DNA of 64,000 bases, taken from positions 186,001 through 250,000 of the forward strand of contig NZ_CABPSN010000004.1 of assembly GCF_902459565.1 (NCBI RefSeq), written 5' to 3'. Below, piece by piece: positions 1-64,000 of the stretch (the stretch's first letter is position 1; each line of letters begins with the position of its first letter). The stretch is from Pandoraea aquatica. Its GTDB lineage: Bacteria; Pseudomonadota; Gammaproteobacteria; Burkholderiales; Burkholderiaceae. The notes under the pieces were generated by a model that had not been told where the DNA came from, did not search any database, and saw only the letters and a program-made list of their open reading frames with translations. A program made the translations under genes and the position numbers.

Positions 1-408
1 CATGAAGTCGCGCTTGAAACGCGTGCCCGTGCCGTCCGGCGTCAGGGTGTAGCGCACCGCGCCCGACGGACGCCGGTTGACCTCGCCTTCGATGCGCCAC
101 TCCAACGGCGGCTTAGCCTCCACGACCTTCCAGTGAAGGATGCCGTGACGCCCCGCGAGCCGAAACTCTTCGGCCACTTCCTCCCCGACCGTCAGCGGAT
201 GATCGGTCATGCCTTGCACCGCAAGCGATGCCGGATGCCATTTCGGCCAGTTCGCGGGCGTCGTCACATAGTCGTAGACGGCTTGCGGCGGGGCGCGCAG
301 CGTGACCACGGTGACGACATGCGTCTGGCGCTCGAACGGCAGGGGCAGCAAAGACAACAGGGCGACGATGGCCACCGCCCCGAGCAGGAACAGGAAGACT
401 CGCTTCAT
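1..408 (-). CDS. SRPBCC-family protein, 3' end beyond window
   Basis: The reading frame runs from an ATG at 408 to the window edge, giving 136 codons without a stop, so the C-terminus is missing. An N-terminal hydrophobic segment (about residues 4-22) is a membrane anchor or signal. It is followed by a START/SRPBCC-like pattern: residues resembling APPQAVYDYVTTPANWPKWHP, then alternating beta-strand stretches including HWKVVEAKPPLEWRIEG and RRPSGAVRYTLTPDG. Such proteins form a helix-grip fold that binds hydrophobic ligands; the ligand here is unknown. It is codirectional with, and 10 bases downstream of, the ACT-domain gene, so the two may be cotranscribed. Confidence 0.7.
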   Translation of the reverse strand, partial: MKRVFLFLLGAVAIVALLSLLPLPFERQTHVVTVVTLRAPPQAVYDYVTTPANWPKWHPASLAVQGMTDHPLTVGEEVAEEFRLAGRHGILHWKVVEAKPPLEWRIEGEVNRRPSGAVRYTLTPDGTGTRFKRDFM

Positions 409-418
409 CGGCGCGCGC

Positions 419-949
419 TCACGCACCAGGCGGCGAATCGAGTTCGACATCGACCATCAGGTCGTCGGCCAGGCTTTCCAGAACCTCACGCAGTGCATCG
501 GTGCTCACGCTCGCAGGCACGTGCAGGCGCGCCGTCGCGCGAAACAGTGTGCCGCCCGACATCGAACCCTCGACGCACTCGGTAGCGAGTTCGTCGATGG
601 AGATGCCGCGCGTGAACAGCACGTGCGAGATTTCCTTGACGATGCCCGGATGGTCCTGTCCGACCAGATCGAGCTGAAGGGCCCGCGCGCCCGGATCGGC
701 GGCGGCGCTTTGCGCGTGGGTGACGGAAATTTGCAGGCCGTGCGTCTGAAGCGCGTGCAGTGCTTGGGTGAGCGCTTCGGTGTGCTCGTCGGGAACCTGA
801 AGGTGGATGATGCCCGCGAACTGGCCGGCAAGATTGGCGAGACGGCTTTCCAGCCAGTTGGCACCGGCAGCGGTGGCGCGATCGGCGATCGCATTGACCA
901 GACCCGGGCGATCCGGACCGATCACGTTAAGAATCAGGGACGTCGTCAT
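419..949 (-). CDS. Double-ACT regulator, GcvR-like
   Basis: The protein has 176 residues from an ATG at 949, which sits at the start of the first conserved strand (MTTSLILNVIGPDRPGLV). A longer frame to 1033 exists but its extra residues look non-conserved. Two ACT domains are visible, each opening with the hallmark D-x-PG (GPDRPGLV near residue 11 and GQDHPGIV near residue 95). This layout matches glycine-cleavage repressor GcvR and related ACT proteins, which act through protein partners rather than DNA. No gcv gene is in the window, so the regulatory target is unknown. It could equally be a generic amino-acid-binding ACT protein. Confidence 0.75.
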   Translation of the reverse strand: MTTSLILNVIGPDRPGLVNAIADRATAAGANWLESRLANLAGQFAGIIHLQVPDEHTEALTQALHALQTHGLQISVTHAQSAAADPGARALQLDLVGQDHPGIVKEISHVLFTRGISIDELATECVEGSMSGGTLFRATARLHVPASVSTDALREVLESLADDLMVDVELDSPPGA

Positions 950-1198
950 CACAGGCTCCATCGACACTGAGGGGCAAGAGGCGGCGCATGCCGCGCGCTC
1001 GTGATTCGGGACGTACCGGTCGTGGTGACTCAAGGTGAGCCGACCGATACGCGACGCGCAGCAGGCTCAAGTGTAGTGCAATCGCGGGGTGCGCCGCTAC
1101 GGCGGGCAATGCCGGATGCCAGGGCATCGTTGCAGAGGTTGGCGTGACGGTGGCTTGTGGAAGCTGGCAGACACGCGCTGACGGATACGGATGACGAC

Positions 1199-1861
1199 TC
1201 AAGGACGATCCGCCGCCATCGCCAGCAACGCCACGACGGTGGCGTCGTCCGTCTGCGCGAAATCGCTGTACGCCACGCTGACCGCATAGAACGGCTGCGG
1301 CGTTTCCAGGCAGACGACCGCATCGGCCAGTGCGCTCAGACGGGTGACGGCGTCGCGTGCGCCGACCGGTGCGCAGGCCACGAGCGGCGTCGCGCCCAGT
1401 CGTCGCATCGCCCGCAGCGCGGCGGTCATCGTGGCACCCGTCGCAATGCCGTCGTCGACGATGACAACTGGGCGTCCCGTCACGTGCGGTGCACCGCGTC
1501 CCGGCGTGTAGGCCTGACGCCGCTGTTGAATCAGCGCACGCTGACGGGCGCTCTCGTGCGAGAGATACGTGCCGGTCGCGCCGAGCGAGAGCGCATGGTC
1601 GGCGAGAAAGATACCGCCGAACTCGTCGACTGCGCCGACCGCAAGTTCAGCCTGATGGGGCGCGCGCAGCTTGTGCGCGAGCAGCACGTCGAGCGTGCCG
1701 TTCAACTGGCGCGCGATCGGCATAGCCACTGGCACGCCACCGCGCGGGATGGCCAGCACGAGCGGCGGGGCACATCGACAGAGCAACTCGTGCGTGGCGA
1801 GTACTTCGGCCAGCGCATTGCCTGCGGCGGCACGATCGAGAAACGAGGCTACGGCAGACAT
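1199..1861 (-). CDS. Phosphoribosyltransferase-domain protein
   Basis: This 220 aa protein carries the PRPP-binding signature of type I phosphoribosyltransferases, VVIVDDGIATGAT, near residues 130-142: four hydrophobics, two acidic residues, then G-x-ATG. The N-terminal part (LVLAIPRGGVPVAMPIAR) and the lysine/arginine-containing flexible region (LLAHKLRAPHQAELAVGAV) resemble the Burkholderia/Mycobacterium group annotated simply as phosphoribosyltransferase, often linked to stress loci. The substrate base is not evident. It stands alone between unrelated minus-strand genes. Confidence 0.8.
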   Translation of the reverse strand: MSAVASFLDRAAAGNALAEVLATHELLCRCAPPLVLAIPRGGVPVAMPIARQLNGTLDVLLAHKLRAPHQAELAVGAVDEFGGIFLADHALSLGATGTYLSHESARQRALIQQRRQAYTPGRGAPHVTGRPVVIVDDGIATGATMTAALRAMRRLGATPLVACAPVGARDAVTRLSALADAVVCLETPQPFYAVSVAYSDFAQTDDATVVALLAMAADRP

Positions 1862-2021
1862 GGCAAGGGCGCGGGCGCGAGCCCGGCAAGCGACGGGAAC
1901 AATCCCATCGTAACGCCGGGGCCTGATGCTCGTTTGGATCGGACGCGTTCCCGACGCGCGCGTATTCGCTTGTCCTTGCGGCGACGCCGCGATGATGTCG
2001 CGTTTATGTCGCGTTGATGTC

Positions 2022-2783
2022 TTATCGCGCCAACAGTTCGGGCACCGTGCCGACGAGCAACGTCACGCCGGAGCATGCCAGCAGCGCCAGCACCATGCGC
2101 CGGAACATGTGATCGGAGAGGAACTTGTAAGCCCACGCGCCTGCGAGCGTCGGCAGGATCATCGACGGCACGGCAATCGCGAACACGTGCAACGTCTGCG
2201 TGGTGATCACGCCATGCACGGCGTACAGCGTGATGGTGAGCGTGTGCATGACGATGAAGAAAATCTGCATGACGGCGCGCTGCATGTCCTTGTCCCATCC
2301 GCGCAGCGTGCACCACAGCGTGGGCACTACGCCAACGAGCCCGCCGATGCCGCCCATGACACCGCCGATGAACCCGACGACGCCGTCGGCTGCGCGCCCG
2401 CCGTGCGCAATGCGCGGCAGGTGCGCCGCAAGCAACAGGATCGAACAGTAGACGACGAGGATCGCGCCGATGCCCGCCCGAAACCAAACCGGATCGAGGT
2501 AGCGCAGAATCCACACGCCAACCGGCACGCCCACCAGCCCGCACAGCACGAACGGTGCAAGACGCGCGAGCGGCACGGCTCGACGCACCGTGCGCAACGC
2601 GAGGATCTGGCCGACGAGCGAGCAGAAGGCGGCAAGCGGACCTGCCAGCGTGGGCGGCAGCGACCACGCCCAGAACGACAGCGCTACCAGACTGAACGCA
2701 AAGCCGGACAAGCCCTGGACAAAGCCGCCGATGCAGGCACCGGCGATGAGCGGGAGAAGAGGAAGCAGTGGATCGGCGGTCAT
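2022..2783 (-). CDS. TSUP-family (TauE/SafE) membrane permease
   Basis: This 253 aa polytopic membrane protein opens with PLLPLIAGACIGGFVQGLSGFAFSLVALSFWAW, the glycine-rich first repeat typical of the TauE/SafE (TSUP) family. A second copy of the motif (GFIGGVMGGIGGLVGVVPTLW) lies in the middle, fitting the inverted two-repeat architecture. Family members move sulfur-containing or organic anions such as sulfite, sulfoacetate or taurine across the inner membrane. No sulfur-metabolism gene is adjacent, so the substrate cannot be assigned. Confidence 0.8.
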   Translation of the reverse strand: MTADPLLPLLPLIAGACIGGFVQGLSGFAFSLVALSFWAWSLPPTLAGPLAAFCSLVGQILALRTVRRAVPLARLAPFVLCGLVGVPVGVWILRYLDPVWFRAGIGAILVVYCSILLLAAHLPRIAHGGRAADGVVGFIGGVMGGIGGLVGVVPTLWCTLRGWDKDMQRAVMQIFFIVMHTLTITLYAVHGVITTQTLHVFAIAVPSMILPTLAGAWAYKFLSDHMFRRMVLALLACSGVTLLVGTVPELLAR

Positions 2784-2894
2784 ATTTTTAGTTTTCCGCC
2801 GCCATTATGCGGGGATCCCGTGCGCAGATGCACGGGATCGTGGTGTCGGGGGAGGCGGTGCTGTCTGGACTGTCCGGCGTGTCGTCGGCGTCGT

Positions 2895-3602
2895 TCAGGC
2901 GCGATGGCCGGCCTGCCAATGCTGCCAGGCCATCACGAAGAGCGAGCCGACGGCGATACCGAGCGCGGCCCCGGCAAGCGCGTCGCTCGTCCAGTGGTAG
3001 GCGGCAGCGAGTTGCCCGAAGGCCGTCAGCGCAATGGCAATGGCGCACGGCACGCGAAGCACGCGGTGACGCAGAGCGAGCACGGTTGTGAAAGCGAGAA
3101 TCACGGTGAGGTGGCCGGAGGGGAACGACGCAAACGCCGCGCTGCCGCCGCCGAAGAACCGGAATTCGAAAACACCGTCGCGCAAGTACGACGGATTCTC
3201 ATGAATCCACGTCGCGGGCCAGGTGCGTCCGAAGACGAATTTCAACGCTTGCTTGGCCAGACTGCCAACGCCGACAGCCCCCGCAGCGAGCCACAACGTG
3301 ACCGCCCACGCCGGGAGCTTGCGCCGGAAAAACAACACTGCGCCGACGATCAGAAACGTCGGCCATGCCAACACGAACAGCGGCGAAGGCAACTCGGCAA
3401 TGTGCTGAATCCAGCGGGTGCCTTGCGTGTGCGCATGGGCGAAGTCGACGACCGGGCGGTCGATCCAGACAATGGCGACGAGGGCGAGCAGCAGGCAGGC
3501 CAGCGCGCTGAACCACGCAGTGCGCAGACAGGGAATCGAGGGGGCGGCGGGGGCAGGGGCCGGTGTGGTGGCGGGGCCGGCGTTCGGAGCGAGTTCGTTC
3601 AT
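2895..3602 (-). CDS. PAP2-superfamily phosphatase
   Basis: The protein has 235 residues from an ATG at 3602. The frame reaches 3695, but the added residues are arginine/serine rich and precede a normal cytoplasmic N-terminus. Several TM helices are seen. The PAP2 motifs are present: KFVFGRTWP (C1), FPSGH (C2, near residue 158) and YHWTSDALAG (C3, with H-x3-D). C1 departs slightly from the K-x6-RP consensus because Thr-Trp replace the arginine-proline neighbour. Members dephosphorylate lipid phosphates such as phosphatidic acid, undecaprenyl-PP or lipid A at the periplasmic face. The substrate is undetermined. Confidence 0.8.
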   Translation of the reverse strand: MNELAPNAGPATTPAPAPAAPSIPCLRTAWFSALACLLLALVAIVWIDRPVVDFAHAHTQGTRWIQHIAELPSPLFVLAWPTFLIVGAVLFFRRKLPAWAVTLWLAAGAVGVGSLAKQALKFVFGRTWPATWIHENPSYLRDGVFEFRFFGGGSAAFASFPSGHLTVILAFTTVLALRHRVLRVPCAIAIALTAFGQLAAAYHWTSDALAGAALGIAVGSLFVMAWQHWQAGHRA

Positions 3603-4106
3603 GACGCGATTTCGGAGAGAGGGGGCAACAGCCGCACGTCGGCAGCAATTGACACTTGGCGACGTTCGGCGAGACCGCGCCATGGTAGTCGCCATTGGTG
3701 TCCCGGAGACGGGCGCGTCCCAAAAGAGGGGTATTCATGCGGCGTTGAGCGCGGTTTGGCAAGCAAACCCGCAAACGTGCCTCATTGAATGCCACGAAGG
3801 CCACGAAGACCGACGGCGTTAGCCGACCGACAAGTATGCGGCGCGATGGCAGTGCCTGACCCTGAAGCTTGCCCATAAGCGATGGCGGTTTGATGACGGT
3901 CAGTACGCTCGCGTTGCAGCCGTGACATGCTCCGATCTCTTGAGAATCAAAGATTTTTTTGCGGCGAACCGGGGCAACGTCCTACAATCGTCCCCTACGT
4001 AATTGTCGGATATTGTCGGCGGCGGATGGCTTGGCCGCATGACGATAGCGGGAGAAAGACAGACCGTCCTGGCGCAGTTCGGCCACGGTCTGAGCACGGT
4101 CGAGGT
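3603..4106. other. Divergent intergenic region, no gene seen
   Basis: These 504 bases separate the PAP2 gene (minus) and the Mrr-like gene (plus). No convincing gene was found on either strand. The last 150 bases are locally AT-richer and hold the plus-strand promoter listed separately. The rest shows no clear hairpin or RNA gene. Confidence 0.5.
3959..3988 (+). promoter_or_regulatory. Predicted sigma70 promoter of the Mrr-like gene
   Basis: A TTGCGG -35-like hexamer (3959-3964) and TACAAT -10 hexamer (3983-3988) are separated by 18 bases, 119 bases upstream of the ATG at 4107, just after an A/T run. Prediction only. Confidence 0.4.
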
Positions 4107-5783
4107 ATGGCAGTCAATTCGCTCGTCAAAACAAAATCAAAATTGCATGCGGGGGCAGTAGTGAATCGGGGATTCGAGAGCATCATCGATCGGCTGGCGC
4201 GCGAGTTCTGGCGCGCAGCACACACACGCGAGCAGCAGCACGCACAATCGCAGGCCCGCTCGCTGGCGGAAGTCCGTGCGCTGGATCAGGCGCAGCGCGC
4301 GTGGGAAGAGGCACCGGCGGCCGACCCGGTCGCGAGCGAACGCTTGCGTCTGGCATGGCGGCAGGCAGAAGCCGCCGCGCAGGGCGCACGCGCAAAGTTC
4401 GACGTGGCGCGACTGGAGCGCCTGCTCGCAGACGGTCTCACTCGTGACCTGCGCATTCCCCCGGCCGACCTGCGTGCGCGCAATACGCCGCCCGTGCTCG
4501 ATACGCGACATTTGCCGAAGATTCTGGCGAAGCCCGAGTGGGAGACGTTCGCGCCTGAAAAGCCGGGTCGACTGGCGCTGGCGATGCCCGGCGCGTCCGG
4601 GCGCTATGAGCAGGCTGTCGCCAAGGCGCGCAGCGAGTTTGTCCACGCGGAGCGTGAATACGAAGCGTCGAAGATTCGCCGGACCCAAGGATCGATGATC
4701 CTTCAGATCGCGCAGCAAAAGGCGACGGAAGCCGCGCGCGCCGAGAGCACCCGTCACAACGCGGCCGTAGCCGATTTCGAAGGCGCGCTGCTGCGCGGCG
4801 AAGCCGCTGCCGTGACGGGGTACGCGCGCATCGTGCTCAGCCGCAGCCCGTATCCGGAAGCGTTCCAGCAAACACTCGCCGCACACTACGTCGAGAACCT
4901 CAAGCTGCTGGCCATCGGCTACGACGTGCCGACACTCGACGCTGCCGTGCCGACGGCAATCGACTATCACTACAACGCGGCGGAAGACACCGTGCAAGGC
5001 ACACCTGCCGGTGATGCGATGCGCGCTCAGGTGTATGCCGGTGCGCTGCGACAGATCGTGCTGCGCTCGCTGCATGAGTTGTTTGCCGCCGACCCGTTGC
5101 GACACGTGGCGGCCGTTGTCTTCAACCTGTATGCCAACGACGGCGACGCGCGCATCTGTCTCGCGAGCGTGCATGTTGCGCGTGCCGATTTCGCGGCGCT
5201 TGTGCTGACCGAAGGCGATGCCGCCACGCATCTGGCGGCGCTGGGCGCGCGCGTGTCGGCGCGACCCGACGCACTGGAACCGGTCGCGCCGGTCGCCGGT
5301 GTCGACATGACCCAAGTCGTCACCGATGCCGACGTGGCCGTCGATCGCCGCTTCAATCTGATGACGCTCAGCGACAAGGACTTCACGCAGGTGATGTTCC
5401 ATCTGCTGCGCTCGCATGGTTTCGAGGGGCCGCCGCTGGTGCCTGGCGAGCAGGAGGGCATGCTGACGTGCCGCGCATGGGATCCGCATCCGATCTTCGG
5501 TGGCGACGTCGTCGTGCACATCTTCCGCGAGATGGATCGCACCGCGCGGCTGGAGCTGACGGCGGCGCGCGCGATGCTCTCCGAGATGCAACAGATCGGT
5601 GCTGCTCGCGGCATGCTGATCACGACCGGCGAGTTCGACGACGGCGTCGAGGAGTTCGCGCGCGACCGCCGCATCGAACTGCTCTCCGGACATCATCTCG
5701 TCTTCCTGCTCAAGGAAAATGCCGGTGTCGACGCCAGTGTCGTCGTGCCGGAAACCGTGGATACGACTGCGGCGCTGTTCTGA
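4107..5783 (+). CDS. Mrr-like restriction endonuclease-fold protein, degenerate catalytic site
   Basis: The protein is 558 aa from the ATG at 4107, preceded by a GAGG-like ribosome-binding site; the frame is open from 3927. The N-terminal two thirds are charged and helical, with long Ala/Arg/Glu stretches, and look like a coiled-coil or scaffold region. The last ~130 residues match the Mrr catalytic-domain layout: FHLLRSHGF at its start, then GGDVVVHIF, then GMLITTGEFDDGVEEFARD and IELLSGHHLVFLL at its end. In active Mrr enzymes an acidic residue is followed by Q-x-K; here that strand reads HIFRE, so the catalytic lysine seems absent. It may be a non-cleaving DNA-binding relative. No methylase is nearby. 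Confidence 0.65.
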   Translation: MAVNSLVKTKSKLHAGAVVNRGFESIIDRLAREFWRAAHTREQQHAQSQARSLAEVRALDQAQRAWEEAPAADPVASERLRLAWRQAEAAAQGARAKFDVARLERLLADGLTRDLRIPPADLRARNTPPVLDTRHLPKILAKPEWETFAPEKPGRLALAMPGASGRYEQAVAKARSEFVHAEREYEASKIRRTQGSMILQIAQQKATEAARAESTRHNAAVADFEGALLRGEAAAVTGYARIVLSRSPYPEAFQQTLAAHYVENLKLLAIGYDVPTLDAAVPTAIDYHYNAAEDTVQGTPAGDAMRAQVYAGALRQIVLRSLHELFAADPLRHVAAVVFNLYANDGDARICLASVHVARADFAALVLTEGDAATHLAALGARVSARPDALEPVAPVAGVDMTQVVTDADVAVDRRFNLMTLSDKDFTQVMFHLLRSHGFEGPPLVPGEQEGMLTCRAWDPHPIFGGDVVVHIFREMDRTARLELTAARAMLSEMQQIGAARGMLITTGEFDDGVEEFARDRRIELLSGHHLVFLLKENAGVDASVVVPETVDTTAALF

Positions 5784-5881
5784 GGCGCGTGCGGGGCGTG
5801 CGAAAGACCGTGGGAGATGGCCTGCTATAGTGGCTCGGTGGCTCGACCTGACCCCACGTCATTCACATCCCGGAGGATCGT

Positions 5882-6409
5882 ATGTCCCGACGCATGGAAT
5901 GCAAGGCAAGCCCCGTAACGACAGCGGGCCTGAAACGATGGGCCGGTGCCGCCGCCGCGAGCGCCGCACTGGTGATGGCAGCCGGCATGCCGTTCGCGGC
6001 GCATGCGCAAATCGGCAATCTCATGGACGCCGTTGGCGGCGGGAACTCGGGCGGTGGCAACACCGGCGGTCTGGCGGGCAGCCTCGGCGGCCTGGCGTCG
6101 GGCGGGGCCGGGTCGCTCACATCGAGCAGCATCGGCAACGCGACCGGTGTCCTCCAGTTCTGCATCAAGAACAATTATCTCGGCGGCGCGAATCTCAATT
6201 CGGCGACGGACGTGAAGGACAAGCTGCTCGGCAAGATCGGCACGCAGTCCGGCTCGCCGGCCGCCAGCCCAGGCTATCTCGACGGCGCGAAGGGGCTGCT
6301 GTCGTCACCCGACGGCAAGACCGTCGATCTGAACGGCGGCGGCCTCAAGGAACAACTCACCCGCAAGGTCTGCGACAAGGTACTCGATCAGGCCAAGTCG
6401 TTCCTTTGA
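5882..6409 (+). CDS. DUF2501-family secreted protein (YjjA-like)
   Basis: The protein has 175 residues with a strong GGAGG ribosome-binding site. A signal peptide runs to about residue 43 (AAAASAALVMAAGMPFAAHAQ). A Gly/Ser/Asn-rich low-complexity segment (about 44-85) follows, then a conserved C-terminal domain with two cysteines (VLQFCIKNNYL and RKVCDKVLDQAKSFL). This matches the DUF2501 family, which includes E. coli YjjA; its function is unknown. The protein is presumably periplasmic. The two cysteines could form a disulfide. It is monocistronic and followed by a 12-bp stem hairpin. Confidence 0.8.
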   Translation: MSRRMECKASPVTTAGLKRWAGAAAASAALVMAAGMPFAAHAQIGNLMDAVGGGNSGGGNTGGLAGSLGGLASGGAGSLTSSSIGNATGVLQFCIKNNYLGGANLNSATDVKDKLLGKIGTQSGSPAASPGYLDGAKGLLSSPDGKTVDLNGGGLKEQLTRKVCDKVLDQAKSFL

Positions 6410-6436
6410 CCGTTCCGCTGAGCGCGCGGAATTAAT

Positions 6437-6467
6437 GCCTGACGGGCGGCGAGTGCGCCCGTCAGGC
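6437..6467 (+). terminator. Stem-loop downstream of DUF2501 gene
   Basis: A perfect 12-bp stem (GCCTGACGGGCG / CGCCCGTCAGGC) with a 7-base loop lies 28 bases after the stop codon. No T-run follows, so it may be a 3' stabiliser or a Rho-independent terminator lacking a U-tract. Confidence 0.5.
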
Positions 6468-6574
6468 CGTCTCGTGGCATCAAAAAAATCATCGATATTG
6501 GGTCTTGGCCCAGAGCCACGCGCGGACGTACGCTAAGCGTTATTCCAACCCCACCGCCAAGTCCGGAGTCATCG

Positions 6575-7219
6575 ATGTATCAGCCCGCCGCCTTCACCGA
6601 AGATCGCCCCGACGTCCTGCACGATCTCATCCGCACGCATCCGCTCGGGCTGCTCGTGAGCGCTGGCGCGCAGGGGCTGATCGCCGATTCGATTCCGTTT
6701 CTGATGTACGCCGACGAGGGCGAGTTCGGGACACTGCGCGGGCATCTTGCGCGCGCCAATCCGCACGGACCGGCATTGCGCGACGTGGACGATTGCCTGG
6801 TCGCGTTCACGGGGCCGCAGGGCTACATCACCCCCTCGTGGTACGCCGCCAAGGCCGAGCACGGCAAGGTCGTGCCCACGTGGAACTACGCGGCCGTACA
6901 CGTGTGGGGCAAGCCGCGCGTGATCGACGACGCTGCGTGGCTGCGGCGTCTTGTCGGTGACCTGACGAACTCGCAGGAGCTGCGGCTTCGCGCACCGTGG
7001 GCGGTCGAGGATGCTCCGGAAGACTTCATCGACGGCATGCTGCGCGCCATCGTCGGTGTGGAGATTCCGATTCGTCGCATCGAAGGCAAATTCAAGATGT
7101 CGCAAAACCGCGCGATGCCCGATCGCGTCGGCGTGGTGAACGGTCTGCGTGAACTGGGGCCGGACAGCGAGGCGTTGGCGGCGCTCGTCGCACAGCGCGG
7201 CGACGTGCCTGACGCCTGA
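6575..7219 (+). CDS. FMN-binding negative regulator, PaiB family
   Basis: This 214 aa protein begins MYQPAAFTEDRPDVLHDLIRTHPLG, typical of the PaiB family. The flavin-reductase-like split-barrel core includes IADSIPFLM, HLARANPH, YITPSWYAAKAEHGKVVPTWNYAAVHVWG and, at the end, IEGKFKMSQNR. In Bacillus PaiB acts in repression of sporulation and protease genes, but most proteobacterial relatives are uncharacterised and probably bind FMN. Length and motifs are complete. GGAG precedes the ATG. It stands alone. Confidence 0.85.
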   Translation: MYQPAAFTEDRPDVLHDLIRTHPLGLLVSAGAQGLIADSIPFLMYADEGEFGTLRGHLARANPHGPALRDVDDCLVAFTGPQGYITPSWYAAKAEHGKVVPTWNYAAVHVWGKPRVIDDAAWLRRLVGDLTNSQELRLRAPWAVEDAPEDFIDGMLRAIVGVEIPIRRIEGKFKMSQNRAMPDRVGVVNGLRELGPDSEALAALVAQRGDVPDA

Positions 7220-7358
7220 TCGAGTGTACCCGGCGGCGCGCCCGCGCTGCCTACGTCCAAAACGCGTCGGTAACGAAACGAAACAATTCAGCACGTCGGG
7301 GATAGGTTTTCTGCAGACATCCCCGCATACAATGCGGCAACCCAACCCGGATGCCGCA

Positions 7359-7517
7359 ATGAAGACGCTGCTTCTCATGCTCGCGTTGATGCTCTGCCTG
7401 CTTTTCCTCGAGCAGGCGTGGATGCCGAGCGCGCAGGCGGACGAGTGTGACAACCTCGGCCCCGCCCAGACATTGCAATGCGCCGCTTACGGCGCGGGGA
7501 GCGTCGTCCCCGAATAG
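7359..7517 (+). CDS. Small secreted protein, 52 aa, hypothetical
   Basis: A short frame begins MKTLLLMLALMLCLLFLEQAW, an apparent signal peptide or membrane anchor. It is followed by SAQADECDNLGPAQTLQCAAYGAGSVVPE, whose two cysteines could pair after export. It lies 139 bases after the PaiB-like gene and 51 bases before the nuclease gene on the same strand. I do not recognise a family. The hydrophobic N-terminus with an A-x-A-like cleavage site makes it more credible than a random frame, but no strong ribosome-binding site is visible. Confidence 0.5.
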   Translation: MKTLLLMLALMLCLLFLEQAWMPSAQADECDNLGPAQTLQCAAYGAGSVVPE

Positions 7518-7568
7518 CCGTTCATCCGCTACAATCGCACCCCCTTACGTCTTCCCCAAAGCAGTGCG

Positions 7569-8513
7569 ATGAAGCAGTCTCGATGGACGGTCACCGCAGT
7601 GCGCGCAAGCCGCTTGCGCGCGATGGCCGGGCAGTTGGCAATCTCTCTTTCCCTTTCGTCCCTTTCGTCGGTACTCGCCGTCGCGGCGGTCGTAGCGTTT
7701 CCGAACGCGGCTGATGCTGCGGCCTCGGCTTGTGGCGATCACTACTGGTCAGGTACAGCCCCCGACATCACCAATAGCGCCATGACGCGTGCCGCACGCG
7801 AGGTGTGCTTCAGCGCGTTCGGCGTGATGCACTCGGGTGTGACGCGCACGCCGCTCTGGTCCGCCGAACATCTCACGCGCGCCGGGCTGAGCGACGCGCG
7901 CCAGATCTCGCGCGTGAACAACTTCCACGCCGAGTCGCAATTGCCACCGGGTGAACGTGCGGAGTTGCGCGATTACGTGCGCTCCGGCTACGACCGTGGG
8001 CACATGGCACCTTCGGCCGACATGCCCGATCCGCAGGCCCAGTCCGAAAGTTTTTCGCTGTCGAACATGGTGCCGCAGAACAGCGAGAACAATCGCTACC
8101 TGTGGGCGGGCATCGAGTCGAGCGTGCGCAAACTCGCGCAGGACCGGGGCGAGCTGTTCGTCATTACCGGACCGCTCTTCAAGGGCAAGACGATCACGCA
8201 GGTGGGCGACCGGGTGATGGTGCCCACGCAGCTCTTCAAGGTCGTCTACGACCCGAAGCGCAAGCAGGCGGGCGCGTATCTGGTGGCGAACGAGGCGACG
8301 GGCGACTATTCGGTCGTGAGCGTGGCCGAACTCGAAAAGCTCGCCGGTATCGACTTCTTCCCCGACATGCCCGCAAGCATCAAAAGCACGGCGATGTCGT
8401 TGCCCAAGCCCAAGGCGGCGGGTGGCGGCAGCAAGCGAAAACGTGAGCAGGACGTGCCGACGTACCGCGAAGTGCAGACGGTGCTCGACTTCTTGCGTAC
8501 GATCATCCGTTAA
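7569..8513 (+). CDS. Secreted DNA/RNA non-specific endonuclease
   Basis: The protein is 314 aa with an N-terminal signal peptide (about residues 1-48, ending PNAADAAASA). The active-site motif DRGHMAP (residues 142-148; H145 is the expected general base) and the metal-binding stretch NMVPQNSENNRYLWAGIE are those of the ββα-metal NUC1/NucA nucleases. The length suits a periplasmic or secreted enzyme that degrades DNA and RNA. After the nuclease core a short basic tail (KPKAAGGGSKRKREQ) precedes a helical end. No immunity-protein candidate is adjacent, which argues against a toxin role. Confidence 0.88.
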   Translation: MKQSRWTVTAVRASRLRAMAGQLAISLSLSSLSSVLAVAAVVAFPNAADAAASACGDHYWSGTAPDITNSAMTRAAREVCFSAFGVMHSGVTRTPLWSAEHLTRAGLSDARQISRVNNFHAESQLPPGERAELRDYVRSGYDRGHMAPSADMPDPQAQSESFSLSNMVPQNSENNRYLWAGIESSVRKLAQDRGELFVITGPLFKGKTITQVGDRVMVPTQLFKVVYDPKRKQAGAYLVANEATGDYSVVSVAELEKLAGIDFFPDMPASIKSTAMSLPKPKAAGGGSKRKREQDVPTYREVQTVLDFLRTIIR

Positions 8514-8520
8514 GCTCACT

Positions 8521-8551
8521 GGCAACATCTGGGATATCCCCGGATGTTGCC
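8521..8551 (+). terminator. Stem-loop after nuclease gene
   Basis: GGCAACATC (8521-8529) pairs with GATGTTGCC (8543-8551), and an inner GGG/CCC with an ATAT loop extends the stem almost continuously. It begins 7 bases after the stop codon. No T-run follows, so termination is inferred. Confidence 0.5.
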
Positions 8552-8613
8552 GCACGCTGATCGTCGACCGCTGACCGGTTTTGCGACTGATTTCCCCCGA
8601 TTCAGGAGTCCTC

Positions 8614-8907
8614 ATGACGTCATCGTCTTCCGCCAATGACCGTTTCTCGCCGTTCGCCAACGATGCCGATGCCCTCTCGCTCGGCGAGCTGAACGTTGAA
8701 AACCATACGGATCACGTGGTGATCTTCGGCAATCTGGAGTTGCGCCGCGACGCCGAAGGATTGCGTCACGCAAAGGTGCTTAAAGCGGTGCTGGACGCTG
8801 TGGTGAACGAGCTTTCCGACGCGGACTTGCCCGATCATGTGGAAACGGCGGCCGAAACGCCGGCCGGGACGACCGCGAAACAAGTCAAAAACCCGTTTGA
8901 ATCTTGA
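8614..8907 (+). CDS. Conserved-looking small cytosolic protein, unknown function
   Basis: The protein is 97 aa from the ATG at 8614, 6 bases after a CAGGAG ribosome-binding site; the longer frame from 8581 adds little. It has no signal or membrane segment. The middle part (NVENHTDHVVIFGNLELRRDAEGLRHAKVLKAVLDAVVNEL) looks like a compact strand-helix unit, and the tail is polar. I recall similar short proteins in Burkholderiaceae annotated only as hypothetical. Function unknown. Confidence 0.65.
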   Translation: MTSSSSANDRFSPFANDADALSLGELNVENHTDHVVIFGNLELRRDAEGLRHAKVLKAVLDAVVNELSDADLPDHVETAAETPAGTTAKQVKNPFES

Positions 8908-9426
8908 CGGCGATCTTGACGGTGATAGTGACGGAAGCAGGGGGAAGTCGCACGCAGCGCAGATCGCTTCCCCCGGATTTACCCCAGATTTGTCGTTTAT
9001 TTAAAAAATCGATGTTGCGCCGCACGAAACGCGGTACGCGACGCCTTTTCCCCAATGGGCCATGTGTCGCTAAGGCCCTGATTGCCCGAGTGCAGCCTGC
9101 GACACGCTCACGTGTGTCGCAGCCACAAAATCGGTGCATTCCACGGTTCATGCGGGTTGCGCGACAACTTGTCGCACCTGCGACATTCTGTCGCATTGAC
9201 ACGTTCCGCCAAAAATCTCGAATCACGTCATGGTGACGGTATTGGGTGTCGCACTTTCCCGTCTCGAAAACCATACGAATCAATCGTTTGGCTTGCGGCG
9301 ACGCAGCACGGATGAGGGGTTTACCGTTCGCAGACAAAGCGCATACTAGCCCTGCGTCTCGTCGATTCCGATAGCGAGAATCGATGACCGGCAAGGCTAC
9401 GAGCACTAAACAACGCGAGGTAACTT
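8908..9426. other. Long intergenic region with TGTCGCA dyads
   Basis: These 519 bases lie upstream of the first small membrane protein. GC is lower than in flanking genes, with an AT-rich run near 8996-9010. No open frame here has coding character. The notable content is the repeat cluster at 9065-9253, listed separately. Confidence 0.5.
9065..9253. repeat. Cluster of TGTCGCA/TGCGACA inverted repeats
   Basis: Three dyads share one heptamer core. Dyad 1: CTGCGACAC (9097-9105) and GTGTCGCAG (9114-9122). Dyad 2: GCGACAA (9161-9167), one base, TTGTCGC (9169-9175). Dyad 3: TGCGACA (9179-9185), TTC, TGTCGCA (9189-9195). Single half-sites TGTCGC occur at 9065-9070 and 9248-9253. All arms are perfect. 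The arrangement suggests a multi-site operator or a nucleoprotein/RNA structure upstream of the small membrane protein gene at 9427. Confidence 0.65.
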
Positions 9427-9612
9427 ATGCACATCCGTTGGAAAAAAGTGTATTCGAGTGGGTGGGGAACGATTCATCACGATGCACCCCGTTCCCATCG
9501 CAGCGCCAGTGAGCGCGAGCAACTCTTTCAACGCCTGTTGGCAATCGCGATCGCCTGTAGTGTCGGCGGATTCGTGCTGTTGTCAGTAGGGGCGGCCTTC
9601 CTGGGACGCTAA
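9427..9612 (+). CDS. Small single-TM membrane protein, paralogue 1
   Basis: This 61 aa protein starts MHIRWKKVYSSGWG, has a polar Arg/Ser/Glu-rich region (residues 15-34) and ends in one TM helix (about 37-58, LLAIAIACSVGGFVLLSVGAAF). It is clearly related to the 55 aa protein at 10188: both open M-x-IRW-x-K-x-YS-x-G-x-G and have the same polar-then-TM plan. It is preceded by GCGAGG (ribosome-binding site). Function unknown. The conserved N-terminus outside the membrane suggests a binding role. Paralogy is the main support that it is a real gene. Confidence 0.7.
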   Translation: MHIRWKKVYSSGWGTIHHDAPRSHRSASEREQLFQRLLAIAIACSVGGFVLLSVGAAFLGR

Positions 9613-10187
9613 AGTCACATACCCCTTCCTTTTCGTGCGCGGCGCCGCCTCCGGCGGATCGCCGCGCTACGTTGCCTTTAACCGTCCTGACTGACGGGCT
9701 TCCGGGTTTCTCCACCATTGCCGCGGCGCTTTAGCGCTTGCCGCTACGTTTTGACTCGCACCTTCAATCGCCCGATTCGAACGGCCGCTTGCCCCGTCAT
9801 TGAAACGTTTTGTTACAAGCGTGCGGTGTCTGCGTAAAAGCCGTTCCGGCACAATTCTCCAAAGTCTTCGCAATTCACCGTTAAAACGGTTGGGTGAGAT
9901 ACGATAAAGCACGCCCAAGATCGCTTTGGACGTTGATAACCATCGTCGATAACGTGGTCTCTCATGGCTTTGGCGTCGCATTCTGCGAGTTCACGCTATT
10001 GCAATTCCTAAAGAATAGTGCGATCTTGAGGCGACGGCGCGGTGTCGGAATTTCAGGAAGATTCCACGGTATTTCATGCTATGGAATGTGCCCGGATTTA
10101 TCCGAATTGTCTTGCGCCTCAAAACTTTCGATAAAGAAGAAAAGAACAAGCAGTGCGGGCCGGTTTGATCGATTTGTGAGGTGCGCC
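9613..10187. other. Intergenic region between small paralogues
   Basis: These 575 bases show no supported gene. A GC-rich hairpin lies at 9637-9667 (GCGCGGCG / CGCCGCGC, with an inner CCGCC / GGCGG stem) 24 bases after the first paralogue and could end its transcript. The second half is AT-richer, as expected of a control region for the gene at 10188. I saw no repeat of the TGTCGCA dyads here. Confidence 0.5.
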
Positions 10188-10355
10188 ATGGAAATTCGCT
10201 GGGAAAAGCTGTACTCGGGCGGATTGGGTCGTTTCTACGACACGTCGGAATCCAGCCGTCGCCGTGCGCGGCGTGCGCAGCTGGCATGGTTCGGCGTGGT
10301 CATCTCCATTGGTGTCGCCATCGGCGCCATCGCCATTGCATGGCGCTGGATCTGA
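10188..10355 (+). CDS. Small single-TM membrane protein, paralogue 2
   Basis: This 55 aa protein starts MEIRWEKLYSGGLGRFYDTS, continues with a basic stretch (SSRRRARRAQ) and ends with a TM helix and aromatic tail (VVISIGVAIGAIAIAWRWI). Its start is preceded by TGAGG. The N-terminal 14 residues match the 61 aa protein at 9427 in at least eight positions. Its TGA overlaps the ATG of the next gene (TGATG), indicating translational coupling with the 118 aa secreted protein. Function unknown. Confidence 0.7.
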   Translation: MEIRWEKLYSGGLGRFYDTSESSRRRARRAQLAWFGVVISIGVAIGAIAIAWRWI

Positions 10356-10711
10356 TGTCGGCCCACGGAAAGCGGCACTCGGGGATTTCAGGCTTGCTGG
10401 TGCTTCTCGCCTTTACGGCGAGCGGCACGTTGCACGCGCAAACACCTGCAATGCCCACGGAGCCGCTCGACAACAGCGGTCAGCCGTGCGGCACAATTCG
10501 CGCACTGCCTGCCAACGTCACCGACTATCGCTATGAAGTCACGAATCGCTGCGAGCGTCAGGTGACCTATTACTGGCGTTGCAGCGCGGCCGATACCGAG
10601 CATTCGGTCGACGTGCCGGGCCGAGGCCTGCAAACGGTCACGTGCGTGAAAGCGAGCGGGGCGGCGGGCGAGATCGTGTTCCGCTTCGGGCCGCCGGGCG
10701 CGGGTAACTGA
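10355..10711 (+). CDS. Secreted cysteine-containing protein, hypothetical
   Basis: This 118 aa protein is coupled to the upstream small membrane protein by a TGATG overlap; an alternative in-frame ATG is at 10340. A signal peptide is visible (SGLLVLLAFTASGTLHAQ, cut near residue 29). The mature part has four cysteines (QPCGTIR, TNRCERQ, YWRCSAA, VTCVKAS), a number that would allow two disulfides in the periplasm, and ends in a beta-rich stretch (EIVFRFGPPGAGN). I do not recognise the family. Confidence 0.65.
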   Translation: MSAHGKRHSGISGLLVLLAFTASGTLHAQTPAMPTEPLDNSGQPCGTIRALPANVTDYRYEVTNRCERQVTYYWRCSAADTEHSVDVPGRGLQTVTCVKASGAAGEIVFRFGPPGAGN

Positions 10712-10891
10712 TTGGCGTGAACTTCGGCCACCGAAGCGGCGCGGAATGGCTATCATGACGCCATACGGCCAGCGCGCGCCCGACTGATTTCCGATTGTCT
10801 CGAATCCACGGCGCAGGATCTGGCTGCACTGACGGGCCACCCGCCTGGCGAGGCGCGTCACTGACACACGACATCCCCCAAGGACTCCCCC

Positions 10892-12352
10892 ATGAACGAC
10901 ATCGGCACCCCGACTCAGCCGTCGCTCGACACGGCCGCATTGCGTGAATTCGTCGAGCGCAAGTGGAACGACGAAATCCTGCATGCGCTCACCGACTACA
11001 TTGCAGTCCCGGCCAAGAGCCCGGGCTTCGACGCCGACTGGGCGCGCAACGGCTACATCGACCGCGTGGTGCGCGATGCCGCGCAGTGGGCCGAACGTCA
11101 GCCGGTCAAGGGCCTCAAGCTCGAAGTGATTCGTCTGGAAGGCCGCACGCCGGTGATCTTCTTCGAAGTGCCCGCCACGCGTTCGGGCAGTACCGACACC
11201 ATCGTGCTTTACGGCCACCTTGATAAGCAGCCTGAGTTCGACGGCTGGCGCAAAGACCTCGGGCCGTGGACACCCAAGTTCGAAGACGGCAAGCTCTACG
11301 GCCGTGGCGGTGCGGACGACGGCTATGCCATCTATTCCAGCGTGACGGCACTCGCAGCGCTCGACGCACAGGGCGTGGAGCGTCCGCGCTGCGTCGGTCT
11401 CATCGAGACCTGCGAAGAGTCGGGCAGCTACGATTTGCTGCCGTATGTCGACGCGCTGCGCGACCGTCTCGGCCGCGTGAGTCTCGTCGTCTGTCTGGAT
11501 TCCGGCGCAGGCAATTACGATCAGCTGTGGCTCACGACGTCGCTGCGCGGCCTGATCTCCGGCAGTCTCGAAGTGCAGGTGCTCGACGAGGGCATCCACT
11601 CAGGCGGCTACGGCGGCATTGCGCCGTCGAGCTTCCGCATCATGCGTCAGCTGTTCGAACGGCTTGAAGATGCGGGTAGCGGCAACGTGCTGCCGAAGGG
11701 CTTTCACAGCCCGATTCCGCTGCAACGACTGAAAGAAGCCGAGGCCACCGCACACATTCTCGGCGATGACGTCTGGAAGAAGATGCCGTGGGCCTGCGGT
11801 CAGGACGGCCTCTCCGTGCTGCCGACCACGACCGATCCCAAGGAAGCGCTGCTCAATTCGACGTGGCGTCCGTCGTTGTCGGTGACGGGCGCGGCCGGGC
11901 TGCCTGCGCTGGCCGACGCCGGTAACGTGCTGCGTCCGCGCACGGCCTTCAAGCTGTCGCTGCGCCTGCCCCCCCTCATCGATGCCGCGCAGGCGGTGCA
12001 AGAGCTCAAGGCGCTGCTCGAAGTCGACCCGCCGTACAACGCGAAGGTGACGTTCAAGTCCGATGCGGGTGCGGCCTCCGGCTGGAACGCGCCCGACGTC
12101 GCACCGTGGCTCACGTCGGCGCTGAACACGGCGTCGCAACGCCACTACGGCGCGGACGTCGCCTACATCGGTCAGGGCGGCACGATCCCGCTGATGAACA
12201 CGCTGCAAGCGGGTTTCCCGACGGCGCAGTTCATGGTGTGCGGCGTACTTGGGCCGAAGTCCAACGCGCACGGGCCGAACGAGTTCCTGCACGTGCCGTA
12301 CGCGAAGAAGCTGACGGCTGCCGTGGCCGAGGTGATTGCGCTGGCGCCGTAA
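10892..12352 (+). CDS. M20-family metallopeptidase
   Basis: This 486 aa protein belongs to the di-zinc M20 family (carnosinase/CNDP-like branch). Visible ligands are the H-x-D of VLYGHLDKQP (about residues 109-111), the D of LYGRGGADDGYA, the EE pair of LIETCEESGS, the D of VCLDSGAGNYD and the C-terminal H of NAHGPNEFLHVPY. Two short insertions match the dimerisation (lid) domain. Such enzymes hydrolyse dipeptides or N-acyl amino acids in the cytosol. It is convergent with the hydrolase operon at 12428-16985, from which a terminator separates it, so a shared pathway is possible but not shown. Confidence 0.88.
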   Translation: MNDIGTPTQPSLDTAALREFVERKWNDEILHALTDYIAVPAKSPGFDADWARNGYIDRVVRDAAQWAERQPVKGLKLEVIRLEGRTPVIFFEVPATRSGSTDTIVLYGHLDKQPEFDGWRKDLGPWTPKFEDGKLYGRGGADDGYAIYSSVTALAALDAQGVERPRCVGLIETCEESGSYDLLPYVDALRDRLGRVSLVVCLDSGAGNYDQLWLTTSLRGLISGSLEVQVLDEGIHSGGYGGIAPSSFRIMRQLFERLEDAGSGNVLPKGFHSPIPLQRLKEAEATAHILGDDVWKKMPWACGQDGLSVLPTTTDPKEALLNSTWRPSLSVTGAAGLPALADAGNVLRPRTAFKLSLRLPPLIDAAQAVQELKALLEVDPPYNAKVTFKSDAGAASGWNAPDVAPWLTSALNTASQRHYGADVAYIGQGGTIPLMNTLQAGFPTAQFMVCGVLGPKSNAHGPNEFLHVPYAKKLTAAVAEVIALAP

Positions 12353-12381
12353 GCCGTCTACGTAGTTCGCTTGCAAAGCAA

Positions 12382-12410
12382 AACGGGTCGCATCGAGCGA
12401 CCCGTTTTTT
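12382..12410. terminator. Bidirectional Rho-independent terminator
   Basis: A perfect 10-bp stem (AACGGGTCGC / GCGACCCGTT, loop ATCGA) is followed by a T-run on the plus strand and a run of A before it. It sits between convergent genes and can serve both. Confidence 0.9.
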
Positions 12411-12427
12411 ATGGATGTGACGCGTTG

Positions 12428-13681
12428 TCAGATCCGGTGTGTTGCTGCCTCCATCACCTGCACGCCGCGCATGAAGTCATCGAGTTCCATACTCTCGGCC
12501 GGATTGTGCGAACCGTTGGCGTTGCGCACGAACACCATGCCGCTCGGAATGCCCGCGTTGGCGAAGATAGCGGCGTCGTGACCGGCACCGCTCGGCACGC
12601 GCTCTTGCGGCAGATCGAACGTTCGGCAGGCGTCTTCGAGCAGCGAGGACACGTGCTTGTCCATGACGGCCGGTGCCGACGCCAGCCGCCGGTCGAAGAC
12701 AAACTTCACGCCCCGGTCGCGTTCGATGGCGCGGCATTCGGTGCGCATCAGCTCATAGAAGACGTCGAGCGTATCGAGGCTCTGGCTGCGCACTTCCAGA
12801 CTGAAATCGACCTTGCCCGGGATGCGCGAGATCGCGTGCTCGGCGGGATCGGTGCCGACGATCCCGGTCGTGACCACCATGTCGATACCGCGCTCGAGCA
12901 GCGCACGCCAGTGCTCGTCGAGCCGCGTGATGAGGTCGGCCACAGCAAACATCGCGTCGTGACGCAGCCAGCGCGGCACCGCGCCTGAGTGTCCGGCTTC
13001 GCCGATACACGTCACGCGGTTGTGACGCACGTTGCCGCGAATGCCCGGCACGATCGCCACCGGCATGTTGCGCGCAATCATCACCGGACCTTGTTCGATG
13101 TGAAGCTCAAGCCATGCCTTCGCGCGTGACGCGTCGAAGAGCATCTCGCCTTCGCGAATGGCATCGACGTCCGCACCGGCCTGCGCCATGCACTCGCCAA
13201 GCGACCGGCCGTGGCTGCGATGCGGCATGGCGAGATCGGCGTCGGTCAGTTTGCCGAACAACGCGCTCGATCCCATGTAGGCGCGGCCGAACCAGGCGCT
13301 TTCTTCGCCGCGCAGGGCGAGTACGCGCACCGGGGTGGCGGTGTGACGCTGGCTGCGCCGTTGCTCGACGAGGCACAGCAGCCCGGCGACGATACCGGCC
13401 AGACCGTCGTAGTTGCCGCCTTGCGGGACGGAGTCGAGGTGCGAGCCGATCCACGTGGCCGGGGTGTTGCCGTCGTCCTCCGGCAATGCGAAGACGAGAT
13501 TGGCGGCGCGGTCGCGTGTGACGGTCAGGCCCTGATGGCCGGCCCATTCCGTCAGATACGAAGCAGCGGCGTTCTCGCCGTCGCCATAGCTGTCGCGGGT
13601 GATGCCGACGCCGTCGTTACCGAGACGGCGCAGGTCGGTGAAAAGTTGCTCGGCCAGCGGGGCCAGCGCGTTCAGTTCCAT
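12428..13681 (-). CDS. Zn-dependent N-carbamoyl-amino-acid / ureide amidohydrolase (M20)
   Basis: The protein is 417 aa from the ATG at 13681; the frame extends to 13708 without a usable start signal. It is an M20 amidohydrolase of the allantoate amidohydrolase / N-carbamoyl-L-amino acid hydrolase / β-ureidopropionase branch. Expected metal ligands are H81 and D92 (GSHLDSVPQGGNYDG), E126-E127 (RGEESAWFG), H194 (LELHIEQGP) and H392 (GSHNPAE). Family enzymes cut the ureido group from N-carbamoyl amino acids, giving amino acid, CO2 and NH3. As last gene of the transporter-PyrK-PyrD operon it would fit hydrolysis of N-carbamoylaspartate or a related ureide. The exact substrate is inferred. Confidence 0.85.
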   Translation of the reverse strand: MELNALAPLAEQLFTDLRRLGNDGVGITRDSYGDGENAAASYLTEWAGHQGLTVTRDRAANLVFALPEDDGNTPATWIGSHLDSVPQGGNYDGLAGIVAGLLCLVEQRRSQRHTATPVRVLALRGEESAWFGRAYMGSSALFGKLTDADLAMPHRSHGRSLGECMAQAGADVDAIREGEMLFDASRAKAWLELHIEQGPVMIARNMPVAIVPGIRGNVRHNRVTCIGEAGHSGAVPRWLRHDAMFAVADLITRLDEHWRALLERGIDMVVTTGIVGTDPAEHAISRIPGKVDFSLEVRSQSLDTLDVFYELMRTECRAIERDRGVKFVFDRRLASAPAVMDKHVSSLLEDACRTFDLPQERVPSGAGHDAAIFANAGIPSGMVFVRNANGSHNPAESMELDDFMRGVQVMEAATHRI

Positions 13682-13745
13682 GAGTGTGCTTCTTTTCGCT
13701 TGATGCAATGCGAGGGGGCTAGGGGGCTAAGCGTTGCGGGATGAA

Positions 13746-14705
13746 TCAGCCGGACTGCTGTGCAAAGCGCAGCCAGCGGTCGGATAGTTGTGCGTCGAGC
13801 GCGACAGCACCGGTGAGCGTTGCGATGCGCTCGACGTCGTTCGCGTCGCAATACGCGGCGAGCCCGTCGACGATGCGCACCATGACCGCCGGATCGCGGA
13901 ACGACGCCGTGCCGACCTGCACCGCCGTGGCCCCGGCAAGCATGAATTCCACGGCGTCGTCCGCCGTCTCGATGCCGCCACAGCCAATGATCGGGATGCG
14001 TACCGCGCGGTGGCACTGATGCACGAGTCGCACAGCGAGCGGTTTGATCGCCGGGCCGGAGAGGCCGCCCATCACGTTGCCGAGCTTCGGCTTGCGTGTG
14101 CGCACGTCGATAGCCATGCCAAGGACTGTGTTGCCCATGACGATGGCATCGGCGCCGGCGTCTTCGGCGGCGCGCGCAATCAGCGCGATCTGACCGGCGT
14201 TCGGTGTGAGCTTCACCCACAGCGGGTGCGACGTGCGACGCCGGATCGCGCTCACGGCTTTGTACGTGCTCTCGGCCTGCATCGCGAAGGCCATGCCGTC
14301 TGCTTCGAGATTCGGGCAGGAAATGTTGGCTTCGATGGCCGCGACTTCCGGCAGTGACAGCGTCTCGCAGGCTTCGCCGAACGACTCGGCCGTGTCTGCC
14401 GACACCGAGACCACGACCGGCGTATCGAAGCGCGCATCGGTGGTGTAGGCGGGCAACACGTCGCGTCGGTACGCTTCGAGTCCCTTGCTCGGAATGCCGA
14501 TGGAATTGAGCATGCCGCTGGCGGTCTCGGCCACGCGCGGCGTCGGATTGCCTGCCCGCGCATCGGGCGACACGCTCTTGACGACCAGCGCACCAAGACG
14601 ATTCAGATCGAGCGCTTCGGCATACTCGATGGCGAAGCAGCCCGACGCGGGCATCACCGGATTGCGCAGCGTGAGCGAACCGATACGAACGGAAAGATCA
14701 GCCAA
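13746..14705 (-). CDS. Dihydroorotate dehydrogenase, class 1B catalytic-subunit type
   Basis: The predicted start is TTG at 14705, 7 bases after GGAGG, giving 319 aa and an 8-base overlap with the upstream pyrK-like gene; the only ATG (14738) would overlap by 41 bases. The protein is a FMN-binding TIM barrel of the PyrD class 1 family. The catalytic cysteine C130 lies in NISCPN, and MLNSIGI, VKLTPN, GGLSGPAIKPLA and IPIIGCGGI are all typical. Pairing with a PyrK-like subunit indicates the NAD-linked heterotetrameric 1B type. Because it lies with a transporter and a ureide hydrolase, a catabolic (orotate-reducing) role is more likely than pyrimidine synthesis. Confidence 0.82.
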   Translation of the reverse strand: MADLSVRIGSLTLRNPVMPASGCFAIEYAEALDLNRLGALVVKSVSPDARAGNPTPRVAETASGMLNSIGIPSKGLEAYRRDVLPAYTTDARFDTPVVVSVSADTAESFGEACETLSLPEVAAIEANISCPNLEADGMAFAMQAESTYKAVSAIRRRTSHPLWVKLTPNAGQIALIARAAEDAGADAIVMGNTVLGMAIDVRTRKPKLGNVMGGLSGPAIKPLAVRLVHQCHRAVRIPIIGCGGIETADDAVEFMLAGATAVQVGTASFRDPAVMVRIVDGLAAYCDANDVERIATLTGAVALDAQLSDRWLRFAQQSG

Positions 14706-15663
14706 AATCCACCTCCCCGACCACGTCGCGAATGGCAAACACGGGGCCTTCGCGGCACACGCGCAGGAATTGCTTGTCGCCGTCGCAATCGAACAGGCGC
14801 ACGCACGACAGGCACACGCCCATGCCGCAGGCCATGCGTTGCTCCATCGCGACTTCGCCCGTGATCTCCGGATGCCCAGCCAAAACCCGCTGAAGCAGCA
14901 TCAGCAGACGATGCGAGCCGCAGGTGTACACCGCGTCGTGCGGCGCTGCGGCGAGCAGGGTGCGGATGCGTGGCTCAAGCGCTTCGACGGCCGACGAGCC
15001 GTCGCTGTCGAAGACGCAATGCACGTCGGCCAGTGCGCGCGCTTCGGGCGAGCGCAGGAATTCGTCGCGCATCAGATCGGCTTCACTGCGCGCCGACATG
15101 ACGACCGTCAGTCGCAGACCTGCAGCTGCGGCACGTTGCACCAGCGGGGCCATCGTCGCCAGACCGACGCCACGCGCGACGACCATCACGCGTTGCCAAC
15201 TCGTGTCGAGCGTAAAGGTGTTGCCGAGCGGGCCGACGATGTCGAGCGATGCGCCCCCGGTGAGCGTGGCGAGCGCGCGGGTGCCGACGCCGGTCACGTT
15301 GTACAGAAACTCGATGGTGTCCGGCTCGGGGCCGGTGCCGTAGACGCTCATCGGACGCAGCAGGAACGGCGCTTCGTTCTCCGTCACCGGACACTTCAAC
15401 TGATAGAACTGCCCGGGGCGCGTGGTGAGCGCGACGGGGGCATCCGCCTGCAAGCGCAGATAACGATAGCGCGCGTTGACGGCGTGATGCGTGAGCACCT
15501 GACAACGATGCGTGGCGACAATGTGTCCGGCGGATGATGCGCACGTCGCAGCGTCTGGCTGCGCTTCGTGTGCTTCATGCGCATCGTGCGAAGGGCACGT
15601 CGGCGAGTGCACCCGCGCCAATGGGCGGGTGACGTTGTTGGGCGTCAGAGAGACGACGGACAT
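14698..15663 (-). CDS. Dihydroorotate dehydrogenase electron-transfer subunit, PyrK-like
   Basis: The protein is 321 aa from the ATG at 15663. It has a ferredoxin-reductase-like fold: FAD site PGQFYQLKC plus LLRPMSVYG, a NAD-binding half (VMVVARGVGLATMAPLV), and a C-terminal [2Fe-2S] site with C279, C284, C287 and C303 (CGMGVCLSC, then VCREGPVF), which is the PyrK signature. It would pass electrons between NAD(H) and the PyrD-like FMN subunit encoded by the overlapping next gene. The N-terminal ~45 residues are a histidine-rich extension not usual in PyrK. The ATG lies 54 bases after the MFS stop, in the same operon. Confidence 0.82.
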   Translation of the reverse strand: MSVVSLTPNNVTRPLARVHSPTCPSHDAHEAHEAQPDAATCASSAGHIVATHRCQVLTHHAVNARYRYLRLQADAPVALTTRPGQFYQLKCPVTENEAPFLLRPMSVYGTGPEPDTIEFLYNVTGVGTRALATLTGGASLDIVGPLGNTFTLDTSWQRVMVVARGVGLATMAPLVQRAAAAGLRLTVVMSARSEADLMRDEFLRSPEARALADVHCVFDSDGSSAVEALEPRIRTLLAAAPHDAVYTCGSHRLLMLLQRVLAGHPEITGEVAMEQRMACGMGVCLSCVRLFDCDGDKQFLRVCREGPVFAIRDVVGEVDFG

Positions 15664-15716
15664 GGATGGGGGCTCCGGATAGTGGGGACGAAGGCTTGCC
15701 GAGTACGAGGCGTGCG

Positions 15717-16985
15717 TTATTCGAGTTCGGTGCCTTTGAGTTCGGGAATCAGGAAGCGCGTGGCGATCATGTCGAGCACGTACAGGCTCGCGAGCAGCGC
15801 GATAGCGATCTGGAAGGAGTAGCGTGCGGCAAGCGCACCGACCACGAGCGGGCCGAGGCCGCCGATGGCGCGTCCGATGTTCCACAGCACGTTCTGTGCG
15901 GTCGCGCGCGCTGCCGTGGGATACGCCTCGGACATCAGCGTGCCGTAGCCACCGACCATCCCGTTGACGAACATCCCCATGAACGCGCCGGCGAAGAGCA
16001 TCACGCCCGGATCGGTCAGTTGCGAGTAGACGATCACCATGACCACCGCACCTGCCTGATACAGCAGGAACGTGGGACGGCGTCCGATACGGTCGGCCAG
16101 TTGCCCGAAGGCCCACACGCCGAACATCATGCCGATCACCGTCGCCGCGGTCCAAAGGCCCGACTTCGTCAGCGAGAAGCCGAGCTTTTGCGAGAGGAAC
16201 GTCGGCAGCCAGATCATGATGCCGTAGTAGCCGAAGTTCTGAACCGAACACAGAATGACGATGCCGAGGCTCACGCGCGTGGTGCGGGCATCCTTCACGA
16301 GCAGACGAAACGCATTCGAGCTGCCGTGCTTTGGCGTCTTGTCCGTGCGGCGCACGAACACTTCCGGCTCATGCAGCTTGTTGCGCAACACCCATGCGAC
16401 GAGCGCGGGCAGCACGCCCACGAGGAACATGCCGCGCCAGCCGATGTACATCAGCAACAGCGGCGTGAGCAGCGCCGCTGCCAGCACGCCCGTCTGCCAG
16501 CCGAGTGCGACGTAAGACGACACGCGCGCACGCTTGGACGCGGGCCACGCCTCTGCCGCGAGTGCCATGCCGATACCGAACTCGCCACCGAGGCCGATGC
16601 CTGCAATCGTGCGATAGACCAGCAAGTCCCAGAACCCCTGCGCCAGCGCACACAGGCCGGTGAAGACCGCGAACAACAGAATCGTCCACGTCAGCATGCG
16701 CACACGGCCGTAACGGTCCGAGAGCGCGCCGAACAGAATGCCGCCGGCCACCGCGCCGATCAGTGTCCACGTGACGAGTGCGCCGGCTTGCCCCGCCGTG
16801 AGGTGCAGTCCGATCGTGATCGCCGGCAGCATGAAGCCGAGAATCAGCAGATCGAAGCCGTCCATTGCATAGCCGATGGCAGAGCCCGCAAGCGCCTTCC
16901 ATGCGTAGGGGGTGACGGTGTCGTCACCGGCGTTGGGTGAGGCGCTCGCGTGTTGTCTACGCGATGAATTCAGGTTGGCTTCCAT
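15717..16985 (-). CDS. MFS transporter, metabolite:H+ symporter type
   Basis: This 422 aa protein has about 12 TM segments. The motif after TM1 (GYAMDGFDLLILGFMLPAI) and the loop 2-3 motif GALSDRYGRVRML, plus IGLGGEFGIGMALAAEAWP, match the aromatic acid / sialate / metabolite:H+ symporter branch of MFS. It is the first gene of the operon leading to the PyrK-like, PyrD-like and amidohydrolase genes, so it probably imports the pathway substrate. A GTCTA-N6-TAGAC dyad lies 63 bases upstream of its ATG. A central cytoplasmic loop (EPEVFVRRTDKTPKHGSS) has the expected length. Confidence 0.88.
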   Translation of the reverse strand: MEANLNSSRRQHASASPNAGDDTVTPYAWKALAGSAIGYAMDGFDLLILGFMLPAITIGLHLTAGQAGALVTWTLIGAVAGGILFGALSDRYGRVRMLTWTILLFAVFTGLCALAQGFWDLLVYRTIAGIGLGGEFGIGMALAAEAWPASKRARVSSYVALGWQTGVLAAALLTPLLLMYIGWRGMFLVGVLPALVAWVLRNKLHEPEVFVRRTDKTPKHGSSNAFRLLVKDARTTRVSLGIVILCSVQNFGYYGIMIWLPTFLSQKLGFSLTKSGLWTAATVIGMMFGVWAFGQLADRIGRRPTFLLYQAGAVVMVIVYSQLTDPGVMLFAGAFMGMFVNGMVGGYGTLMSEAYPTAARATAQNVLWNIGRAIGGLGPLVVGALAARYSFQIAIALLASLYVLDMIATRFLIPELKGTELE

Positions 16986-17047
16986 GATCGGTTCCCGTGG
17001 GAGGCAAATGCTGTGGCGATTGATTGGGTTGTCGCACTCGCCAATTT

Positions 17048-17063
17048 GTCTATATTTTTAGAC
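17048..17063. promoter_or_regulatory. Operator-like dyad 1, before MFS operon
   Basis: A 16-bp element with perfect outer arms GTCTA / TAGAC around a 6-base AT core. On the minus strand it contains TATAGA, which could be the -10 hexamer, so binding would block or shape transcription of the MFS-pyrK-pyrD-hydrolase operon. It is one of three matching elements (others at 17427 and 18844). Confidence 0.65.
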
Positions 17064-17088
17064 GATCAGGTGAAAAAAACGCGTGAGA

Positions 17089-17412
17089 TCACGCGTAGAC
17101 CTCAGTCGTCAACTGGGCCGCGAACTGGTTGAGCGTAGCGAGAAAGCTGGCGTCGGAAGTGGCGGCAGCGTCGCGCAACATCGTCGCGTACGTTTTACTG
17201 CGGGTCAGAAAAGCGTGGAACGTTTCACCGTTGGTGGCAATTCCAGACTGTCTTTCTGCGAAAGCCTGGGCGGCCTGTGCAAGCAACAGCAACGCGGCAG
17301 ATTCGCGCGTGGCGGTGCGCGATGCATTCAGGCAGCGTGCCGCGAAATCTTCGATGTCGGACAGACCGACCGTGTCGCGCTGTAACCAGGCGCATGCGAG
17401 TTGCAGATCCAT
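17089..17412 (-). CDS. Hypothetical 107 aa helical protein of the regulon
   Basis: The start chosen is the ATG at 17412, preceded by GGAGAG; an ATG at 17424 lies only 2 bases from the operator palindrome and would have no ribosome-binding site. The sequence (DLQLACAWLQRDTVGLSDIEDFAARCLNASRTATRESAALLLLAQAAQAFAERQ and on) predicts an all-helical cytosolic protein with no membrane segment. I do not recognise a family. It has its own operator-like dyad and lies between the porin and the MFS operon on the same strand, so it is probably coregulated, perhaps as an accessory or regulatory subunit. Confidence 0.65.
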   Translation of the reverse strand: MDLQLACAWLQRDTVGLSDIEDFAARCLNASRTATRESAALLLLAQAAQAFAERQSGIATNGETFHAFLTRSKTYATMLRDAAATSDASFLATLNQFAAQLTTEVYA

Positions 17413-17426
17413 CGTGCTCTCCATCT

Positions 17427-17442
17427 GTCTAAATATTTAGAC
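17427..17442. promoter_or_regulatory. Operator-like dyad 2, perfect 16-bp palindrome
   Basis: GTCTAAATATTTAGAC is perfectly self-complementary. It lies 14 bases before the ATG at 17412, overlapping the likely promoter or leader of the 107 aa protein. Same outer arms as the elements at 17048 and 18844. Confidence 0.7.
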
Positions 17443-17551
17443 TAATCGAACATCACAGGGCAGGCAAGACGAAAATAATCGGGGCTAACCCTGATGTGCG
17501 GGGATGTTCAGCGACGGCGGGCGAGGCGGTTGTGCGCCCGCTGGGGAGGGG

Positions 17552-17583
17552 CGGCACTGACGAGCGGGGGCTCGTCAGTGCCG
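17552..17583 (-). terminator. Strong stem-loop after porin gene
   Basis: A perfect 14-bp stem (CGGCACTGACGAGC / GCTCGTCAGTGCCG) closes a 4-base GGGG/CCCC loop, 19 bases after the porin stop. No U-tract follows in the porin direction, so it may end the transcript inefficiently or protect the porin mRNA 3' end. Confidence 0.6.
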
Positions 17584-17602
17584 ACAGTTTCGCCGCGTCG
17601 CC

Positions 17603-18700
17603 TTAGAAGCGCACGCGCATGCCTGCGCCGTACGTTTGGCCCGTCGACATATCGCTCATGTGGTCGTACTTGTATGCGACGTAGACGTCGGTCCGCTTGG
17701 ACAGCGGGTAGTCGTAGCCGAGCGCCCACGTGGTGCGACGCTGGTTGTCGCCCGACCCGTTGGAGCCGGTGTAGGCCACCGACGCCAGCACGCTGCCCAG
17801 ACCGAGCGGCACCGATGCGCCGAGCTGACCCGTGTTCGCATGGAAGTTGCCGCTGGCGGCCTGACTCGCGACGAGCATGTACTGCGCGAAGAACTTCACC
17901 ACAGCCAGGTCGTACGAGAGGCCGACCTGCACCGTGTTCTGATTCGTCAGCCCGGTCACGCCCGGCAGTTGCGCGCCGAAGTCACCCGGCGTGGCGCTGA
18001 AATTCACGTACTGATAGTTCACGGCGGCGGCGAACGGGCCGTTGGCGTACGTGAGCGCAGCGGCCCACTTCTTCGCGCTGTGGTCCGTGGCGCTGTTGCC
18101 GGTGGCGTAGAGCAACGTGCCCGCCAGTCCTGCGTAGGACGGCGTGGTGTACGCCACCGCGTTGTTCCAGGCCGAGTCACCCACCACGCCCTGCGTTCCC
18201 AGACCCTTGTAGGTGTGGAAGATCATCGGCGAGAAGGTGTACGAGTTGTTGAACGGGTTGAACTGGATCGTTGCCAGGTACATCGGCGTGGTGATGCGCC
18301 CGAGACGGAAAGTGCCCAGTCGCGTGTTGGACAGCCCGACGTACGCGTTGCGCGAGAAGAAGCTGTCGCCCGCGAAACGGCCGTAGGTGCCGTTGTTCGG
18401 CTGGAAATAGCTCTCCAGCACGAACAGCGCGCTATTGCCACCGCCCAGGTCTTCCGTGCCCGACAAGCCCCAGTACGACGTGGTCATGCCGCCGCCTTGC
18501 TGCACGGCAGCCGCGTTGCCGCCGGGGTTCTTCACCGAGCCGACGTAGGCATCGGCCAGGCCGTAGAAGCTCACGCTCGATTGCGCATGGGCCGTGCTCG
18601 CGAGTGTTGTGGCACCCAACGCGACCGATCCCAACGCCACGGCGCGGGCCATGCGCGCCGCGCGAGTCGTCCCAAACACCTTTTGCCAGGTCTTCATCAT
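17603..18700 (-). CDS. Gram-negative porin, Burkholderia OmpC-like type
   Basis: This 365 aa protein has a signal peptide ending in STAHAQS (about residue 40), the opening strand SSVSFYGLADAYVGSVKN, repeated amphipathic beta strands (for example WALGYDYPLSKRTDVYVAYKYDH) and the terminal aromatic residue (GAGMRVRF) recognised by the Bam machinery. This is the general porin type common in Burkholderiales, forming a trimeric outer-membrane channel. AGAGGGA precedes the ATG-ATG start. A dyad matching the MFS-operon operator lies 144 bases upstream. It likely provides outer-membrane entry for the operon's substrate. Confidence 0.9.
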   Translation of the reverse strand: MMKTWQKVFGTTRAARMARAVALGSVALGATTLASTAHAQSSVSFYGLADAYVGSVKNPGGNAAAVQQGGGMTTSYWGLSGTEDLGGGNSALFVLESYFQPNNGTYGRFAGDSFFSRNAYVGLSNTRLGTFRLGRITTPMYLATIQFNPFNNSYTFSPMIFHTYKGLGTQGVVGDSAWNNAVAYTTPSYAGLAGTLLYATGNSATDHSAKKWAAALTYANGPFAAAVNYQYVNFSATPGDFGAQLPGVTGLTNQNTVQVGLSYDLAVVKFFAQYMLVASQAASGNFHANTGQLGASVPLGLGSVLASVAYTGSNGSGDNQRRTTWALGYDYPLSKRTDVYVAYKYDHMSDMSTGQTYGAGMRVRF

Positions 18701-19096
18701 TCCCTCTTTGTTTGTATAAATTTCTGGACGGCGCGCAGGCTATCACCGCCAGCGCGTTGGGTCATCCCCGGAAAGCTGTCAGGCCGTCTGCGAGTGACGG
18801 CATTCTCACGGCATGGGGGTGCCGTGTCCCGAATCGTGCGTAAATCTAAAAAATTAGACAATCGGAAAAATATTCTGCCGATCGATGTGTGGCGTGGGCG
18901 GCACGGGAAGGGGGATTTGCCCGAAGAAGGATTTCGTATCGACGGCCGATGCGCAGTCCGTCAGGCGGGTGAGGCGACCGGTATAATCCCGGCACTGCCA
19001 CGCGGCACGACGCGATCTGCGGCATTTCGGTGTTTCGCAATGTGCCGCAATGTCTCGCACGAGGGCGGTTCCACGAGGTATCCAACAGGGGGCGAT
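18701..19096. other. Divergent control region, porin / XRE regulator
   Basis: These 396 bases hold no gene. On the minus side, TATACA near the porin start could be a -10 hexamer. On the plus side, TATAAT at 18982-18987 is a likely -10 for the regulator, with only a weak -35. The operator-like dyad at 18844-18859 lies between the two. Confidence 0.5.
18844..18859. promoter_or_regulatory. Operator-like dyad 3, between porin and regulator
   Basis: ATCTAAAAAATTAGAC keeps the TCTAA / TTAGA arms of the dyads at 17048 and 17427, with one outer mismatch. It is centred in the divergent region of the porin gene and the XRE regulator gene, suiting control of both and autoregulation. Confidence 0.6.
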
Positions 19097-20011
19097 TTGA
19101 CTCGAGCTGCAACGACATCCCGGGCGCCGCGAGGCGCGCGCTTCAATTTCCGCGCCATTGGCGAACGTTTGCGCGCCTATCGGCTGGCAGCGGAATTACG
19201 CAGTGAGGATGTCGCCGAGCAACTCGATATCTCGCGCGCCGCCATCTATAAGCTGGAGCGCGGCGAGATCGTCAAGATCGACACGCTGGAACGGCTCGCC
19301 GCATTGCTGGGCGTATCGCTCGCCAACCTGCTTGGGGTAGAAGTCGAGTATCACGACTCGGCCGTGAGCTACTTCGAGCGCATGCGTCAGCTGGAAAGCC
19401 GTTCCGAGCGCATCGTGGCGCACTTCGATCCGATTTCTTTTCTGTTGACGTCCGACGACTACGACGTCTGGCTGCGTCACATGCTCGACGAGAGCATTCC
19501 GCCGACGCTCGTCGACCGCCATTGGGAAAACACGATCGATCGCGTGCTGGGCATTTTGCAGGAGCGCAAGTCGAGCTTCTCGCGTCAGCGTCTGGCCGTG
19601 ACGAGTCTGATCGGCCTGCGCCAGATCGAGCAATTTCTGCATCACGGGCTGGTCGGGCGACTGGGGCTGCCGCCGGGCGTGCAGCTGGAGCGCAAGATGG
19701 CCGCGCGGCGCGAAGTGTTGCGTATCGTCGAATTCCTTGAAGCCGATACGGCGGGCGTGCAGATCGGCATCGTCAGCGACAACATGCCCAACGAGACTTT
19801 CCAGATCTTCGAAGCGCAGGGCGAGGCGTACGTTGCGGTGTCGCCGTTCCGTCTCGGCGAGTTGCCGAATCTGCGAACGGGCATTGCGACCATCACGACT
19901 TCGCCCGATGGCGTGGGCATGTATCGCGCCATGATCGACCGTCTGTGGGCCGACTCCGCGAAGGGCAAGGAAGGGGCCGCATTGCTCGGCCAGTTGCTCG
20001 CGCGATTCTGA
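19097..20011 (+). CDS. XRE-family transcriptional regulator
   Basis: The predicted start is TTG at 19097 with AGGGGG just upstream (304 aa); the alternative ATG at 19040 lacks a ribosome-binding site. An N-terminal XRE-type helix-turn-helix covers about residues 20-75 (IGERLRAYRLAAELRSEDVAEQLDISRAAIYKLERGE..., LAALLGVSLANLLG). The remaining ~225 residues form a ligand-sensing-like domain without a motif I can name (YFERMRQLESRSERIVAHFDPISFLL, VQIGIVSDNMPNETFQIFE). It is divergent from the porin gene and is the obvious candidate to bind the GTCTA-N6-TAGAC dyads. The effector is unknown. Confidence 0.82.
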   Translation: MTRAATTSRAPRGARFNFRAIGERLRAYRLAAELRSEDVAEQLDISRAAIYKLERGEIVKIDTLERLAALLGVSLANLLGVEVEYHDSAVSYFERMRQLESRSERIVAHFDPISFLLTSDDYDVWLRHMLDESIPPTLVDRHWENTIDRVLGILQERKSSFSRQRLAVTSLIGLRQIEQFLHHGLVGRLGLPPGVQLERKMAARREVLRIVEFLEADTAGVQIGIVSDNMPNETFQIFEAQGEAYVAVSPFRLGELPNLRTGIATITTSPDGVGMYRAMIDRLWADSAKGKEGAALLGQLLARF

Positions 20012-20209
20012 CGGCTAGGTCACCGGTCACACAAGCTACGCAACTGAAGTGTCAACGACGGTAGTCGCGTACCGGCGCACTCTCAATGGGTGCCACAAAG
20101 CGAAGTTATCCCACAGAATCGAAATCCGTTCGCCGTCATCCCGTCTAGTCTCCGTGCCCGAAGGTCATCCGGCCTTGCTTACCCTAATCACCTTAGGAAC
20201 GGGAGATGA

Positions 20210-21931
20210 ATGATGGGAACACCTTTCGGGGATTATTCGCAGCGAGGCGCGTCGGTATCGTCTGCGCCTGTGCTGTTGTCAGGCCGATCGCTTTCATGTG
20301 AATGCGGTCACGGCTTCGGCTCGGACTTCGCGCGGCTCGGCGCTGCGCCACCGGCAGCGGCGGGGCCGCTCGGCAACGCATGGCAAACCTATCCGCAGCG
20401 CAACAGAACGGTTGAAGACAGCGGCGGTGTATCGATCGGCCGCTGGCAAGCGTATCGCGAGATCGAGAGAGTGAGGGCCGACGATCTGATGGTTCAGCCA
20501 CTCGTTCCCGAAGCCATGAAAATGCGCATCGAGAAATGGCACACGATGTTCCAGCGCTGCATCGAGCGCGATATCTTATTCGAAGACAAACGAACCGAAG
20601 CCATGCAACAGGTTCGCTATGGCGTTCCACCGGAAAACAGGGCATTCGTGCGTACCTTCGATTCGACGCCGGTGGTCGATCAACTGGTCGAGATCGCGCA
20701 TGTGAACGATGAGCTTGACCGGATGAGCCGTGACGCGGCTTGCCAGCCGAAGGGCCCGGCAAAGGCGATGGGATTGCAACACCTCGCTGACATGGCGAGG
20801 ATGCGCGACACCATGCTCGCGCTCACTGTCAACATCCATGATCGGAAATTCAACGAACTGACGGCTGAGCGCAATCTGCTGATCGCGCTCAACGACATGG
20901 CGCGTGAAGCACAACGTGAAATGTCCAGGGGCGGCGCTGACGTTCCGCTTCGATTGAAGATTCGTGGCGGCAAAGTCGTGCTCAAGCCTGCAACGTCGAA
21001 ATCGCGCTTCCAGAAGAATCACATTCGCGCCCGCAATGATGCGGCGCGGCTCGCCTTGCTGCTCGGCTATCCGGCCGACCGGCCGGTGACGTTGAACGAC
21101 ATCCGCGCGAAAGGCCTCGGCTTGTACGAGTATTCGGCGGTGCTCGCGGATGCGAAAGGCTCGCCACAGGGGACGACGGCGTCGTGGCTTGGCGCGCGTG
21201 CGCTGGAGATCGATCACTGGAAGCGCGCCGCGCGCGAGCTTCGGGACGACCTCCAGCATACGGACGGTGGCCGGATGATCGGCGCACCGTCCGAGTCGGC
21301 GCATGACGATGCGCAGTTCGATGAGGTCGATGGAACTCGAGGCGTGTCGGGGCTAGCGCCCATCGACGGACCCGTAGCTGCGACGACACCGAAGCGTCTC
21401 GATACGCGCCCGTCACCGATCGGCGCATCGATTGACGAACCTTCGCCTGCGCTGGCTGGCTCGATGGCGGATGCCATAGACGGCGCACCAGACGAAGTGA
21501 ACACGCAGACGGCCCCGGCAGATTCCGTCGCGAAATCCGTCCGACCGAAGGCCCAGCCAACCTCACGCCGCGAACAGTTTGCCGAGCATTTCATCGGCAC
21601 CCATCCGGGGCGTGCGGGGCGTCTGAGCGTCATCTTCGAACGAACCCAGTCGGTCGAGCGGCTGGCCGAGTTGCAGGACGTCCGGGATCGTGAGGTCCAG
21701 CGCGCACATCCGCCGGTGCGACGTCTATCGGGGGAGAGGGGGCCGTCGATGTCGCGGTCGGTCCATCACCCAGCCGGTCCGACGGTGGACTGGGTCAACG
21801 AAACACCTGAGCAAATGGCATTGCGAACGGGCGCGCGCCCGAAGACATCGCGTGTGCTGCCACCCATCGCGAACCCGTCGGACACGCGACCGCCTCCGCT
21901 ACCCATGACGCCGCCGCCCGATCAGGAATAA
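20210..21931 (+). CDS. Large hypothetical protein, possible secreted effector
   Basis: The 573 aa frame has GGGAG 6 bases before the ATG. No signal peptide or TM segment is seen. Residues 1-70 are Ser/Gly/Ala-rich and disordered-looking. Residues 80-340 are charged and helical (ALNDMAREAQREMSRGG, RFQKNHIRARNDAARLALLLGYPADRPVTLNDIRAKG). The last ~200 residues are low-complexity and Pro/Ser/Asp-rich, ending PPPLPMTPPPDQE. A disordered Ser-rich N-terminus with a helical core and no Sec signal is a layout common to type III effectors, but no secretion gene is nearby. It is monocistronic with its own terminator. I do not recognise a family. Confidence 0.7.
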   Translation: MMGTPFGDYSQRGASVSSAPVLLSGRSLSCECGHGFGSDFARLGAAPPAAAGPLGNAWQTYPQRNRTVEDSGGVSIGRWQAYREIERVRADDLMVQPLVPEAMKMRIEKWHTMFQRCIERDILFEDKRTEAMQQVRYGVPPENRAFVRTFDSTPVVDQLVEIAHVNDELDRMSRDAACQPKGPAKAMGLQHLADMARMRDTMLALTVNIHDRKFNELTAERNLLIALNDMAREAQREMSRGGADVPLRLKIRGGKVVLKPATSKSRFQKNHIRARNDAARLALLLGYPADRPVTLNDIRAKGLGLYEYSAVLADAKGSPQGTTASWLGARALEIDHWKRAARELRDDLQHTDGGRMIGAPSESAHDDAQFDEVDGTRGVSGLAPIDGPVAATTPKRLDTRPSPIGASIDEPSPALAGSMADAIDGAPDEVNTQTAPADSVAKSVRPKAQPTSRREQFAEHFIGTHPGRAGRLSVIFERTQSVERLAELQDVRDREVQRAHPPVRRLSGERGPSMSRSVHHPAGPTVDWVNETPEQMALRTGARPKTSRVLPPIANPSDTRPPPLPMTPPPDQE

Positions 21932-22314
21932 GTCACCTCCCGGTCGTCGAAGGACAACCTGCCGCCACCGGATTCCGGTGGCTTTTTTTTACGCGCACGC
22001 ATCGCATTCACCGAATTTCGGGCCTCGCAAATCCCCTCGGGTCGCATGCGAATTTCGCCGCATATTTTGCTTGGCGAAACCCTGCGCGCACGCGTAATAG
22101 TAAATATTTTAATTATCTGCAAGCCTTTTCAATCAATAAGTTGCGCGATTGACGCAACAATCTCTTTCTTTGCCATGTAGGGAACTTGTCAGTAGAATGG
22201 CCGCGTTGTTAATAGCGCTACGCGAGGTGAATAGCCTGTCAGGTTTTCTTCACGCATGGCTCGCCCCCGCTTGACTGTCATGCGTGATTCGTCCCCCACA
22301 AAACGGAGAACTCC
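21932..22314. other. Intergenic, terminator plus AT-rich control region
   Basis: After the terminator at 21964-21990 this region has a clear AT-rich patch (about 22095-22140) and an inverted repeat GTTGCG / CGCAAC (22140-22145 and 22153-22158, 7-base spacer) about 157 bases before the gluconate dehydrogenase operon. It is probably that operon's promoter and regulator site. No gene seen. Confidence 0.5.
21964..21990 (+). terminator. Rho-independent terminator
   Basis: GCCACCGG / CCGGTGGC stem with a 3-base loop, followed by eight T residues, 33 bases after the stop of the 573 aa protein gene. Confidence 0.92.
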
Positions 22315-23034
22315 ATGTCACAGGACAAGGAACCGCGCCGGCGCTTTTTGCGCCAGGTGCTGGCGATCGTGCCTGCCACGACCCTCGCCACCGGTGCGAC
22401 GCTTACGCAGTCCGCCTGCAGCAGTCAGTCCGCTGCGCCCGCCGCCTCAGGCAACGCTTACGAACCCAAATACTTCACTGCCGACGAATGGCGTTTCGTC
22501 AACGCCGCCGTCGACCGTCTGATTCCTGCTGACGATCTCGGCCCCGGCGCGTTGCAGGCCGACGTGCCGAAGTTCATCGACGGCCAGATGGAAACGCCGT
22601 TCGGTCACGGCAAGCTCTGGTACATGCAGGGGCCGTTCCACACCGATCAGCCGCCCGAGATGGGCTACCAACTGAGCCTCGTGCCGCGCGACATCTATCG
22701 CCACGGCATTGCCGCCTGCGACGCGCACTGCAAGAAGCAGTACAACAAGGCGTTTGCCGATCTCGACCACGCAACGCAGGAAGCCGTACTCGGCGATCTG
22801 GAGCACGCGAAGATCGAATTCGACGCCGTGCCCGCGCGCACGTTCTTCTCCTACTTGCTGGCCAACACGAAGGAAGGATTCCTCTCGGACCCGATCCACG
22901 GCGGCAACAAGGACATGGTCGGTTGGAAGCTCGTGGGTTTCCCGGGCGCACGCGCCGACTTCATGGACTGGGCGGATCAGCCCAACGTCAAATACCCGTA
23001 CGGGCCCGTGTCGATTTCCGGAAAGCGGGGCTAA
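22315..23034 (+). CDS. Gluconate 2-dehydrogenase subunit 3 (gamma) family
   Basis: This 239 aa protein has an N-terminal twin-arginine signal (RRRFLRQVLAIVPATTLATG), fitting Tat export of a folded complex. The mature part (FTADEWRFVNAAVDRLIPADDLGPGALQADVPKFIDGQM ... GPFHTDQPPEMGYQLSLVPRDIYR) is typical of the small subunit of FAD-dependent membrane-bound gluconate/2-keto-gluconate dehydrogenases. It acts as export chaperone and structural partner of the GMC subunit, which lacks its own signal and starts 4 bases downstream. Confidence 0.9.
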   Translation: MSQDKEPRRRFLRQVLAIVPATTLATGATLTQSACSSQSAAPAASGNAYEPKYFTADEWRFVNAAVDRLIPADDLGPGALQADVPKFIDGQMETPFGHGKLWYMQGPFHTDQPPEMGYQLSLVPRDIYRHGIAACDAHCKKQYNKAFADLDHATQEAVLGDLEHAKIEFDAVPARTFFSYLLANTKEGFLSDPIHGGNKDMVGWKLVGFPGARADFMDWADQPNVKYPYGPVSISGKRG

Positions 23035-23037
23035 CTC

Positions 23038-24813
23038 ATGGCAATCAAGAAAGATAAGGTCGACGCCGTCATCGTGGGCTTCGGCTGGACCGGGGCGATT
23101 CTCGGCCAGGAACTGACCGACGCCGGACTCAATGTCGTTGCACTCGAGCGTGGCGCGATGCGCGACACGCCCACCGACGCGCAGTACCCCAAAGTCATCG
23201 ACGAACTCGAATACTCCGTGCGCGGCAAGCTCTTTCAGGAGCTTGCGCGCGAGACCGTCACGATTCGTCACACGCCGGACGACCTCGCCGTGCCGTATCG
23301 TCAGAACGGCTCGTTCCTGCTGGGCAACGGGGTGGGCGGTGCAGGCTTTCACTGGAACGGCATGCATTACCGGATCCTGCCGGAAGAGTTGAAGCTCCGC
23401 AGTCATTACGAAGAGCGCTACGGCAAGAAGTTCATCCCCGAAGGCATGACCATTCAGGACTTCGGCGTGAGCTACGAAGAACTGGAGCCGCACTTCGACT
23501 TCGCCGAAAAAGTGTTCGGCACGTCGGGCAAGGCGGGCAACCTGAACGGCAAGATCGTGCCGGGCGGCAACCCGCGCGAAGGGGCGCGCTCCAGCGAGTT
23601 CCCGACGCCGCCGCTGCAAAACACCTACGGTGCGCAGCTCTTCGAGAAGGCTGCACGCGACGTGGGTTTCAATCCGTACCCCGCGCCGGCAGCGAACACG
23701 TCTGAGCCCTATACGAATCCGTACGGCGTGCGCCTCGGACCGTGTAACTTCTGCGGCTTCTGCGAGAACTACGGTTGCTATATGTATTCGAAGGCGTCGC
23801 CGCAGACGACCATTCTGCCGGTGCTGCTCAAGAAGCCGAATTTCGAATTGCGTACGCATTCGTATGTCATCAAGGTCAATCTCGACAGCGACGGCAAGAA
23901 GGCGACGGGTGTGACGTACATCGACGCGCAGGGCCGTGAAGTCGAGCAGCCCGCCGATCTCGTGATCATGGCGGCCTATCAGATGCACAACGTGCGTTTG
24001 CTGCTGCTCTCGGGTATCGGCAAGCCGTACGACCCGAAGACGGGCGAGGGCGTGGTCGGCAAGAACTACGCGTACCAGATGAATGGCGCGGTGAATGTGC
24101 TGCTGCCCAAGGGCACGCAGCTCAACCCGTTCGTCGGCACGGGTGCCGGCGGCGTGTCGATGGACGACCTGAACGGCGACCAGTTCGATCACGGGCCGCT
24201 CGGTTTCGTCGGCGGGGCGAGCATTCGTCACATTCGCTACGGCGGCCGTCCGATCAAGATGACGCCGACCGTGCCGGGCACGCCCGCGTGGGGCAGCAAG
24301 TGGAAGGCGGGGATTGCCGACGCGTATCAGCGTTACATGACGATCGGGATTTCCGGTTCCGTCATGTCGTATCGCGATGCATGCCTCGACCTCGACCCGA
24401 CCTACAAGGATGCCTATGGCGTGCCGCTGTTGCGCATGACGTTCGACTGGCACGACAACGAATACAACATGCTCGGCTACATGGGCGACCGGATGGAAGA
24501 AGTCGGTCGCGCGATGAATCCCGAGAAGGTGTTCCGCGCCATTCGCAAGAAGGGCACGCATTACGACACGCGGATCTATCAGAGCACGCACACGACGGGC
24601 GGCGCCATCATGGGCACGAATCCGTCGAACAGTGTGGTCAATAAGTATCTGCAGAGCTGGGACGTCTCCAACGTGTTCGTGATGGGGGCGTCGGCGTTCC
24701 CGCAGAACATGGGTTACAACCCCACGGGCGTGGTGGCGGCGCTGGCGTACTGGTCCGCGAAGGCAATTCGCGAGCAGTACCTCAAGAACGCCGGCCCGCT
24801 GGTCCAGGCCTGA
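23038..24813 (+). CDS. GMC-family flavoprotein subunit of gluconate-type dehydrogenase
   Basis: The protein is 591 aa. The FAD Rossmann motif is at residues ~9-35 (AVIVGFGWTGAILGQELTDAGLNVVALERG). A cysteine cluster CNFCGFCENYGC (about residues 236-247) could hold the Fe-S centre reported for related FAD-dehydrogenases. The C-terminal region (STHTTGGAIMGTNP ... FVMGASAFPQNMGYNPTGVVAALAYW) holds the GMC active-site H/N pair. It oxidises a sugar acid (gluconate or a keto-gluconate) in the periplasm and passes electrons to the cytochrome subunit. It has no signal peptide and is presumably carried out with subunit 3. Confidence 0.9.
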   Translation: MAIKKDKVDAVIVGFGWTGAILGQELTDAGLNVVALERGAMRDTPTDAQYPKVIDELEYSVRGKLFQELARETVTIRHTPDDLAVPYRQNGSFLLGNGVGGAGFHWNGMHYRILPEELKLRSHYEERYGKKFIPEGMTIQDFGVSYEELEPHFDFAEKVFGTSGKAGNLNGKIVPGGNPREGARSSEFPTPPLQNTYGAQLFEKAARDVGFNPYPAPAANTSEPYTNPYGVRLGPCNFCGFCENYGCYMYSKASPQTTILPVLLKKPNFELRTHSYVIKVNLDSDGKKATGVTYIDAQGREVEQPADLVIMAAYQMHNVRLLLLSGIGKPYDPKTGEGVVGKNYAYQMNGAVNVLLPKGTQLNPFVGTGAGGVSMDDLNGDQFDHGPLGFVGGASIRHIRYGGRPIKMTPTVPGTPAWGSKWKAGIADAYQRYMTIGISGSVMSYRDACLDLDPTYKDAYGVPLLRMTFDWHDNEYNMLGYMGDRMEEVGRAMNPEKVFRAIRKKGTHYDTRIYQSTHTTGGAIMGTNPSNSVVNKYLQSWDVSNVFVMGASAFPQNMGYNPTGVVAALAYWSAKAIREQYLKNAGPLVQA

Positions 24814-24824
24814 GGAGCGCAACC

Positions 24825-26231
24825 ATGATCCGCAAAACGATGATGAAACGCTCCGCTGGCGTAGTCGCTGTCGGTGCGCTCGCGCTGGCTGCCGTTGCCG
24901 TCTGGGCGCAGAACGCGGCCGCGCCCTCGGGCGCTGCCGTCTCGCCGGTGCCCACGCCTGCTGTGCCCGCTGTGACCGTGGAAGGCGGTTCCGCGCCGCA
25001 GACACCGGCTGCTAACGACCCGCGGGCGCAATTGCTCAAGCAGGGCGAGTACCTCGCGCGCGCTGCCGATTGCGCCGCCTGTCACACGGCACCCAAGGGC
25101 AAACCGTTCGCGGGCGGTCTGCCGATTGCGTCGCCGATCGGCACGATCTATTCGACGAACATCACGCCGGACAAAGACACCGGTATCGGCAACTACAGCC
25201 TCGAAGACTTCGACAAAGCGGTGCGTCACGGGATCGCGAAGAATGGTTCGACGCTGTATCCCGCCATGCCGTACACGTCGTATGCGAAGGTGCGTCCGGC
25301 AGACGTGAAGGCGCTGTATGCGTACTTCATGAATGGCGTGCAGCCGGTCGCGCAGGCGAACAAGGCGACGGATATCCCGTGGCCGATGTCGATGCGCTGG
25401 CCGTTGTCGCTCTGGCGCAAGATGTTCGCTCCCGCTGTCGTGGCCGACGCGGCATCGACCGATAACGATCCGATCTCGCGCGGGCGCTATCTCGTCGAAG
25501 GTCTCGCGCATTGCAGCGCCTGCCACACGCCGCGCGGCTTCGCGTTGCAGGAGAAGGCGCTGACCGACGACAGCACGGCGTTCCTGTCGGGTGGTGTGGT
25601 CGACAACTTCCTCGCGAAGAATCTGCGTGGCGATGTGACGGACGGTCTGGGCAACTGGAGCGAAGGCGACATCACGGCGTTCCTCAAGTCGGGACGTAAC
25701 GACCATTCCGCCGTATTCGGCGGCATGACGGACGTGGTGCAACACAGCACCCAGCACATGAGCGACGACGATCTCGCAGCGATTGCGAAGTATCTGAAGA
25801 CGCTCAAGCCGGTCGATCCGAACGCCAAGGCGCTCGCGTACGACGACACCGCCGCCAAGGCGCTGCGTGTGGGGTCGGACAAGAGCAACGGTGCGCTCAC
25901 GTTCCTCGACAACTGCGCGGCATGCCACCGCAGCACGGGCAAGGGCTACACGCAGACCTTCCCGACGCTGGCGCTCAGCTCGACGGTGAACTCGGTCGAT
26001 CCGACCTCGCTCATCCATATCGTGCTGCGCGGGGCAGAGATGCCCTCGACGAAGTCGGCACCGACGCACTACGCGATGCCGGGTTTCGACGACCGTCTGA
26101 CCGATCAGGATGTGGCCGATGTGCTCACGTTCGTGCGTTCGAGCTGGGGCAACAAGGCCCCGGCGGTGACGGCCGCGCAAGTGGCCAAGGTGCGTAAGGA
26201 CGTCGCCGCTGCGCCGCAACCGCAGCGTTGA
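24825..26231 (+). CDS. Triheme cytochrome c subunit of gluconate-type dehydrogenase
   Basis: This 468 aa protein has a signal peptide/anchor (about residues 1-29) and three heme c motifs: CAACH (83-87), CSACH (230-234) and CAACH (364-368), with distal methionines such as YPAMPYTSY and YAMPGFDD. This is the architecture of the membrane-bound alcohol/gluconate dehydrogenase cytochrome subunit that transfers electrons to ubiquinone. It ends the three-gene operon (spacings 3 and 11 bases) and is followed by a terminator. A Pro/Ala-rich linker of about 40 residues follows the signal. Confidence 0.92.
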   Translation: MIRKTMMKRSAGVVAVGALALAAVAVWAQNAAAPSGAAVSPVPTPAVPAVTVEGGSAPQTPAANDPRAQLLKQGEYLARAADCAACHTAPKGKPFAGGLPIASPIGTIYSTNITPDKDTGIGNYSLEDFDKAVRHGIAKNGSTLYPAMPYTSYAKVRPADVKALYAYFMNGVQPVAQANKATDIPWPMSMRWPLSLWRKMFAPAVVADAASTDNDPISRGRYLVEGLAHCSACHTPRGFALQEKALTDDSTAFLSGGVVDNFLAKNLRGDVTDGLGNWSEGDITAFLKSGRNDHSAVFGGMTDVVQHSTQHMSDDDLAAIAKYLKTLKPVDPNAKALAYDDTAAKALRVGSDKSNGALTFLDNCAACHRSTGKGYTQTFPTLALSSTVNSVDPTSLIHIVLRGAEMPSTKSAPTHYAMPGFDDRLTDQDVADVLTFVRSSWGNKAPAVTAAQVAKVRKDVAAAPQPQR

Positions 26232-26305
26232 TGGTTCAGGTGGTGAAGGGCGCGGTGACATGCCGATTCACGTCGGCAAAGACACCGCGCCTGTGATGAA
26301 ATGAA

Positions 26306-26345
26306 GCCCCGCCGGGCAGGTCTGCCGGCGGGGCTTTTCTTTTTC
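26306..26345 (+). terminator. Rho-independent terminator of the dehydrogenase operon
   Basis: A GCCCCGCCGG / CCGGCGGGGC stem extended by CA/TG with one bulged G is followed by TTTTCTTTTT, 75 bases after the cytochrome stop. Confidence 0.9.
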
Positions 26346-26361
26346 GATGCAGGAGGCCGGG

Positions 26362-26829
26362 GTGCCATTTATTCTTCTGGCGCTCGTCGTATTGGCGGGC
26401 ATTGTTTACGGTGCAGTGCGCTTGTATGCGGCCGTCGCGGTGCGCTTCGGTACGCTCGCGGCGGTGGCGACGATCGTCGTCTGCGTACTGATCGTGGTGT
26501 GGCTGATGGTCGACGCGGTGCGGCGTTATCGCGCGGTGCATGGCGTGCGGCGTGACGGCAAGCGTCTGGTGGGTGTGTCCGGCGAGTGGGGTGAACTCAC
26601 GCTCGATGCAGACCGCAAGATGGGGACGCTACGTGTGGATGGTCAAGAGACGCGCTTCGTGTTTTCGGATGTCACGTCCGCCCATCCGGTGAACGAGGGC
26701 GGACGTTGGTCGCTAACGCTCGAACTTGCGCACAACGCGCAGCCGAGCTGGCGTGTACCGATGCCGGGCCGCGCGCTCGCGCAACGCTGGACGAAGATCT
26801 TCCGTCTCGCGAACGCGCACCGGTTGTAA
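26362..26829 (+). CDS. Hypothetical inner-membrane protein
   Basis: The start chosen is GTG at 26362 because AGGAGG lies 5 bases upstream; the ATG at 26347 sits inside the terminator T-run. The 155 aa product has two N-terminal TM helices (about residues 2-20 and 28-50) and a C-terminal soluble domain (RRDGKRLVGVSGEWGELTLDADRKMGTLRVDGQETRFVFSDV ...) predicted as beta strands. Family not recognised. It is convergent with the MFS gene at 26846. Confidence 0.65.
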   Translation: MPFILLALVVLAGIVYGAVRLYAAVAVRFGTLAAVATIVVCVLIVVWLMVDAVRRYRAVHGVRRDGKRLVGVSGEWGELTLDADRKMGTLRVDGQETRFVFSDVTSAHPVNEGGRWSLTLELAHNAQPSWRVPMPGRALAQRWTKIFRLANAHRL

Positions 26830-26845
26830 GTTCGCGCCCGGACGC

Positions 26846-28129
26846 TTATGCGTTCGCGGGCATCGGCGGGCGCAGCGGCGGCACGACACTTTCGTCGTTG
26901 ATCGGGAAGTGGAGCGCCGCAGCGACCGCGCCGAGAATCGCCGTGGCGGCCCAGATCAGGTTGTACGACCCGGTGACGTCAAGCACGAACCCGCCCAGCC
27001 ATGCGCCGAGGAACGAGCCGACCTGATGGCTCATGAAGCACACGCCGAAGAGCGTGCCCAGATGGCGCGTGCCGAAGACCTTCGCCACCAGACCGCTGGT
27101 GAGCGGCACGGTGCCCAGCCACGTCAGGCCCATGACGGCCGCGAAGATCACGACGCTCGTGTCGGTTTTCGGCAGAACGAAAAAGAGGGCGATGGCCGCG
27201 CCGCGTACGAGGTAGAGCCAGCCGAGCACGTGGTGTTGACGGTAACGTCCGCCGAGCCACCCACACGCCCAACTCCCCAGCATATTGAACAGACCGATCA
27301 GCGCGAGCGCCGTCGCACCCAGCCCGACGGGCATGTGGCACATCAGCAGATAGCCGGGCAAGTGCGTTGCGATGAACGCGAGCTGGAAGCCACAGGTGAA
27401 GAATCCGAGCGTCAGCAGTTGGTAGCCGCGATGCGAACGGGCTTGCTTCAAGACTTCGCGAAGGGACACGTGCTCGCTGTCATCCGGCTTGGCCGGTGAG
27501 GTCGGGGCGGCGCTCCCGGGCGCGGGCTTGCTGCGACGGGACATCGTCATGAACAGGCCGAGCGGCGCGGCGCAGCACAACACCAGCGCGAGTACGAAGA
27601 GCGAGGTGGAGACGCCGTACGTTTCGCGCAGCCCCTGTGCGACGGGCACGAGGGCGACCTGTCCGAGCGAGCCGCCCGCGCTGACGAGCCCCATGGCCAT
27701 CGTGCGCCGCTCCGGGGTGACGGCACGGCTCACCGCAGGCAGCACCACACCGAATGTCGTGCAACTGATGCCGAGGCCGACGAGCACGCCCAGTCCGATC
27801 ACGAGCCAGACGCCGGACGGCGCAAGCGCGGCCATCGCCAGTCCGGCGGCGAAGGCAAACGCGCCGAACGCGACGACGGGGGCCGGGCCATGACGGTCTG
27901 CCATCGCGCCCGCAAACGGCTGCGCGAAGCCCCACACGAGGTTGTGCAGGGCGATGGCGAATGCGACCAGTGTGACGGGTACGCCGCGGTCGTAGGAAAA
28001 CGGATTGATGAAGAGGCCGAACGTCTGGCGCGTGCCCATCGCGGCACTGAGTACGAGCGCGCCGGCGAGAATGATGAGGGTGACGCGTCCTTGTAGCGAC
28101 GCCGATGCGGGTGGGGTGGTTTGCGACAT
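26846..28129 (-). CDS. MFS transporter
   Basis: This 427 aa protein has about 12 TM segments, starting GRVTLIILAGALVLSAAMGTRQTFGLFINPF, with a loop 2-3 like sequence QPFAGAMADRHGPAPV. The layout resembles the oxalate/formate-antiporter-like and monocarboxylate-like MFS proteins that are numerous in Burkholderiales. A central loop (RRSKPAPGSAAPTSPAKPDDSEH) splits the halves. The LysR gene starts upstream at 29108 on the same strand and ends 80 bases before this gene, so the two could be cotranscribed. The substrate cannot be stated. Confidence 0.85.
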   Translation of the reverse strand: MSQTTPPASASLQGRVTLIILAGALVLSAAMGTRQTFGLFINPFSYDRGVPVTLVAFAIALHNLVWGFAQPFAGAMADRHGPAPVVAFGAFAFAAGLAMAALAPSGVWLVIGLGVLVGLGISCTTFGVVLPAVSRAVTPERRTMAMGLVSAGGSLGQVALVPVAQGLRETYGVSTSLFVLALVLCCAAPLGLFMTMSRRSKPAPGSAAPTSPAKPDDSEHVSLREVLKQARSHRGYQLLTLGFFTCGFQLAFIATHLPGYLLMCHMPVGLGATALALIGLFNMLGSWACGWLGGRYRQHHVLGWLYLVRGAAIALFFVLPKTDTSVVIFAAVMGLTWLGTVPLTSGLVAKVFGTRHLGTLFGVCFMSHQVGSFLGAWLGGFVLDVTGSYNLIWAATAILGAVAAALHFPINDESVVPPLRPPMPANA

Positions 28130-28208
28130 GATGGTGAATCCTCCTCACCGAAGTGTCGCAATGAAGTCTCCGTCTGGCAAAGGAGTTGTGTGAGCTTGCG
28201 GGTGAATT

Positions 28209-29108
28209 TTATTCACCTTGATGGGTGCCTGCCTGTTCGATCACCCAGTCGCGGAACGCCACGCATTCGGGGTGCGGCTCGATGTCGGGGGCGCTGATCA
28301 GCCAGTATGCGCCTTGCGATTGTGTGGTGATGTTGTGCGCGGGAACGAGGATGCCGTTCGCGAGATATTCATCGACCAGCGGACGGCGTCCGATCACGAT
28401 GCCGAGGCCCGCCATGGCGGCTTCGAAAGCCAGTTGAATGCTGTCGAAACTCAGCCCGCCACGGGTATCGAAGTCATCGATGCCTGCGCCTTCGGCCCAG
28501 ACTTGCCAGTCTTCGCTGGCGCTGCTCACATGAATGCGGATCGCCTCGCGCAGATCGATAGTGCCATCCTCACGTGCGTGCATCGCGAGATAGGCCGGAC
28601 TGCACACAGGGACGAACCGCTCACCGAACAGACGGTGCCACGTGTCGCTGGCGACGGGCGCGCGCGAGAGGCGGATAGCGAAGTCGAAGCCATCGGTGGG
28701 AAAGCCGACCTGACGGCGCGAGGTGTCGACGGTGATGTCGACGCCCGGCATGCGACGCATGAACATGTCCAGACGCGGCAGCAGCCAACGTGAGGCGAGG
28801 GTGGGAGCGCAGGTGATGGCGATGGCGCGGGAGGCGTCCGGGGTCGGTAGGCGTCGAGTGCCAGTGAGCAGCAGCGAGAACGCCTCGGTCACGTACGCGA
28901 GGTAGTCCACGCCTTCCGGTGTGAGCGTCAGCCCTTGAGGCGAGCGCGTGAAGAGCGCCACGCCCAGTGTCTGCTCCAGTCCGACAATGCCGTGGCTGAC
29001 GGCACTCGGGGTGAGATGCAGTTCGGCGGCAGCACGTTTGAAGCTCTGATGGCGTCCCGCCGCTTCGAACAGGCGCAGGGCGGACAACGGTGGCAGACGT
29101 GGCGGCAT
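28209..29108 (-). CDS. LysR-family transcriptional regulator
   Basis: The protein is 299 aa from the ATG at 29108 (the open frame continues upstream without coding character). The winged HTH begins LPPLSALRLFEAAGRHQSFKRAAAELHLTPSAVSHGIVGLEQTLGVALFTRSPQG, matching the GcvA-like branch. The substrate-binding domain follows (GVDITVDTSRRQVGFPTDGFDFAIRL, FVPVCSPAYLA). GcvA-like LysR proteins often control a divergent gene, here the LysE-type exporter, or the codirectional MFS gene downstream. The inducer is unknown. Confidence 0.9.
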   Translation of the reverse strand: MPPRLPPLSALRLFEAAGRHQSFKRAAAELHLTPSAVSHGIVGLEQTLGVALFTRSPQGLTLTPEGVDYLAYVTEAFSLLLTGTRRLPTPDASRAIAITCAPTLASRWLLPRLDMFMRRMPGVDITVDTSRRQVGFPTDGFDFAIRLSRAPVASDTWHRLFGERFVPVCSPAYLAMHAREDGTIDLREAIRIHVSSASEDWQVWAEGAGIDDFDTRGGLSFDSIQLAFEAAMAGLGIVIGRRPLVDEYLANGILVPAHNITTQSQGAYWLISAPDIEPHPECVAFRDWVIEQAGTHQGE

Positions 29109-29441
29109 GGAATGAGTGTCGAGCGTTCGATGGGCGCCCCGGTGCGCTTGTGGCGTAGGACGCAGGGCGACGGCTTCGAGATGTCGTTCGGATGGCGTCG
29201 ATTTTCGCACGACGCTGGCGCGCGTGGTGCGCCGGTATTTCACGCTGGGTGCGTGACGTCTGGCGATGTGCCGCAATGAGCAGCGTGGCTCAACTGTCAT
29301 GGTGGGCGACCGGTACAGGCCCGTGCGGATTCGGTGAAGTGTACCGGGTGTGCGGTGGTACGCATGTCTATGCTGACACACCGCGTCTTTTTCGCGTGTT
29401 CGCAGAATACGGCACCGGCGCGGCGTTTCAGATTGACGACT
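29109..29441. other. Divergent control region lysR-type / lysE-type genes
   Basis: These 333 bases separate two divergent genes and should hold both promoters and a LysR binding site. I found no confident T-N11-A palindrome, hairpin or small gene by eye. Confidence 0.4.
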
Positions 29442-30041
29442 ATGACGACCGAACAACTTCTGGCCTTCTGCGCCTTCGCTGTCATCACGCTGGTGACACC
29501 CGGCCCCAACAACATGATGGTGCTCGCTTCGGGGCTGAATTACGGCTTTGTGCGCACGCTGCCGCATCTCGCAGGTATCGCCTTCGGCTTCGCGCTGATG
29601 GTGTTCCTGACCGGGACCGGTCTCCATACGGTCTTCGTGCGATTCCCCGTCATTCATACGGTGCTGAAGTACGTTGGCGCGGCGTATCTGCTGTGGCTGG
29701 CGTGGCATCTGGCACGCTCGGGACCGATGGATGACGAGCGGCGCGGGCGTGAGCGTCCGATGGGCTTCATCGGCGCGGCGGCGTTCCAATGGGTGAATCC
29801 GAAGGCATGGGTCATGGCCGTGGGCGCGATCAGCACGTACCTGCCCAACGCGTCGCACTTGCCCGACGTCGCCTTGCTCGCCGTAATTTACGGCATGCTC
29901 GGTGCGCCGTGCATCGGGCTGTGGGCGGGATTCGGCGTGGCGATGCGTCGCGTGCTGACCGACGCGCGTTCGGTGCGCATCTTCAATGGCGTGGCGGCGG
30001 CGCTGCTCGTCGCCTCGTTGTATCCGATTCTGGTGGAGTGA
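29442..30041 (+). CDS. LysE/RhtB-family amino acid exporter
   Basis: The protein is 199 aa from the ATG at 29442; the upstream open frame lacks coding character. It has five to six TM helices. The first reads LLAFCAFAVITLVTPGPNNMMVLASGLNYGF, containing the TPGPNN signature of the LysE/RhtB/CadD superfamily. Further family motifs are GAAYLLWLAWHL and AAFQWVNPKAWVMAVGA. It exports amino acids or amino acid analogues from the cytoplasm. It is divergent from a LysR regulator, the usual pairing for these exporters. Confidence 0.88.
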   Translation: MTTEQLLAFCAFAVITLVTPGPNNMMVLASGLNYGFVRTLPHLAGIAFGFALMVFLTGTGLHTVFVRFPVIHTVLKYVGAAYLLWLAWHLARSGPMDDERRGRERPMGFIGAAAFQWVNPKAWVMAVGAISTYLPNASHLPDVALLAVIYGMLGAPCIGLWAGFGVAMRRVLTDARSVRIFNGVAAALLVASLYPILVE

Positions 30042-30149
30042 TGCCTAGCTCGGCGGACTGAGAAAGCCGGCCAGAAGGCGTAGGGCGGGGGAATTCCATC
30101 GTTATACTGACGGTTCTTGCGTACCCTTCCCCCAATGTGAGGTATCGCC

Positions 30150-31229
30150 ATGCCCCGTAAATTCGTCAGGACGTTGCCGTGTATCTTCGCTGCGGCAACG
30201 CTTGCATTGTCTCCCTTGTCGTCGCTGGCCTGCACGCGTGTGGTGTATCTCGGTGCGAACGACGACGTCATTACTGCCCGTTCGATGGACTGGAAGCAGG
30301 ACGTCGCGACCAATCTGTACGTGTTGCCCCGGGGCATCGCCCGCACGGGCGAGGCCGGGCCGAATTCCATCCGGTGGACGGCGAAGTACGGCAGTGTGGT
30401 GGCGACCGGTTATGACGTGTCGACGACCGATGGCGTCAACGAGAAGGGCTTGTCCGCGCAATTGCTGTGGCTCGTGGAGTCGCAGTATCCGAAGTTCGAC
30501 AAGGATTCCAGACCGGGTTTGACGATTGCTGCGTGGGCGCAGTACGTCCTGGACAATTTCGCGACGGTCGCCGAGGCGGTCGCGGCGTTGGAGAAGGAGC
30601 CTTTCACAGTCGTGTCGGATAACGTGCCGGGCGAGGACCGGCTCACGACGTTGCATCTGTCGATGTCGGACAAGACGGGCGATAGCGCCATCGTTGAGTA
30701 CATCAATGGCCGGCAGGTGATTCATCACGGCAAGCAGTATCAGGTGATGACGAACTCGCCGACGTTCGACGAGCAGCTTGCGCTCAATGCGTACTGGACG
30801 CAGATCGGTGGCACGACGTTCCTGCCGGGGACCAATCGCGCGTCGGACCGGTTTGCGCGGGCGTCGTTTTACGTCAACGCGATTCCGAAGAGTGAAGATC
30901 CGGTGGAGGCATTGGCGAGCATGTTCGGCGTGATTCGCAATGCGTCGGTGCCGTTCGGCATTACGACGCCGGGGCAGCCGAATATCTCGTCGACGCGCTG
31001 GCGAACGGTCGTCGATCACAAGCGCATGCTCTATTTCTTCGAGTCGGCGCTCACGCCTAATACGTTCTGGGTGGATCTCAACAAGGTCGACTTGTCGGTC
31101 GGTGCGCCAGTCAAGCGTCTCGATCTCGGGAAAGACCAGCGCAACACGTTCAGCGGCGAAGTCTCCGCCAGCTTCAAGGTCGCACCGCCGTTCCCGTTCC
31201 TTGGGTTGAAGTCGGGGAAGGCGGGGTGA
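30150..31229 (+). CDS. Choloylglycine hydrolase / penicillin V acylase-family Ntn hydrolase
   Basis: The protein is 359 aa with a signal peptide ending SPLSSLA. The next residue, C28, is the expected N-terminal nucleophile (CTRVVYLGANDDVITARSMDW), so export processing would also activate the enzyme. Family landmarks include R and D of the RSMDW motif, GVNEKGLSAQLLWL, and later VMTNSPTFDEQL and TPGQPNISSTRWRTVVDHKRMLYFF. Such periplasmic enzymes cleave linear amides: bile salts, penicillin V or N-acyl homoserine lactones. An AHL-acylase activity has been shown for some Gram-negative relatives; here it is only a possibility. Confidence 0.88.
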   Translation: MPRKFVRTLPCIFAAATLALSPLSSLACTRVVYLGANDDVITARSMDWKQDVATNLYVLPRGIARTGEAGPNSIRWTAKYGSVVATGYDVSTTDGVNEKGLSAQLLWLVESQYPKFDKDSRPGLTIAAWAQYVLDNFATVAEAVAALEKEPFTVVSDNVPGEDRLTTLHLSMSDKTGDSAIVEYINGRQVIHHGKQYQVMTNSPTFDEQLALNAYWTQIGGTTFLPGTNRASDRFARASFYVNAIPKSEDPVEALASMFGVIRNASVPFGITTPGQPNISSTRWRTVVDHKRMLYFFESALTPNTFWVDLNKVDLSVGAPVKRLDLGKDQRNTFSGEVSASFKVAPPFPFLGLKSGKAG

Positions 31230-31260
31230 GATCCGCTTAGATGCGCTTAGGCGATGGCAG

Positions 31261-31296
31261 AAATGAAAAACGGGCCCGAAGGCCCGTTTTTCATTT
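31261..31296. terminator. Bidirectional terminator between hydrolase and tmRNA
   Basis: Perfect 16-base arms (31261-31276 and 31281-31296, core AAAAACGGGCC / GGCCCGTTTTT) close a CGAA tetraloop, with T-runs in both directions. It serves the amidase gene on plus and ssrA on minus. Confidence 0.92.
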
Positions 31297-31336
31297 GGGA
31301 TTGACCGTCTTTCGTTGTCGTCGACAGTCAGAATAT

Positions 31337-31706
31337 TGGTGGAGCCGGCGGGGATCGAACCCGCGTCCGCAAGCACTCTACGACCAGTTCTACATACTTA
31401 GTTCTGTCATTTGATTTAACTGTTTTGTCGCGGACGAACACGCTACGCAACAGCGATTCACTAAGTTTTCGACCTTGGCGTCGTGACGCCACCAAGGCTT
31501 AACTGACGTATATGACCTCTGGCGGTATTGCTACCGGTCTTGCGACACTAGTCCGTCAGTGAACTAGGCAGAGGACGGCGGCCCTTAGGCTGCCAGTGCG
31601 AACGTTTCGTCGTTTGCAGTTACGTTTTTCCCATTGATTAACGAGGTGACGGGTCCTCGGTATGCCCTGCATCGCTTTATACCCACGTCGAAACCATGTC
31701 GGCCCC
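31337..31706 (-). ncRNA. ssrA: tmRNA (ssrA)
   Basis: This 370-nt gene reads on the minus strand. The 5' end is GGGGCCGACATGGTTTCGACG and the 3' end has the tRNA-Ala-like T arm (GGGTTCGATCCCCGCC) and an encoded CCA. The internal reading frame gives the tag ANDETFALAA followed by TAA. The RNA rescues stalled ribosomes with SmpB and tags the product for proteolysis. Ends are set by pairing of the acceptor stem (GGGGCCG-like 5' end with CGGCTCCACCA 3' end), so they should be accurate to a few bases. Confidence 0.97.
31585..31617 (-). other. tmRNA tag-peptide reading frame
   Basis: Ten codons, A-N-D-E-T-F-A-L-A-A, then TAA. The resume codon is GCA at 31615-31617. The ALAA end is the standard ClpXP/ClpAP degron; the Thr at position 5 differs from the ANDERFALAA form I recall in some relatives. 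Confidence 0.95.
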
Positions 31707-31719
31707 AGTGGAATGGTCG

Positions 31720-31725
31720 ATTATG
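31720..31725 (-). promoter_or_regulatory. Predicted -10 box of ssrA
   Basis: CATAAT on the minus strand lies 14 bases upstream of the mature tmRNA 5' end, in the 30-base gap after the DUF748 gene. The corresponding -35 would fall inside that gene's 3' end and is weak by eye. Confidence 0.4.
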
Positions 31726-31736
31726 ACACAAATGCC

Positions 31737-34700
31737 TCACTTCAGTGCGAAGTCCACCCGCGTTGTCGCTCCCTTGTCCTTGATGCCGTCCGCGTTCAGC
31801 TTCGGTGCCACCACGAACAGCCGGTCGGACGCGATCTTGCCATCCAGCCACGACCGCACCCGCTGGGCGCGCCGTTCGGCCAACGCCCGCAGATCGTCGT
31901 CGCCCACCTTGACGTTCGTCTCCATGAGCTTCTCCATCTCGTCATCCGGCAGCGACTTGGTGAGTCCGATCATGTTGCGCGGCTTCGCGAAGTCGGCCGC
32001 CTTGTAGGCCGCAGTGAGGTACTTGCTACGTTCCTCCGGCGTCACCGTCACGCTGTCGACGTCGATGCTTTCTCCCTTGCCGACCATCGCCTTGACCTTC
32101 TGCGCCTTGATGGCGCGCTCGACCGCCACGCTACGCAGGCCGTCGGTGTCCTTGGCGGGGTCTACGCGACCTACGATGTCCAGCTTCAGCGCTTCGCGAT
32201 CGTTCAGCGCCTTGACCAGCGTTTCGAGACGCTTTTCGTCGGCAGGCGACAGACGCGCACTCCCGGGGGCGAATTCAACGTACCCCAGTTCCTGCTCGCC
32301 ACCGCCGAATGCGGACGCCAATAAGCTGAACGGTGCCGTGGCTGCCTTGACGATCAGGTTCACGAACGCCCGGAAAATCACGCCGCCAAGGCTGAACTGC
32401 GGGTCGTCCAGCGAGCCGGAAATCGGGATGTCGACGTCGATTTCGCCACGCGAGTTCTTCAGCAACGACACTGCCAGACGCACCGGCAAGTTAGTCGCCG
32501 TGGGGCTTTCCACACGGTCGCCAAACGTCAACTGGTCGATGAAGATGTGGTTGTTCGCCGTGAGCTTCGCCTGATCGAGCAGATAGTGCACGTCGACCGT
32601 GAGCTTGCCCTTTTCGATGGGATAACCCGCGTACTTCGTGGAATACGGCGTGAGATTGGTCAGCTCGATCCCGTCCGCTTTCGCGCCGAGATCCACGAAC
32701 GCCATCGGTGCCAGCGGGTTGATCTTGCCGTTGATGTTGATCGGCGCGTTGCGGTTCACCTTGCCCTGCAACGCCACTTCGGCCGGCTCGGTGGTCGCGG
32801 TGCCAAAAGCGCCGATTCGGCCGCCGATATCCGTCAGATTGGCCGTGTAGTTCGGCTTGACGAAGTTGTCCGTGAAGTTGACGTTGCCGCCTTGCAGCGT
32901 GATACGCCCGATGTGGACGTCCGCAGGCAGCGCCTTACCCGTTCCGTAGCCGGGACCACGTTCGGCCGTCGTCTTGCCGGGCGATTGCTCCTTCTTCTCC
33001 ACCTCCGTCGGCTGTCCTGCCTCCACGGCTGAAGCCGCCGCATCGAGCGGGGGCTTGGCTGCGGACGCCGCATCCAGCGGAATGCCTTCATTGGCACGCG
33101 TGAGCGAGCGGGGTGCCTGGTTATTGCCCACCACGTCAGCCAGATTCAGGCGGCCGTTCGCATTGATGATCAGACGCGCATAAAAGCGCGACAGCGCAAT
33201 GCTGCCCAGTTGGACGTTGGGTTTGCCGCTGCCCACCGCCAGATTGATCTGTTGCACCGCCAGCGCGTTCCAGCGCACGAAGTCGTCTGTCGTCACCTTG
33301 TCGAGCAGGCGTACGTTGCCGAGCGTGGCGTCACCGCGATACGTCGCTTGCGGGGTGTCGCCCTTTATCGAGAATGTGGCGCGTCCGTTGCTGGAGAGCA
33401 GGGCGCTCGCAATGCTCGCGTTCAGTTCGTCGCTCATATACGAATCGAACGCTGCCAGATCGAGCTGCTGGGTTTTGACCTGAAGATCGCCGGACAACGG
33501 CTGCGGCGTGACGTTACCCGTCGCGTTGAGCGAGCCCTTCTTGTTAAGCGTGCCGTTCACCTCAAGCTGCAACGGCTTAGTCATGTCTTGTGATGCGCCC
33601 TGGACCTTGATATTGAGCGGCGCGAACTTTGCATTGATCGGACGGCCTTTGACTGCGCGATCCTCAAACCCGATGCTTGCGTTCTCGACCGACACCTTGC
33701 CGACCTTCCACTGCCATCCGCCCGCGGCTTGCGTGCTCGATGCGGGGGCTTTGGAGGACGTACGTCGACCGCGTTCCGTGCCGACACGGGTGTTGATCCC
33801 GTTGCCGCTGTTTGCGGACGCTTTCGGCTGGCCGTCGCCGGTCAGTGCCAGCAGGTTGATCTTGCCGTCTTTGTCGCGGCGCGCCGCCACGTCCAGGCCG
33901 CTGACCGTCACTTCGTCCACGATTGCCTGACGGGCACCGAGATCGAAGTGCGAGAGCTTCGCCTGCGCCTTCGCGAGTTTCAGAGGGGCATCCCCCTTTT
34001 GGCCGGTCAACCACTCGATCTTCTCCAGTGTTGCCGTGGCCGGCGCGATTTGCACGTTTGGTTGCTTGTCGGGCGCAAACGCGGCATTGAACGTTGCTTG
34101 CGCCCCAACCGTGCCGCTCTTCAGGTCGCCTGCGAGCGCGCCTTGCGCAAACGGCAGCAACGGAGCGAGCGCGATCGACTGCGCGTCGAGTTCGCCGCTG
34201 GCGTTGTACGCAGGCAGGCTGAACTGGCCGTGGGCTTTGATGGAGCCACCGCTTTGAATGCCCAGTGAGGCATCGTACGTTGCGGGGTCTTTGCCCAGCG
34301 TAGAGAACTGTTTCACGCCGAGCTGGACGTTCTCCAGCGCAATGCTTGCAGGCTTTGCGCCGCGCTCGTCGCTGAAGCGCACCTTGCTGTTCACCAGCGA
34401 TACCTCGCCGACGAGCAGGTCGAGCGGCAAGGGTTGCGCTGCGGCAGCCGCTTTCGCCTGCGCCGCTTCAGCAGCCGATGCGGGCGTGGCGGGGCGCGCC
34501 GTTTGTTCGGCAGCGACCTTCGGCGCAGACTTGGCCGCTTCGCTGGCTTTAGGCGATGCTGCCGCTTCGTCGACCGCTTTGCCGACAGCCTTGAGCACCG
34601 GACGTTGCGGCAGCAGGGCTTTGACGACGTTGATCGACCCGTCCTTTTCCATCGTGACATGCTGGTCGAGTCCGTCGATCCGCACGCTGTCGACGTGATA

Positions 34701-35723
34701 GATGTTGCTCAGCGGCTCGATCTTGCCCAGCTTGACGTCGATTTGCTTGACCGCAACGAGCGGTGAGCCGTCAGCCTCGTTGATTACGGCGTCGGCCAAC
34801 CCCGCAGTGCCCGTAAGGACTACGTGGTTTCCGTCCTTGTCTCGCGTAAAGCGCAGTTTCAGATCGGTACTGACCGCGCCGCTCTTGATTTGCGCGGGAA
34901 CGGTCATGGGCGCGTAACCGAGGTACTTCGGTACGTCGAGCCGGTCGAGTTTGATGTCGACAGTCGACTCCAGTGAGTCGGCAAACGGTTTGGTCTGTCC
35001 GGAGATATGCAGAGGCGAGCCGTCGATGGACGCCTGCAACAGCGGCTGTACGAAGATATCGGTGTCGGCCGGCAGGTTCGCAATGAACGGTACGCCGACC
35101 TGCAGATTGTCGACAACGTGCTTCTCGTTCTGATAGGCATCGTCGACGCGAATCGTGCCGTTCTTGATCTGCACATTGTTCAGTGCAAAGCGCGCAGGCT
35201 TCGATGGCTCGGACGAGGGCGGGCCGGACGTCGCGCGATCGATGATGTCCGAGAAATTGAACCGCTGCGGTGCGGTGCGCACGATGTTCACGACGGGCGT
35301 GTCGACGTACAACTCGCCGATCACCGGGGCAAAGCGGAACAGCGAGCTCCACGAGGCGTTCACCCGCAACTCGCCGATGTCGACGAACGGCTGGCCGGGC
35401 GTTTTGTCGCCAATATGCACCTGATGCAGATCGAGCCGCAGCGTGTACGGATTGAAACTGACGTCGCCAACGCTCACGGGCCGCTCGAGATAAGCGGAGA
35501 GCTTGTCGACGGCGTAATGCTTGAGCACGGCCGGCACCGTGAAGTAACCGACCACGCCAAACACGGCGATGATCCCGGCGGCCCACAGACCGGTTTTGCG
35601 CGCGCGGCGGCGCACGTCCGGGTCACGTCCAAGCGCTTGCGCACGGGCGACGCCTTGTTGCAGGCGGGTGCCGCCTGCGGGGGAGGTTTTTGAGGATTCG
35701 CGATCGTTCGCTTGCTCGGCCAT
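31737..35723 (-). CDS. DUF748 large envelope protein, AsmA-like
   Basis: The protein is 1328 aa from the ATG at 35723 (GGGAGA upstream; the frame runs to 35789). A basic N-terminal cytoplasmic segment and one TM helix (about 44-66, GLWAAGIIAVFGVVGYFTVPAVL) anchor a very long periplasmic part. Its repeated beta pattern (for example ALENVQLGVKQF, VGKVSVENASIGFED) is typical of DUF748/AsmA-like proteins, thought to form lipid-handling beta-groove bridges. An OmpA-like stretch lies near the C-terminus (LSPADEKRLETLVKALNDREALKLDIVGRVDP). Two low-complexity Ala/Pro/Lys linkers interrupt the beta repeats. Role in envelope maintenance is inferred from the family. Confidence 0.88.
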   Translation of the reverse strand: MAEQANDRESSKTSPAGGTRLQQGVARAQALGRDPDVRRRARKTGLWAAGIIAVFGVVGYFTVPAVLKHYAVDKLSAYLERPVSVGDVSFNPYTLRLDLHQVHIGDKTPGQPFVDIGELRVNASWSSLFRFAPVIGELYVDTPVVNIVRTAPQRFNFSDIIDRATSGPPSSEPSKPARFALNNVQIKNGTIRVDDAYQNEKHVVDNLQVGVPFIANLPADTDIFVQPLLQASIDGSPLHISGQTKPFADSLESTVDIKLDRLDVPKYLGYAPMTVPAQIKSGAVSTDLKLRFTRDKDGNHVVLTGTAGLADAVINEADGSPLVAVKQIDVKLGKIEPLSNIYHVDSVRIDGLDQHVTMEKDGSINVVKALLPQRPVLKAVGKAVDEAAASPKASEAAKSAPKVAAEQTARPATPASAAEAAQAKAAAAAQPLPLDLLVGEVSLVNSKVRFSDERGAKPASIALENVQLGVKQFSTLGKDPATYDASLGIQSGGSIKAHGQFSLPAYNASGELDAQSIALAPLLPFAQGALAGDLKSGTVGAQATFNAAFAPDKQPNVQIAPATATLEKIEWLTGQKGDAPLKLAKAQAKLSHFDLGARQAIVDEVTVSGLDVAARRDKDGKINLLALTGDGQPKASANSGNGINTRVGTERGRRTSSKAPASSTQAAGGWQWKVGKVSVENASIGFEDRAVKGRPINAKFAPLNIKVQGASQDMTKPLQLEVNGTLNKKGSLNATGNVTPQPLSGDLQVKTQQLDLAAFDSYMSDELNASIASALLSSNGRATFSIKGDTPQATYRGDATLGNVRLLDKVTTDDFVRWNALAVQQINLAVGSGKPNVQLGSIALSRFYARLIINANGRLNLADVVGNNQAPRSLTRANEGIPLDAASAAKPPLDAAASAVEAGQPTEVEKKEQSPGKTTAERGPGYGTGKALPADVHIGRITLQGGNVNFTDNFVKPNYTANLTDIGGRIGAFGTATTEPAEVALQGKVNRNAPININGKINPLAPMAFVDLGAKADGIELTNLTPYSTKYAGYPIEKGKLTVDVHYLLDQAKLTANNHIFIDQLTFGDRVESPTATNLPVRLAVSLLKNSRGEIDVDIPISGSLDDPQFSLGGVIFRAFVNLIVKAATAPFSLLASAFGGGEQELGYVEFAPGSARLSPADEKRLETLVKALNDREALKLDIVGRVDPAKDTDGLRSVAVERAIKAQKVKAMVGKGESIDVDSVTVTPEERSKYLTAAYKAADFAKPRNMIGLTKSLPDDEMEKLMETNVKVGDDDLRALAERRAQRVRSWLDGKIASDRLFVVAPKLNADGIKDKGATTRVDFALK

Positions 35724-35840
35724 GCGGTCTCCCGTAAGTAGCCTATGAAGCATACGCCGCGCCACCGGGGCGCGGCGGGACATTCCCAAAACGCGCCGCG
35801 AGTGTTGCGACGACGTCCTGGCAGGCGATGATTCGGTGGC

Positions 35841-36563
35841 TTACGCCAGCGACATCACCAGCGGGGCGATCGCGCCCGCGCTTTCGACGACGGCATCCGC
35901 CTGCCACTGAGCAGGCGCGAGCGAGTCGCCGCAATAACCGTAGGCAGCGGCAATCGTCGCCATACCGGCAGCCTTGCCGGCCTGTACATCGCGAAGGTCG
36001 TCGCCAACGTACACGATGTGAGCAGGCGCAATGCCAATGCACTCGGCTGCGTAGAGCAGGGGCGCAGGATGCGGTTTGCTATGGGGCGTCGTGTCGCCGG
36101 AGACAACGCAGGCTGCGCCGTCCGCGAGTCCGATCAGCTTGACTAGCGGATTGGTCAGGCGCGCGGCCTTGTTCGTCACAATGCCCCACGGCATGCCACG
36201 TTCGCTCAAGGCCGCGAGCAAGCCCGGAACGCCTTCGAACAAGCGGCTTTGCACGCACAACGCGGCTTCGTAGTTAGCAAGGAATGCGTCTCTGAGTGCC
36301 GGGAATGCGGCATCGTCGGGAGTCACGCCGAACGCGCTGCCAATTAATCCACGCGCACCATGCGAGGCTTGCAGTCGAAGCGTCTCATACGGGCCCGGCG
36401 GAAGACCACGATCGGTACGCACCTTGTTGACCGCAGCGACGAGATCCGGAGCCGTGTCGGCGAGTGTGCCGTCCAGATCGAACAGGACAGCGCGAATCTC
36501 GCCGTGCAACAGCGTTGACGTGGCGTCGAGAGAGGAGGGGGCGCGGACGGGGGGCTCGAACAT
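35841..36563 (-). CDS. gph: Phosphoglycolate phosphatase, HAD family
   Basis: This 240 aa protein has the HAD motifs: I (VLFDLDGTLADT, with D30 and D32-type nucleophile and general acid), II (GIVTNK), III lysine (HSKPHP) and IV (YVGDDLRD). The cap domain type matches Gph, which removes 2-phosphoglycolate formed by DNA 3'-end repair or Rubisco oxygenation. It starts 1 base after the ubiG stop, an ubiG-gph order that is conserved in Burkholderiales. The N-terminus has an extra ~20 residues before motif I. Confidence 0.9.
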   Translation of the reverse strand: MFEPPVRAPSSLDATSTLLHGEIRAVLFDLDGTLADTAPDLVAAVNKVRTDRGLPPGPYETLRLQASHGARGLIGSAFGVTPDDAAFPALRDAFLANYEAALCVQSRLFEGVPGLLAALSERGMPWGIVTNKAARLTNPLVKLIGLADGAACVVSGDTTPHSKPHPAPLLYAAECIGIAPAHIVYVGDDLRDVQAGKAAGMATIAAAYGYCGDSLAPAQWQADAVVESAGAIAPLVMSLA

Positions 36564-36564
36564 A

Positions 36565-37260
36565 TCAGGCGTCGCGGGTACAAGCGACCATGTAGTTGAC
36601 GTCGGTATCGCGATTGATTGCGTAGCGTTTGCTGATCGGATTGTAGGTCAGGCCACGCATGTCGCGGATTGTCAGGCCGCTCGCACGGGTGAACGATGCC
36701 AGCTCCGACGGGCGGATGAACTTGGCGTAATCGTGCGTGCCGCGCGGCAGCATCCGCAGTACGTACTCTGCGCCGACCACGGCCAGCAGCCATGCCTTCG
36801 GATTGCGGTTGAGCGTGGAAAAGAACACGTGACCGCCCGGTTTCACGAGCGTTGCACACGCAGCGACGATCGACGCCGGCGACGGCACGTGTTCGAGCAT
36901 TTCCATGCAGGTCACTACGTCATACGTACCCGCATCACGCGCAGCGAGTGCTTCGGCAGCGATTTCTTCGTACTCGATGGAAAGACCAGCTTCGAGGCTA
37001 TGCAAATCGGCAACGCCGAGCGCCTTTTTCGACAGATCGATGCCTTTGACGCGTGCACCCTGACGCGCCATCGATTCCGACAAAATGCCGCCACCGCAGC
37101 CGATGTCGAGCACGCGCTTGCCTTGCAACTGGACGTGCTGTTCGATCCAGTCGAGGCGCAGCGGGTTGATCTCGTGCAGCGGCTTGAATTCGCTGTGCGG
37201 ATCCCACCAGCGGTGGGCCAATTCACTGAATTTATTGAGTTCTTGCGGGTCGGCGTTCAT
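36565..37260 (-). CDS. ubiG: Ubiquinone biosynthesis O-methyltransferase UbiG
   Basis: The protein is 231 aa from the ATG at 37260, matching the family start ([39 protein letters not shown]). SAM-binding motif I is [29 protein letters not shown]. Further landmarks are [14 protein letters not shown] and [12 protein letters not shown]. It catalyses both O-methylations of the ubiquinone ring (of the dihydroxy-polyprenyl intermediate and the final hydroxyquinol). The open frame extends upstream to 37638 without coding character. It forms an operon with gph. Confidence 0.95.
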
Positions 37261-37561
37261 CACTTGCTCATAGACGTTGACGGCTCGGGCAGGCGGAATG
37301 CCGAGTGGCTGAGCGTGCCCTCCATGCCGGTTGGTCGGCGGGCGCCGTCGAGATGGAGGAAGTATAACGAAGTGAGTGCGCCCATGTCCAAAGCGCAAGG
37401 CGTGGCGGGGCCGGTCGGTCAGCGGTGCAGCGGTGGTTCTGCGCCGTGCCGGGGTGACGCCCGATGGCGAGCATCGCGTGCCACCCCGATGGAGCTCACG
37501 ATCAGGCCCAAACGCAGGCCTAAGGGCGGGCCTAGGCGCAGGCTTAAGCGCAGGCTTAAGC
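37261..37561. other. Intergenic region ald-ubiG with repeats
   Basis: These 301 bases hold no gene. The part next to ald is a degenerate 12-bp tandem repeat (listed separately); the part next to ubiG should hold its promoter. Confidence 0.5.
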
Positions 37562-37563
37562 TC
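37504..37563. repeat. Imperfect 12-bp tandem repeat at the end of ald
   Basis: Five units of about 12 bp, consensus AGGCyTAAGCGC, cover 60 bases: 37504-37515, 37516-37528, 37529-37539, 37540-37551 and 37552-37563. The last two differ by one base pair (AGGCTTAAGCGC and AGGCTTAAGCTC). The array runs into the ald stop codon. Each unit holds a short palindrome (GCTTAAGC). Confidence 0.75.
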
Positions 37564-38695
37564 AGGCGGCGGCCGGCAGGTTCGCCAATACGGCGTGCGG
37601 ATCGTGGTAGACGAGTCCGAGCGCCTCGGCCACCCCACGGTTCGTCACCATGCCGCGCGCTACGTTCAGTCCGGCCAGCAAATGCGGATCGGCGCGCATG
37701 GCGGCCACGGCCCCGTGATCGGCCAGTTGCAAAATGAACGGAAGTGTCACGTTGTTCAGTGCAAAGGTCGACGTGCGCGGCACACCGCCCGGCATGTTGG
37801 CGACGCAGTAGTGCACCACGCCTTCGACGACGTAGACCGGGTCAGCGTGTGTGGTCGCGTGCGACGTCTCGCAGCATCCCCCCTGATCGATGGCAACGTC
37901 CACGATCACGGCACCCTTGCGCATCAGGCCAAGCATCGCCCGCGTGATGAGCTTGGGTGCGGCGGCACCCGGAATCAGAACACCGCCGATGACCAGGTCG
38001 GCATCGCGCAAGTGCGCCTCAATCGCATGCTGCGTCGAATAGACCGTCTGCACACGTCCCCCGAACTGGGCGCTCAGGCGTCGCAACGCGTCGACCGATT
38101 TGTCGATGACCGTGACCTGCGCCCCGATACCGACGGCTACGGTGGCCGCATTCGTCCCCACGACACCGCCGCCGAGAATGACGACCTTGCCCGCCTCGAC
38201 GCCGGGCACACCCGAAAGCAACAGGCCGAGCCCGCCGTGCGTTTTTTCGAGCGCCGTTGCGCCGGCCTGGATGGACATACGCCCCGCGACTTCGGACATG
38301 GGCGCGAGCAGCGGGAGGCCGCCATTCGCGGATGTCACGGTTTCGTACGCGATACACGTGGCACCGCTCTTGATCAAATCGTTGGTCTGTTCGGGATCGG
38401 GCGCGAGGTGGAGATACGTGAAGAGCGTGTGATGGGGCCGCAGTCTGGCGCGCTCGACAGCCTGCGGCTCTTTGACCTTGACGATGAGTTCGGCGCGATC
38501 GAACACGTCTACGGCGTTGGCGGCGATGCGGGCACCCGCGGCGGCATAGGCCGTATCGTCCATGCCGATGCCTTCACCGGCTTGCGTTTCGATCCACACC
38601 TCATGCCCGCGTGCCACCACTTCGCGTACAGCTGCGGGCGTCATGCCTACGCGATACTCGTGGTTCTTGATCTCCTTGGGTACACCGATTTTCAT
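37562..38695 (-). CDS. ald: Alanine dehydrogenase
   Basis: The protein is 377 aa from the ATG at 38695, preceded by AAAGGAGA. The family start [23 protein letters not shown] with its substrate-binding R, the catalytic K and H ([17 protein letters not shown]), and the NAD-binding motif [28 protein letters not shown] are all present, as is [14 protein letters not shown]. It oxidises L-alanine to pyruvate and ammonia with NAD+. It lies 96 bases downstream of dadA on the same strand but a terminator separates them, so it may have its own promoter. The C-terminal end overlaps the tandem repeat. Confidence 0.96.
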
Positions 38696-38756
38696 GATGC
38701 GTCTCCTTTGTTGTGATGTGACTACGAACAGCGAATTCGACAACACGTGATGCCCA

Positions 38757-38783
38757 AACAAAAACGGCACCCGAAGGTGCCGT
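38757..38783 (-). terminator. Rho-independent terminator after dadA
   Basis: ACGGCACC / GGTGCCGT stem with a CGAA-type tetraloop, followed on the minus strand by TTTTTGTTT, 8 bases after the dadA stop. Confidence 0.88.
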
Positions 38784-38791
38784 CTGGAAGA

Positions 38792-40078
38792 TCAGGCGAA
38801 GGCCGGTTCGGCCTGCGCATGGGATGCGCCACTGTAGCGCCCCACCGATAGATCGTCGGCCAGAATAGCCGGGCGGCGGCCCGACATCAGGTCGGCCAGC
38901 AGTTGGCCCGAACCGCAGGACATCGTCCAGCCGAGCGTGCCGTGTCCAGTGTTCAGGAACAGGTTGCGCAGCGCCGTAGCGCCGACGATCGGCGTGCCGT
39001 CCGGCGTCATCGGACGCAGGCCCGTCCAGAAGGACGCTTCCGCCGTGTTGCCAGCACCCGGGTACAGATCGTTCACGACCATCTCCAACGTGGCGCGGCG
39101 CGCCGGGTTAAGGCGCTTGTTGTACCCCACGACTTCTGCCATGCCGCCGACGCGGATACGGTCGTCGAACCGCGTCACGGCGATCTTGTAGGTTTCATCC
39201 AGGATGGTGGAAACCGGTGCACGCGATGCATCGACGATCGGTACGGTAATCGAGTAGCCCTTGAGCGGATACACCGGAATATCGACGATCCCGCGCAGGA
39301 ACGGCGTGGAGTACGAACCGAGGGCGACGACATAGGCGTCCGCACGTTGCAGTGAACCGGCGCAAACCACACCCTCGATCTTGTCGCCGACCACGCTCAG
39401 GCCGTCGATCGGCATGTCGTAGCGGAATTTCACGCCCAGCGCTTCAGCCATGGCAGCCAGACGCGTTGTGAACATCTGGCAGTCACCCGTCTCGTCGTTC
39501 GGCAGTCGCAGGCCGCCGGTCAGCTTGTGTGACACGGCCGCCAATGCCGGTTCTGCCGTCGCGAGCGCCTTGCTGTCCAGGAGTTCGAACGGCACGCTGG
39601 CCTCTTCGAGCACGGCGATATCGCGCGCCGCGTTCTCGAGTTGATCTTCGGTTCGGAACAATTGGAGCGTGCCTGCCTGACGGCCTTCGTAGGCAATGCC
39701 CGTTTCCGCACGCAGCTCGCGGAAGCAATCGCGGCTGTATTCGGCGATCCGCACCATGCGTTCCTTATTGACGGCATAGCGCTCGGGTGTGCAATTGCGC
39801 AGCATCTGATAGAGCCACTTCAGTTGCGTGAGGGTGCCGTCGGGACGAATGGCGAGCGGAGCGTGTTTCTGGAACAGCCACTTGACGGCCTTTGCCGGAA
39901 TCCCCGGAGCGGCCCACGGGGACGCGTATCCAGGCGAAATCTGACCAGCGTTGCCGAAGCTGGTTTCGAGCGCCGGTCCTGCCTGACGGTCGAGCACCGT
40001 GACGTCATGCCCGGCCTTTGCCAGGTAGTAGGCGCTGGTTACGCCGATGACGCCGCTGCCGAGAACGATGACCTTCAT
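38792..40078 (-). CDS. dadA: D-amino acid dehydrogenase, small (catalytic) subunit DadA
   Basis: The protein is 428 aa. The FAD-binding motif is at residues 1-30 ([32 protein letters not shown]), followed by [24 protein letters not shown] and [20 protein letters not shown], both characteristic of DadA, and the C-terminal [16 protein letters not shown] and [19 protein letters not shown]. It oxidises D-amino acids, chiefly D-alanine, to keto acids and feeds electrons to the respiratory chain. It is divergent from an Lrp-type regulator, the usual alanine-catabolic arrangement. No alanine racemase gene is in the window. Confidence 0.96.
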
Positions 40079-40162
40079 TGCGTTGACTCCTGTAAAACCA
40101 TAGTTATGCAGTAATAATTCGCATGCTATTCTCGGAATGGTAGGTTTAGTTAATGTATATGG

Positions 40163-40174
40163 CCTGAATTCAGG
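40163..40174. promoter_or_regulatory. 12-bp palindrome in front of the Lrp-type gene
   Basis: CCTGAATTCAGG lies 8 bases before the regulator ATG and its AGG overlaps the ribosome-binding site, so occupancy would repress the regulator itself. It sits in the dadA-lrp divergent gap. Confidence 0.5.
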
Positions 40175-40182
40175 AAAAAATC

Positions 40183-40671
40183 ATGAGGGTTCAGCAGCAA
40201 TCGGTCCGGACACTGGACCGGCTTGATCGGCGCATCCTGACGTTGCTCCAACAAGACGGCCGGATGTCGATGAAGGACCTGTCGGAGCAGGTCGGTTTGT
40301 CCATCACGCCGTGCATCGAGCGCGTGAAACGCATGGAGCGGGACGGCGTGATCATGGGCTACTTCGCGCGCGTCAATCCGGCGGCGCTGGGGGCGGCACT
40401 GCTGGTGTTTGTCGAAATCACGCTCGACCACAAATCCGGCAACATGTTCGACCAGTTCCGCAGGGAAGTGCTGCGTATTCCGGAGGTCATGGAGTGTCAC
40501 CTGATTTCGGGGGATTTCGACTATCTGATCAAGGCGCGGATCCGGGAGATGTCCGAATACCGGAAGTTGCTGGGCGACATTCTTCTTCAACTGCCCGGCG
40601 CCGTGCAGTCGAAAAGCTACGTCGTCATGGAGGAGATAAAGGAAACGCTCACCGTTCATGTTGACGAGTGA
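40183..40671 (+). CDS. Lrp/AsnC-family regulator of alanine catabolism
   Basis: This 162 aa protein has an N-terminal HTH (LDRLDRRILTLLQQDGRMSMKDLSEQVGLSITPCIERVKRMERDGVI) and a C-terminal RAM effector domain (LLVFVEITLDHKSGNMFDQFRREVLRIPEVMECHLISGDFDYLIKARI). The length is normal for the family. Close relatives (DadR/BkdR-like) activate the divergent dadA gene in response to L-alanine. It is placed 104 bases from dadA on the opposite strand. Specificity for alanine is inferred from this context. Confidence 0.92.
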   Translation: MRVQQQSVRTLDRLDRRILTLLQQDGRMSMKDLSEQVGLSITPCIERVKRMERDGVIMGYFARVNPAALGAALLVFVEITLDHKSGNMFDQFRREVLRIPEVMECHLISGDFDYLIKARIREMSEYRKLLGDILLQLPGAVQSKSYVVMEEIKETLTVHVDE

Positions 40672-40680
40672 GCGTGTTGT

Positions 40681-41859
40681 CTAGAAAAGCGGTATTTGCG
40701 GATCGGCGGCGTTCGCTGGTTCGCTGGTCGTAGTTTGCCGGTCGGGACGAGCGCGACGCCCGTGATTCGACCCGTTGCCGTCGCTGGCTTGTGGCGGTAA
40801 TTCCGGGACGCGGAACTGATCGTTTCGCAACGGTGGTCTAGCCTGATTGAGCCCCAACTTACGCGCGGCCAGGTGAAAGCGCTGCCGAATCAATTCGGCG
40901 TGTAATCCGGTGCCTTTCATCCGCGTACCGAACTCCGAGCTGTTGTGCTTTCCGTCACGCACCTGCTCGATCAGACTCATGACGTGGCGTGCCCGCAACG
41001 GGTAATTGGCCTCCAGCCATTCTACGAAGACATCGTGCACTTCTCTGGGTAGCCGCAACATCACGTAAGCAGCGTAAGTTGCGCCGGCTTCGGCTGCGGT
41101 TGTCAGCACTCGCTCAATATCGAAATCGGTCAGTGCTGGCACGATTGGCGCGACGATGACGCCTGTCGGAATGCCTGCGTCCGTCAGCTTGCGGATGGCG
41201 TCGATACGTCTCGACGGCGTATTCGCTCGAGGTTCCATCTTGCGGGCGATATCCGCATCGAGCGTCCCCACCGAAATGAAGACCCGTGCCAGACCTCGCT
41301 CGGCCATGCGCGAAAGAATGTCGATATCGCGCGTGACGAGCGCCGATTTGGTGGTGATGCCGACAGGGTGCCCAAAACGCTCCAGCACTTCCAGAACGCT
41401 ACGTGTGATCCCGTATTCCCGCTCGATGGGCTGATAAGGGTCCGTGTTTGCGCCCAGCGCAAGTAATGCGGGTTGGTAGCCGCGCTTGCGCAATTCGGCG
41501 TCAAGGCGCTCCGCCGCGTTGTGTTTCGCGTACAAGCGGGTCTCGAAGTCCAGGCCCGGCGAGAGTCCCAGGTAAGCGTGCGTCGGGCGCGCAAAGCAAT
41601 AGGTGCAGCCGTGCTCACATCCGCGATAGGGGTTGATCGAGCGATCGAAAGGGATGTCCGCTGAAGTGTTGCGGGAGATGATCGTTCGCGCATTTTCCAG
41701 AGCGACCTGGGTCACGAATTTGACTTCGCATTCTTGGGCTGAGTCCGATTCATGACGGGTCTCATCGCTCTCGCGACGGAAGGTTGAAAAGCGCGATTCG
41801 AGATTGGCGGTGGCGCCTCGGCCCTTGCGCGACGGGGGCGGCACGAATGAGGATGCCAT
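40681..41859 (-). CDS. PA0069-family radical SAM protein
   Basis: The protein is 392 aa. The [4Fe-4S]-binding motif is CEHGCTYC, a C-x3-C-x2-C, in INPYRGCEHGCTYCFARPTHAYLGLSPGLDFE. The rest, from ALGANTDPYQPIEREYGITRSVLEVLERFGHPVGITTKS onward, matches the Rv2578c/PA0069 group related to spore photoproduct lyase. Its reaction is unknown. A near-consensus LexA box lies 67 bases upstream of the ATG, so it should be induced by DNA damage. Its C-terminal tail is polar and arginine-rich. Convergent with the Lrp-type gene, 9 bases apart. Confidence 0.92.
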   Translation of the reverse strand: MASSFVPPPSRKGRGATANLESRFSTFRRESDETRHESDSAQECEVKFVTQVALENARTIISRNTSADIPFDRSINPYRGCEHGCTYCFARPTHAYLGLSPGLDFETRLYAKHNAAERLDAELRKRGYQPALLALGANTDPYQPIEREYGITRSVLEVLERFGHPVGITTKSALVTRDIDILSRMAERGLARVFISVGTLDADIARKMEPRANTPSRRIDAIRKLTDAGIPTGVIVAPIVPALTDFDIERVLTTAAEAGATYAAYVMLRLPREVHDVFVEWLEANYPLRARHVMSLIEQVRDGKHNSSEFGTRMKGTGLHAELIRQRFHLAARKLGLNQARPPLRNDQFRVPELPPQASDGNGSNHGRRARPDRQTTTSEPANAADPQIPLF

Positions 41860-41925
41860 GACTCATCTCCTGAATAGCTGTCCCTGTCACTGACGGCGGA
41901 CGGACGCAGGGAATGCTTGTCATTA

Positions 41926-41945
41926 TACTGTGTTTTTATACAGTA
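41926..41945. promoter_or_regulatory. LexA (SOS) box
   Basis: CTGT-N8-ACAG core within TACTG...CAGTA flanks, matching the E. coli LexA consensus at 17 of 20 positions. It is 67 bases upstream of the PA0069-family gene; the other neighbour (DUF2520 gene) ends toward it, so only the radical SAM gene can be the target. Confidence 0.82.
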
Positions 41946-42086
41946 TTTGGGTGGAAAAGAGATATGACGTGTGGGGTGAATAGGGTGAATAGGGCGAGCG
42001 GCATCCCGCTGGCTCTCGTCGGCCCGGCGGCGCTGACGATCGGGGCAGCGGCGATAGGGTGGGCCTTTTGCGAGGCTTGGCTGAGT

Positions 42087-43022
42087 CTATGTATGACTTC
42101 CGGGCGTGACCGGCGGGATAAAGGGCGCGATCGCCCGTGCAATGTCGTCGAGGGCGGCGGTGTCCGGATTCGGACGCAGACGAGCCAGATGAATGGCGCG
42201 CAGGGTCAACAGCGAGTAAAGCGTCGCGTGATTACCCCCCATGGCTGCGAGCGCTTCGACGTGGCGGGAAACGATATTGGCGTCGCCACGCGACACCGGT
42301 CCGGCAAGCGCGCCAGAGAGCCCGCGCTCGCGCGCGGCGCTGAGCGTGCCCATGACCAGCGGCCACATAGCATCTTGCGCATCGCCCTCCGGCATGCCGA
42401 TAGACTTCCAGAGGTGCGTCGCCTCGTCGAGCAGGCAGAGCAAAAAGCTGGCGGCATAGTTGGCGCCCGCGTGATATCGCATGCGCTCGCCCGCCGGAAT
42501 CGACAAGGGGCGGCAGCCGATATCGCTCGCAAGACGCTGAAGGATGTCGTTCAGCGGCGTTTCGGCCTCGATAGTGATGGCGCACCCTTGCAAGCGGGTC
42601 GCATCGTCATCGAGCCCGGCAAAAAGAAAAAGCGGATGGAAGCCGCCAATTTGCCCGCCATGGTGCGTTGCCGGCGTGAGCAACGCGACCTCGGACGCAC
42701 CGCTGCAATGCACGAGCGCCTGACCCGCTCGCGGCGTGAGGTGCGCAGCGCAAGCCGTTATGGCGTCGTCAGGTACCGTCAGAAAGACCAGATCGGCTCG
42801 CGAAAAGACGTCGCTCATGTCCTCCGGCCGTTCGATGGCGCGGGCCTCGCAATTTGGCAAGGCCGTCGCAATGCGTCTCGCACTTTCGATATGCCGGCTA
42901 GCAATGATCGTGACTTCGTAGCCGGCATGCGTCGCGGCTTGAGCGAGCGCACGCGCCACGCGGCCGGCGCCGATGAAGCCCAGCGTCGGTCGATGGGAGG
43001 GGGCAGGGGGAGTGGGTGTCAC
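42087..43022 (-). CDS. DUF2520 Rossmann-fold oxidoreductase-like protein
   Basis: The protein is 311 aa starting with GTG at 43022. The N-terminal dinucleotide-binding motif GFIGAGRVARALAQAATHAGYEVTIIASR and later VFLTVPDDAIT resemble ProC/6-phosphogluconate-type folds. The C-terminal DUF2520 domain follows (GGFHPLFLFAGLDDDATRLQGCAITIEAE; HAGANYAASFLLCLLDEA). Function is unknown; relatives are annotated as Rossmann-like or NADP-dependent oxidoreductases. It follows the TM2 gene by 18 bases on the same strand. Confidence 0.85.
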   Translation of the reverse strand: MTPTPPAPSHRPTLGFIGAGRVARALAQAATHAGYEVTIIASRHIESARRIATALPNCEARAIERPEDMSDVFSRADLVFLTVPDDAITACAAHLTPRAGQALVHCSGASEVALLTPATHHGGQIGGFHPLFLFAGLDDDATRLQGCAITIEAETPLNDILQRLASDIGCRPLSIPAGERMRYHAGANYAASFLLCLLDEATHLWKSIGMPEGDAQDAMWPLVMGTLSAARERGLSGALAGPVSRGDANIVSRHVEALAAMGGNHATLYSLLTLRAIHLARLRPNPDTAALDDIARAIAPFIPPVTPGSHT

Positions 43023-43040
43023 GATCGGTCCGATCGGTCT

Positions 43041-43490
43041 TTACTGCGACAAGCGATTCGGCGTGTCGTGGATTTCAAAGTAGGTCTGAAATGCGACGGC
43101 GAACCCGACCATCATCAGCATGGCGCCCACAAACAGCGACACGCTGACGATGATGACCGCGATCCAGCCCGAGTGCGACTTGTTCGAGACGTGGGTGTTG
43201 AACTGCGCGTTCCAGCGCTCGTCGGGACGCAATCCGTAGACAATCGCGGCGAGAAACGCCGAAAACAGCGAAATGGCACCCAGTATCGTGAGTATCCAAC
43301 CCGCGAGGGAATGCAGTTCGCTCGTCACCAGAAGTCCCCAGCCGGCTACGCCGCATGCCGAGCCCACAATGTGGGCCCAGCCGAAGTAGTCCCGCATGCC
43401 GTAGAGATAGAAGCGATGCAGGCCGAGTGTGCCGAACAGCATGGCGAGACCGGCGGTCAGGGTCTTGGACTTGTAAGCGACTGCGTTCAT
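43041..43490 (-). CDS. TM2-domain membrane protein
   Basis: This 149 aa protein begins AYKSKTLTAGLAMLFGTLGLHRFYLYG, the TM2 signature (G-x2-G-x-HRFYLG-like). Four hydrophobic segments follow (to about residue 135). TM2 proteins are small inner-membrane proteins of unknown function. It lies in a run of four minus-strand genes with short gaps (9 bases after the META/DUF4377 gene). Confidence 0.85.
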   Translation of the reverse strand: MNAVAYKSKTLTAGLAMLFGTLGLHRFYLYGMRDYFGWAHIVGSACGVAGWGLLVTSELHSLAGWILTILGAISLFSAFLAAIVYGLRPDERWNAQFNTHVSNKSHSGWIAVIIVSVSLFVGAMLMMVGFAVAFQTYFEIHDTPNRLSQ

Positions 43491-43499
43491 TTGGAATGG

Positions 43500-44312
43500 T
43501 TATCGAGCAGGCGTTTCCCGAATGACTTCGACGAGTGTCCAGCGCATGCTCGACGCGTCAGCGGGCGGATTGGCGACAGGTTCGCCGTGGATTTTCACGC
43601 GGTATTCTACGCCGGGCTTCCACTCGAAGCCATCGATGTGGGCATACCAGAGTTCCCATTGCGATTTGCCGGAGTCGTCGGCGGTTCGTACACGCAGGCA
43701 CTTGCGCGGTGCCACACCAACACAGTCCGCCATCTGCGAATCGACGTCGAGAATGCGATCTTCCGTCTTCGTTGCACCGCTCGCGCCTGCCACCGTGCGA
43801 TTGAGCAACGTTTGGGATGCATAGGTGAGTGTCGGACCGTTCGGTGCGCTCAGGATCAATTGCGTGTCACGGCGTTCGAAGCGGGTCATGCTGGCGAGCG
43901 TCTTGAGGTAGCGGTCTTCGAAAGCCATCGAATCCGGGCAGGCCATGCGCGTGGCAGCCGGAGTTTGGATGCTGACCTGTCCCTTGCCGGGGCCGATTGT
44001 GTATTGCCCAAAGATGCGATTGCAGCCGCCGGTGCCGGAGTAGGCCCCCTTGTCATTGAACGTCAGGTTGATGGCGCGCCCTTCGGGCAGGTTCGGGGCG
44101 TCGCTCGTGCCTTCCCATTTCACCAATTGCCAGGTGCCGAGAATGTCCGCAGGGGCAGTCGCTGCTGCGGTGTTATCCGGCGCGCCCGACGCGGTATTGG
44201 CGCCACCACCCGATGGTGCCGCACAACCGGCCAGCATGGCCGCAGGCACAAGGAGCGTCACGAGATAGGACGTCAAGGAGGAAGGCAGGAACGAGAGTAG
44301 GCGTTGAGTCAT
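43500..44312 (-). CDS. META / DUF4377-domain lipoprotein, HslJ-like
   Basis: The protein is 270 aa from the ATG at 44312. A lipoprotein signal (LVTLLVPAAMLAGC) ends at the acylated cysteine near residue 30. A Gly/Ala/Asn linker leads to a META domain (DILGTWQLVKWEG ... FNDKGAYSGTGGCNRIFGQYTIGPGKGQVSI ... TRMACPDSMAFEDRYLKTLASM), as in HslJ. The C-terminal ~80 residues form a DUF4377-type domain (DCVGVAPRKCLRVRTADDSGKSQWELWYAHIDGFEW). Both domains are associated with outer-membrane or heat/novobiocin resistance, but the mechanism is unknown. Confidence 0.85.
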   Translation of the reverse strand: MTQRLLSFLPSSLTSYLVTLLVPAAMLAGCAAPSGGGANTASGAPDNTAAATAPADILGTWQLVKWEGTSDAPNLPEGRAINLTFNDKGAYSGTGGCNRIFGQYTIGPGKGQVSIQTPAATRMACPDSMAFEDRYLKTLASMTRFERRDTQLILSAPNGPTLTYASQTLLNRTVAGASGATKTEDRILDVDSQMADCVGVAPRKCLRVRTADDSGKSQWELWYAHIDGFEWKPGVEYRVKIHGEPVANPPADASSMRWTLVEVIRETPAR

Positions 44313-44495
44313 GATGTTGTATGGGCGTAGTTGCGGAGAGGGCAGGGACGGCGAAAGCGTCGCGCTGAACGTGGGGCGATGTGTTCTAGCGGTGCCGTGA
44401 ATACCATGCATCGTTGACCGGGCAGGCCAGGGGTCAGTTCCTTGCGTAGGCCTTGTGATATTTCCCATTGACATGAAATGCGTCATCGCGAGACC

Positions 44496-45620
44496 TCATG
44501 GCTTTCGGTACGTGATTCGATATATCGCTCCGGCATGGTCATCGCTGATCAGGAGCGAGCCGTCCGGCAGGGTGAGCAGGTCGACGGGGCGACCCCACAC
44601 GGCGTCGTCGTCACCTAACCATCCCTGCGCAAAAACTTCCTGCTTGCTGACATTGCCTTTCGCATCCAGAACCACGCGAACGACCCGGTATCCCACTTTG
44701 CGGCTCCGATTCCACGAACCGTGCTCCGCAATAAAGATACTGCCGCGATAGTCGTCCGGGAACTGCTTGCCCGTGTAAAAGCGCATGCCGAGGGCGGCCA
44801 CGTGGGCACCCAGTTTGGCCGTGGGGGGTGAAAAAGTGCGACACGCCTTTTCGCGGCCGAAGTCGGGGTCGGGGATATTGCCTGCGTGGCAGTATGGGAA
44901 CCCAAAATGTTCTCCCATGCGCGTCAGTCGGTTGAGTTCATCGTCGGGCACGTCGTCGCCGAGCAGATCGCGACCGTTATCTGTGAACCATAGCGTATTG
45001 GTGCCCGGCTGCCAGTCGAATCCCACGGTGTTGCGCACGCCGCGCGCGACGACCCGCCAGTCCGTACCGTCGGGCTTCATGCTGCCGATCATCGCGTAAC
45101 GAATTTCGTCGCGCTTACAGACATTGCAGGGGGCACCGACACCTACATATAGACGCTGGTCCGGGCCGAAGGCGATATACCGCCAGCCGTGGTGACTTTC
45201 TGTGGGAAGTTTGTCGTAGACGACGGCGGGTTGGCCTGGGTTGTCGAGATGGTCTTCGATGTCGTCCAGTCTGACGATGCGCGACACGGCCGAGATATAC
45301 AAAGCGCCATTGCGCATCGCGACCCCGACCGGCATGTTCAGGCCTGACGCCACGGTGCGGACCTTGGCCGCATAGGCGCGAGATGGATCGAGCGTGATGG
45401 CGTAGACGTTGCCTTGGGCCCGGCTGCCGACAAACAACGTGCCTTTCGGGCCGAGTGCCATGCCTCGAGCACCGGGAACCTGATCGGAAAGGACTTCGAC
45501 GTAGAAGCCTTGGGGAAGCGAGAGACGCTCGATGGGAAGGGCGTCGCGCGCCGTCGCCAATTGCGGGGCGCACGCCAGCGCAGCGCAGATAAGCATGACC
45601 GTCCGCGCGGCAATCCGCAT
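44496..45620 (-). CDS. PQQ-dependent-type sugar dehydrogenase (sorbosone dehydrogenase-like)
   Basis: The start at 45620 gives a clean signal peptide (MRIAARTVMLICAALACAPQLATA); the frame reaches an ATG at 45671 that would add 17 less plausible residues. The 374 aa product is a beta-propeller of the soluble glucose/sorbosone dehydrogenase class: LPQGFYVEVLSDQVPGARGMALGPKGTLFVGS, HHGWRYIAFGPDQRLYVGVGAPCNVC, and GRPVDLLTLPDGSLLISDDHAGAIYRI. It would act in the periplasm, with PQQ if that cofactor is available; no pqq genes are here. Confidence 0.85.
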   Translation of the reverse strand: MRIAARTVMLICAALACAPQLATARDALPIERLSLPQGFYVEVLSDQVPGARGMALGPKGTLFVGSRAQGNVYAITLDPSRAYAAKVRTVASGLNMPVGVAMRNGALYISAVSRIVRLDDIEDHLDNPGQPAVVYDKLPTESHHGWRYIAFGPDQRLYVGVGAPCNVCKRDEIRYAMIGSMKPDGTDWRVVARGVRNTVGFDWQPGTNTLWFTDNGRDLLGDDVPDDELNRLTRMGEHFGFPYCHAGNIPDPDFGREKACRTFSPPTAKLGAHVAALGMRFYTGKQFPDDYRGSIFIAEHGSWNRSRKVGYRVVRVVLDAKGNVSKQEVFAQGWLGDDDAVWGRPVDLLTLPDGSLLISDDHAGAIYRITYRKP

Positions 45621-45798
45621 GGGCCATGGCAGGAGGAAGGAGAGTGAGTATCCGTCGGGAAATCGTCGCATGCAGGACTCGCTTCACACCAAGGATGCGT
45701 GCATTGTAGACCAGCGGTTATCGGGGCGCGGCACCGCCGCCCAAGCCCCTTAATATAGAGGGGCCGATACGAGGCGTACTTTCCCTTTGGCGAAGTGT

Positions 45799-45827
45799 TT
45801 GTTTTGACGAGGGTTTTGCGCTATAAT
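45799..45827 (+). promoter_or_regulatory. Predicted promoter of the rpsP operon
   Basis: TTGTTT (45799-45804) and TATAAT (45822-45827) with a 17-base spacer, 45 bases before the rpsP ATG. Confidence 0.6.
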
Positions 45828-45872
45828 CACGCGTTTTCTGTCCGAACACTTCTGGATTCACAAGGATTTAAT

Positions 45873-46124
45873 ATGGTCGTTATCCGCCTGGCTCGCGGCG
45901 GCGCGAAGAAGCGCCCGTTCTACAACATCGTTGCAACCGACTCGCGTAACCGTCGCGATGGCCGCTTCATCGAGCGTATTGGCTTCTACAACCCGGTCGC
46001 TGCCGAAGGCACGGAAGGTCTGCGCATTGCTCAAGACCGTCTGACGTACTGGCAAGGCGTTGGCGCACAACTGTCGCCGACCGTGGCTCGTCTGATCAAG
46101 CAAGGCGCCAAGGCTGCTGCCTAA
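45873..46124 (+). CDS. rpsP: 30S ribosomal protein S16
   Basis: The 83 aa product from the ATG at 45873 has the canonical S16 sequence ([41 protein letters not shown]). It binds 16S rRNA in early 30S assembly. It is the first gene of the rpsP-rimM-trmD-rplS operon. The in-frame codons upstream to 45795 belong to the promoter region. Confidence 0.98.
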
Positions 46125-46251
46125 GCTTTCAGATAGTCGAGTGGTACGCATTGCTGTCGGTTTGCCGATGGCATGAGAATTGAACGGCGGTGCATGCTCC
46201 CGAGCAATCTGGGGCAAGCATCGCCGTGTGTTCGTCACAAGGTTGGATTGC

Positions 46252-46893
46252 ATGGTTCGTTCCGCACGTGAGCGTGTACCGCTGAAAATCGGTGCAGAAG
46301 CGCGTCGCGCCTCCGGCATGCGCGCCGAGCAGGTGCTCGCCCCGGTAACCGAGGTGCCCGACGATCTCGTCGAGCTCGGTTATATCGGCGATGCCTACGG
46401 GATTCGCGGCTGGATCAAGGTGCAGCCGCACACGGGTGACGGCGAAGGCCTGTTATCCGCAGATTGCTGGTATTTCCGTCGTCCCGGCGAGTCGGCCTAC
46501 ACCAAGGCCAACGTGCTGCACAGTCGGGGGCATTCGGGAACCGTTGTTGCGCAATTGCGCGGCAGTGAGAACCGGACGTCCGCCGAGGCGCTCAAGGGCC
46601 TTCAGGTCTGGGTGCCGCGCAGTGCATTCCCGTCGGCCGGCGAAGACGAGTTTTACTGGGTCGACCTGATCGGCGCCCAGGTGACGAATTTGCAGGATGA
46701 ATCGCTCGGCAAGGTTGTCGGTTTACTGGATAACGGCGTACACACCGTTTTGCGCGTCGTGTATGACGTACCTGCTGCCGATGACCATCCGGCGAAAACC
46801 GCTGAGCGGTTGATCCCGTTTGTTGGTCAGTACGTCCAGACCGTCGACACCGAGGCGGGACGCATTGTGGCTGACTGGGGTCTCGATTATTGA
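46252..46893 (+). CDS. rimM: Ribosome maturation factor RimM
   Basis: The start chosen is the ATG at 46252 (AAGG upstream), giving 213 aa; an ATG at 46318 also leaves the conserved part intact. The RimM N-terminal barrel (DLVELGYIGDAYGIRGWIKVQPHTGD) and C-terminal PRC-like domain (EFYWVDLIGAQVTNLQDESLGKVVGLLDNGVHTVLRV ... RLIPFVGQYVQTVDTEAGRIVADW) are complete. RimM assists maturation of the 30S head around S19. It is 127 bases after rpsP. Confidence 0.96.
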   Translation: MVRSARERVPLKIGAEARRASGMRAEQVLAPVTEVPDDLVELGYIGDAYGIRGWIKVQPHTGDGEGLLSADCWYFRRPGESAYTKANVLHSRGHSGTVVAQLRGSENRTSAEALKGLQVWVPRSAFPSAGEDEFYWVDLIGAQVTNLQDESLGKVVGLLDNGVHTVLRVVYDVPAADDHPAKTAERLIPFVGQYVQTVDTEAGRIVADWGLDY

Positions 46894-46953
46894 GATACCG
46901 ATTGACCGCCTGGTCGTTGTTGCGTCCGGGCACCTCTGGACGGAACCGGTCTG

Positions 46954-47724
46954 ATGCAGTTTGACGTCGTCACGCTCTTTCCCGAGATGTTTCGGGCACT
47001 GACCGACTGGGGCGTCACCAGCCGGGCGCTCAAGCAGTCGCGCTACGGTCTGCGGTTTTGGAATCCGCGTGACTTCACGCATAACAATTACCGCACGATC
47101 GACGATCGCCCCTACGGCGGTGGTCCGGGCATGGTGATGTTGGCCAAGCCGCTGGATGATGCAATCGCAGCCGCAAAGGCCGCTCAGGCGCAAGCCGGTG
47201 TCCCGCGTGGTCGCGTGTTGCTGATGTCGCCGCAAGGTAAGCCGCTGACGCATCGCCGGGTGGTCGAGCTGCGCGAGCAGGAGCAGGGCTTGATTCTGCT
47301 GTGCGGTCGTTACGAGGCGATCGATCAACGCTTGATCGACCGCGTGGTCGACGAAGAAGTCAGTGTCGGTGATTTTGTGCTGTCGGGTGGGGAGTTGCCC
47401 GCCATGGCGCTGATGGATTCGCTGATCCGGCTACTGCCGGGCGCGCTGAACGACGAACAGTCGGCAGAGCAAGACAGCTTTGTGAATGGCTTGCTGGATT
47501 GTCCGCATTACACGCGGCCCGAAGAATACGAAGGCGTGCGCGTGCCCGATGTGCTGTTGGGCGGGCATCACGCAGAGATTGAAAAGTGGCGGCGCCGTGA
47601 GGCGTTGGCCAATACCTGGCACAAGCGTCCCGATCTGATCGAGAGTGCGCGTGCCAACGGATTGCTCAGCCGTGCCGATGAGGCGTGGCTGACAAGCCTG
47701 CGGGCCGATACGTCGGCCAAGTAG
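46954..47724 (+). CDS. trmD: tRNA (guanine-N1-)-methyltransferase TrmD
   Basis: This 256 aa SPOUT methyltransferase methylates G37 of tRNAs to prevent frameshifting. Family signatures are [39 protein letters not shown] and the knot region [35 protein letters not shown]. Complete and normal length. Third gene of the operon. Confidence 0.98.
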
Positions 47725-47827
47725 GCAGCGGATGTCGTCATGGGGACGGCATTCGGTTTGAACCCATCCTCTGTCGGGGCCGGCTCGCCGGTATATAACG
47801 CCGACACGATGGCACAAGGAGTGGTAA

Positions 47828-48217
47828 ATGAATCTGATCGCTAAGATCGAGCAAGAAGAAATCGCGCGTTTGACCGCGAACAAGACGATCCCCGAGTTCG
47901 CCCCCGGCGACACCGTGATCGTTAACGTGAACGTGGTTGAAGGTACCCGCAAGCGCGTTCAGGCCTACGAAGGCGTCGTGATCGCCAAGCGTAACCGTGG
48001 TCTGAACTCGGGCTTCATCGTTCGTAAGATTTCGTCGGGTGAAGGCGTTGAGCGTACGTTCCAGACGTACTCGCCGCTGATCGCCAGCATCGAAGTCAAG
48101 CGTCGTGGTGACGTTCGTCGCGCGAAGCTGTACTACCTGCGTGAGCGTTCGGGCAAGTCGGCACGTATCAAGGAAAAGCTCACGTTCAAGAGCAAGACCG
48201 TCGCTGCTGCCGAGTAA
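47828..48217 (+). CDS. rplS: 50S ribosomal protein L19
   Basis: This 129 aa protein has the canonical L19 core ([62 protein letters not shown]) and sits at the 30S-50S interface. AGGAGTGG precedes the start. Last gene of the operon, followed by a strong terminator. Confidence 0.98.
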
Positions 48218-48272
48218 GTCGGACGCTGCTACGCCCGGCGACCTCGTGGCCGGGCGCAGCAAAGCCGCATGG

Positions 48273-48299
48273 AAAAAGCACCCCTCGGGGTGCTTTTTT
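48273..48299 (+). terminator. Rho-independent terminator of the rpsP-rplS operon
   Basis: A 12-bp perfect stem (AAAAAGCACCCC / GGGGTGCTTTTT) with a 2-base gap at the tip and a final T-run, 55 bases after rplS. Confidence 0.93.
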
Positions 48300-48446
48300 C
48301 GTTTCGGCGCGGCGTCGATTGCGATGCGGCGGTGCGTCATAACCTCGGTATGCCGTGAATTGCCGGGGGAATGGCATTTTCTTCGTGCGCACGCGCTTTG
48401 CGCATCCTCGCTAAAATAGCGAAGTTCTTCATCTTCAAAGGTCTAC

Positions 48447-49130
48447 GTGGCGCCACCTCTCATCCTGCATCCTGAAGCCTTACCCATCGTCTCGACGGGG
48501 GAAGGGGAGCCGGTGCCGGCAGAGCGGTTGACCCCCTCAGCGTTGCGTGACCGTCTTGCCAGTCCGCCAATCTGGACTCCTGAGTCGGGGGTCGGCGATC
48601 TGATATCCCCCACGATGTTCACACCGCGAGCCGCTGCAGTGCTGGTGCCGTTAGTGTTGCGTCCGCATGGCACGACCGTACTCCTCACGAAGCGCACGCA
48701 GCATTTAAGTACGCACGCCGGACAAGTGAGCTTTCCGGGCGGGAGCCGCGAGCCGGACGATCCGACGCCGATCGCGACCGCGCTGCGCGAATCTCGCGAG
48801 GAAATCGGACTAGACGCCGGAGCGGTCGAGGTCATTGGCAGCCTGCCGGATTATGTGACGGGCACGGGGTTTCGCGTCGCGCCGGTCGTCGGTCTGGTCA
48901 AGCCGCCGTTCGATCTGGTCGCGGATACGGGCGAAGTGGACGAGATCTTCGAAGTGCCGCTCGATTTCCTGATGAACCCCGCGCATCACCAGATTCGCGT
49001 TTTCAACTATCAGGTTGGCGAGCGTCGTTTTTATGCGATGCCGTACCCCAAGCCCGCAGGCGGCGAGTACTTCATCTGGGGCGCAACGGCAGGCATGCTT
49101 AGAAATTTCTATCAACTTCTGCGGGCCTGA
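48447..49130 (+). CDS. NUDIX hydrolase, CoA pyrophosphatase type
   Basis: The protein is 227 aa starting with GTG at 48447 after AAAGG. The Nudix box is recognisable (GGSREPDDPTPIATALRESREEIGLD), preceded by LLTKRTQHLSTHAGQVSFPGG, which is the NudL/UPF0035 motif of CoA pyrophosphatases. It would hydrolyse CoA derivatives to phosphopantetheine and 3',5'-ADP. An N-terminal extension of about 60 residues precedes the domain, as in other Burkholderiales copies. It begins the gene run nudix - cobD-like. Confidence 0.9.
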   Translation: MAPPLILHPEALPIVSTGEGEPVPAERLTPSALRDRLASPPIWTPESGVGDLISPTMFTPRAAAVLVPLVLRPHGTTVLLTKRTQHLSTHAGQVSFPGGSREPDDPTPIATALRESREEIGLDAGAVEVIGSLPDYVTGTGFRVAPVVGLVKPPFDLVADTGEVDEIFEVPLDFLMNPAHHQIRVFNYQVGERRFYAMPYPKPAGGEYFIWGATAGMLRNFYQLLRA

Positions 49131-49289
49131 CTGCGGATCCCGCTGCGGACGTAGCGCGAAAGTCGATTCGATTCTGCAAATTGCCTGCTTGAATTGACAG
49201 GCAAGTGCGTCGCGAAGGCACGCGGGGCGGGCATTTGCGAGAAGCTGTGCTATCGTTACACCATTCCGTCCGGTGATCTGATCGCACGC

Positions 49290-50228
49290 ATGACATTCTT
49301 CTCGGTACTCCTCGCGCTGATCTTTGAGCAGGTGCGTGCCCTCTCCACGCAAAACCCGATCTACAACCTGATCCGCTCCCACGCGACCCATACCTCGCAG
49401 TCGTTCGATGCCGGACAGCCGCGCCATGGTGTCCTCGCGTGGCTGGTCGTGGTGGTGCCGTTCGTCCTGGTTGTCGGTGTCGTCTATTACCTGCTCATGC
49501 GGGTCAATATTTTCCTTGGCTTCGCCTGGAATGTGCTCATCGTCTACCTGACGATGGGGTTCCGGCAGTTCAGCCACTATTTCACCGATATCCACGTCGC
49601 GCTGAATAACGACAACGTGAATGAAGCGCGCGAAATCCTGCGTCAATGGATTGGCATCGACACCGTCGATATGCCGGTAGACGAGATTGTGCGTCACACG
49701 CTGCTGCACGCAGTGATCGCCTCGCATCGTCACGTGTTCGGTGTGTTTTTCTGGTTCCTGATGCCGGTGGGTCCGGCCGGGGCTGTGCTGTATCGTCTCG
49801 CCGAGTATCTCTCGCGCCGATGGACCGAAGCAGCCCCCGATCGCAGCCCGGCCTTCGGTGCGTTTGCACGCAAGGCGTTCTATGTGATCGACTGGGTGCC
49901 GGCGCGTCTGACCGCTATCGGCTTTGCGATTGTCGGGAACTTCGAAGATGCCATCTACGCTTGGCGTCACTTTGCCAAGCAGTGGCCGAACGAGAACGAA
50001 GGCATTTTGTTGGCCGCGGGTAGCGGCGCGCTCGGCGCGCGACTGACGGGCCCGCTCGCCGAGGTCTCGAGCGTCGACGCGCTCAACCAGGGGGATGACG
50101 CCGTTCTGCCGGTCGGTGGCGAGTGCACGCCGCGGACCTTGCAGGCGGCCGTCGGACTGGTCTGGCGAGCCGTGCTGCTGTGGATGTTGTTATTGCTTTT
50201 GCTGACGCTCGCCGTATGGTTGGGCTGA
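49290..50228 (+). CDS. CobD/CbiB-family integral membrane protein
   Basis: The protein is 312 aa from the ATG at 49290 (upstream codons to 49194 have no conserved character). It has an N-terminal TM segment, two central ones (LAWLVVVVPFVLVVGVVYYLL, NIFLGFAWNVLIVYLTMGFRQFSHYF) and C-terminal hydrophobic stretches. It is of the CobD/CbiB/AmpE-like fold, but no cobalamin gene is nearby and this position next to the nudix and rsgA genes is conserved in Burkholderiales. A role in cobinamide synthesis is therefore doubtful; AmpE-like signalling is an alternative. Confidence 0.82.
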   Translation: MTFFSVLLALIFEQVRALSTQNPIYNLIRSHATHTSQSFDAGQPRHGVLAWLVVVVPFVLVVGVVYYLLMRVNIFLGFAWNVLIVYLTMGFRQFSHYFTDIHVALNNDNVNEAREILRQWIGIDTVDMPVDEIVRHTLLHAVIASHRHVFGVFFWFLMPVGPAGAVLYRLAEYLSRRWTEAAPDRSPAFGAFARKAFYVIDWVPARLTAIGFAIVGNFEDAIYAWRHFAKQWPNENEGILLAAGSGALGARLTGPLAEVSSVDALNQGDDAVLPVGGECTPRTLQAAVGLVWRAVLLWMLLLLLLTLAVWLG

Positions 50229-50277
50229 TTGGGCCGGTTAGCTGACGCTTAGGCGCAAGTCGCGATAACGTAAAAAG

Positions 50278-50303
50278 AAAACCCCGCTGAGGCGGGGTTT
50301 TTT
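50278..50303. terminator. Terminator between convergent cobD-like and rsgA genes
   Basis: ACCCCGC / GCGGGGT stem with a TGAG loop extended by AAA/TTT and followed by T residues on the plus strand; A-rich on the other side, so probably bidirectional. Confidence 0.9.
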
Positions 50304-50339
50304 GTTGCTGTGAGTTACGACGTCTGTCAGTACGCCGTC

Positions 50340-51281
50340 TCAATAGGGGATCTGCTGCTCCGACTCGTGAACGAGTTGTGCATAAAGCGCGTGACGTTGA
50401 CGAGAAATGCGCCCGTCCTCGACAGCCTCGAGAATTGCACAGCCCGGTTCTTTCAAGTGATGGCAGTTGTAGAACCGGCACCCGGTGAGCAGCGGACGAA
50501 ACTCGGGAAAAGCACGTTCAAGTGCACCTTCCTTCAGGTGATGCAACCCAAATTCCTGAAAGCCGGGCGAGTCGATCAGCAATCCGCCTTCGGGCAGATG
50601 GAAGATTCGTGTGAAGGTCGTCGTGTGCTTGCCTGAGTTCAACACCGTGGAGATCTCACGCGTTGCGGCGTCGGCATCGGGGACGACAAGGTTCACAAGA
50701 CTTGATTTCCCCATGCCGGACTGACCGAGCAGCAACGACGACTGATGGGCCAGTCGCGGCAACAGCAGGGCGGTGGCGGCGTCGGGATCTGCACGAACGG
50801 AGAGTTCCAGTACTTCGTAACCCAGCGCGCGATACGGCGCAAGACGTTCTCGTGCGGCGGGCAGTGCGGCTGTCACGTCCGTCTTGTTCAGCACGATCAG
50901 CGGACGCAATTCGTTCGCTTCGGCAGCCACAAGCGCGCGCCCGAGCAGGTCTTCGCTGAAATAGGGCTCCGTCGCCAGCATGATCACCAACTGGTCGATG
51001 TTGGCGGCAAACAGCTTGCTCTTGAACTGGTCCGAACGGTAGAGCAGGTTGCGACGCGGCAAAATCTCCTCGATGACACCCTGATCACCCGTGCGCGCCC
51101 ATGCGACCTCATCGCCGACAGCGATCTCGCTCTTCTTGCCGCGCGGGAAGCACAGCACCGTTTCCCCATCGTCGGCTTCGACAACGTAGTGGCGGCCGTG
51201 CGCTGCGGCCACACGGCCATGGCGTCGTTCCTGCGCGGTCGTCTCGACGGGCGCAGCCTTACCTTTCACGCCGCGCTTCAT
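50340..51281 (-). CDS. rsgA: Ribosome small-subunit-dependent GTPase RsgA
   Basis: This 313 aa protein is a circularly permuted GTPase: the G4 motif (VLNKTDVT) precedes the G1 P-loop ([14 protein letters not shown]) and G3 (DSPGFQEFG). An N-terminal OB fold and a C-terminal zinc site ([15 protein letters not shown]) complete the RsgA architecture. It promotes late 30S maturation. Its ATG overlaps the stop of the M48 peptidase gene (ATGA), so the two are translationally coupled. Confidence 0.96.
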
Positions 51282-52525
51282 GCATGCCCCAGCAAACGGT
51301 CGATGCGTTGCGACGCAGGAGGGTGCGAGTAGTAAAACGCCGTGTAGACGGGATCAGGCGTGAGCGTCGACGCGTTGTCCTGATACAACTTCACGAGTGC
51401 ATTCACCAGATCGCCCGCCTGCGTTTGACTCGCAGCGAAGGCGTCGGCTTCAAACTCATGCTTGCGCGACGTCAGGCTATTCAGTGGACTGGCAAAGAAC
51501 CCGAACACGGGCAACACAAGGAAGAAGAGCACAAGCGCGAGCGCATTGTTGCTGCCGGTCATCGACGGCATGACGCCCAGTTCGGTGTAGAACCACGTGC
51601 GTCCGATCAGCCAGCCGAGCAGCGCCAGGAAGGCGAGCGACAACGCGAAGGCGACCACCAGGCGCTTGGTGATGTGACGACGCTTGAAGTGTCCCAGTTC
51701 GTGCGCGAGCACAGCTTCGATCTCGGCAGGCGAGAGACGCTCGATCAGCGTGTCGAAGAAGACGATGCGCTTGGCTCGGCCAAAACCACTGAAATAGGCG
51801 TTGCCGTGCGCCGAACGCTTCGACCCGTCCATCACAAAAAGACCGCGCGCCGCGAAACCGCAACGCTGCATCAGCCCTTCGATACGTTGCGCCAGTGAGG
51901 CATCGGACAACGGTTCGAACTTGTTGAACATCGGCGCGATCACGTGCGGGAAGATGAACTGGACGAACAAATTGAACGCAACCCACACAACCCACGTGTA
52001 CACCCACCACAAGGGGCCCGCGCGGTCCATCAGCCACAGCACGACGAACAGCAGCGGCAACCCGAGCACCACACCCACGGCGGTGCCTTTGACCATATCC
52101 GCAATGAACAGCCCGAGCGACATGCGGTTGAAGCCGAAACGTTGCTCGATGACGAACTGACGAATGTAGGTGAAGGGCAGGTCGACGACGCCCGAAATGA
52201 GCAGCACGGCGGCGATCAGGGCAATTTGCCCGACGTAGCCTTCGCCAAGCCATTCGGAGATACCGATGTGCAGCAGATTCAGGCCGCCGAGCAACGTAAA
52301 GGCGACCAGCAACACCGCCTGCGCGAAGATCTCGGCCATGCCGAGGCGGGTGCGGGCGACGGTGTAATCGGCCGCGCGCTGATGATCGGTCAGCGTGATC
52401 GTGTCGGCGAAGCGCTCGGGGATAGTGGCGCGATGGGCGACCACGTAGCGGACCTGTCGGGCGGCCAGCCAGAGCTTGGTCATGACCATCGCCAGCAGGA
52501 AGATCACGAAGAGATAAGTGAACAT
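51278..52525 (-). CDS. M48-family membrane metallopeptidase (Ste24-like)
   Basis: The protein is 415 aa from the ATG at 52525, which starts a clear TM segment ([20 protein letters not shown]). The zinc motif HELGH lies in [18 protein letters not shown], and the third ligand in the E of [11 protein letters not shown]. Several TM helices and length match CAAX-protease/Ste24-like M48A enzymes. It acts in the inner membrane on an unknown substrate. Gene order orn / M48 / rsgA is conserved in Burkholderiales. Confidence 0.93.
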
Positions 52526-52627
52526 GCGCTTATGAAGAATCTGAAGTATGCGAGAATTATAAGTTCTTTCGACCGGCGGGGCGCCGTGCCGGTCGCCATC
52601 CGATGCGTTTTCCAGAGTCTTCCGATC

Positions 52628-53245
52628 ATGTCCTCCACTCCATCCCAAAATCCTACGCCTGCCGACGCCGAAAAGACGCTTGCGCGCGCCGAATTCAATT
52701 TGGTCTGGCTCGACATGGAAATGACCGGTTTGCAGCCTGACAGCGACCGCATTATCGAAGTGGCGGTCGTCGTCACCGATTCGGCGCTGACGCGTCGTAT
52801 CGAGGGCCCGGTCTTCGCCATCCACCAGTCGGACGCCGTGCTCGACGGCATGGACGACTGGAACAAGTCGACTCATGGCCGCTCGGGACTGATCGACCGT
52901 GTGAAGGCATCGCCTGTTGACGAGGCGTCCGCCGAGACGCAACTGATCGAGTTTCTGAATCAGTATGTGCCGCCGAACAAGTCGCCGATGTGCGGCAATT
53001 CGATTTGCCAGGATCGTCGTTTCATGGCGCGTTACATGCCCAAGCTCGAAGCGTTCTTCCACTACCGGAATCTGGACGTCAGTACGCTCAAGGAACTGTG
53101 CCGTCGCTGGGAGCCCACGGTGTACAAGGGCTTCACCAAGCGCGCCGCGCATACGGCGCTGGCGGATATTCATGAGTCGATCGACGAGCTCGTGTACTAC
53201 CGCGAGCACTTCCTGAAGACGACGGTGCCCGGCGCTTCGGCTTGA
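52628..53245 (+). CDS. orn: Oligoribonuclease
   Basis: The protein is 205 aa from the ATG at 52628; the long upstream open frame is antisense to the M48 gene. It is a DEDDh 3'-5' exonuclease: motif [38 protein letters not shown], and motif [14 protein letters not shown]. It degrades 2-5 nt RNA fragments and pGpG to mononucleotides. Divergent from the M48 gene. Confidence 0.96.
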
Positions 53246-53264
53246 TTGCGCGGTCTCCAAACAC

Positions 53265-53290
53265 AAACGCCAGCGAATTCGCTGGCGTTT
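53265..53290. terminator. Terminator between orn and mog
   Basis: A perfect palindrome with AAACGCCAGC / GCTGGCGTTT arms around GAATTC, followed by TGTTTT. It lies between convergent genes. Confidence 0.85.
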
Positions 53291-53342
53291 TGTTTTGACT
53301 CGTAGAAAGAAGGGGCGCGGCCGTCCTGGCGGATTAACCCGA

Positions 53343-53963
53343 TTAAGCGGATTTCGGCGCTCGAATCGCGTTCTTGGGACGGAAAGCCTTGCAGACGGCT
53401 TCGTTCGTCTCGATGTACGGACCGCCGATCAGATCGATGCAGTACGGCACGGCCGCAAAGATGCCGGGGACGACCGACTTGCCATCGGTATCGCGCAGAC
53501 CTTCGAGCGTTTCCTTGATCGACTTCGGCTGACCGGGAAGATTGACGATGAGCGCGGCATGAGCCGGCGTCTCACGAATCACGGCCACCTGACGCGACAG
53601 AATCGCCGTCGGGACGAAGCGCAGACTAATCTGGCGCATCTGCTCGCCGAACCCCGGCATTTCCTTGGTACCCGCGCGCAACGTCGCTTCCGGCGTGACG
53701 TCCCGGCGTGCCGGGCCCGTGCCGCCAGTCGTCAGCACCAGATCGCACTGCATCGTGTCGACGAGTTCGATCAGCGTCGCGGTGATGCCATCGGCATCGT
53801 CGGGAATCAGGCGTGTTTCCGCCACCCAAGGCGAGGTGAGCGCGCTGCCCAGCCAGGCCTGAAGGGCTGGAAGGCCCTGATCCTCATAGGTGCCCTGGCT
53901 CGCTCGATCGCTGATCGAGACAAGCCCTACGCGAAGTTCGTCCGGATGTGCGCGGGCGACCAT
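53343..53963 (-). CDS. mog: Molybdopterin adenylyltransferase
   Basis: The start chosen is the ATG at 53963, which overlaps the TGA of the upstream darP gene by one base (TGATG); an in-frame TTG lies one codon before. The 206 aa product is MogA/MoaB-like: VGLVSISDRASQGTYEDQGLPAL, and the phosphate-binding TTGGTGPARRDVTPEA. It adenylates molybdopterin before molybdate insertion. No other molybdenum-cofactor gene is present in the window. Confidence 0.92.
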   Translation of the reverse strand: MVARAHPDELRVGLVSISDRASQGTYEDQGLPALQAWLGSALTSPWVAETRLIPDDADGITATLIELVDTMQCDLVLTTGGTGPARRDVTPEATLRAGTKEMPGFGEQMRQISLRFVPTAILSRQVAVIRETPAHAALIVNLPGQPKSIKETLEGLRDTDGKSVVPGIFAAVPYCIDLIGGPYIETNEAVCKAFRPKNAIRAPKSA

Positions 53964-54568
53964 CAATAATCCTCACGGGTTGGGAATTCCGGCAGATCGT
54001 TATCGGCATCGTCCGAAGTTTCGGACGCAGTCGATCCCGTGCCGAGCAGATCCTTCAGCACCTGAAACAGCTCGCGGAAGGCCTTGGGCGGCTTTTGTGC
54101 AGCCTGTTCGCGGCGCGCATTGCGAATGAGCGTGCGAAGCTGCTGGCCATCGGCGTCCGGATGTTGCGTGAGCAGTTCGGTCAGCGCCTCGTCCTTGGCC
54201 AGCAGGCGTTCGCGCCAACGCTCCAGCGCGTGCAGCTTGGCCGTTTCCGCCTTGGAAACGCCCTTGATCACGTCCAGTGCGCGTTGAATGGCCTCGATTT
54301 CCTGCTCATCGAGCGTGCGCATTTGCTTGCCCACGTACTGCATTTGACGGCGTCGGCCTTCGTGGGCGGTGATCGTGCGGCAGTCCCGGACGGCGCGTTC
54401 GAGGTTTTCGGGCATCGGCACGCGGGCGAGCGCGTCCTTGGCCAGGTTGACCAGTTCTTCGCCCAGATCCTGCAAGGCATGCGACTCGCGCTTGCGCTGG
54501 GATTTGCTCGGGCCTTCGTCGGAAAGCTCGCTGTGGGCGATACGGTTAAAGCGGTTGATGTGCGTCAT
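53963..54568 (-). CDS. darP: Ribosome-associated protein DarP/YjgA (DUF615)
   Basis: The protein is 201 aa from the ATG at 54568 (MTHINRFNRIAHSELSDEGPSKSQRKRESHALQDLGEELVNL); the SKSQ(R/K)KR(E)xxALQ(D/E)LG stretch is diagnostic of YjgA. It is a mostly helical 50S-assembly factor (DarP) acting on late pre-50S particles. It ends with an acidic tail. It is coupled to mog and divergent from pmbA. Confidence 0.9.
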   Translation of the reverse strand: MTHINRFNRIAHSELSDEGPSKSQRKRESHALQDLGEELVNLAKDALARVPMPENLERAVRDCRTITAHEGRRRQMQYVGKQMRTLDEQEIEAIQRALDVIKGVSKAETAKLHALERWRERLLAKDEALTELLTQHPDADGQQLRTLIRNARREQAAQKPPKAFRELFQVLKDLLGTGSTASETSDDADNDLPEFPTREDY

Positions 54569-54683
54569 AGCCGCTATTGTAACGCGACGCGCGGCGTCCA
54601 AATAGTTGCCAGACCTCCGCACGACGGCGCACAACTCGCGCTAAGATGGCGGTTCCTATTTAGCCACTGACCGAATCGCGCCG

Positions 54684-56042
54684 ATGTCCCAAGCGACCCA
54701 GCACTTCACGCATACCCAGGATCAACTCAAGGAAATCGTCAGCGACGTGTTGCAGTACGCCCGTTCGCTCGGCGCAACGGACGCTGCGGCGGAGATCTCG
54801 GAGGGCGACGGCCTGTCGGTCTCGGTGCGGCGCGGCAAGGTCGAGACCATCGAGCGTAATCGCGACAAGCTGGTCGGCGTGACGGTTTTCATCGGTCAGC
54901 GCCGCGGTAACGCAAGCACGTCCGATTTTTCCCGCAAGGCGCTGCACGACACGGTCGACGCGGCGTACAACATCGCCCGTTTCACGGCAGAAGACGACTG
55001 CGCAGGGCTTGCGGAGTCCGAACTGCTCGAAATGCACCCGCAAGACCTGTCGCTCTTCCATCCGTGGGACATCACCGCCGACGAAGCGGTCGAGCTGGCC
55101 CGTCGCGCCGAGAAGGCTGCGCTGGACGTCAGCCCGATGATCAAGAACTCCGAGGGGGCGGGCGTCTCTGCTCAGCACTCCCAATTCCTGCTCGGCACGA
55201 CCCGCGGCTTCCTCTCCGGATACCCGTATTCGCGCCATTACCTGTCTGTCTCGCCCATCGCGGGCTCGGGCAGCCACATGCAGCGCGACGACTGGTATTC
55301 GTCGAAGCGTGCGGCCGGTGACCTGGCGTCGCCCGAAGCCGTGGGCCGATACGCTGCCGAGCGGGCACTGGCGCGCCTGCACGCCCGCAAGCTGTCGACG
55401 CGCAAGTGCGCCGTGCTGTTCGAAGCACCGCTAGCGGCCGGTCTGCTCGGCGCATTCGTGCAGGGCGTGAGCGGCGGCGCGCTGTACCGCAAGGCGACGT
55501 TCCTCGTCGACACGTTGGGTAAGCCGGTATTTGCCGATCACGTCGGTATTCACGAAGATCCGCACGTGGCGCGCGCCATGGGCAGTGCGCCGTACGATGA
55601 AGAAGGCGTGAAAACGCGTGCACGCGACGTGGTCAGCGACGGTGTCGTCCAGGGCTACTTCCTGTCGACCTATTCGGCCCGCAAGCTTGGTATGCAGACG
55701 ACGGGTAACGCCGGCGGCTCGCACAACCTGCGCATGTACAGCAAGCTTACGGCACCGACCGACGACTTCCGCGCCATGTTGCGCAAGCTCGGCACTGGCC
55801 TGCTGGTGACCGAACTGATGGGGCAGGGCGTGAATTACGTGAACGGCGACTATTCGCGCGGCGCGTCCGGTTTCTGGGTCGAAAACGGCGAGATTCAGTA
55901 CCCGGTCGAGGAGATCACGCTCGCCGGCAACCTGAACGATATGTTCCGGCAGATCGTGGCCATCGGCGCGGACACGCTGGTGCGTGGCACGAAGGAGGTC
56001 GGGTCAATCCTGATTGAACAAATGACCATTGCCGGTCATTGA
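54684..56042 (+). CDS. pmbA: PmbA/TldE-family protease subunit
   Basis: This 452 aa protein matches PmbA (TldE): an N-terminal domain (LKEIVSDVLQYARSLGATDAAAEISEGDGLSVSVRRGKVETIERNRDK), a central STEG-type region and the C-terminal beta domain ending with LAGNLNDMFRQIVAIGADTLVRGTKEVGSILIEQMTIAGH. With TldD, which is not in the window, it forms a metalloprotease that processes microcin/CcdA-type peptides; the zinc site is in TldD, so this subunit is not catalytic alone. Confidence 0.95.
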   Translation: MSQATQHFTHTQDQLKEIVSDVLQYARSLGATDAAAEISEGDGLSVSVRRGKVETIERNRDKLVGVTVFIGQRRGNASTSDFSRKALHDTVDAAYNIARFTAEDDCAGLAESELLEMHPQDLSLFHPWDITADEAVELARRAEKAALDVSPMIKNSEGAGVSAQHSQFLLGTTRGFLSGYPYSRHYLSVSPIAGSGSHMQRDDWYSSKRAAGDLASPEAVGRYAAERALARLHARKLSTRKCAVLFEAPLAAGLLGAFVQGVSGGALYRKATFLVDTLGKPVFADHVGIHEDPHVARAMGSAPYDEEGVKTRARDVVSDGVVQGYFLSTYSARKLGMQTTGNAGGSHNLRMYSKLTAPTDDFRAMLRKLGTGLLVTELMGQGVNYVNGDYSRGASGFWVENGEIQYPVEEITLAGNLNDMFRQIVAIGADTLVRGTKEVGSILIEQMTIAGH

Positions 56043-56154
56043 TGCTGCAAAAATCCGTTATGGCGCCACAAACGCGTTGCATTTGTGCGCCATTGCGGGG
56101 CAAATGCTCAATTATCGTGTCCGTCACAAGCCGTTTGCGATATGCTTAGGAGTT

Positions 56155-56176
56155 TTCTTAAGCCGTGGCTTAAGAA
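56155..56176. promoter_or_regulatory. 22-bp palindrome in the livK leader
   Basis: Perfect 10-base arms (TTCTTAAGCC and GGCTTAAGAA) flank a central GT, 85 bases before the livK ATG. It could be an operator for an Lrp- or nitrogen-type regulator or a leader hairpin. A second GC-rich hairpin (GGCGCGC / GCGCGCC, 56200-56220) follows closer to the gene. Confidence 0.7.
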
Positions 56177-56260
56177 CGGACACGGTAGTTAGGGTAATGG
56201 GCGCGCTCATAAGGCGCGCCTTCTCATAACTAGAGACTAGGTATTGGAGGAAGAGGACTC

Positions 56261-57412
56261 ATGAAAAGCACCATGACCAAGTTGCTGAGCGCACTTGTCG
56301 CGACGGGGATGGTGGCTGCGGCCCACGCAGCCGATCTGAAGATCGGTGTGGCCGAGGCACTGTCGGGTGGCGCTGCGCAATACGGCGCGGCCATCAAGAA
56401 CGGTTTCCAGCTTGCCGCTGACGAGATCAATGCCGCAGGCGGTATCAACGGCAACAAGCTCGTGCTTCAGATCGAAGACGAGCAGGGCAAGAAGGAAGAG
56501 GCGATCAACGTCTTCAAGAAGCTGATCTTCCAGGACAAGGTGCTCATGGTCTTCGGCCCGACGCTGTCGAACTCGGCGCAAGCCGCCGATCCGATCGCGC
56601 AAGCCGGCAAGACGGTCGCGTTCGGCACGTCCAACACGGCTGACGGCATTACCTCCATCGGCGATTTCATCTTCCGTAACTCGGTGACCGAAGCCGACGT
56701 GCTGCCGGAGACCATCAAGGTTGCGGCCAAGCACACGGGCATCAAGAAGGTTGCCGTGCTGTACGGTAACGACGACGTGTTCACCAAGAGCGGCTACGAC
56801 AACTTCAAGAAGGCGCTCGAAGACCTGAAGATCCCGGTCACGACGACCGAAACGTTCGCCAAGGGCGACGTGGACTTCAAGGCGCAGCTCACGAAGATCA
56901 AGGCCTCGAACCCGGACGCCATCGTGCTGTCGGCGCTGATCGCCGAAGGCGCACCGATCATGGTGCAAGCGCGTCAACTGGGTATCAATGTGCCGTTCAT
57001 CGGCGGCAACGGCATGAACTCGGTCAAGATCTTCGATCTGGCCAAGGGCAGCTCGGATGGCCTGTGGGTGGGTAGCCCGTGGTCGATCGAGAACAACACG
57101 CCGGCCAACACGAAGTTCATCGCGGCCTACAAGGCCAAGTACAACGTGGCCCCGGACCAGTTCGCGGCACAGTCGTACGACGCGATGTACATCGCTGCGG
57201 GCGCAATCAAGAACGTGAAGATCTCCGGCAACCTCGACGCCGACCGCAAGGCACTGCGCGATGCGCTGCCGAAGGTCACGCATGATGGCGCGACCGGCAA
57301 GTTCGCGTTCCGTCAGGCAATGGGCAAGGGCGGCAAGCCGGCCGGTTACGATGCACAGCAAGCGCCGATCGTCAGCGTGACGAAGGGCGGCAAGTACGTC
57401 ATCGAGAAGTAA
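56261..57412 (+). CDS. livK: Branched-chain amino acid ABC transporter, substrate-binding protein
   Basis: The protein is 383 aa with signal peptide MKSTMTKLLSALVATGMVAAAHA and mature start ADLKIGVAEALSGGAAQYG. It is a type I periplasmic binding protein of the Leu/Ile/Val family (FQLAADEINAAGGINGNKLVLQIEDEQGKKEEAINVFKKL). It binds the substrate and delivers it to LivHM. First gene of livKHMGF. A stable hairpin separates it from livH, which typically keeps binding-protein mRNA in excess. Confidence 0.94.
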   Translation: MKSTMTKLLSALVATGMVAAAHAADLKIGVAEALSGGAAQYGAAIKNGFQLAADEINAAGGINGNKLVLQIEDEQGKKEEAINVFKKLIFQDKVLMVFGPTLSNSAQAADPIAQAGKTVAFGTSNTADGITSIGDFIFRNSVTEADVLPETIKVAAKHTGIKKVAVLYGNDDVFTKSGYDNFKKALEDLKIPVTTTETFAKGDVDFKAQLTKIKASNPDAIVLSALIAEGAPIMVQARQLGINVPFIGGNGMNSVKIFDLAKGSSDGLWVGSPWSIENNTPANTKFIAAYKAKYNVAPDQFAAQSYDAMYIAAGAIKNVKISGNLDADRKALRDALPKVTHDGATGKFAFRQAMGKGGKPAGYDAQQAPIVSVTKGGKYVIEK

Positions 57413-57438
57413 GCCCGGCAGTACTTGAAGAAGTCCGC

Positions 57439-57470
57439 ATGGGCGTAGGGCCGAAAGGCGCTACGCCCAT
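57439..57470 (+). promoter_or_regulatory. livK-livH intercistronic hairpin
   Basis: ATGGGCGTAG (57439-57448) pairs with CTACGCCCAT (57461-57470); an inner GCC-GAAA-GGC tetraloop completes it. It lies 27 bases after livK in a 127-base gap and has no U-tract, so it likely acts as an mRNA stabiliser or partial terminator. Confidence 0.75.
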
Positions 57471-57539
57471 CGGCGTTTCTGGTACACGTCGCACCCCCTC
57501 GCGACGCGTGCCTCCGTCCCTCAGGCTGGAATACACACC

Positions 57540-58421
57540 ATGCTGGAACAGCAACTCGTCAACGCGCTCTCCCTCGGGTGCGTGTACGCCTTGTTCGCGC
57601 TCGGGTTCACACTCGTGTTCGGCATCCTCGGCGTTATCAATCTCTCGCACGGCGCGGTCTTCATGGTCGGTGCCTACGCGGCACTGCAAGCCGTCGTGCA
57701 TCTGCACCTGCCGCTGTGGGCGGCAATCGTGACGGCCGTGATCGTGTCGGGCCTGCTCGGTCTGCTCATCGACGTGCTCGTGCTCAAGCCGTTGCGCAAG
57801 CGCGGTGCGCCTCACCTGATTCCGATGATTGCCACCATTGGCGTGGGCATTTTGCTCAACAACGGTGTGCAGGGCATCTTCGGTGCAGAGAACCTGCGCT
57901 TCCCGTACGACCTCGTCTCGCAGGACACGCTGACGGTGGCGGGCGTCCACATGACGGTGCTCGAACTCGCGATCATCTTCATTTCGTTCGCGCTGATGGC
58001 CGTACTCATCACCACGATCAAGAAGACGCAACTGGGACGTGCGCTGCGCGCGATCGCAGAGTCGCCGAAAGCGGCGTACCTGCTCGGCATCAACGTCGAA
58101 GGGCTGTTCCTCGCCACGTCGTTCGCGGCCGCAGGTCTGGGCGGTATGGCCGGTGTGCTGATCGGCCTGTACTCCAACGCCGTGTTCCCGCTCATGGGCC
58201 AACCCATGCTGCACAAGGGCATTGCGGTGATCATTCTCGGCGGCATGGGCGATATTCGCGGCGCGATGATCGGCGGCTTGTTCCTCGGCTTCGCCGAAGT
58301 GTTGTCGGTGGCTTACATCGGCTCGAACATGCGCGATGCCGTGGCGTTCGGCCTCTTGTTCCTGATCCTGCTGGTGCGTCCGCAGGGGTTGTTCGGCAAA
58401 GTGCTCGAACGCAAAGCGTAA
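57540..58421 (+). CDS. livH: Branched-chain amino acid ABC transporter permease LivH
   Basis: This 293 aa permease begins MLEQQLVNALSLGCVYALFALGFTLVFGILGVINLSHGAVFMVGAYAA, the LivH signature. It has about eight TM helices and the cytoplasmic EAA-like loop (LGRALRAIAESPKAAYLLGINVE). With LivM it forms the inner-membrane channel. livM starts 13 bases after its stop. Confidence 0.94.
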   Translation: MLEQQLVNALSLGCVYALFALGFTLVFGILGVINLSHGAVFMVGAYAALQAVVHLHLPLWAAIVTAVIVSGLLGLLIDVLVLKPLRKRGAPHLIPMIATIGVGILLNNGVQGIFGAENLRFPYDLVSQDTLTVAGVHMTVLELAIIFISFALMAVLITTIKKTQLGRALRAIAESPKAAYLLGINVEGLFLATSFAAAGLGGMAGVLIGLYSNAVFPLMGQPMLHKGIAVIILGGMGDIRGAMIGGLFLGFAEVLSVAYIGSNMRDAVAFGLLFLILLVRPQGLFGKVLERKA

Positions 58422-58434
58422 TCACGGGGGCGCA

Positions 58435-59310
58435 ATGGACTGGTTCAATAATTTCTGGGCGGTATATAGCAATCTGGTGCTGACTCTCGGCACCAATGCG
58501 CTGCTGGCCCTGTCGATTTATCTCACGCTCTCGTGCGGCATGCTGGCCATGGCCAACGCCGCGTTCATGGGGATCGGTGCGTACACGGCGGCATTGCTGA
58601 CGATGAATTACGACACGCCGTTCGCGGTGTCGCTGGCAGGCGGCATGGCGGCACCGGCGCTTGTTGCATTCATCATCGGCAAGCCGACGCTGCGTCTGTC
58701 GGGCGTGTATCTGGCGATGGCGACGCTGGGTTTCGGTGAAGTCGTGCGCGTGCTCATCCTCAATACGGAAGATCTGACGGGCGGCGCGCTCGGTCTGAAC
58801 GGCATTCCGCAACTCACGCAATGGTGGCACGTGGCGGGTGCAGTCGTGATCGCGCTTGCCGTGCTGTGGCGTCTGCGTCGCTCCAAGGTTGGCCGTGCGT
58901 TCGAGGCAATCAAGGAAGACGAGACGGCCGCGGGGCTCATGGGCATCAACGTGACGGGTTACAAGATGCTGGCGTTCGTGCTCGGCGCGGTGCTGGCCGG
59001 TCTTGCCGGTGCGCTCAATGCGCATCTCACGTTCTTCATCGGACCGAATGAATTCGGCTTCGATCGTGGCGTTGAGATTCTGACGATGGCGATCCTCGGT
59101 GGTATCAATGGCCTTGTGGGGCCGGTGCTCGGCAGCACGATTCTGACGCTCCTGCCTGAATTGCTGCGCGCCTTCAACGACTTCCGTCTGGTGGTCAACG
59201 GCCTGATTCTGGTGCTGATCGTGTTGTTCCTGCCCAAGGGCATCTGGGATCCGATGCGTTTTCGCCGTTGGTTCCGTGCCGGCAAGACGCGTTCGGCCTC
59301 ATCCACGTAA
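58435..59310 (+). CDS. livM: Branched-chain amino acid ABC transporter permease LivM
   Basis: This 291 aa permease has the family core SGVYLAMATLGFGEVVRVLILNTEDLTGGALGLNGIP and the coupling loop SKVGRAFEAIKEDETAAGLMGINVTGYKMLAF. GGGGGCG precedes the ATG. It is short compared with E. coli LivM (about 425 residues) but normal for Burkholderiales copies. Confidence 0.94.
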   Translation: MDWFNNFWAVYSNLVLTLGTNALLALSIYLTLSCGMLAMANAAFMGIGAYTAALLTMNYDTPFAVSLAGGMAAPALVAFIIGKPTLRLSGVYLAMATLGFGEVVRVLILNTEDLTGGALGLNGIPQLTQWWHVAGAVVIALAVLWRLRRSKVGRAFEAIKEDETAAGLMGINVTGYKMLAFVLGAVLAGLAGALNAHLTFFIGPNEFGFDRGVEILTMAILGGINGLVGPVLGSTILTLLPELLRAFNDFRLVVNGLILVLIVLFLPKGIWDPMRFRRWFRAGKTRSASST

Positions 59311-59328
59311 GCGGACGGGGAACACGAC

Positions 59329-60129
59329 ATGCTTAAGCTTTCCAATATTTCCAAGCGATTCGGCGGTCTGCACGTGCTGCAGGACGTCAATATCGAGGTG
59401 CCGCAGGGCACCATCTTCGGCCTGATCGGCCCGAACGGTGCGGGCAAGACGACCGTCTTCAACCTGATCACGGGGTTGTTGCAGCCGACGGGCGGCAGCA
59501 TCACGTTCAACGGGGAGAGTCTGGTTGGCGAAAAGCCGCACCGGATTACGCAACGCGGCGTAGCCCGCACGTTCCAGAACATCCGCATCTTCAAGGAGAT
59601 GACGCTGATCGAGAACGTGGTGGTCGGCATGCACCGTCACCTCTCGTACGGTCCGGCGGGCTTGCTGCTTTCGCTGCCGGGCTTCCGCGACATGGAGAAG
59701 CGCTCTCGCGAGCGTGCCCACGAACTGCTGTCGTGGGTCAAGCTCGACCACAAGGCGTACGACATTGCCGACAACCTTTCGTACGGCGACCAGCGCAAGC
59801 TCGAACTGGCGCGTGCGCTGGCGACCGAGCCCAAGCTGCTGCTGCTCGACGAGCCGGTCGCCGGCATGAATACTGGCGAGAAGGTCGATCTGATGAGCGA
59901 GATCGAGAACATCAAGGCGCGCGGTTACACGATCTTCATGATCGAGCACGACATGCGTTTCGTGATGGGCTTGTGTGAGCGTATCGCGGTGCTGAACTTC
60001 GGACGCATCATCGCCGAAGGCAAGCCGGACGAGATCAAGAACAACCCGCAGGTTATCGAAGCCTATCTGGGCCGCGATGACGACGACGATGTAGCTGCGT
60101 TGGCGGCTGGCGCGGAGGACAAGGCATGA
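59329..60129 (+). CDS. livG: Branched-chain amino acid ABC transporter ATPase LivG
   Basis: This 266 aa ATPase has Walker A (GPNGAGKTT), a signature loop (NLSYGDQRKLELARAL, replacing LSGGQ as usual in LivG), Walker B (LLLLDEPVAG) and the LivG-typical end IIAEGKPDEIKNNPQVIEAYLG. It ends with an acidic tail (DDDDDVAALAAGAEDKA). Its TGA overlaps the livF ATG (ATGA). Confidence 0.95.
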   Translation: MLKLSNISKRFGGLHVLQDVNIEVPQGTIFGLIGPNGAGKTTVFNLITGLLQPTGGSITFNGESLVGEKPHRITQRGVARTFQNIRIFKEMTLIENVVVGMHRHLSYGPAGLLLSLPGFRDMEKRSRERAHELLSWVKLDHKAYDIADNLSYGDQRKLELARALATEPKLLLLDEPVAGMNTGEKVDLMSEIENIKARGYTIFMIEHDMRFVMGLCERIAVLNFGRIIAEGKPDEIKNNPQVIEAYLGRDDDDDVAALAAGAEDKA

Positions 60130-60839
60130 GCGCGCTGCTCGAAGTGAAGGGCCTGAAAGTGGCCTATGGGCATATCGAGGCTGTGAAGGGCGTCGATTTT
60201 GCGTTGCGCGAGCACGAAATTACGTCGCTCGTGGGCGCGAACGGCGCGGGTAAGTCCACCACGCTGCTGGCGTTGTCCGGCCTCATCAAGAAGCAGGACG
60301 GCACGATTCTCTTCGAAGGCGAGGACATTGGCGGGCTGGCACCCAACAAGATCGTGCAACGCGGGCTGGTGCAGGTGGCTGAGGGACGCGCCACGCTCAC
60401 GACGATGTCCGTTCGCGAGAACCTCGAACTCGGGGCCTACACGCGCCGCGACAAGCAGAACGTGAAGCCCGATCTGGACAAGGTGCTGGAGCGTTTTCCG
60501 CGACTCGCCGAGCGAATCGACCAGATGGCCGGCAACCTGTCGGGCGGTGAGCAGCAGATGCTGGCGATCGGTCGTGCGTTGATGGCGCGCCCGAAACTGT
60601 TGCTGCTCGATGAGCCGTCGATGGGCCTCGCGCCGATCATCGTTCAGGGGATTTTCGCGACGCTCAAAGAGATCAACGCCGACGGCCTGACCATCTTCCT
60701 GGTCGAGCAGAACGTGCGTCAGGCGCTGAAGATCGCGCAACACGGTTACGTGCTGGAGACGGGTAAGGTCGTGCTCGAAGACACTGGCCGGAATCTGCTG
60801 GGCAATCCGCGGGTGCTGGAGGCGTATTTGGGTGGTTGA
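60126..60839 (+). CDS. livF: Branched-chain amino acid ABC transporter ATPase LivF
   Basis: This 237 aa ATPase has Walker A (GANGAGKST), signature LSGGEQQMLAIGRALM, Walker B (LLLLDEPSMGLAP) and switch His replaced by VEQN, all typical of LivF. It is translationally coupled to livG and ends the operon, followed by a terminator. Confidence 0.95.
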   Translation: MSALLEVKGLKVAYGHIEAVKGVDFALREHEITSLVGANGAGKSTTLLALSGLIKKQDGTILFEGEDIGGLAPNKIVQRGLVQVAEGRATLTTMSVRENLELGAYTRRDKQNVKPDLDKVLERFPRLAERIDQMAGNLSGGEQQMLAIGRALMARPKLLLLDEPSMGLAPIIVQGIFATLKEINADGLTIFLVEQNVRQALKIAQHGYVLETGKVVLEDTGRNLLGNPRVLEAYLGG

Positions 60840-60896
60840 AGTAAGGCTAACAAATCTCGTCACGTTCGATGCATTCGTGTGACGTGAGCAAATAAG

Positions 60897-60933
60897 CGCC
60901 GATGAATCTCCCAGGGTTCGTCGGCGTTTTTTT
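60897..60933 (+). terminator. Terminator of the liv operon
   Basis: CGCCGATGAA pairs with TTCGTCGGCG (one G-U pair) around a 10-base loop, followed by seven T residues, 57 bases after livF. It ends just before the convergent LuxR gene. Confidence 0.82.
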
Positions 60934-60939
60934 CGACTA

Positions 60940-61674
60940 TTACACCCCTTGACTTAGCATGATGGATAGCTGGCGGTTGAACAGCGAAGCCGGAATGCTT
61001 GTGAAATATCCGGCGGCCATCGCTGCCTCAATGAGTTGGGTTCGATTGTCCGTCTGAAATGCTTTGCGTAGCGTGTCGATGTGTGACTCGACAGTTCTCG
61101 GCGACAAGGCCAACACCCTCGCAATCTGTTTTGCGCTCCAACCTCGTACGGTAAAGAACAGGACTTCGTGCATCCGCGGGCTGAGCGCGGGATTTACCGT
61201 GTCGCTTGCTGAAATCAGATAGCTGGCCTGCTGGTGCGCGGATCCATGTCGTCCTCCATTGCGAAGCTGAGACAGCAACGTGCCCAACAACTGGCAGTCG
61301 GGAAACGGAGACAGATCCTCACCGTGAAAGATGGTGCCGACGATCCTGTCGCCGCCGTCGACCCACGGGGTCTTTGTGAAGATGTGAGCCTGCCAGTTTC
61401 CGTCACCATAAGGGTGCCAGTCAAAAATCCGGCGAGCACTCCGATGGCACATGACGTCTTTGTCTTGCGTCTGAAAATCCGGCGCGCACTCGACGGTCTT
61501 GCCCGGCATGTCGAAATCCGAACGGCCAATGACATCGAGATGTGACGAAAACCCCAGGAGTCGGCCATAGGTTTCGTTTGCATAGACGAACGACGAGTTT
61601 TCATCTTTGCAGCCCCAACATCCGGGAGCACCGTCAAAGAGCGTGCGTAATTCGTGGGAAATCTCGATGGACAT
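60940..61674 (-). CDS. PAS-LuxR-type transcriptional regulator
   Basis: The protein is 244 aa. The N-terminal half is PAS-like (LFDGAPGCWGCKDENSSFVYANETYGRLLGFSSHLDVIGRSDFDMPG), with several cysteines and histidines that could suit redox or cofactor sensing. The C-terminal LuxR/GerE HTH is LSPRMHEVLFFTVRGWSAKQIARVLALSPRTVESHIDTLRKAFQTDNRTQLIEAAM. It is not a canonical AHL-binding LuxR protein. It lies convergent to liv and divergent from the decayed radical SAM gene, in a lower-GC region, so it may have regulated that locus. Confidence 0.88.
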   Translation of the reverse strand: MSIEISHELRTLFDGAPGCWGCKDENSSFVYANETYGRLLGFSSHLDVIGRSDFDMPGKTVECAPDFQTQDKDVMCHRSARRIFDWHPYGDGNWQAHIFTKTPWVDGGDRIVGTIFHGEDLSPFPDCQLLGTLLSQLRNGGRHGSAHQQASYLISASDTVNPALSPRMHEVLFFTVRGWSAKQIARVLALSPRTVESHIDTLRKAFQTDNRTQLIEAAMAAGYFTSIPASLFNRQLSIMLSQGV

Positions 61675-62046
61675 GCTGACCTCAGGTGAACGCGTTTAGC
61701 AATTGGGCGCTATACGTTTCATTGAACACCAATAGGGGTCGTGCCCACCTCCGGGAAGAAGTGCTCGCTCGCCGCGAACCGCCGCAATGGCTCGATTGAT
61801 GGGGCTTCTGCGACTTCCGGTGGCTGGGCCGTGACGTGATCAATCGGAGAATTCCTCATGGCGTGGCTTTCGTCATGCGGCAATCGCGTACCCCGTGCCC
61901 GTTCCGTATTCGATACGTATTGGTGTGGCGCGGACATGTCGTTAATCTGACTCTGCGCTTCGCGATGTCGCCAGATTCTGCGGCAAATGGGACGTGGGCC
62001 GATTCAAGTCATTACAGGACGCATCTCATCTGATTGATGACGCGCG
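61675..62046. other. Intergenic region upstream of decayed radical SAM gene
   Basis: These 372 bases hold no firmly supported gene. They include the candidate 46 aa ORF (minus, 61719-61859). In the pseudogene frame the codons at 61954-61968 read C-A-S-R-C, resembling a lost radical SAM cysteine motif, with stops at 61948 and 62038 (weak). Confidence 0.4.
61719..61859 (-). CDS. Candidate 46 aa peptide ORF, unverified
   Basis: A short frame, M-R-N-S-P-I-D-H ... ending FFPEVGTTPIGVQ, lies 45 bases upstream of the LuxR-type gene on the same strand. The first half is acidic and Pro-rich, the end hydrophobic, which resembles a leader-core peptide layout. No good ribosome-binding site is visible and no family is recognised, so this may be a chance frame. 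Confidence 0.2.
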   Translation of the reverse strand: MRNSPIDHVTAQPPEVAEAPSIEPLRRFAASEHFFPEVGTTPIGVQ

Positions 62047-63144
62047 GTGCCTGTGCGCGCCATCTTCTTCGGTGGTGGAACCCCGAGCTTGCTTTCACCC
62101 GATCAGATCCGGCGCATCGGCGAGCGTATTCGATATCACTTCGATTTATCACAAGTTGAGGAATACTCGTTTGAAATCGAGGTCAAGAGCTTGACGCCGG
62201 AAAAGGCCGAAGCCATGCGGGAAGCGGGTGTTACGCACCCGCGCTTCGGCTTGCAAACCTTTCAATCGGAATGGCGAGCGATGTTTGACTTGACGGCAAC
62301 GCTTGAGCAAGTCCACGCTGCAACGTAATGTCTCAAGTCCAACTTTTCCCGACAATCGTTCGATTTGCTCTACGGGATGAGTGGCTCTGACGAATCCATG
62401 CTGTTGAGCGATCTGGAGCAAGCGGTCGCGTTGGGCACGTCCAATATCGATGTTTACCCGATCGACAACGTGATGACGCAGGTTACGCTTCATCGCAAAC
62501 TCGCCGAAGCCGGGTATCTGCCGACATCGGCCTCACGAAAGTTTTCTATGCGCGTGCTGGCCGACGAATTCCTGAGACATGCGGGATTCGCTCCACACAA
62601 TGGCCACGGCTATGTTCGTGGCACATGTTCGCGTGATACGGTCATCAGCGACCAATACTCGTTCGTCTATCACGAGCATGTTTATGGCTATGACGATTGC
62701 GATCTGATGGGTTTCGGTGTCAACGCTGTCAGTGCGACGTTTGGACACTTCATGACAAATACGCATTCCAGGTCGATGTATCACGAGGTCCTCGCTCGCG
62801 GCGATCTTCCTGTCGTCATCGGTGAACACGACACAACGCTTGATCATGCGCGTCCGATTATCTTGCGATTGCCCTATCACGGCACTATCGAAAAGCAGCG
62901 TGTGGACTTCGCGCGCGTCCCCGAGGACGTCGTTGAACGATTGCACGGTCTGATCCAAGCCGGGTTCGTTCGGGAGTCGGCTCGTACCTACGATCTGACA
63001 CGTCTGGGCTGGCACTGGTACGTCAACATGATGGTGTACCTTATGCCCAAACGCGAGCGCGCCGTGTTGAATCGCCTCGTGGTGAGCCAACTGGCACCGG
63101 GGGAGCGCGCTATGGACATCAGCGAACTCCGCTTTCGGCATTGA
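62047..63144 (+). pseudogene. Decayed HemN-like radical SAM protein gene
   Basis: One reading frame covers most of a coproporphyrinogen-III-oxidase-like radical SAM protein: VRAIFFGGGTPSLLSPDQIRRIGERI at the front (62053 on), FDLTATLEQVHAAT, then, after TAA at 62326-62328, FDLLYGMSGSDESMLLSDLEQAVALG and a HemN_C-type end (TYDLTRLGWHWYVNMMVYLM...). Both halves are in the same frame, so the stop is a single nonsense change. The region before GGGTPS that should carry C-x3-C-x2-C is missing and is closed by a TGA at 62038. The gene is therefore 5' truncated and interrupted, and cannot be an active radical SAM enzyme as read. Confidence 0.8.
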
Positions 63145-63150
63145 CGGCGT

Positions 63151-64000
63151 ATGTCTCTCTCCCTGATCGCATTCGTTCGCGATGAACCCCTGTTCGCCAG
63201 AGTCCTGCTAGCCGATTTGATTTCCAAAACCGGGGACGGAGCGCACGAACTCGCCTTCGTGCTATTGGCGCTCGCCGTGACAAACGGCGATTTGCATTCG
63301 GTCGGGTGGATCTATTTTCTGCGCTTTCTCCCGTATCTCATAGCGGGTCCATTGGGAGGGCGACTTGCGGATACAAGAGATGCACGGCGGGTCATGCTCT
63401 TCTGCGATACGGCACGAGGGGGGGTAACCGTGGCCCTTGCCGTCGCCGTTGGTCTTAACGCCCTGACGCCTTGGGGGCTCGCGGCAGCCGGATGCGTCAT
63501 GACAACCTTCAGGACGCTATTCCAACCAGCCTTTCAAGCGAGCGTCCCCCGATTGGTAGACGCCGAACGTCTGGTCTTCGCCAACGGCATGACGCAGATA
63601 TCTATCGAAGTGGGGGGCGCGATTGGACCTGCGCTTGCCGGCGTGTTGCTTTGGGCGGGGTCGTTGACGTGGGTCATCGCTTTCGACGCGCTCACATACG
63701 GCGTCGCCTGGTGGATCCTGATGAGCATTCGGCCAGAGGCACGCGGTGCCTTTGTGCCAGCACCCGAGAGTGCCGGTACGGCCGACCAGCCGACGTCGCA
63801 TTGGGTCGCGCGAGTGCAGCGCGCTTGGGTGATGTGGTGGCAGGCATGTCGCGAAATCGGTGTAAGCCCGCCGCTCTTCAGCGCGATTGTGATGTCGTCG
63901 ATTTGCATTCTCTTCGTCGGCGCAGCGCTTAGAGTGATGATTCCTGCATGGGCCTTGGAAGTGGGTGGGTCCGAAAGTACGGCCGCATTGGTGGCAAGCC
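63151..64000 (+). CDS. MFS exporter, N-terminal part, runs off window
   Basis: The frame starts at the ATG 63151, 6 bases after the radical SAM stop, and is open to the window end (283 codons). The N-terminal half of an MFS protein is visible: DEPLFARVLLADLISKTGDGAHELAFVLLAL, loop 2-3 motif GPLGGRLADTRDARRVML, FRTLFQPAFQASVPRLVDAERLVFANG and IGPALAGVLLW. These last motifs mark the MFS_3/enterobactin-exporter (EntS)-like group. It appears intact although the gene before it is broken. A role in exporting a metabolite made by neighbouring genes beyond the window is possible. Confidence 0.82.
   Translation, partial: MSLSLIAFVRDEPLFARVLLADLISKTGDGAHELAFVLLALAVTNGDLHSVGWIYFLRFLPYLIAGPLGGRLADTRDARRVMLFCDTARGGVTVALAVAVGLNALTPWGLAAAGCVMTTFRTLFQPAFQASVPRLVDAERLVFANGMTQISIEVGGAIGPALAGVLLWAGSLTWVIAFDALTYGVAWWILMSIRPEARGAFVPAPESAGTADQPTSHWVARVQRAWVMWWQACREIGVSPPLFSAIVMSSICILFVGAALRVMIPAWALEVGGSESTAALVAS

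Follow-up and report, generated by a model that had tools for sequence, protein, structure and literature searches.

A locus in a 64,000-nucleotide stretch of Pandoraea aquatica DNA (the window) places a class 1B dihydroorotate dehydrogenase beside a transporter, a porin and an M20-family hydrolase, which raises the question of what such an enzyme does in this company. The initial annotation proposed the utilisation of orotate or dihydroorotate. In other genera, genes for dihydroorotase, aspartase, an OPRT-like protein and malic enzyme lie next to the same set of core genes, which largely supports this proposal, and the locus is very probably an inducible orotate-catabolism regulon operating via dihydroorotate and N-carbamoyl-aspartate, with substrate and direction deduced from sequence. 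The arrangement first described, a minus-strand operon of MFS transporter, PyrK, class 1B PyrD and M20 hydrolase genes adjoined by a porin gene, a gene for a protein of 107 aa and a divergent XRE regulator gene, is confirmed for all ORFs. The named genes are ORFs without internal stops, at or close to the positions initially assigned, with starts chosen from homologues and sequence:

12428..13681, minus strand: M20-family Zn hydrolase, proposed N-carbamoyl-L-aspartate amidohydrolase (ureidosuccinase); ATG at 13681
13746..14705, minus strand: class 1B dihydroorotate dehydrogenase catalytic subunit PyrD, proposed orotate reductase; begins at a TTG that overlaps the stop codon of pyrK
14698..about 15663, minus strand: PyrK-like flavin/2Fe-2S electron-transfer subunit
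15717..16985, minus strand: MFS transporter, proposed orotate/H+ symporter
17048..17063, unstranded: operator 5' of the MFS operon, GTCTATATTTTTAGAC, 1 mismatch
17079..17096, minus strand: terminator-like stem-loop after the 107-aa gene
17089..17412, minus strand: p107, 107-aa all-helical protein
17427..17442, unstranded: operator 5' of the 107-aa gene, GTCTAAATATTTAGAC, perfect
17603..18700, minus strand: outer-membrane porin (Gram-negative porin family)
18844..18859, unstranded: operator between the porin and XRE genes, ATCTAAAAAATTAGAC, 1 mismatch
about 19097..20011, plus strand: XRE-type regulator, proposed repressor and orotate sensor, whose C-terminal domain may be PLD/TrmB-like

The stem-loop (17096-17079) is one of 7 in the region, with 4.6 expected in shuffles, and is weak taken singly. 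Together with the separate operator, it suggests that the MFS operon is transcribed independently of p107.

PyrD matches PF01180 (254.6 bits, cut-off 27), NF005574 (359.6 bits, cut-off 269) and TIGR01037 (308.7 bits, cut-off 270), and the closest solved structures are class 1B PyrD chains (5ue9, E 6.5e-80; 1ep1, E 6.3e-78). In a PyrD/PyrK alignment of 42 rows, with the window included and locus L097 left out, Cys127, K40, N64, N124, N129 and N189 of PyrD are identical throughout. We take Cys127 to be the catalytic Cys, and the conserved Lys/Asn motif residues to be the class 1B orotate ligands. PyrK matches PF10418 (47.9 bits, cut-off 23.9) and 1ep1_B (E 1.6e-24), and scores under the cut-off against every listed NCBIfam PyrK model (best 119 bits versus 219). 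Residues R102 and P103 of its FAD motif (RPxS) are present in 42 of 42 rows, and the 2Fe-2S cysteines C278, C283 and C286 (one gap) and C302 (one Ala) in 41 of 42. The Gly-rich NAD-binding loop GGGIG is absent from PyrK, which has ARGVGLAT there instead, with an odd conserved Arg for Gly; RGVGLAT occurs in 41 rows and the remaining one is gapped. The sub-cut-off scores and the replacement of Gly by Arg in the NAD-binding loop make the electron donor of PyrK uncertain. Compared with class 1B PyrDB/PyrK (1EP1-1EP3, 5KSW and 5UE9), the Pandoraea pair is alike in the full-length PyrD match, the catalytic Cys and motif residues, and the RPxS motif and 2Fe-2S cysteines of PyrK, but differs in being an extra copy alongside a class 2 PyrD and in carrying ARGVGLAT, not GGGIG. 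This variation of PyrK could show what makes a dehydrogenase of the biosynthetic kind work as a reductase in catabolism.

The locus does not hold the only pyrD of the genome, which would have spoken for a biosynthetic role. The search for a second copy that had been advised found a class 2 PyrD at G000:C4:578734-579603, and the PyrD of the locus is thus an extra copy. The search advised for pyrC returned one PyrC, located elsewhere (TIGR00856); the single PyrE also lies away from the locus. Among 41 carrier genomes searched, class 2 PyrD is above the cut-off in 39, with none above it in 2. A candidate aspartase in the Pandoraea genome was rejected, the nearest relative being a class II fumarase (804 bits versus 664.75). 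The PyrD genes of these clusters carry pyrimidine-biosynthesis labels, a warning to annotators, as metabolic models built on such labels could assign carriers the wrong flux direction.

The hydrolase matches TIGR01879 (265.5 bits, cut-off 204) and barely passes NF006771, a subfamily named 'allantoate amidohydrolase' (399.3 bits, cut-off 399). It scores well below the cut-off of the allantoate deiminase AllC equivalog TIGR03176 (184.2 bits versus 597.75), and it remains under the cut-off of the ErtE model (264.3 bits, cut-off 520). The Zn ligands H80, D91, E126, H193 and H391 are conserved in all 20 rows of the alignment. Fold family, Zn ligands, catalytic Glu and pocket His are common to the M20 N-carbamoyl-L-amino-acid and allantoate amidohydrolases (3N5F and 1Z2L), whereas the Asn-Val of their pocket loop is Ser/Thr/Ala followed by Arg/Lys in the operon hydrolase, which has an added Arg-rich stretch, GIRGN[VIF]R. 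This pocket signature is found in all 18 operon-type rows (one as GLRGN, one as SIRGN), from alpha-, beta- and gammaproteobacterial clusters, and is absent from the two own-genome paralogues in the alignment. The Arg-rich pocket would fit a dicarboxylate ureide.

Using PyrK as bait, so that its presence is by construction, we collected 42 named loci. PyrD and hydrolase matches occur in all of them, a conservation that rules out a chance neighbourhood. The MFS gene is found in 40, the XRE gene in 37 and PyrC in 15; the accessory genes AspA (aspartate ammonia-lyase), OPRT-like/PyrE-like and MaeB (malic enzyme) occur in 15, 19 and 5, respectively. Each accessory family, PyrC included, was verified on one representative: PyrC (TIGR00856, 442 bits, cut-off 292.95) and AspA (TIGR00839, 686.1 bits, cut-off 681.2) pass, while the PyrE-like and MaeB representatives fall under the cut-offs of their best models. 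The catalytic loop is shortened in the OPRT-like proteins of several loci. The lack of a dihydroorotase gene in the window operon, already pointed out in the initial annotation, extends to 15 of 15 Pandoraea loci, which likewise have no aspartase gene. Operon dihydroorotases are present in 15 of the 27 non-Pandoraea loci (27 of 42 loci overall have no operon PyrC), and also in a Klebsiella and a Variovorax locus. The same slot holds a type I dihydroorotase in a P. putida plasmid operon (NF006688, 701 bits, cut-off 535). Each of the 15 genomes whose operon includes PyrC encodes another PyrC outside it (in one genome, in pieces), and the operon enzymes form one clade apart from 16 housekeeping copies (SH-aLRT 100). 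Their dihydroorotase motifs are conserved, some of which we take to be carboxylate-binding.

The transporter matches PF07690 (MFS_1) with 196 bits, above the cut-off, and fails the aromatic acid/H+ symport model TIGR00895 (341.3 bits versus 418.55); in locus L081, a TRAP transporter replaces it. The porin (PF13609, 177.6 bits) has a match in 25 of the 42 loci. No Pfam or NCBIfam match to the 107-aa protein was found at E 0.001. Profile comparison relates p107 to a remote relative, c24 (probability 80, E 1.3e-5), and 38 of 42 loci have one or the other, though no locus has the two together. The AF2 model of p107 has a pLDDT of 88.8. Judged against the background of helical bundles, the HPt/CheA P1 fold is a tentative candidate for p107.

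The regulator matches the XRE models PF01381 and PF13560 (Cro/C1-type HTH), and its C-terminal domain may be PLD-like, with a tentative resemblance to the sugar-binding domain of TrmB. It has an HTH like the effector-sensing regulators of the TrmB and XRE types, and may share a PLD-like C-terminal domain with them. The DNA-binding domain of TrmB is a winged helix, unlike the Cro/C1-type HTH found here. A copy of the 16-bp palindrome GTCTAAATATTTAGAC lies before each of three transcription units, those of the porin, of p107 and of the MFS operon, and no other place in the 5.96-Mb genome matches it with one mismatch or fewer. This shared operator joins the three units, and probably the regulator, in one regulon. 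At the strict cut-off of at most one mismatch, 23 of 42 loci have operator sites; all 50 of these sites are found no more than 300 bp upstream of a regulon gene, and one shuffle per locus gave 0 hits, which rules out a chance palindrome. Similar sites are present in the P. putida plasmid. Of the 19 loci lacking a strict site, 16 have a regulator only 47-56% identical, and in 3 the regulator was not found. At two mismatches, the genome-wide search is without enrichment (27 places versus 77 for the reversed control). The 24 further sites, of which 22 carry G or C within the four central positions, were discarded as background; the control gave more.

In the proposed pathway, the porin and the MFS carrier would import orotate, which PyrDK would reduce to L-dihydroorotate at the expense of a reduced pyridine nucleotide. 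A dihydroorotase would open the ring to give N-carbamoyl-L-aspartate, from which the M20 hydrolase would release CO2, NH3 and L-aspartate for nitrogen and carbon. In the relatives, the operon dihydroorotase may open the ring, and aspartase and malic enzyme would take aspartate to fumarate, malate and pyruvate. In Pandoraea, ring opening most likely falls to the one housekeeping PyrC, which catalyses a reversible reaction, and aspartate would pass into general metabolism. We infer a repressor role for the XRE protein, which would probably act on the three transcription units at the palindrome and be released by orotate or a product.

Other functions were considered. The operon might degrade another cyclic ureide or substituted pyrimidine (an orotate analogue, uracil, thymine, hydantoin or allantoin), with orotate not the physiological substrate, and the hydrolase does just reach the 'allantoate amidohydrolase' subfamily. 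In loci L092 and L093, moreover, an operator-like site also precedes genes for a Rieske oxygenase, a DASS permease and a reductase, which might feed in a modified substrate. We regard this as improbable, since the same core is found next to dihydroorotases of two distinct types and to an OPRT-like gene, the putative orotate ligands of PyrD are conserved in 42 of 42 rows, and the dihydroorotase motifs, including those taken to bind the carboxylate, are retained.

It is more improbable still that the operon supplies a spare dihydroorotate dehydrogenase for anaerobic or quinone-independent pyrimidine synthesis, adjoined by chance by the transporter and amidohydrolase genes. PyrD and PyrK do belong to the NAD-linked biosynthetic class and would run without quinones, but this reading was rejected given the class 2 PyrD of nearly all carriers searched and the core carbamoyl-amino-acid hydrolase, an enzyme that should break down the intermediate of biosynthesis; the operators, moreover, precede porin and transporter genes. 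We give equally little credence to a homeostatic or detoxifying role, the clearing of surplus orotate, dihydroorotate or carbamoyl-aspartate rather than growth. The OPRT-like gene could return orotate to UMP, and the Pandoraea version is without its own PyrC and aspartase; against this, the porin, the symporter-type MFS and the TRAP uptake system, like the aspartase and malic enzyme of other loci, speak for import and use as a nutrient.

Orotate catabolism as proposed here is old chemistry: Clostridium (Zymobacterium) oroticum ferments orotate through dihydroorotate dehydrogenase, dihydroorotase and ureidosuccinase to aspartate. The same steps are proposed for the present clusters, and a table in PMC10395836 assigns the C. 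oroticum dihydroorotate dehydrogenase to class 1B, as here. By contrast, the carriers described here are Proteobacteria, the genes are clustered with a transporter, porin, regulator and operator, and Pandoraea is without an operon dihydroorotase. Among the open-access literature matches listed, none describes genes for orotate degradation. Reductive uracil degradation proceeds through PreTA/Pyd dehydrogenase, dihydropyrimidinase and beta-ureidopropionase; ErtD and ErtE are, by their NCBIfam names, hydantoin-5-propionate and N-carbamyl-glutamate amidohydrolases. Both share with the present pathway the logic of opening a cyclic ureide and then hydrolysing an N-carbamoyl amino acid, but differ in dehydrogenase class and ring-opening enzyme. 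With this cluster, orotate degradation can be dissected one gene at a time in bacteria that are easy to handle, and the hydrolase signature and operator allow a sequence-based search for carriers.

A wider proposal, which we put forward tentatively and at somewhat less than even chances, is that of a mobile, self-regulated orotate-eating module across Proteobacteria. It would combine a reductive class 1B branch (PyrK with ARGVGLAT, perhaps with a donor other than NADH), a carbamoyl-aspartate-specific M20 hydrolase, an XRE regulator with a PLD/TrmB-like sensor, a new helical family of 107-109 aa and two recruited dihydroorotase types, with the Klebsiella plasmids as a possible adaptation to milk, a medium rich in orotate. 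On these plasmids the operon adjoins lacZY. Bovine milk contains about 80 mg/L orotate, according to PMC12111157, and the plasmid copies found next to genes for lactose use suggest that the operon has a part in the ecology of milk.

The minus strand of the window carries four genes with short or overlapping joints, which encode an MFS transporter, a PyrK-like protein, a class 1B PyrD and an M20 hydrolase. PyrD starts from a TTG codon inside the 3' end of pyrK, and the hydrolase from an ATG at 13681 (minus strand). Upstream of the operon lie the gene of a 107-aa protein (p107) and a porin gene, and beyond them a divergent XRE regulator; the complete gene set named in the initial annotation, including the amidohydrolase, is thus present. 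The gene order matches that of 15 named Pandoraea loci, and PyrK is up to 96% identical to its P. commovens counterpart. One further gene faces the operon:

10892-12352, plus strand: M20 peptidase-like gene (M20b), convergent with the operon; nearest model PRK07907, below its cut-off

By tblastn, all 15 Pandoraea loci have M20b beside the operon and the 27 other loci lack it, and no site resembling the operator, the 16-bp palindrome that precedes the porin gene, the p107 gene and the MFS operon, was found near it.

In the proposed pathway, orotate would enter through the porin and the symporter and be reduced by PyrDK to dihydroorotate, the direction of PyrDK being presumed. Ring opening would give carbamoyl-aspartate, whose hydrolysis would release aspartate, CO2 and ammonia. 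Ring opening in Pandoraea would be left to the housekeeping PyrC or to a slow non-enzymatic route, and the Pandoraea form could therefore supply nitrogen rather than carbon. Among the matches listed in the open-access literature (titles and the start of abstracts), no paper deals with genes of orotate catabolism, although older or subscription work may exist.

The initial annotation had made this reading depend on the operon pyrD not being the only one in the genome. A separate PyrD of class 2 is encoded in the window genome (score 441.7 against a cut-off of 200), and a class 2 PyrD exceeds the cut-off in 39 of 41 carrier genomes; the class 1B gene stands alone in the 2.0-Mb assembly G319 and in the Pandoraea genome G338, which was assembled from a metagenome. 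According to a table in PMC10395836, Gram-positive bacteria, C. oroticum among them, have class 1B enzymes and Gram-negative bacteria class 2 enzymes; a class 1B pair beside a class 2 enzyme is for that reason noteworthy here. The genome search for pyrC that had been proposed returned one PyrC, encoded elsewhere in the window genome. There is also one PyrE, with a marginal second match, and the close matches to aspartase comprise just a fumarase-type relative. Across a family-level sample of 299 genomes, 45 have a PyrD match at E 1e-40, including, among the matches listed, 25 of 32 from the same genus. The copy is at least 73% identical in 40 of the 45, and the other five have a 51-55% copy only.

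With PyrK as bait, 42 loci of named organisms were collected from Pandoraea, Cupriavidus, Paraburkholderia, Caballeronia, Burkholderia, Trinickia, Variovorax, Comamonas, Hydrogenophaga, Pusillimonas, Castellaniella and others. By tblastn, PyrD and the hydrolase are found in all 42, MFS in 40, XRE in 37, the porin in 25, p107 in 21, a PyrE-like protein in 19, c24 (a remote relative of p107 of similar size) in 17, PyrC, AspA and M20b in 15 each, and MaeB in 5. Of the two loci devoid of MFS, L081 has TRAP genes (DctP/DctQ/DctM) in its place and L085 has no recognisable transporter. The added genes were represented by one dihydroorotase, one aspartate ammonia-lyase, one OPRT-like and one malic-enzyme-like protein; the last two score below their cut-offs (229.9 against 245 and 684.5 against 1178). 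OPRT-like paralogues adjoin the operon, for example at L073:15138-15785, L076:14610-15251 and L081:14103-14738. Because 6 of 11 aligned OPRT-like proteins have a three-residue deletion in the catalytic loop compared with housekeeping PyrE, these paralogues may be altered enzymes or non-catalytic orotate binders.

A search of 26 genomes with the operon PyrC matched 25, and a second PyrC is encoded elsewhere in all 15 genomes with an operon copy, in pieces in G313. Operon PyrCs are 67-100% identical to the query and the other copies 56-62%, small G313 fragments excepted. In a tree of 31 rows, one branch (SH-aLRT 100) divides the 15 operon copies from 16 others, of which five belong to genomes with an operon copy as well and one to the window genome. 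The operon copies keep the dihydroorotase motifs HLHLRD, MPN, KLYPAGATTHSE, HGE, EHIT and TDSAPH. Departures are confined to one or two rows, and those towards the end of the series probably stem from the partial row L097. A P. putida plasmid has the order MFS, PyrK, PyrD, hydrolase, a 453-aa type I dihydroorotase (NF006688, 701 bits against a cut-off of 535), a c24-type protein, malic enzyme and chemoreceptor. Both dihydroorotase types match the amidohydrolase superfamily model PF01979 and are thus distant kin from different families. Since either family can occupy the slot in the operon, the gene content is good evidence for the proposed intermediate. The methyl-accepting chemotaxis protein gene that follows the operon in this plasmid (L158:13172-14762) hints at chemotaxis toward orotate.

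K40, N64, N124, C127, N129 and N189 of PyrD are invariant (42/42 rows), and the FAD motif and cluster cysteines are kept in PyrK. The position of GGGIG in Lactococcus PyrK reads RGVGLAT, nearly always after Ala, in 41 of 42 rows, or 42 of 43 with Klebsiella, the remaining row being gapped. The operon hydrolase keeps its Zn ligands. Every one of 18 operon-type hydrolases, drawn from alpha-, beta- and gammaproteobacteria, has R214 and R218 and, instead of the usual Asn-Val, S/T/A followed by R/K; both hydrolase paralogues of the window genome retain Asn-Val, and in one of them the residue aligned with R218 is likewise Arg. The extra arginines would suit a substrate with one more carboxylate, such as carbamoyl-aspartate.

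The protein p107 has no Pfam or NCBIfam match. p107 and c24 never occur in the same locus and together cover 38 of the 42; by profile comparison their relationship is weak (probability 80, E 1.3e-5). A structure model built from the two shows, with confidence (pLDDT 88.8), a helical bundle for which no convincing known relative was found. We take p107 to be part of the orotate system, perhaps acting with the regulator or with PyrDK.

A second, different PyrDK cluster is present in L136, L138, L140 and L141 (genomes G101, G051, G006 and G015), with PyrD 51-55% identical, and in the plasmid locus L157. Depending on the locus, it includes asparaginase-like, Rieske oxygenase, arylmalonate-decarboxylase/EutA-like, SnoaL-like and transporter genes, with a xanthine-dehydrogenase-like pair additionally in L157; its substrate is perhaps another N-heterocycle. 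One examined PyrK of this cluster also has RGVGLAT. Separately, an operator-like site with two mismatches precedes a Rieske oxygenase/DASS permease/reductase operon in L092 (14932-18652), L093 and L144. The genes were read in L092, where they adjoin the orotate operon and whose contig seems the same as that of L143. Because of this site, an oxygenase that acts on a related compound may belong to the regulon.

PyrK relatives occur on 72 plasmid records, 53 of them from Klebsiella. In K. pneumoniae plasmid NZ_CP050823.1 (L155), the orotate operon directly adjoins lacY and lacZ, and the segment encodes MFS, PyrK, PyrD, hydrolase, PyrC, XRE and a 108-aa protein. Identity to proteins of the window or reference relatives is 54-70% for all but two of these products: XRE has 49%, and the 108-aa protein 41% over 69 residues. 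At least 49 plasmid records carry at least 80% of the 11.5-kb orotate and lac segment, and among the matches listed 7 of 44 Klebsiella records are labelled milk or mastitis. Cow's milk contains about 80 mg/L orotate (PMC12111157). A dairy role of the Klebsiella operon is hypothesized, the labels being without the force of proof. Two alphaproteobacterial plasmids have the reduced set PyrK, PyrD and hydrolase, to which Roseomonas adds an OPRT-like gene. In L155, an AT-rich near-palindrome, GTATC...GATAC, was read by eye at about 8917-8936, in the gap from which MFS and PyrK are divergently transcribed; it differs from the 16-bp palindrome and is a candidate operator of the 49%-identical Klebsiella regulator.
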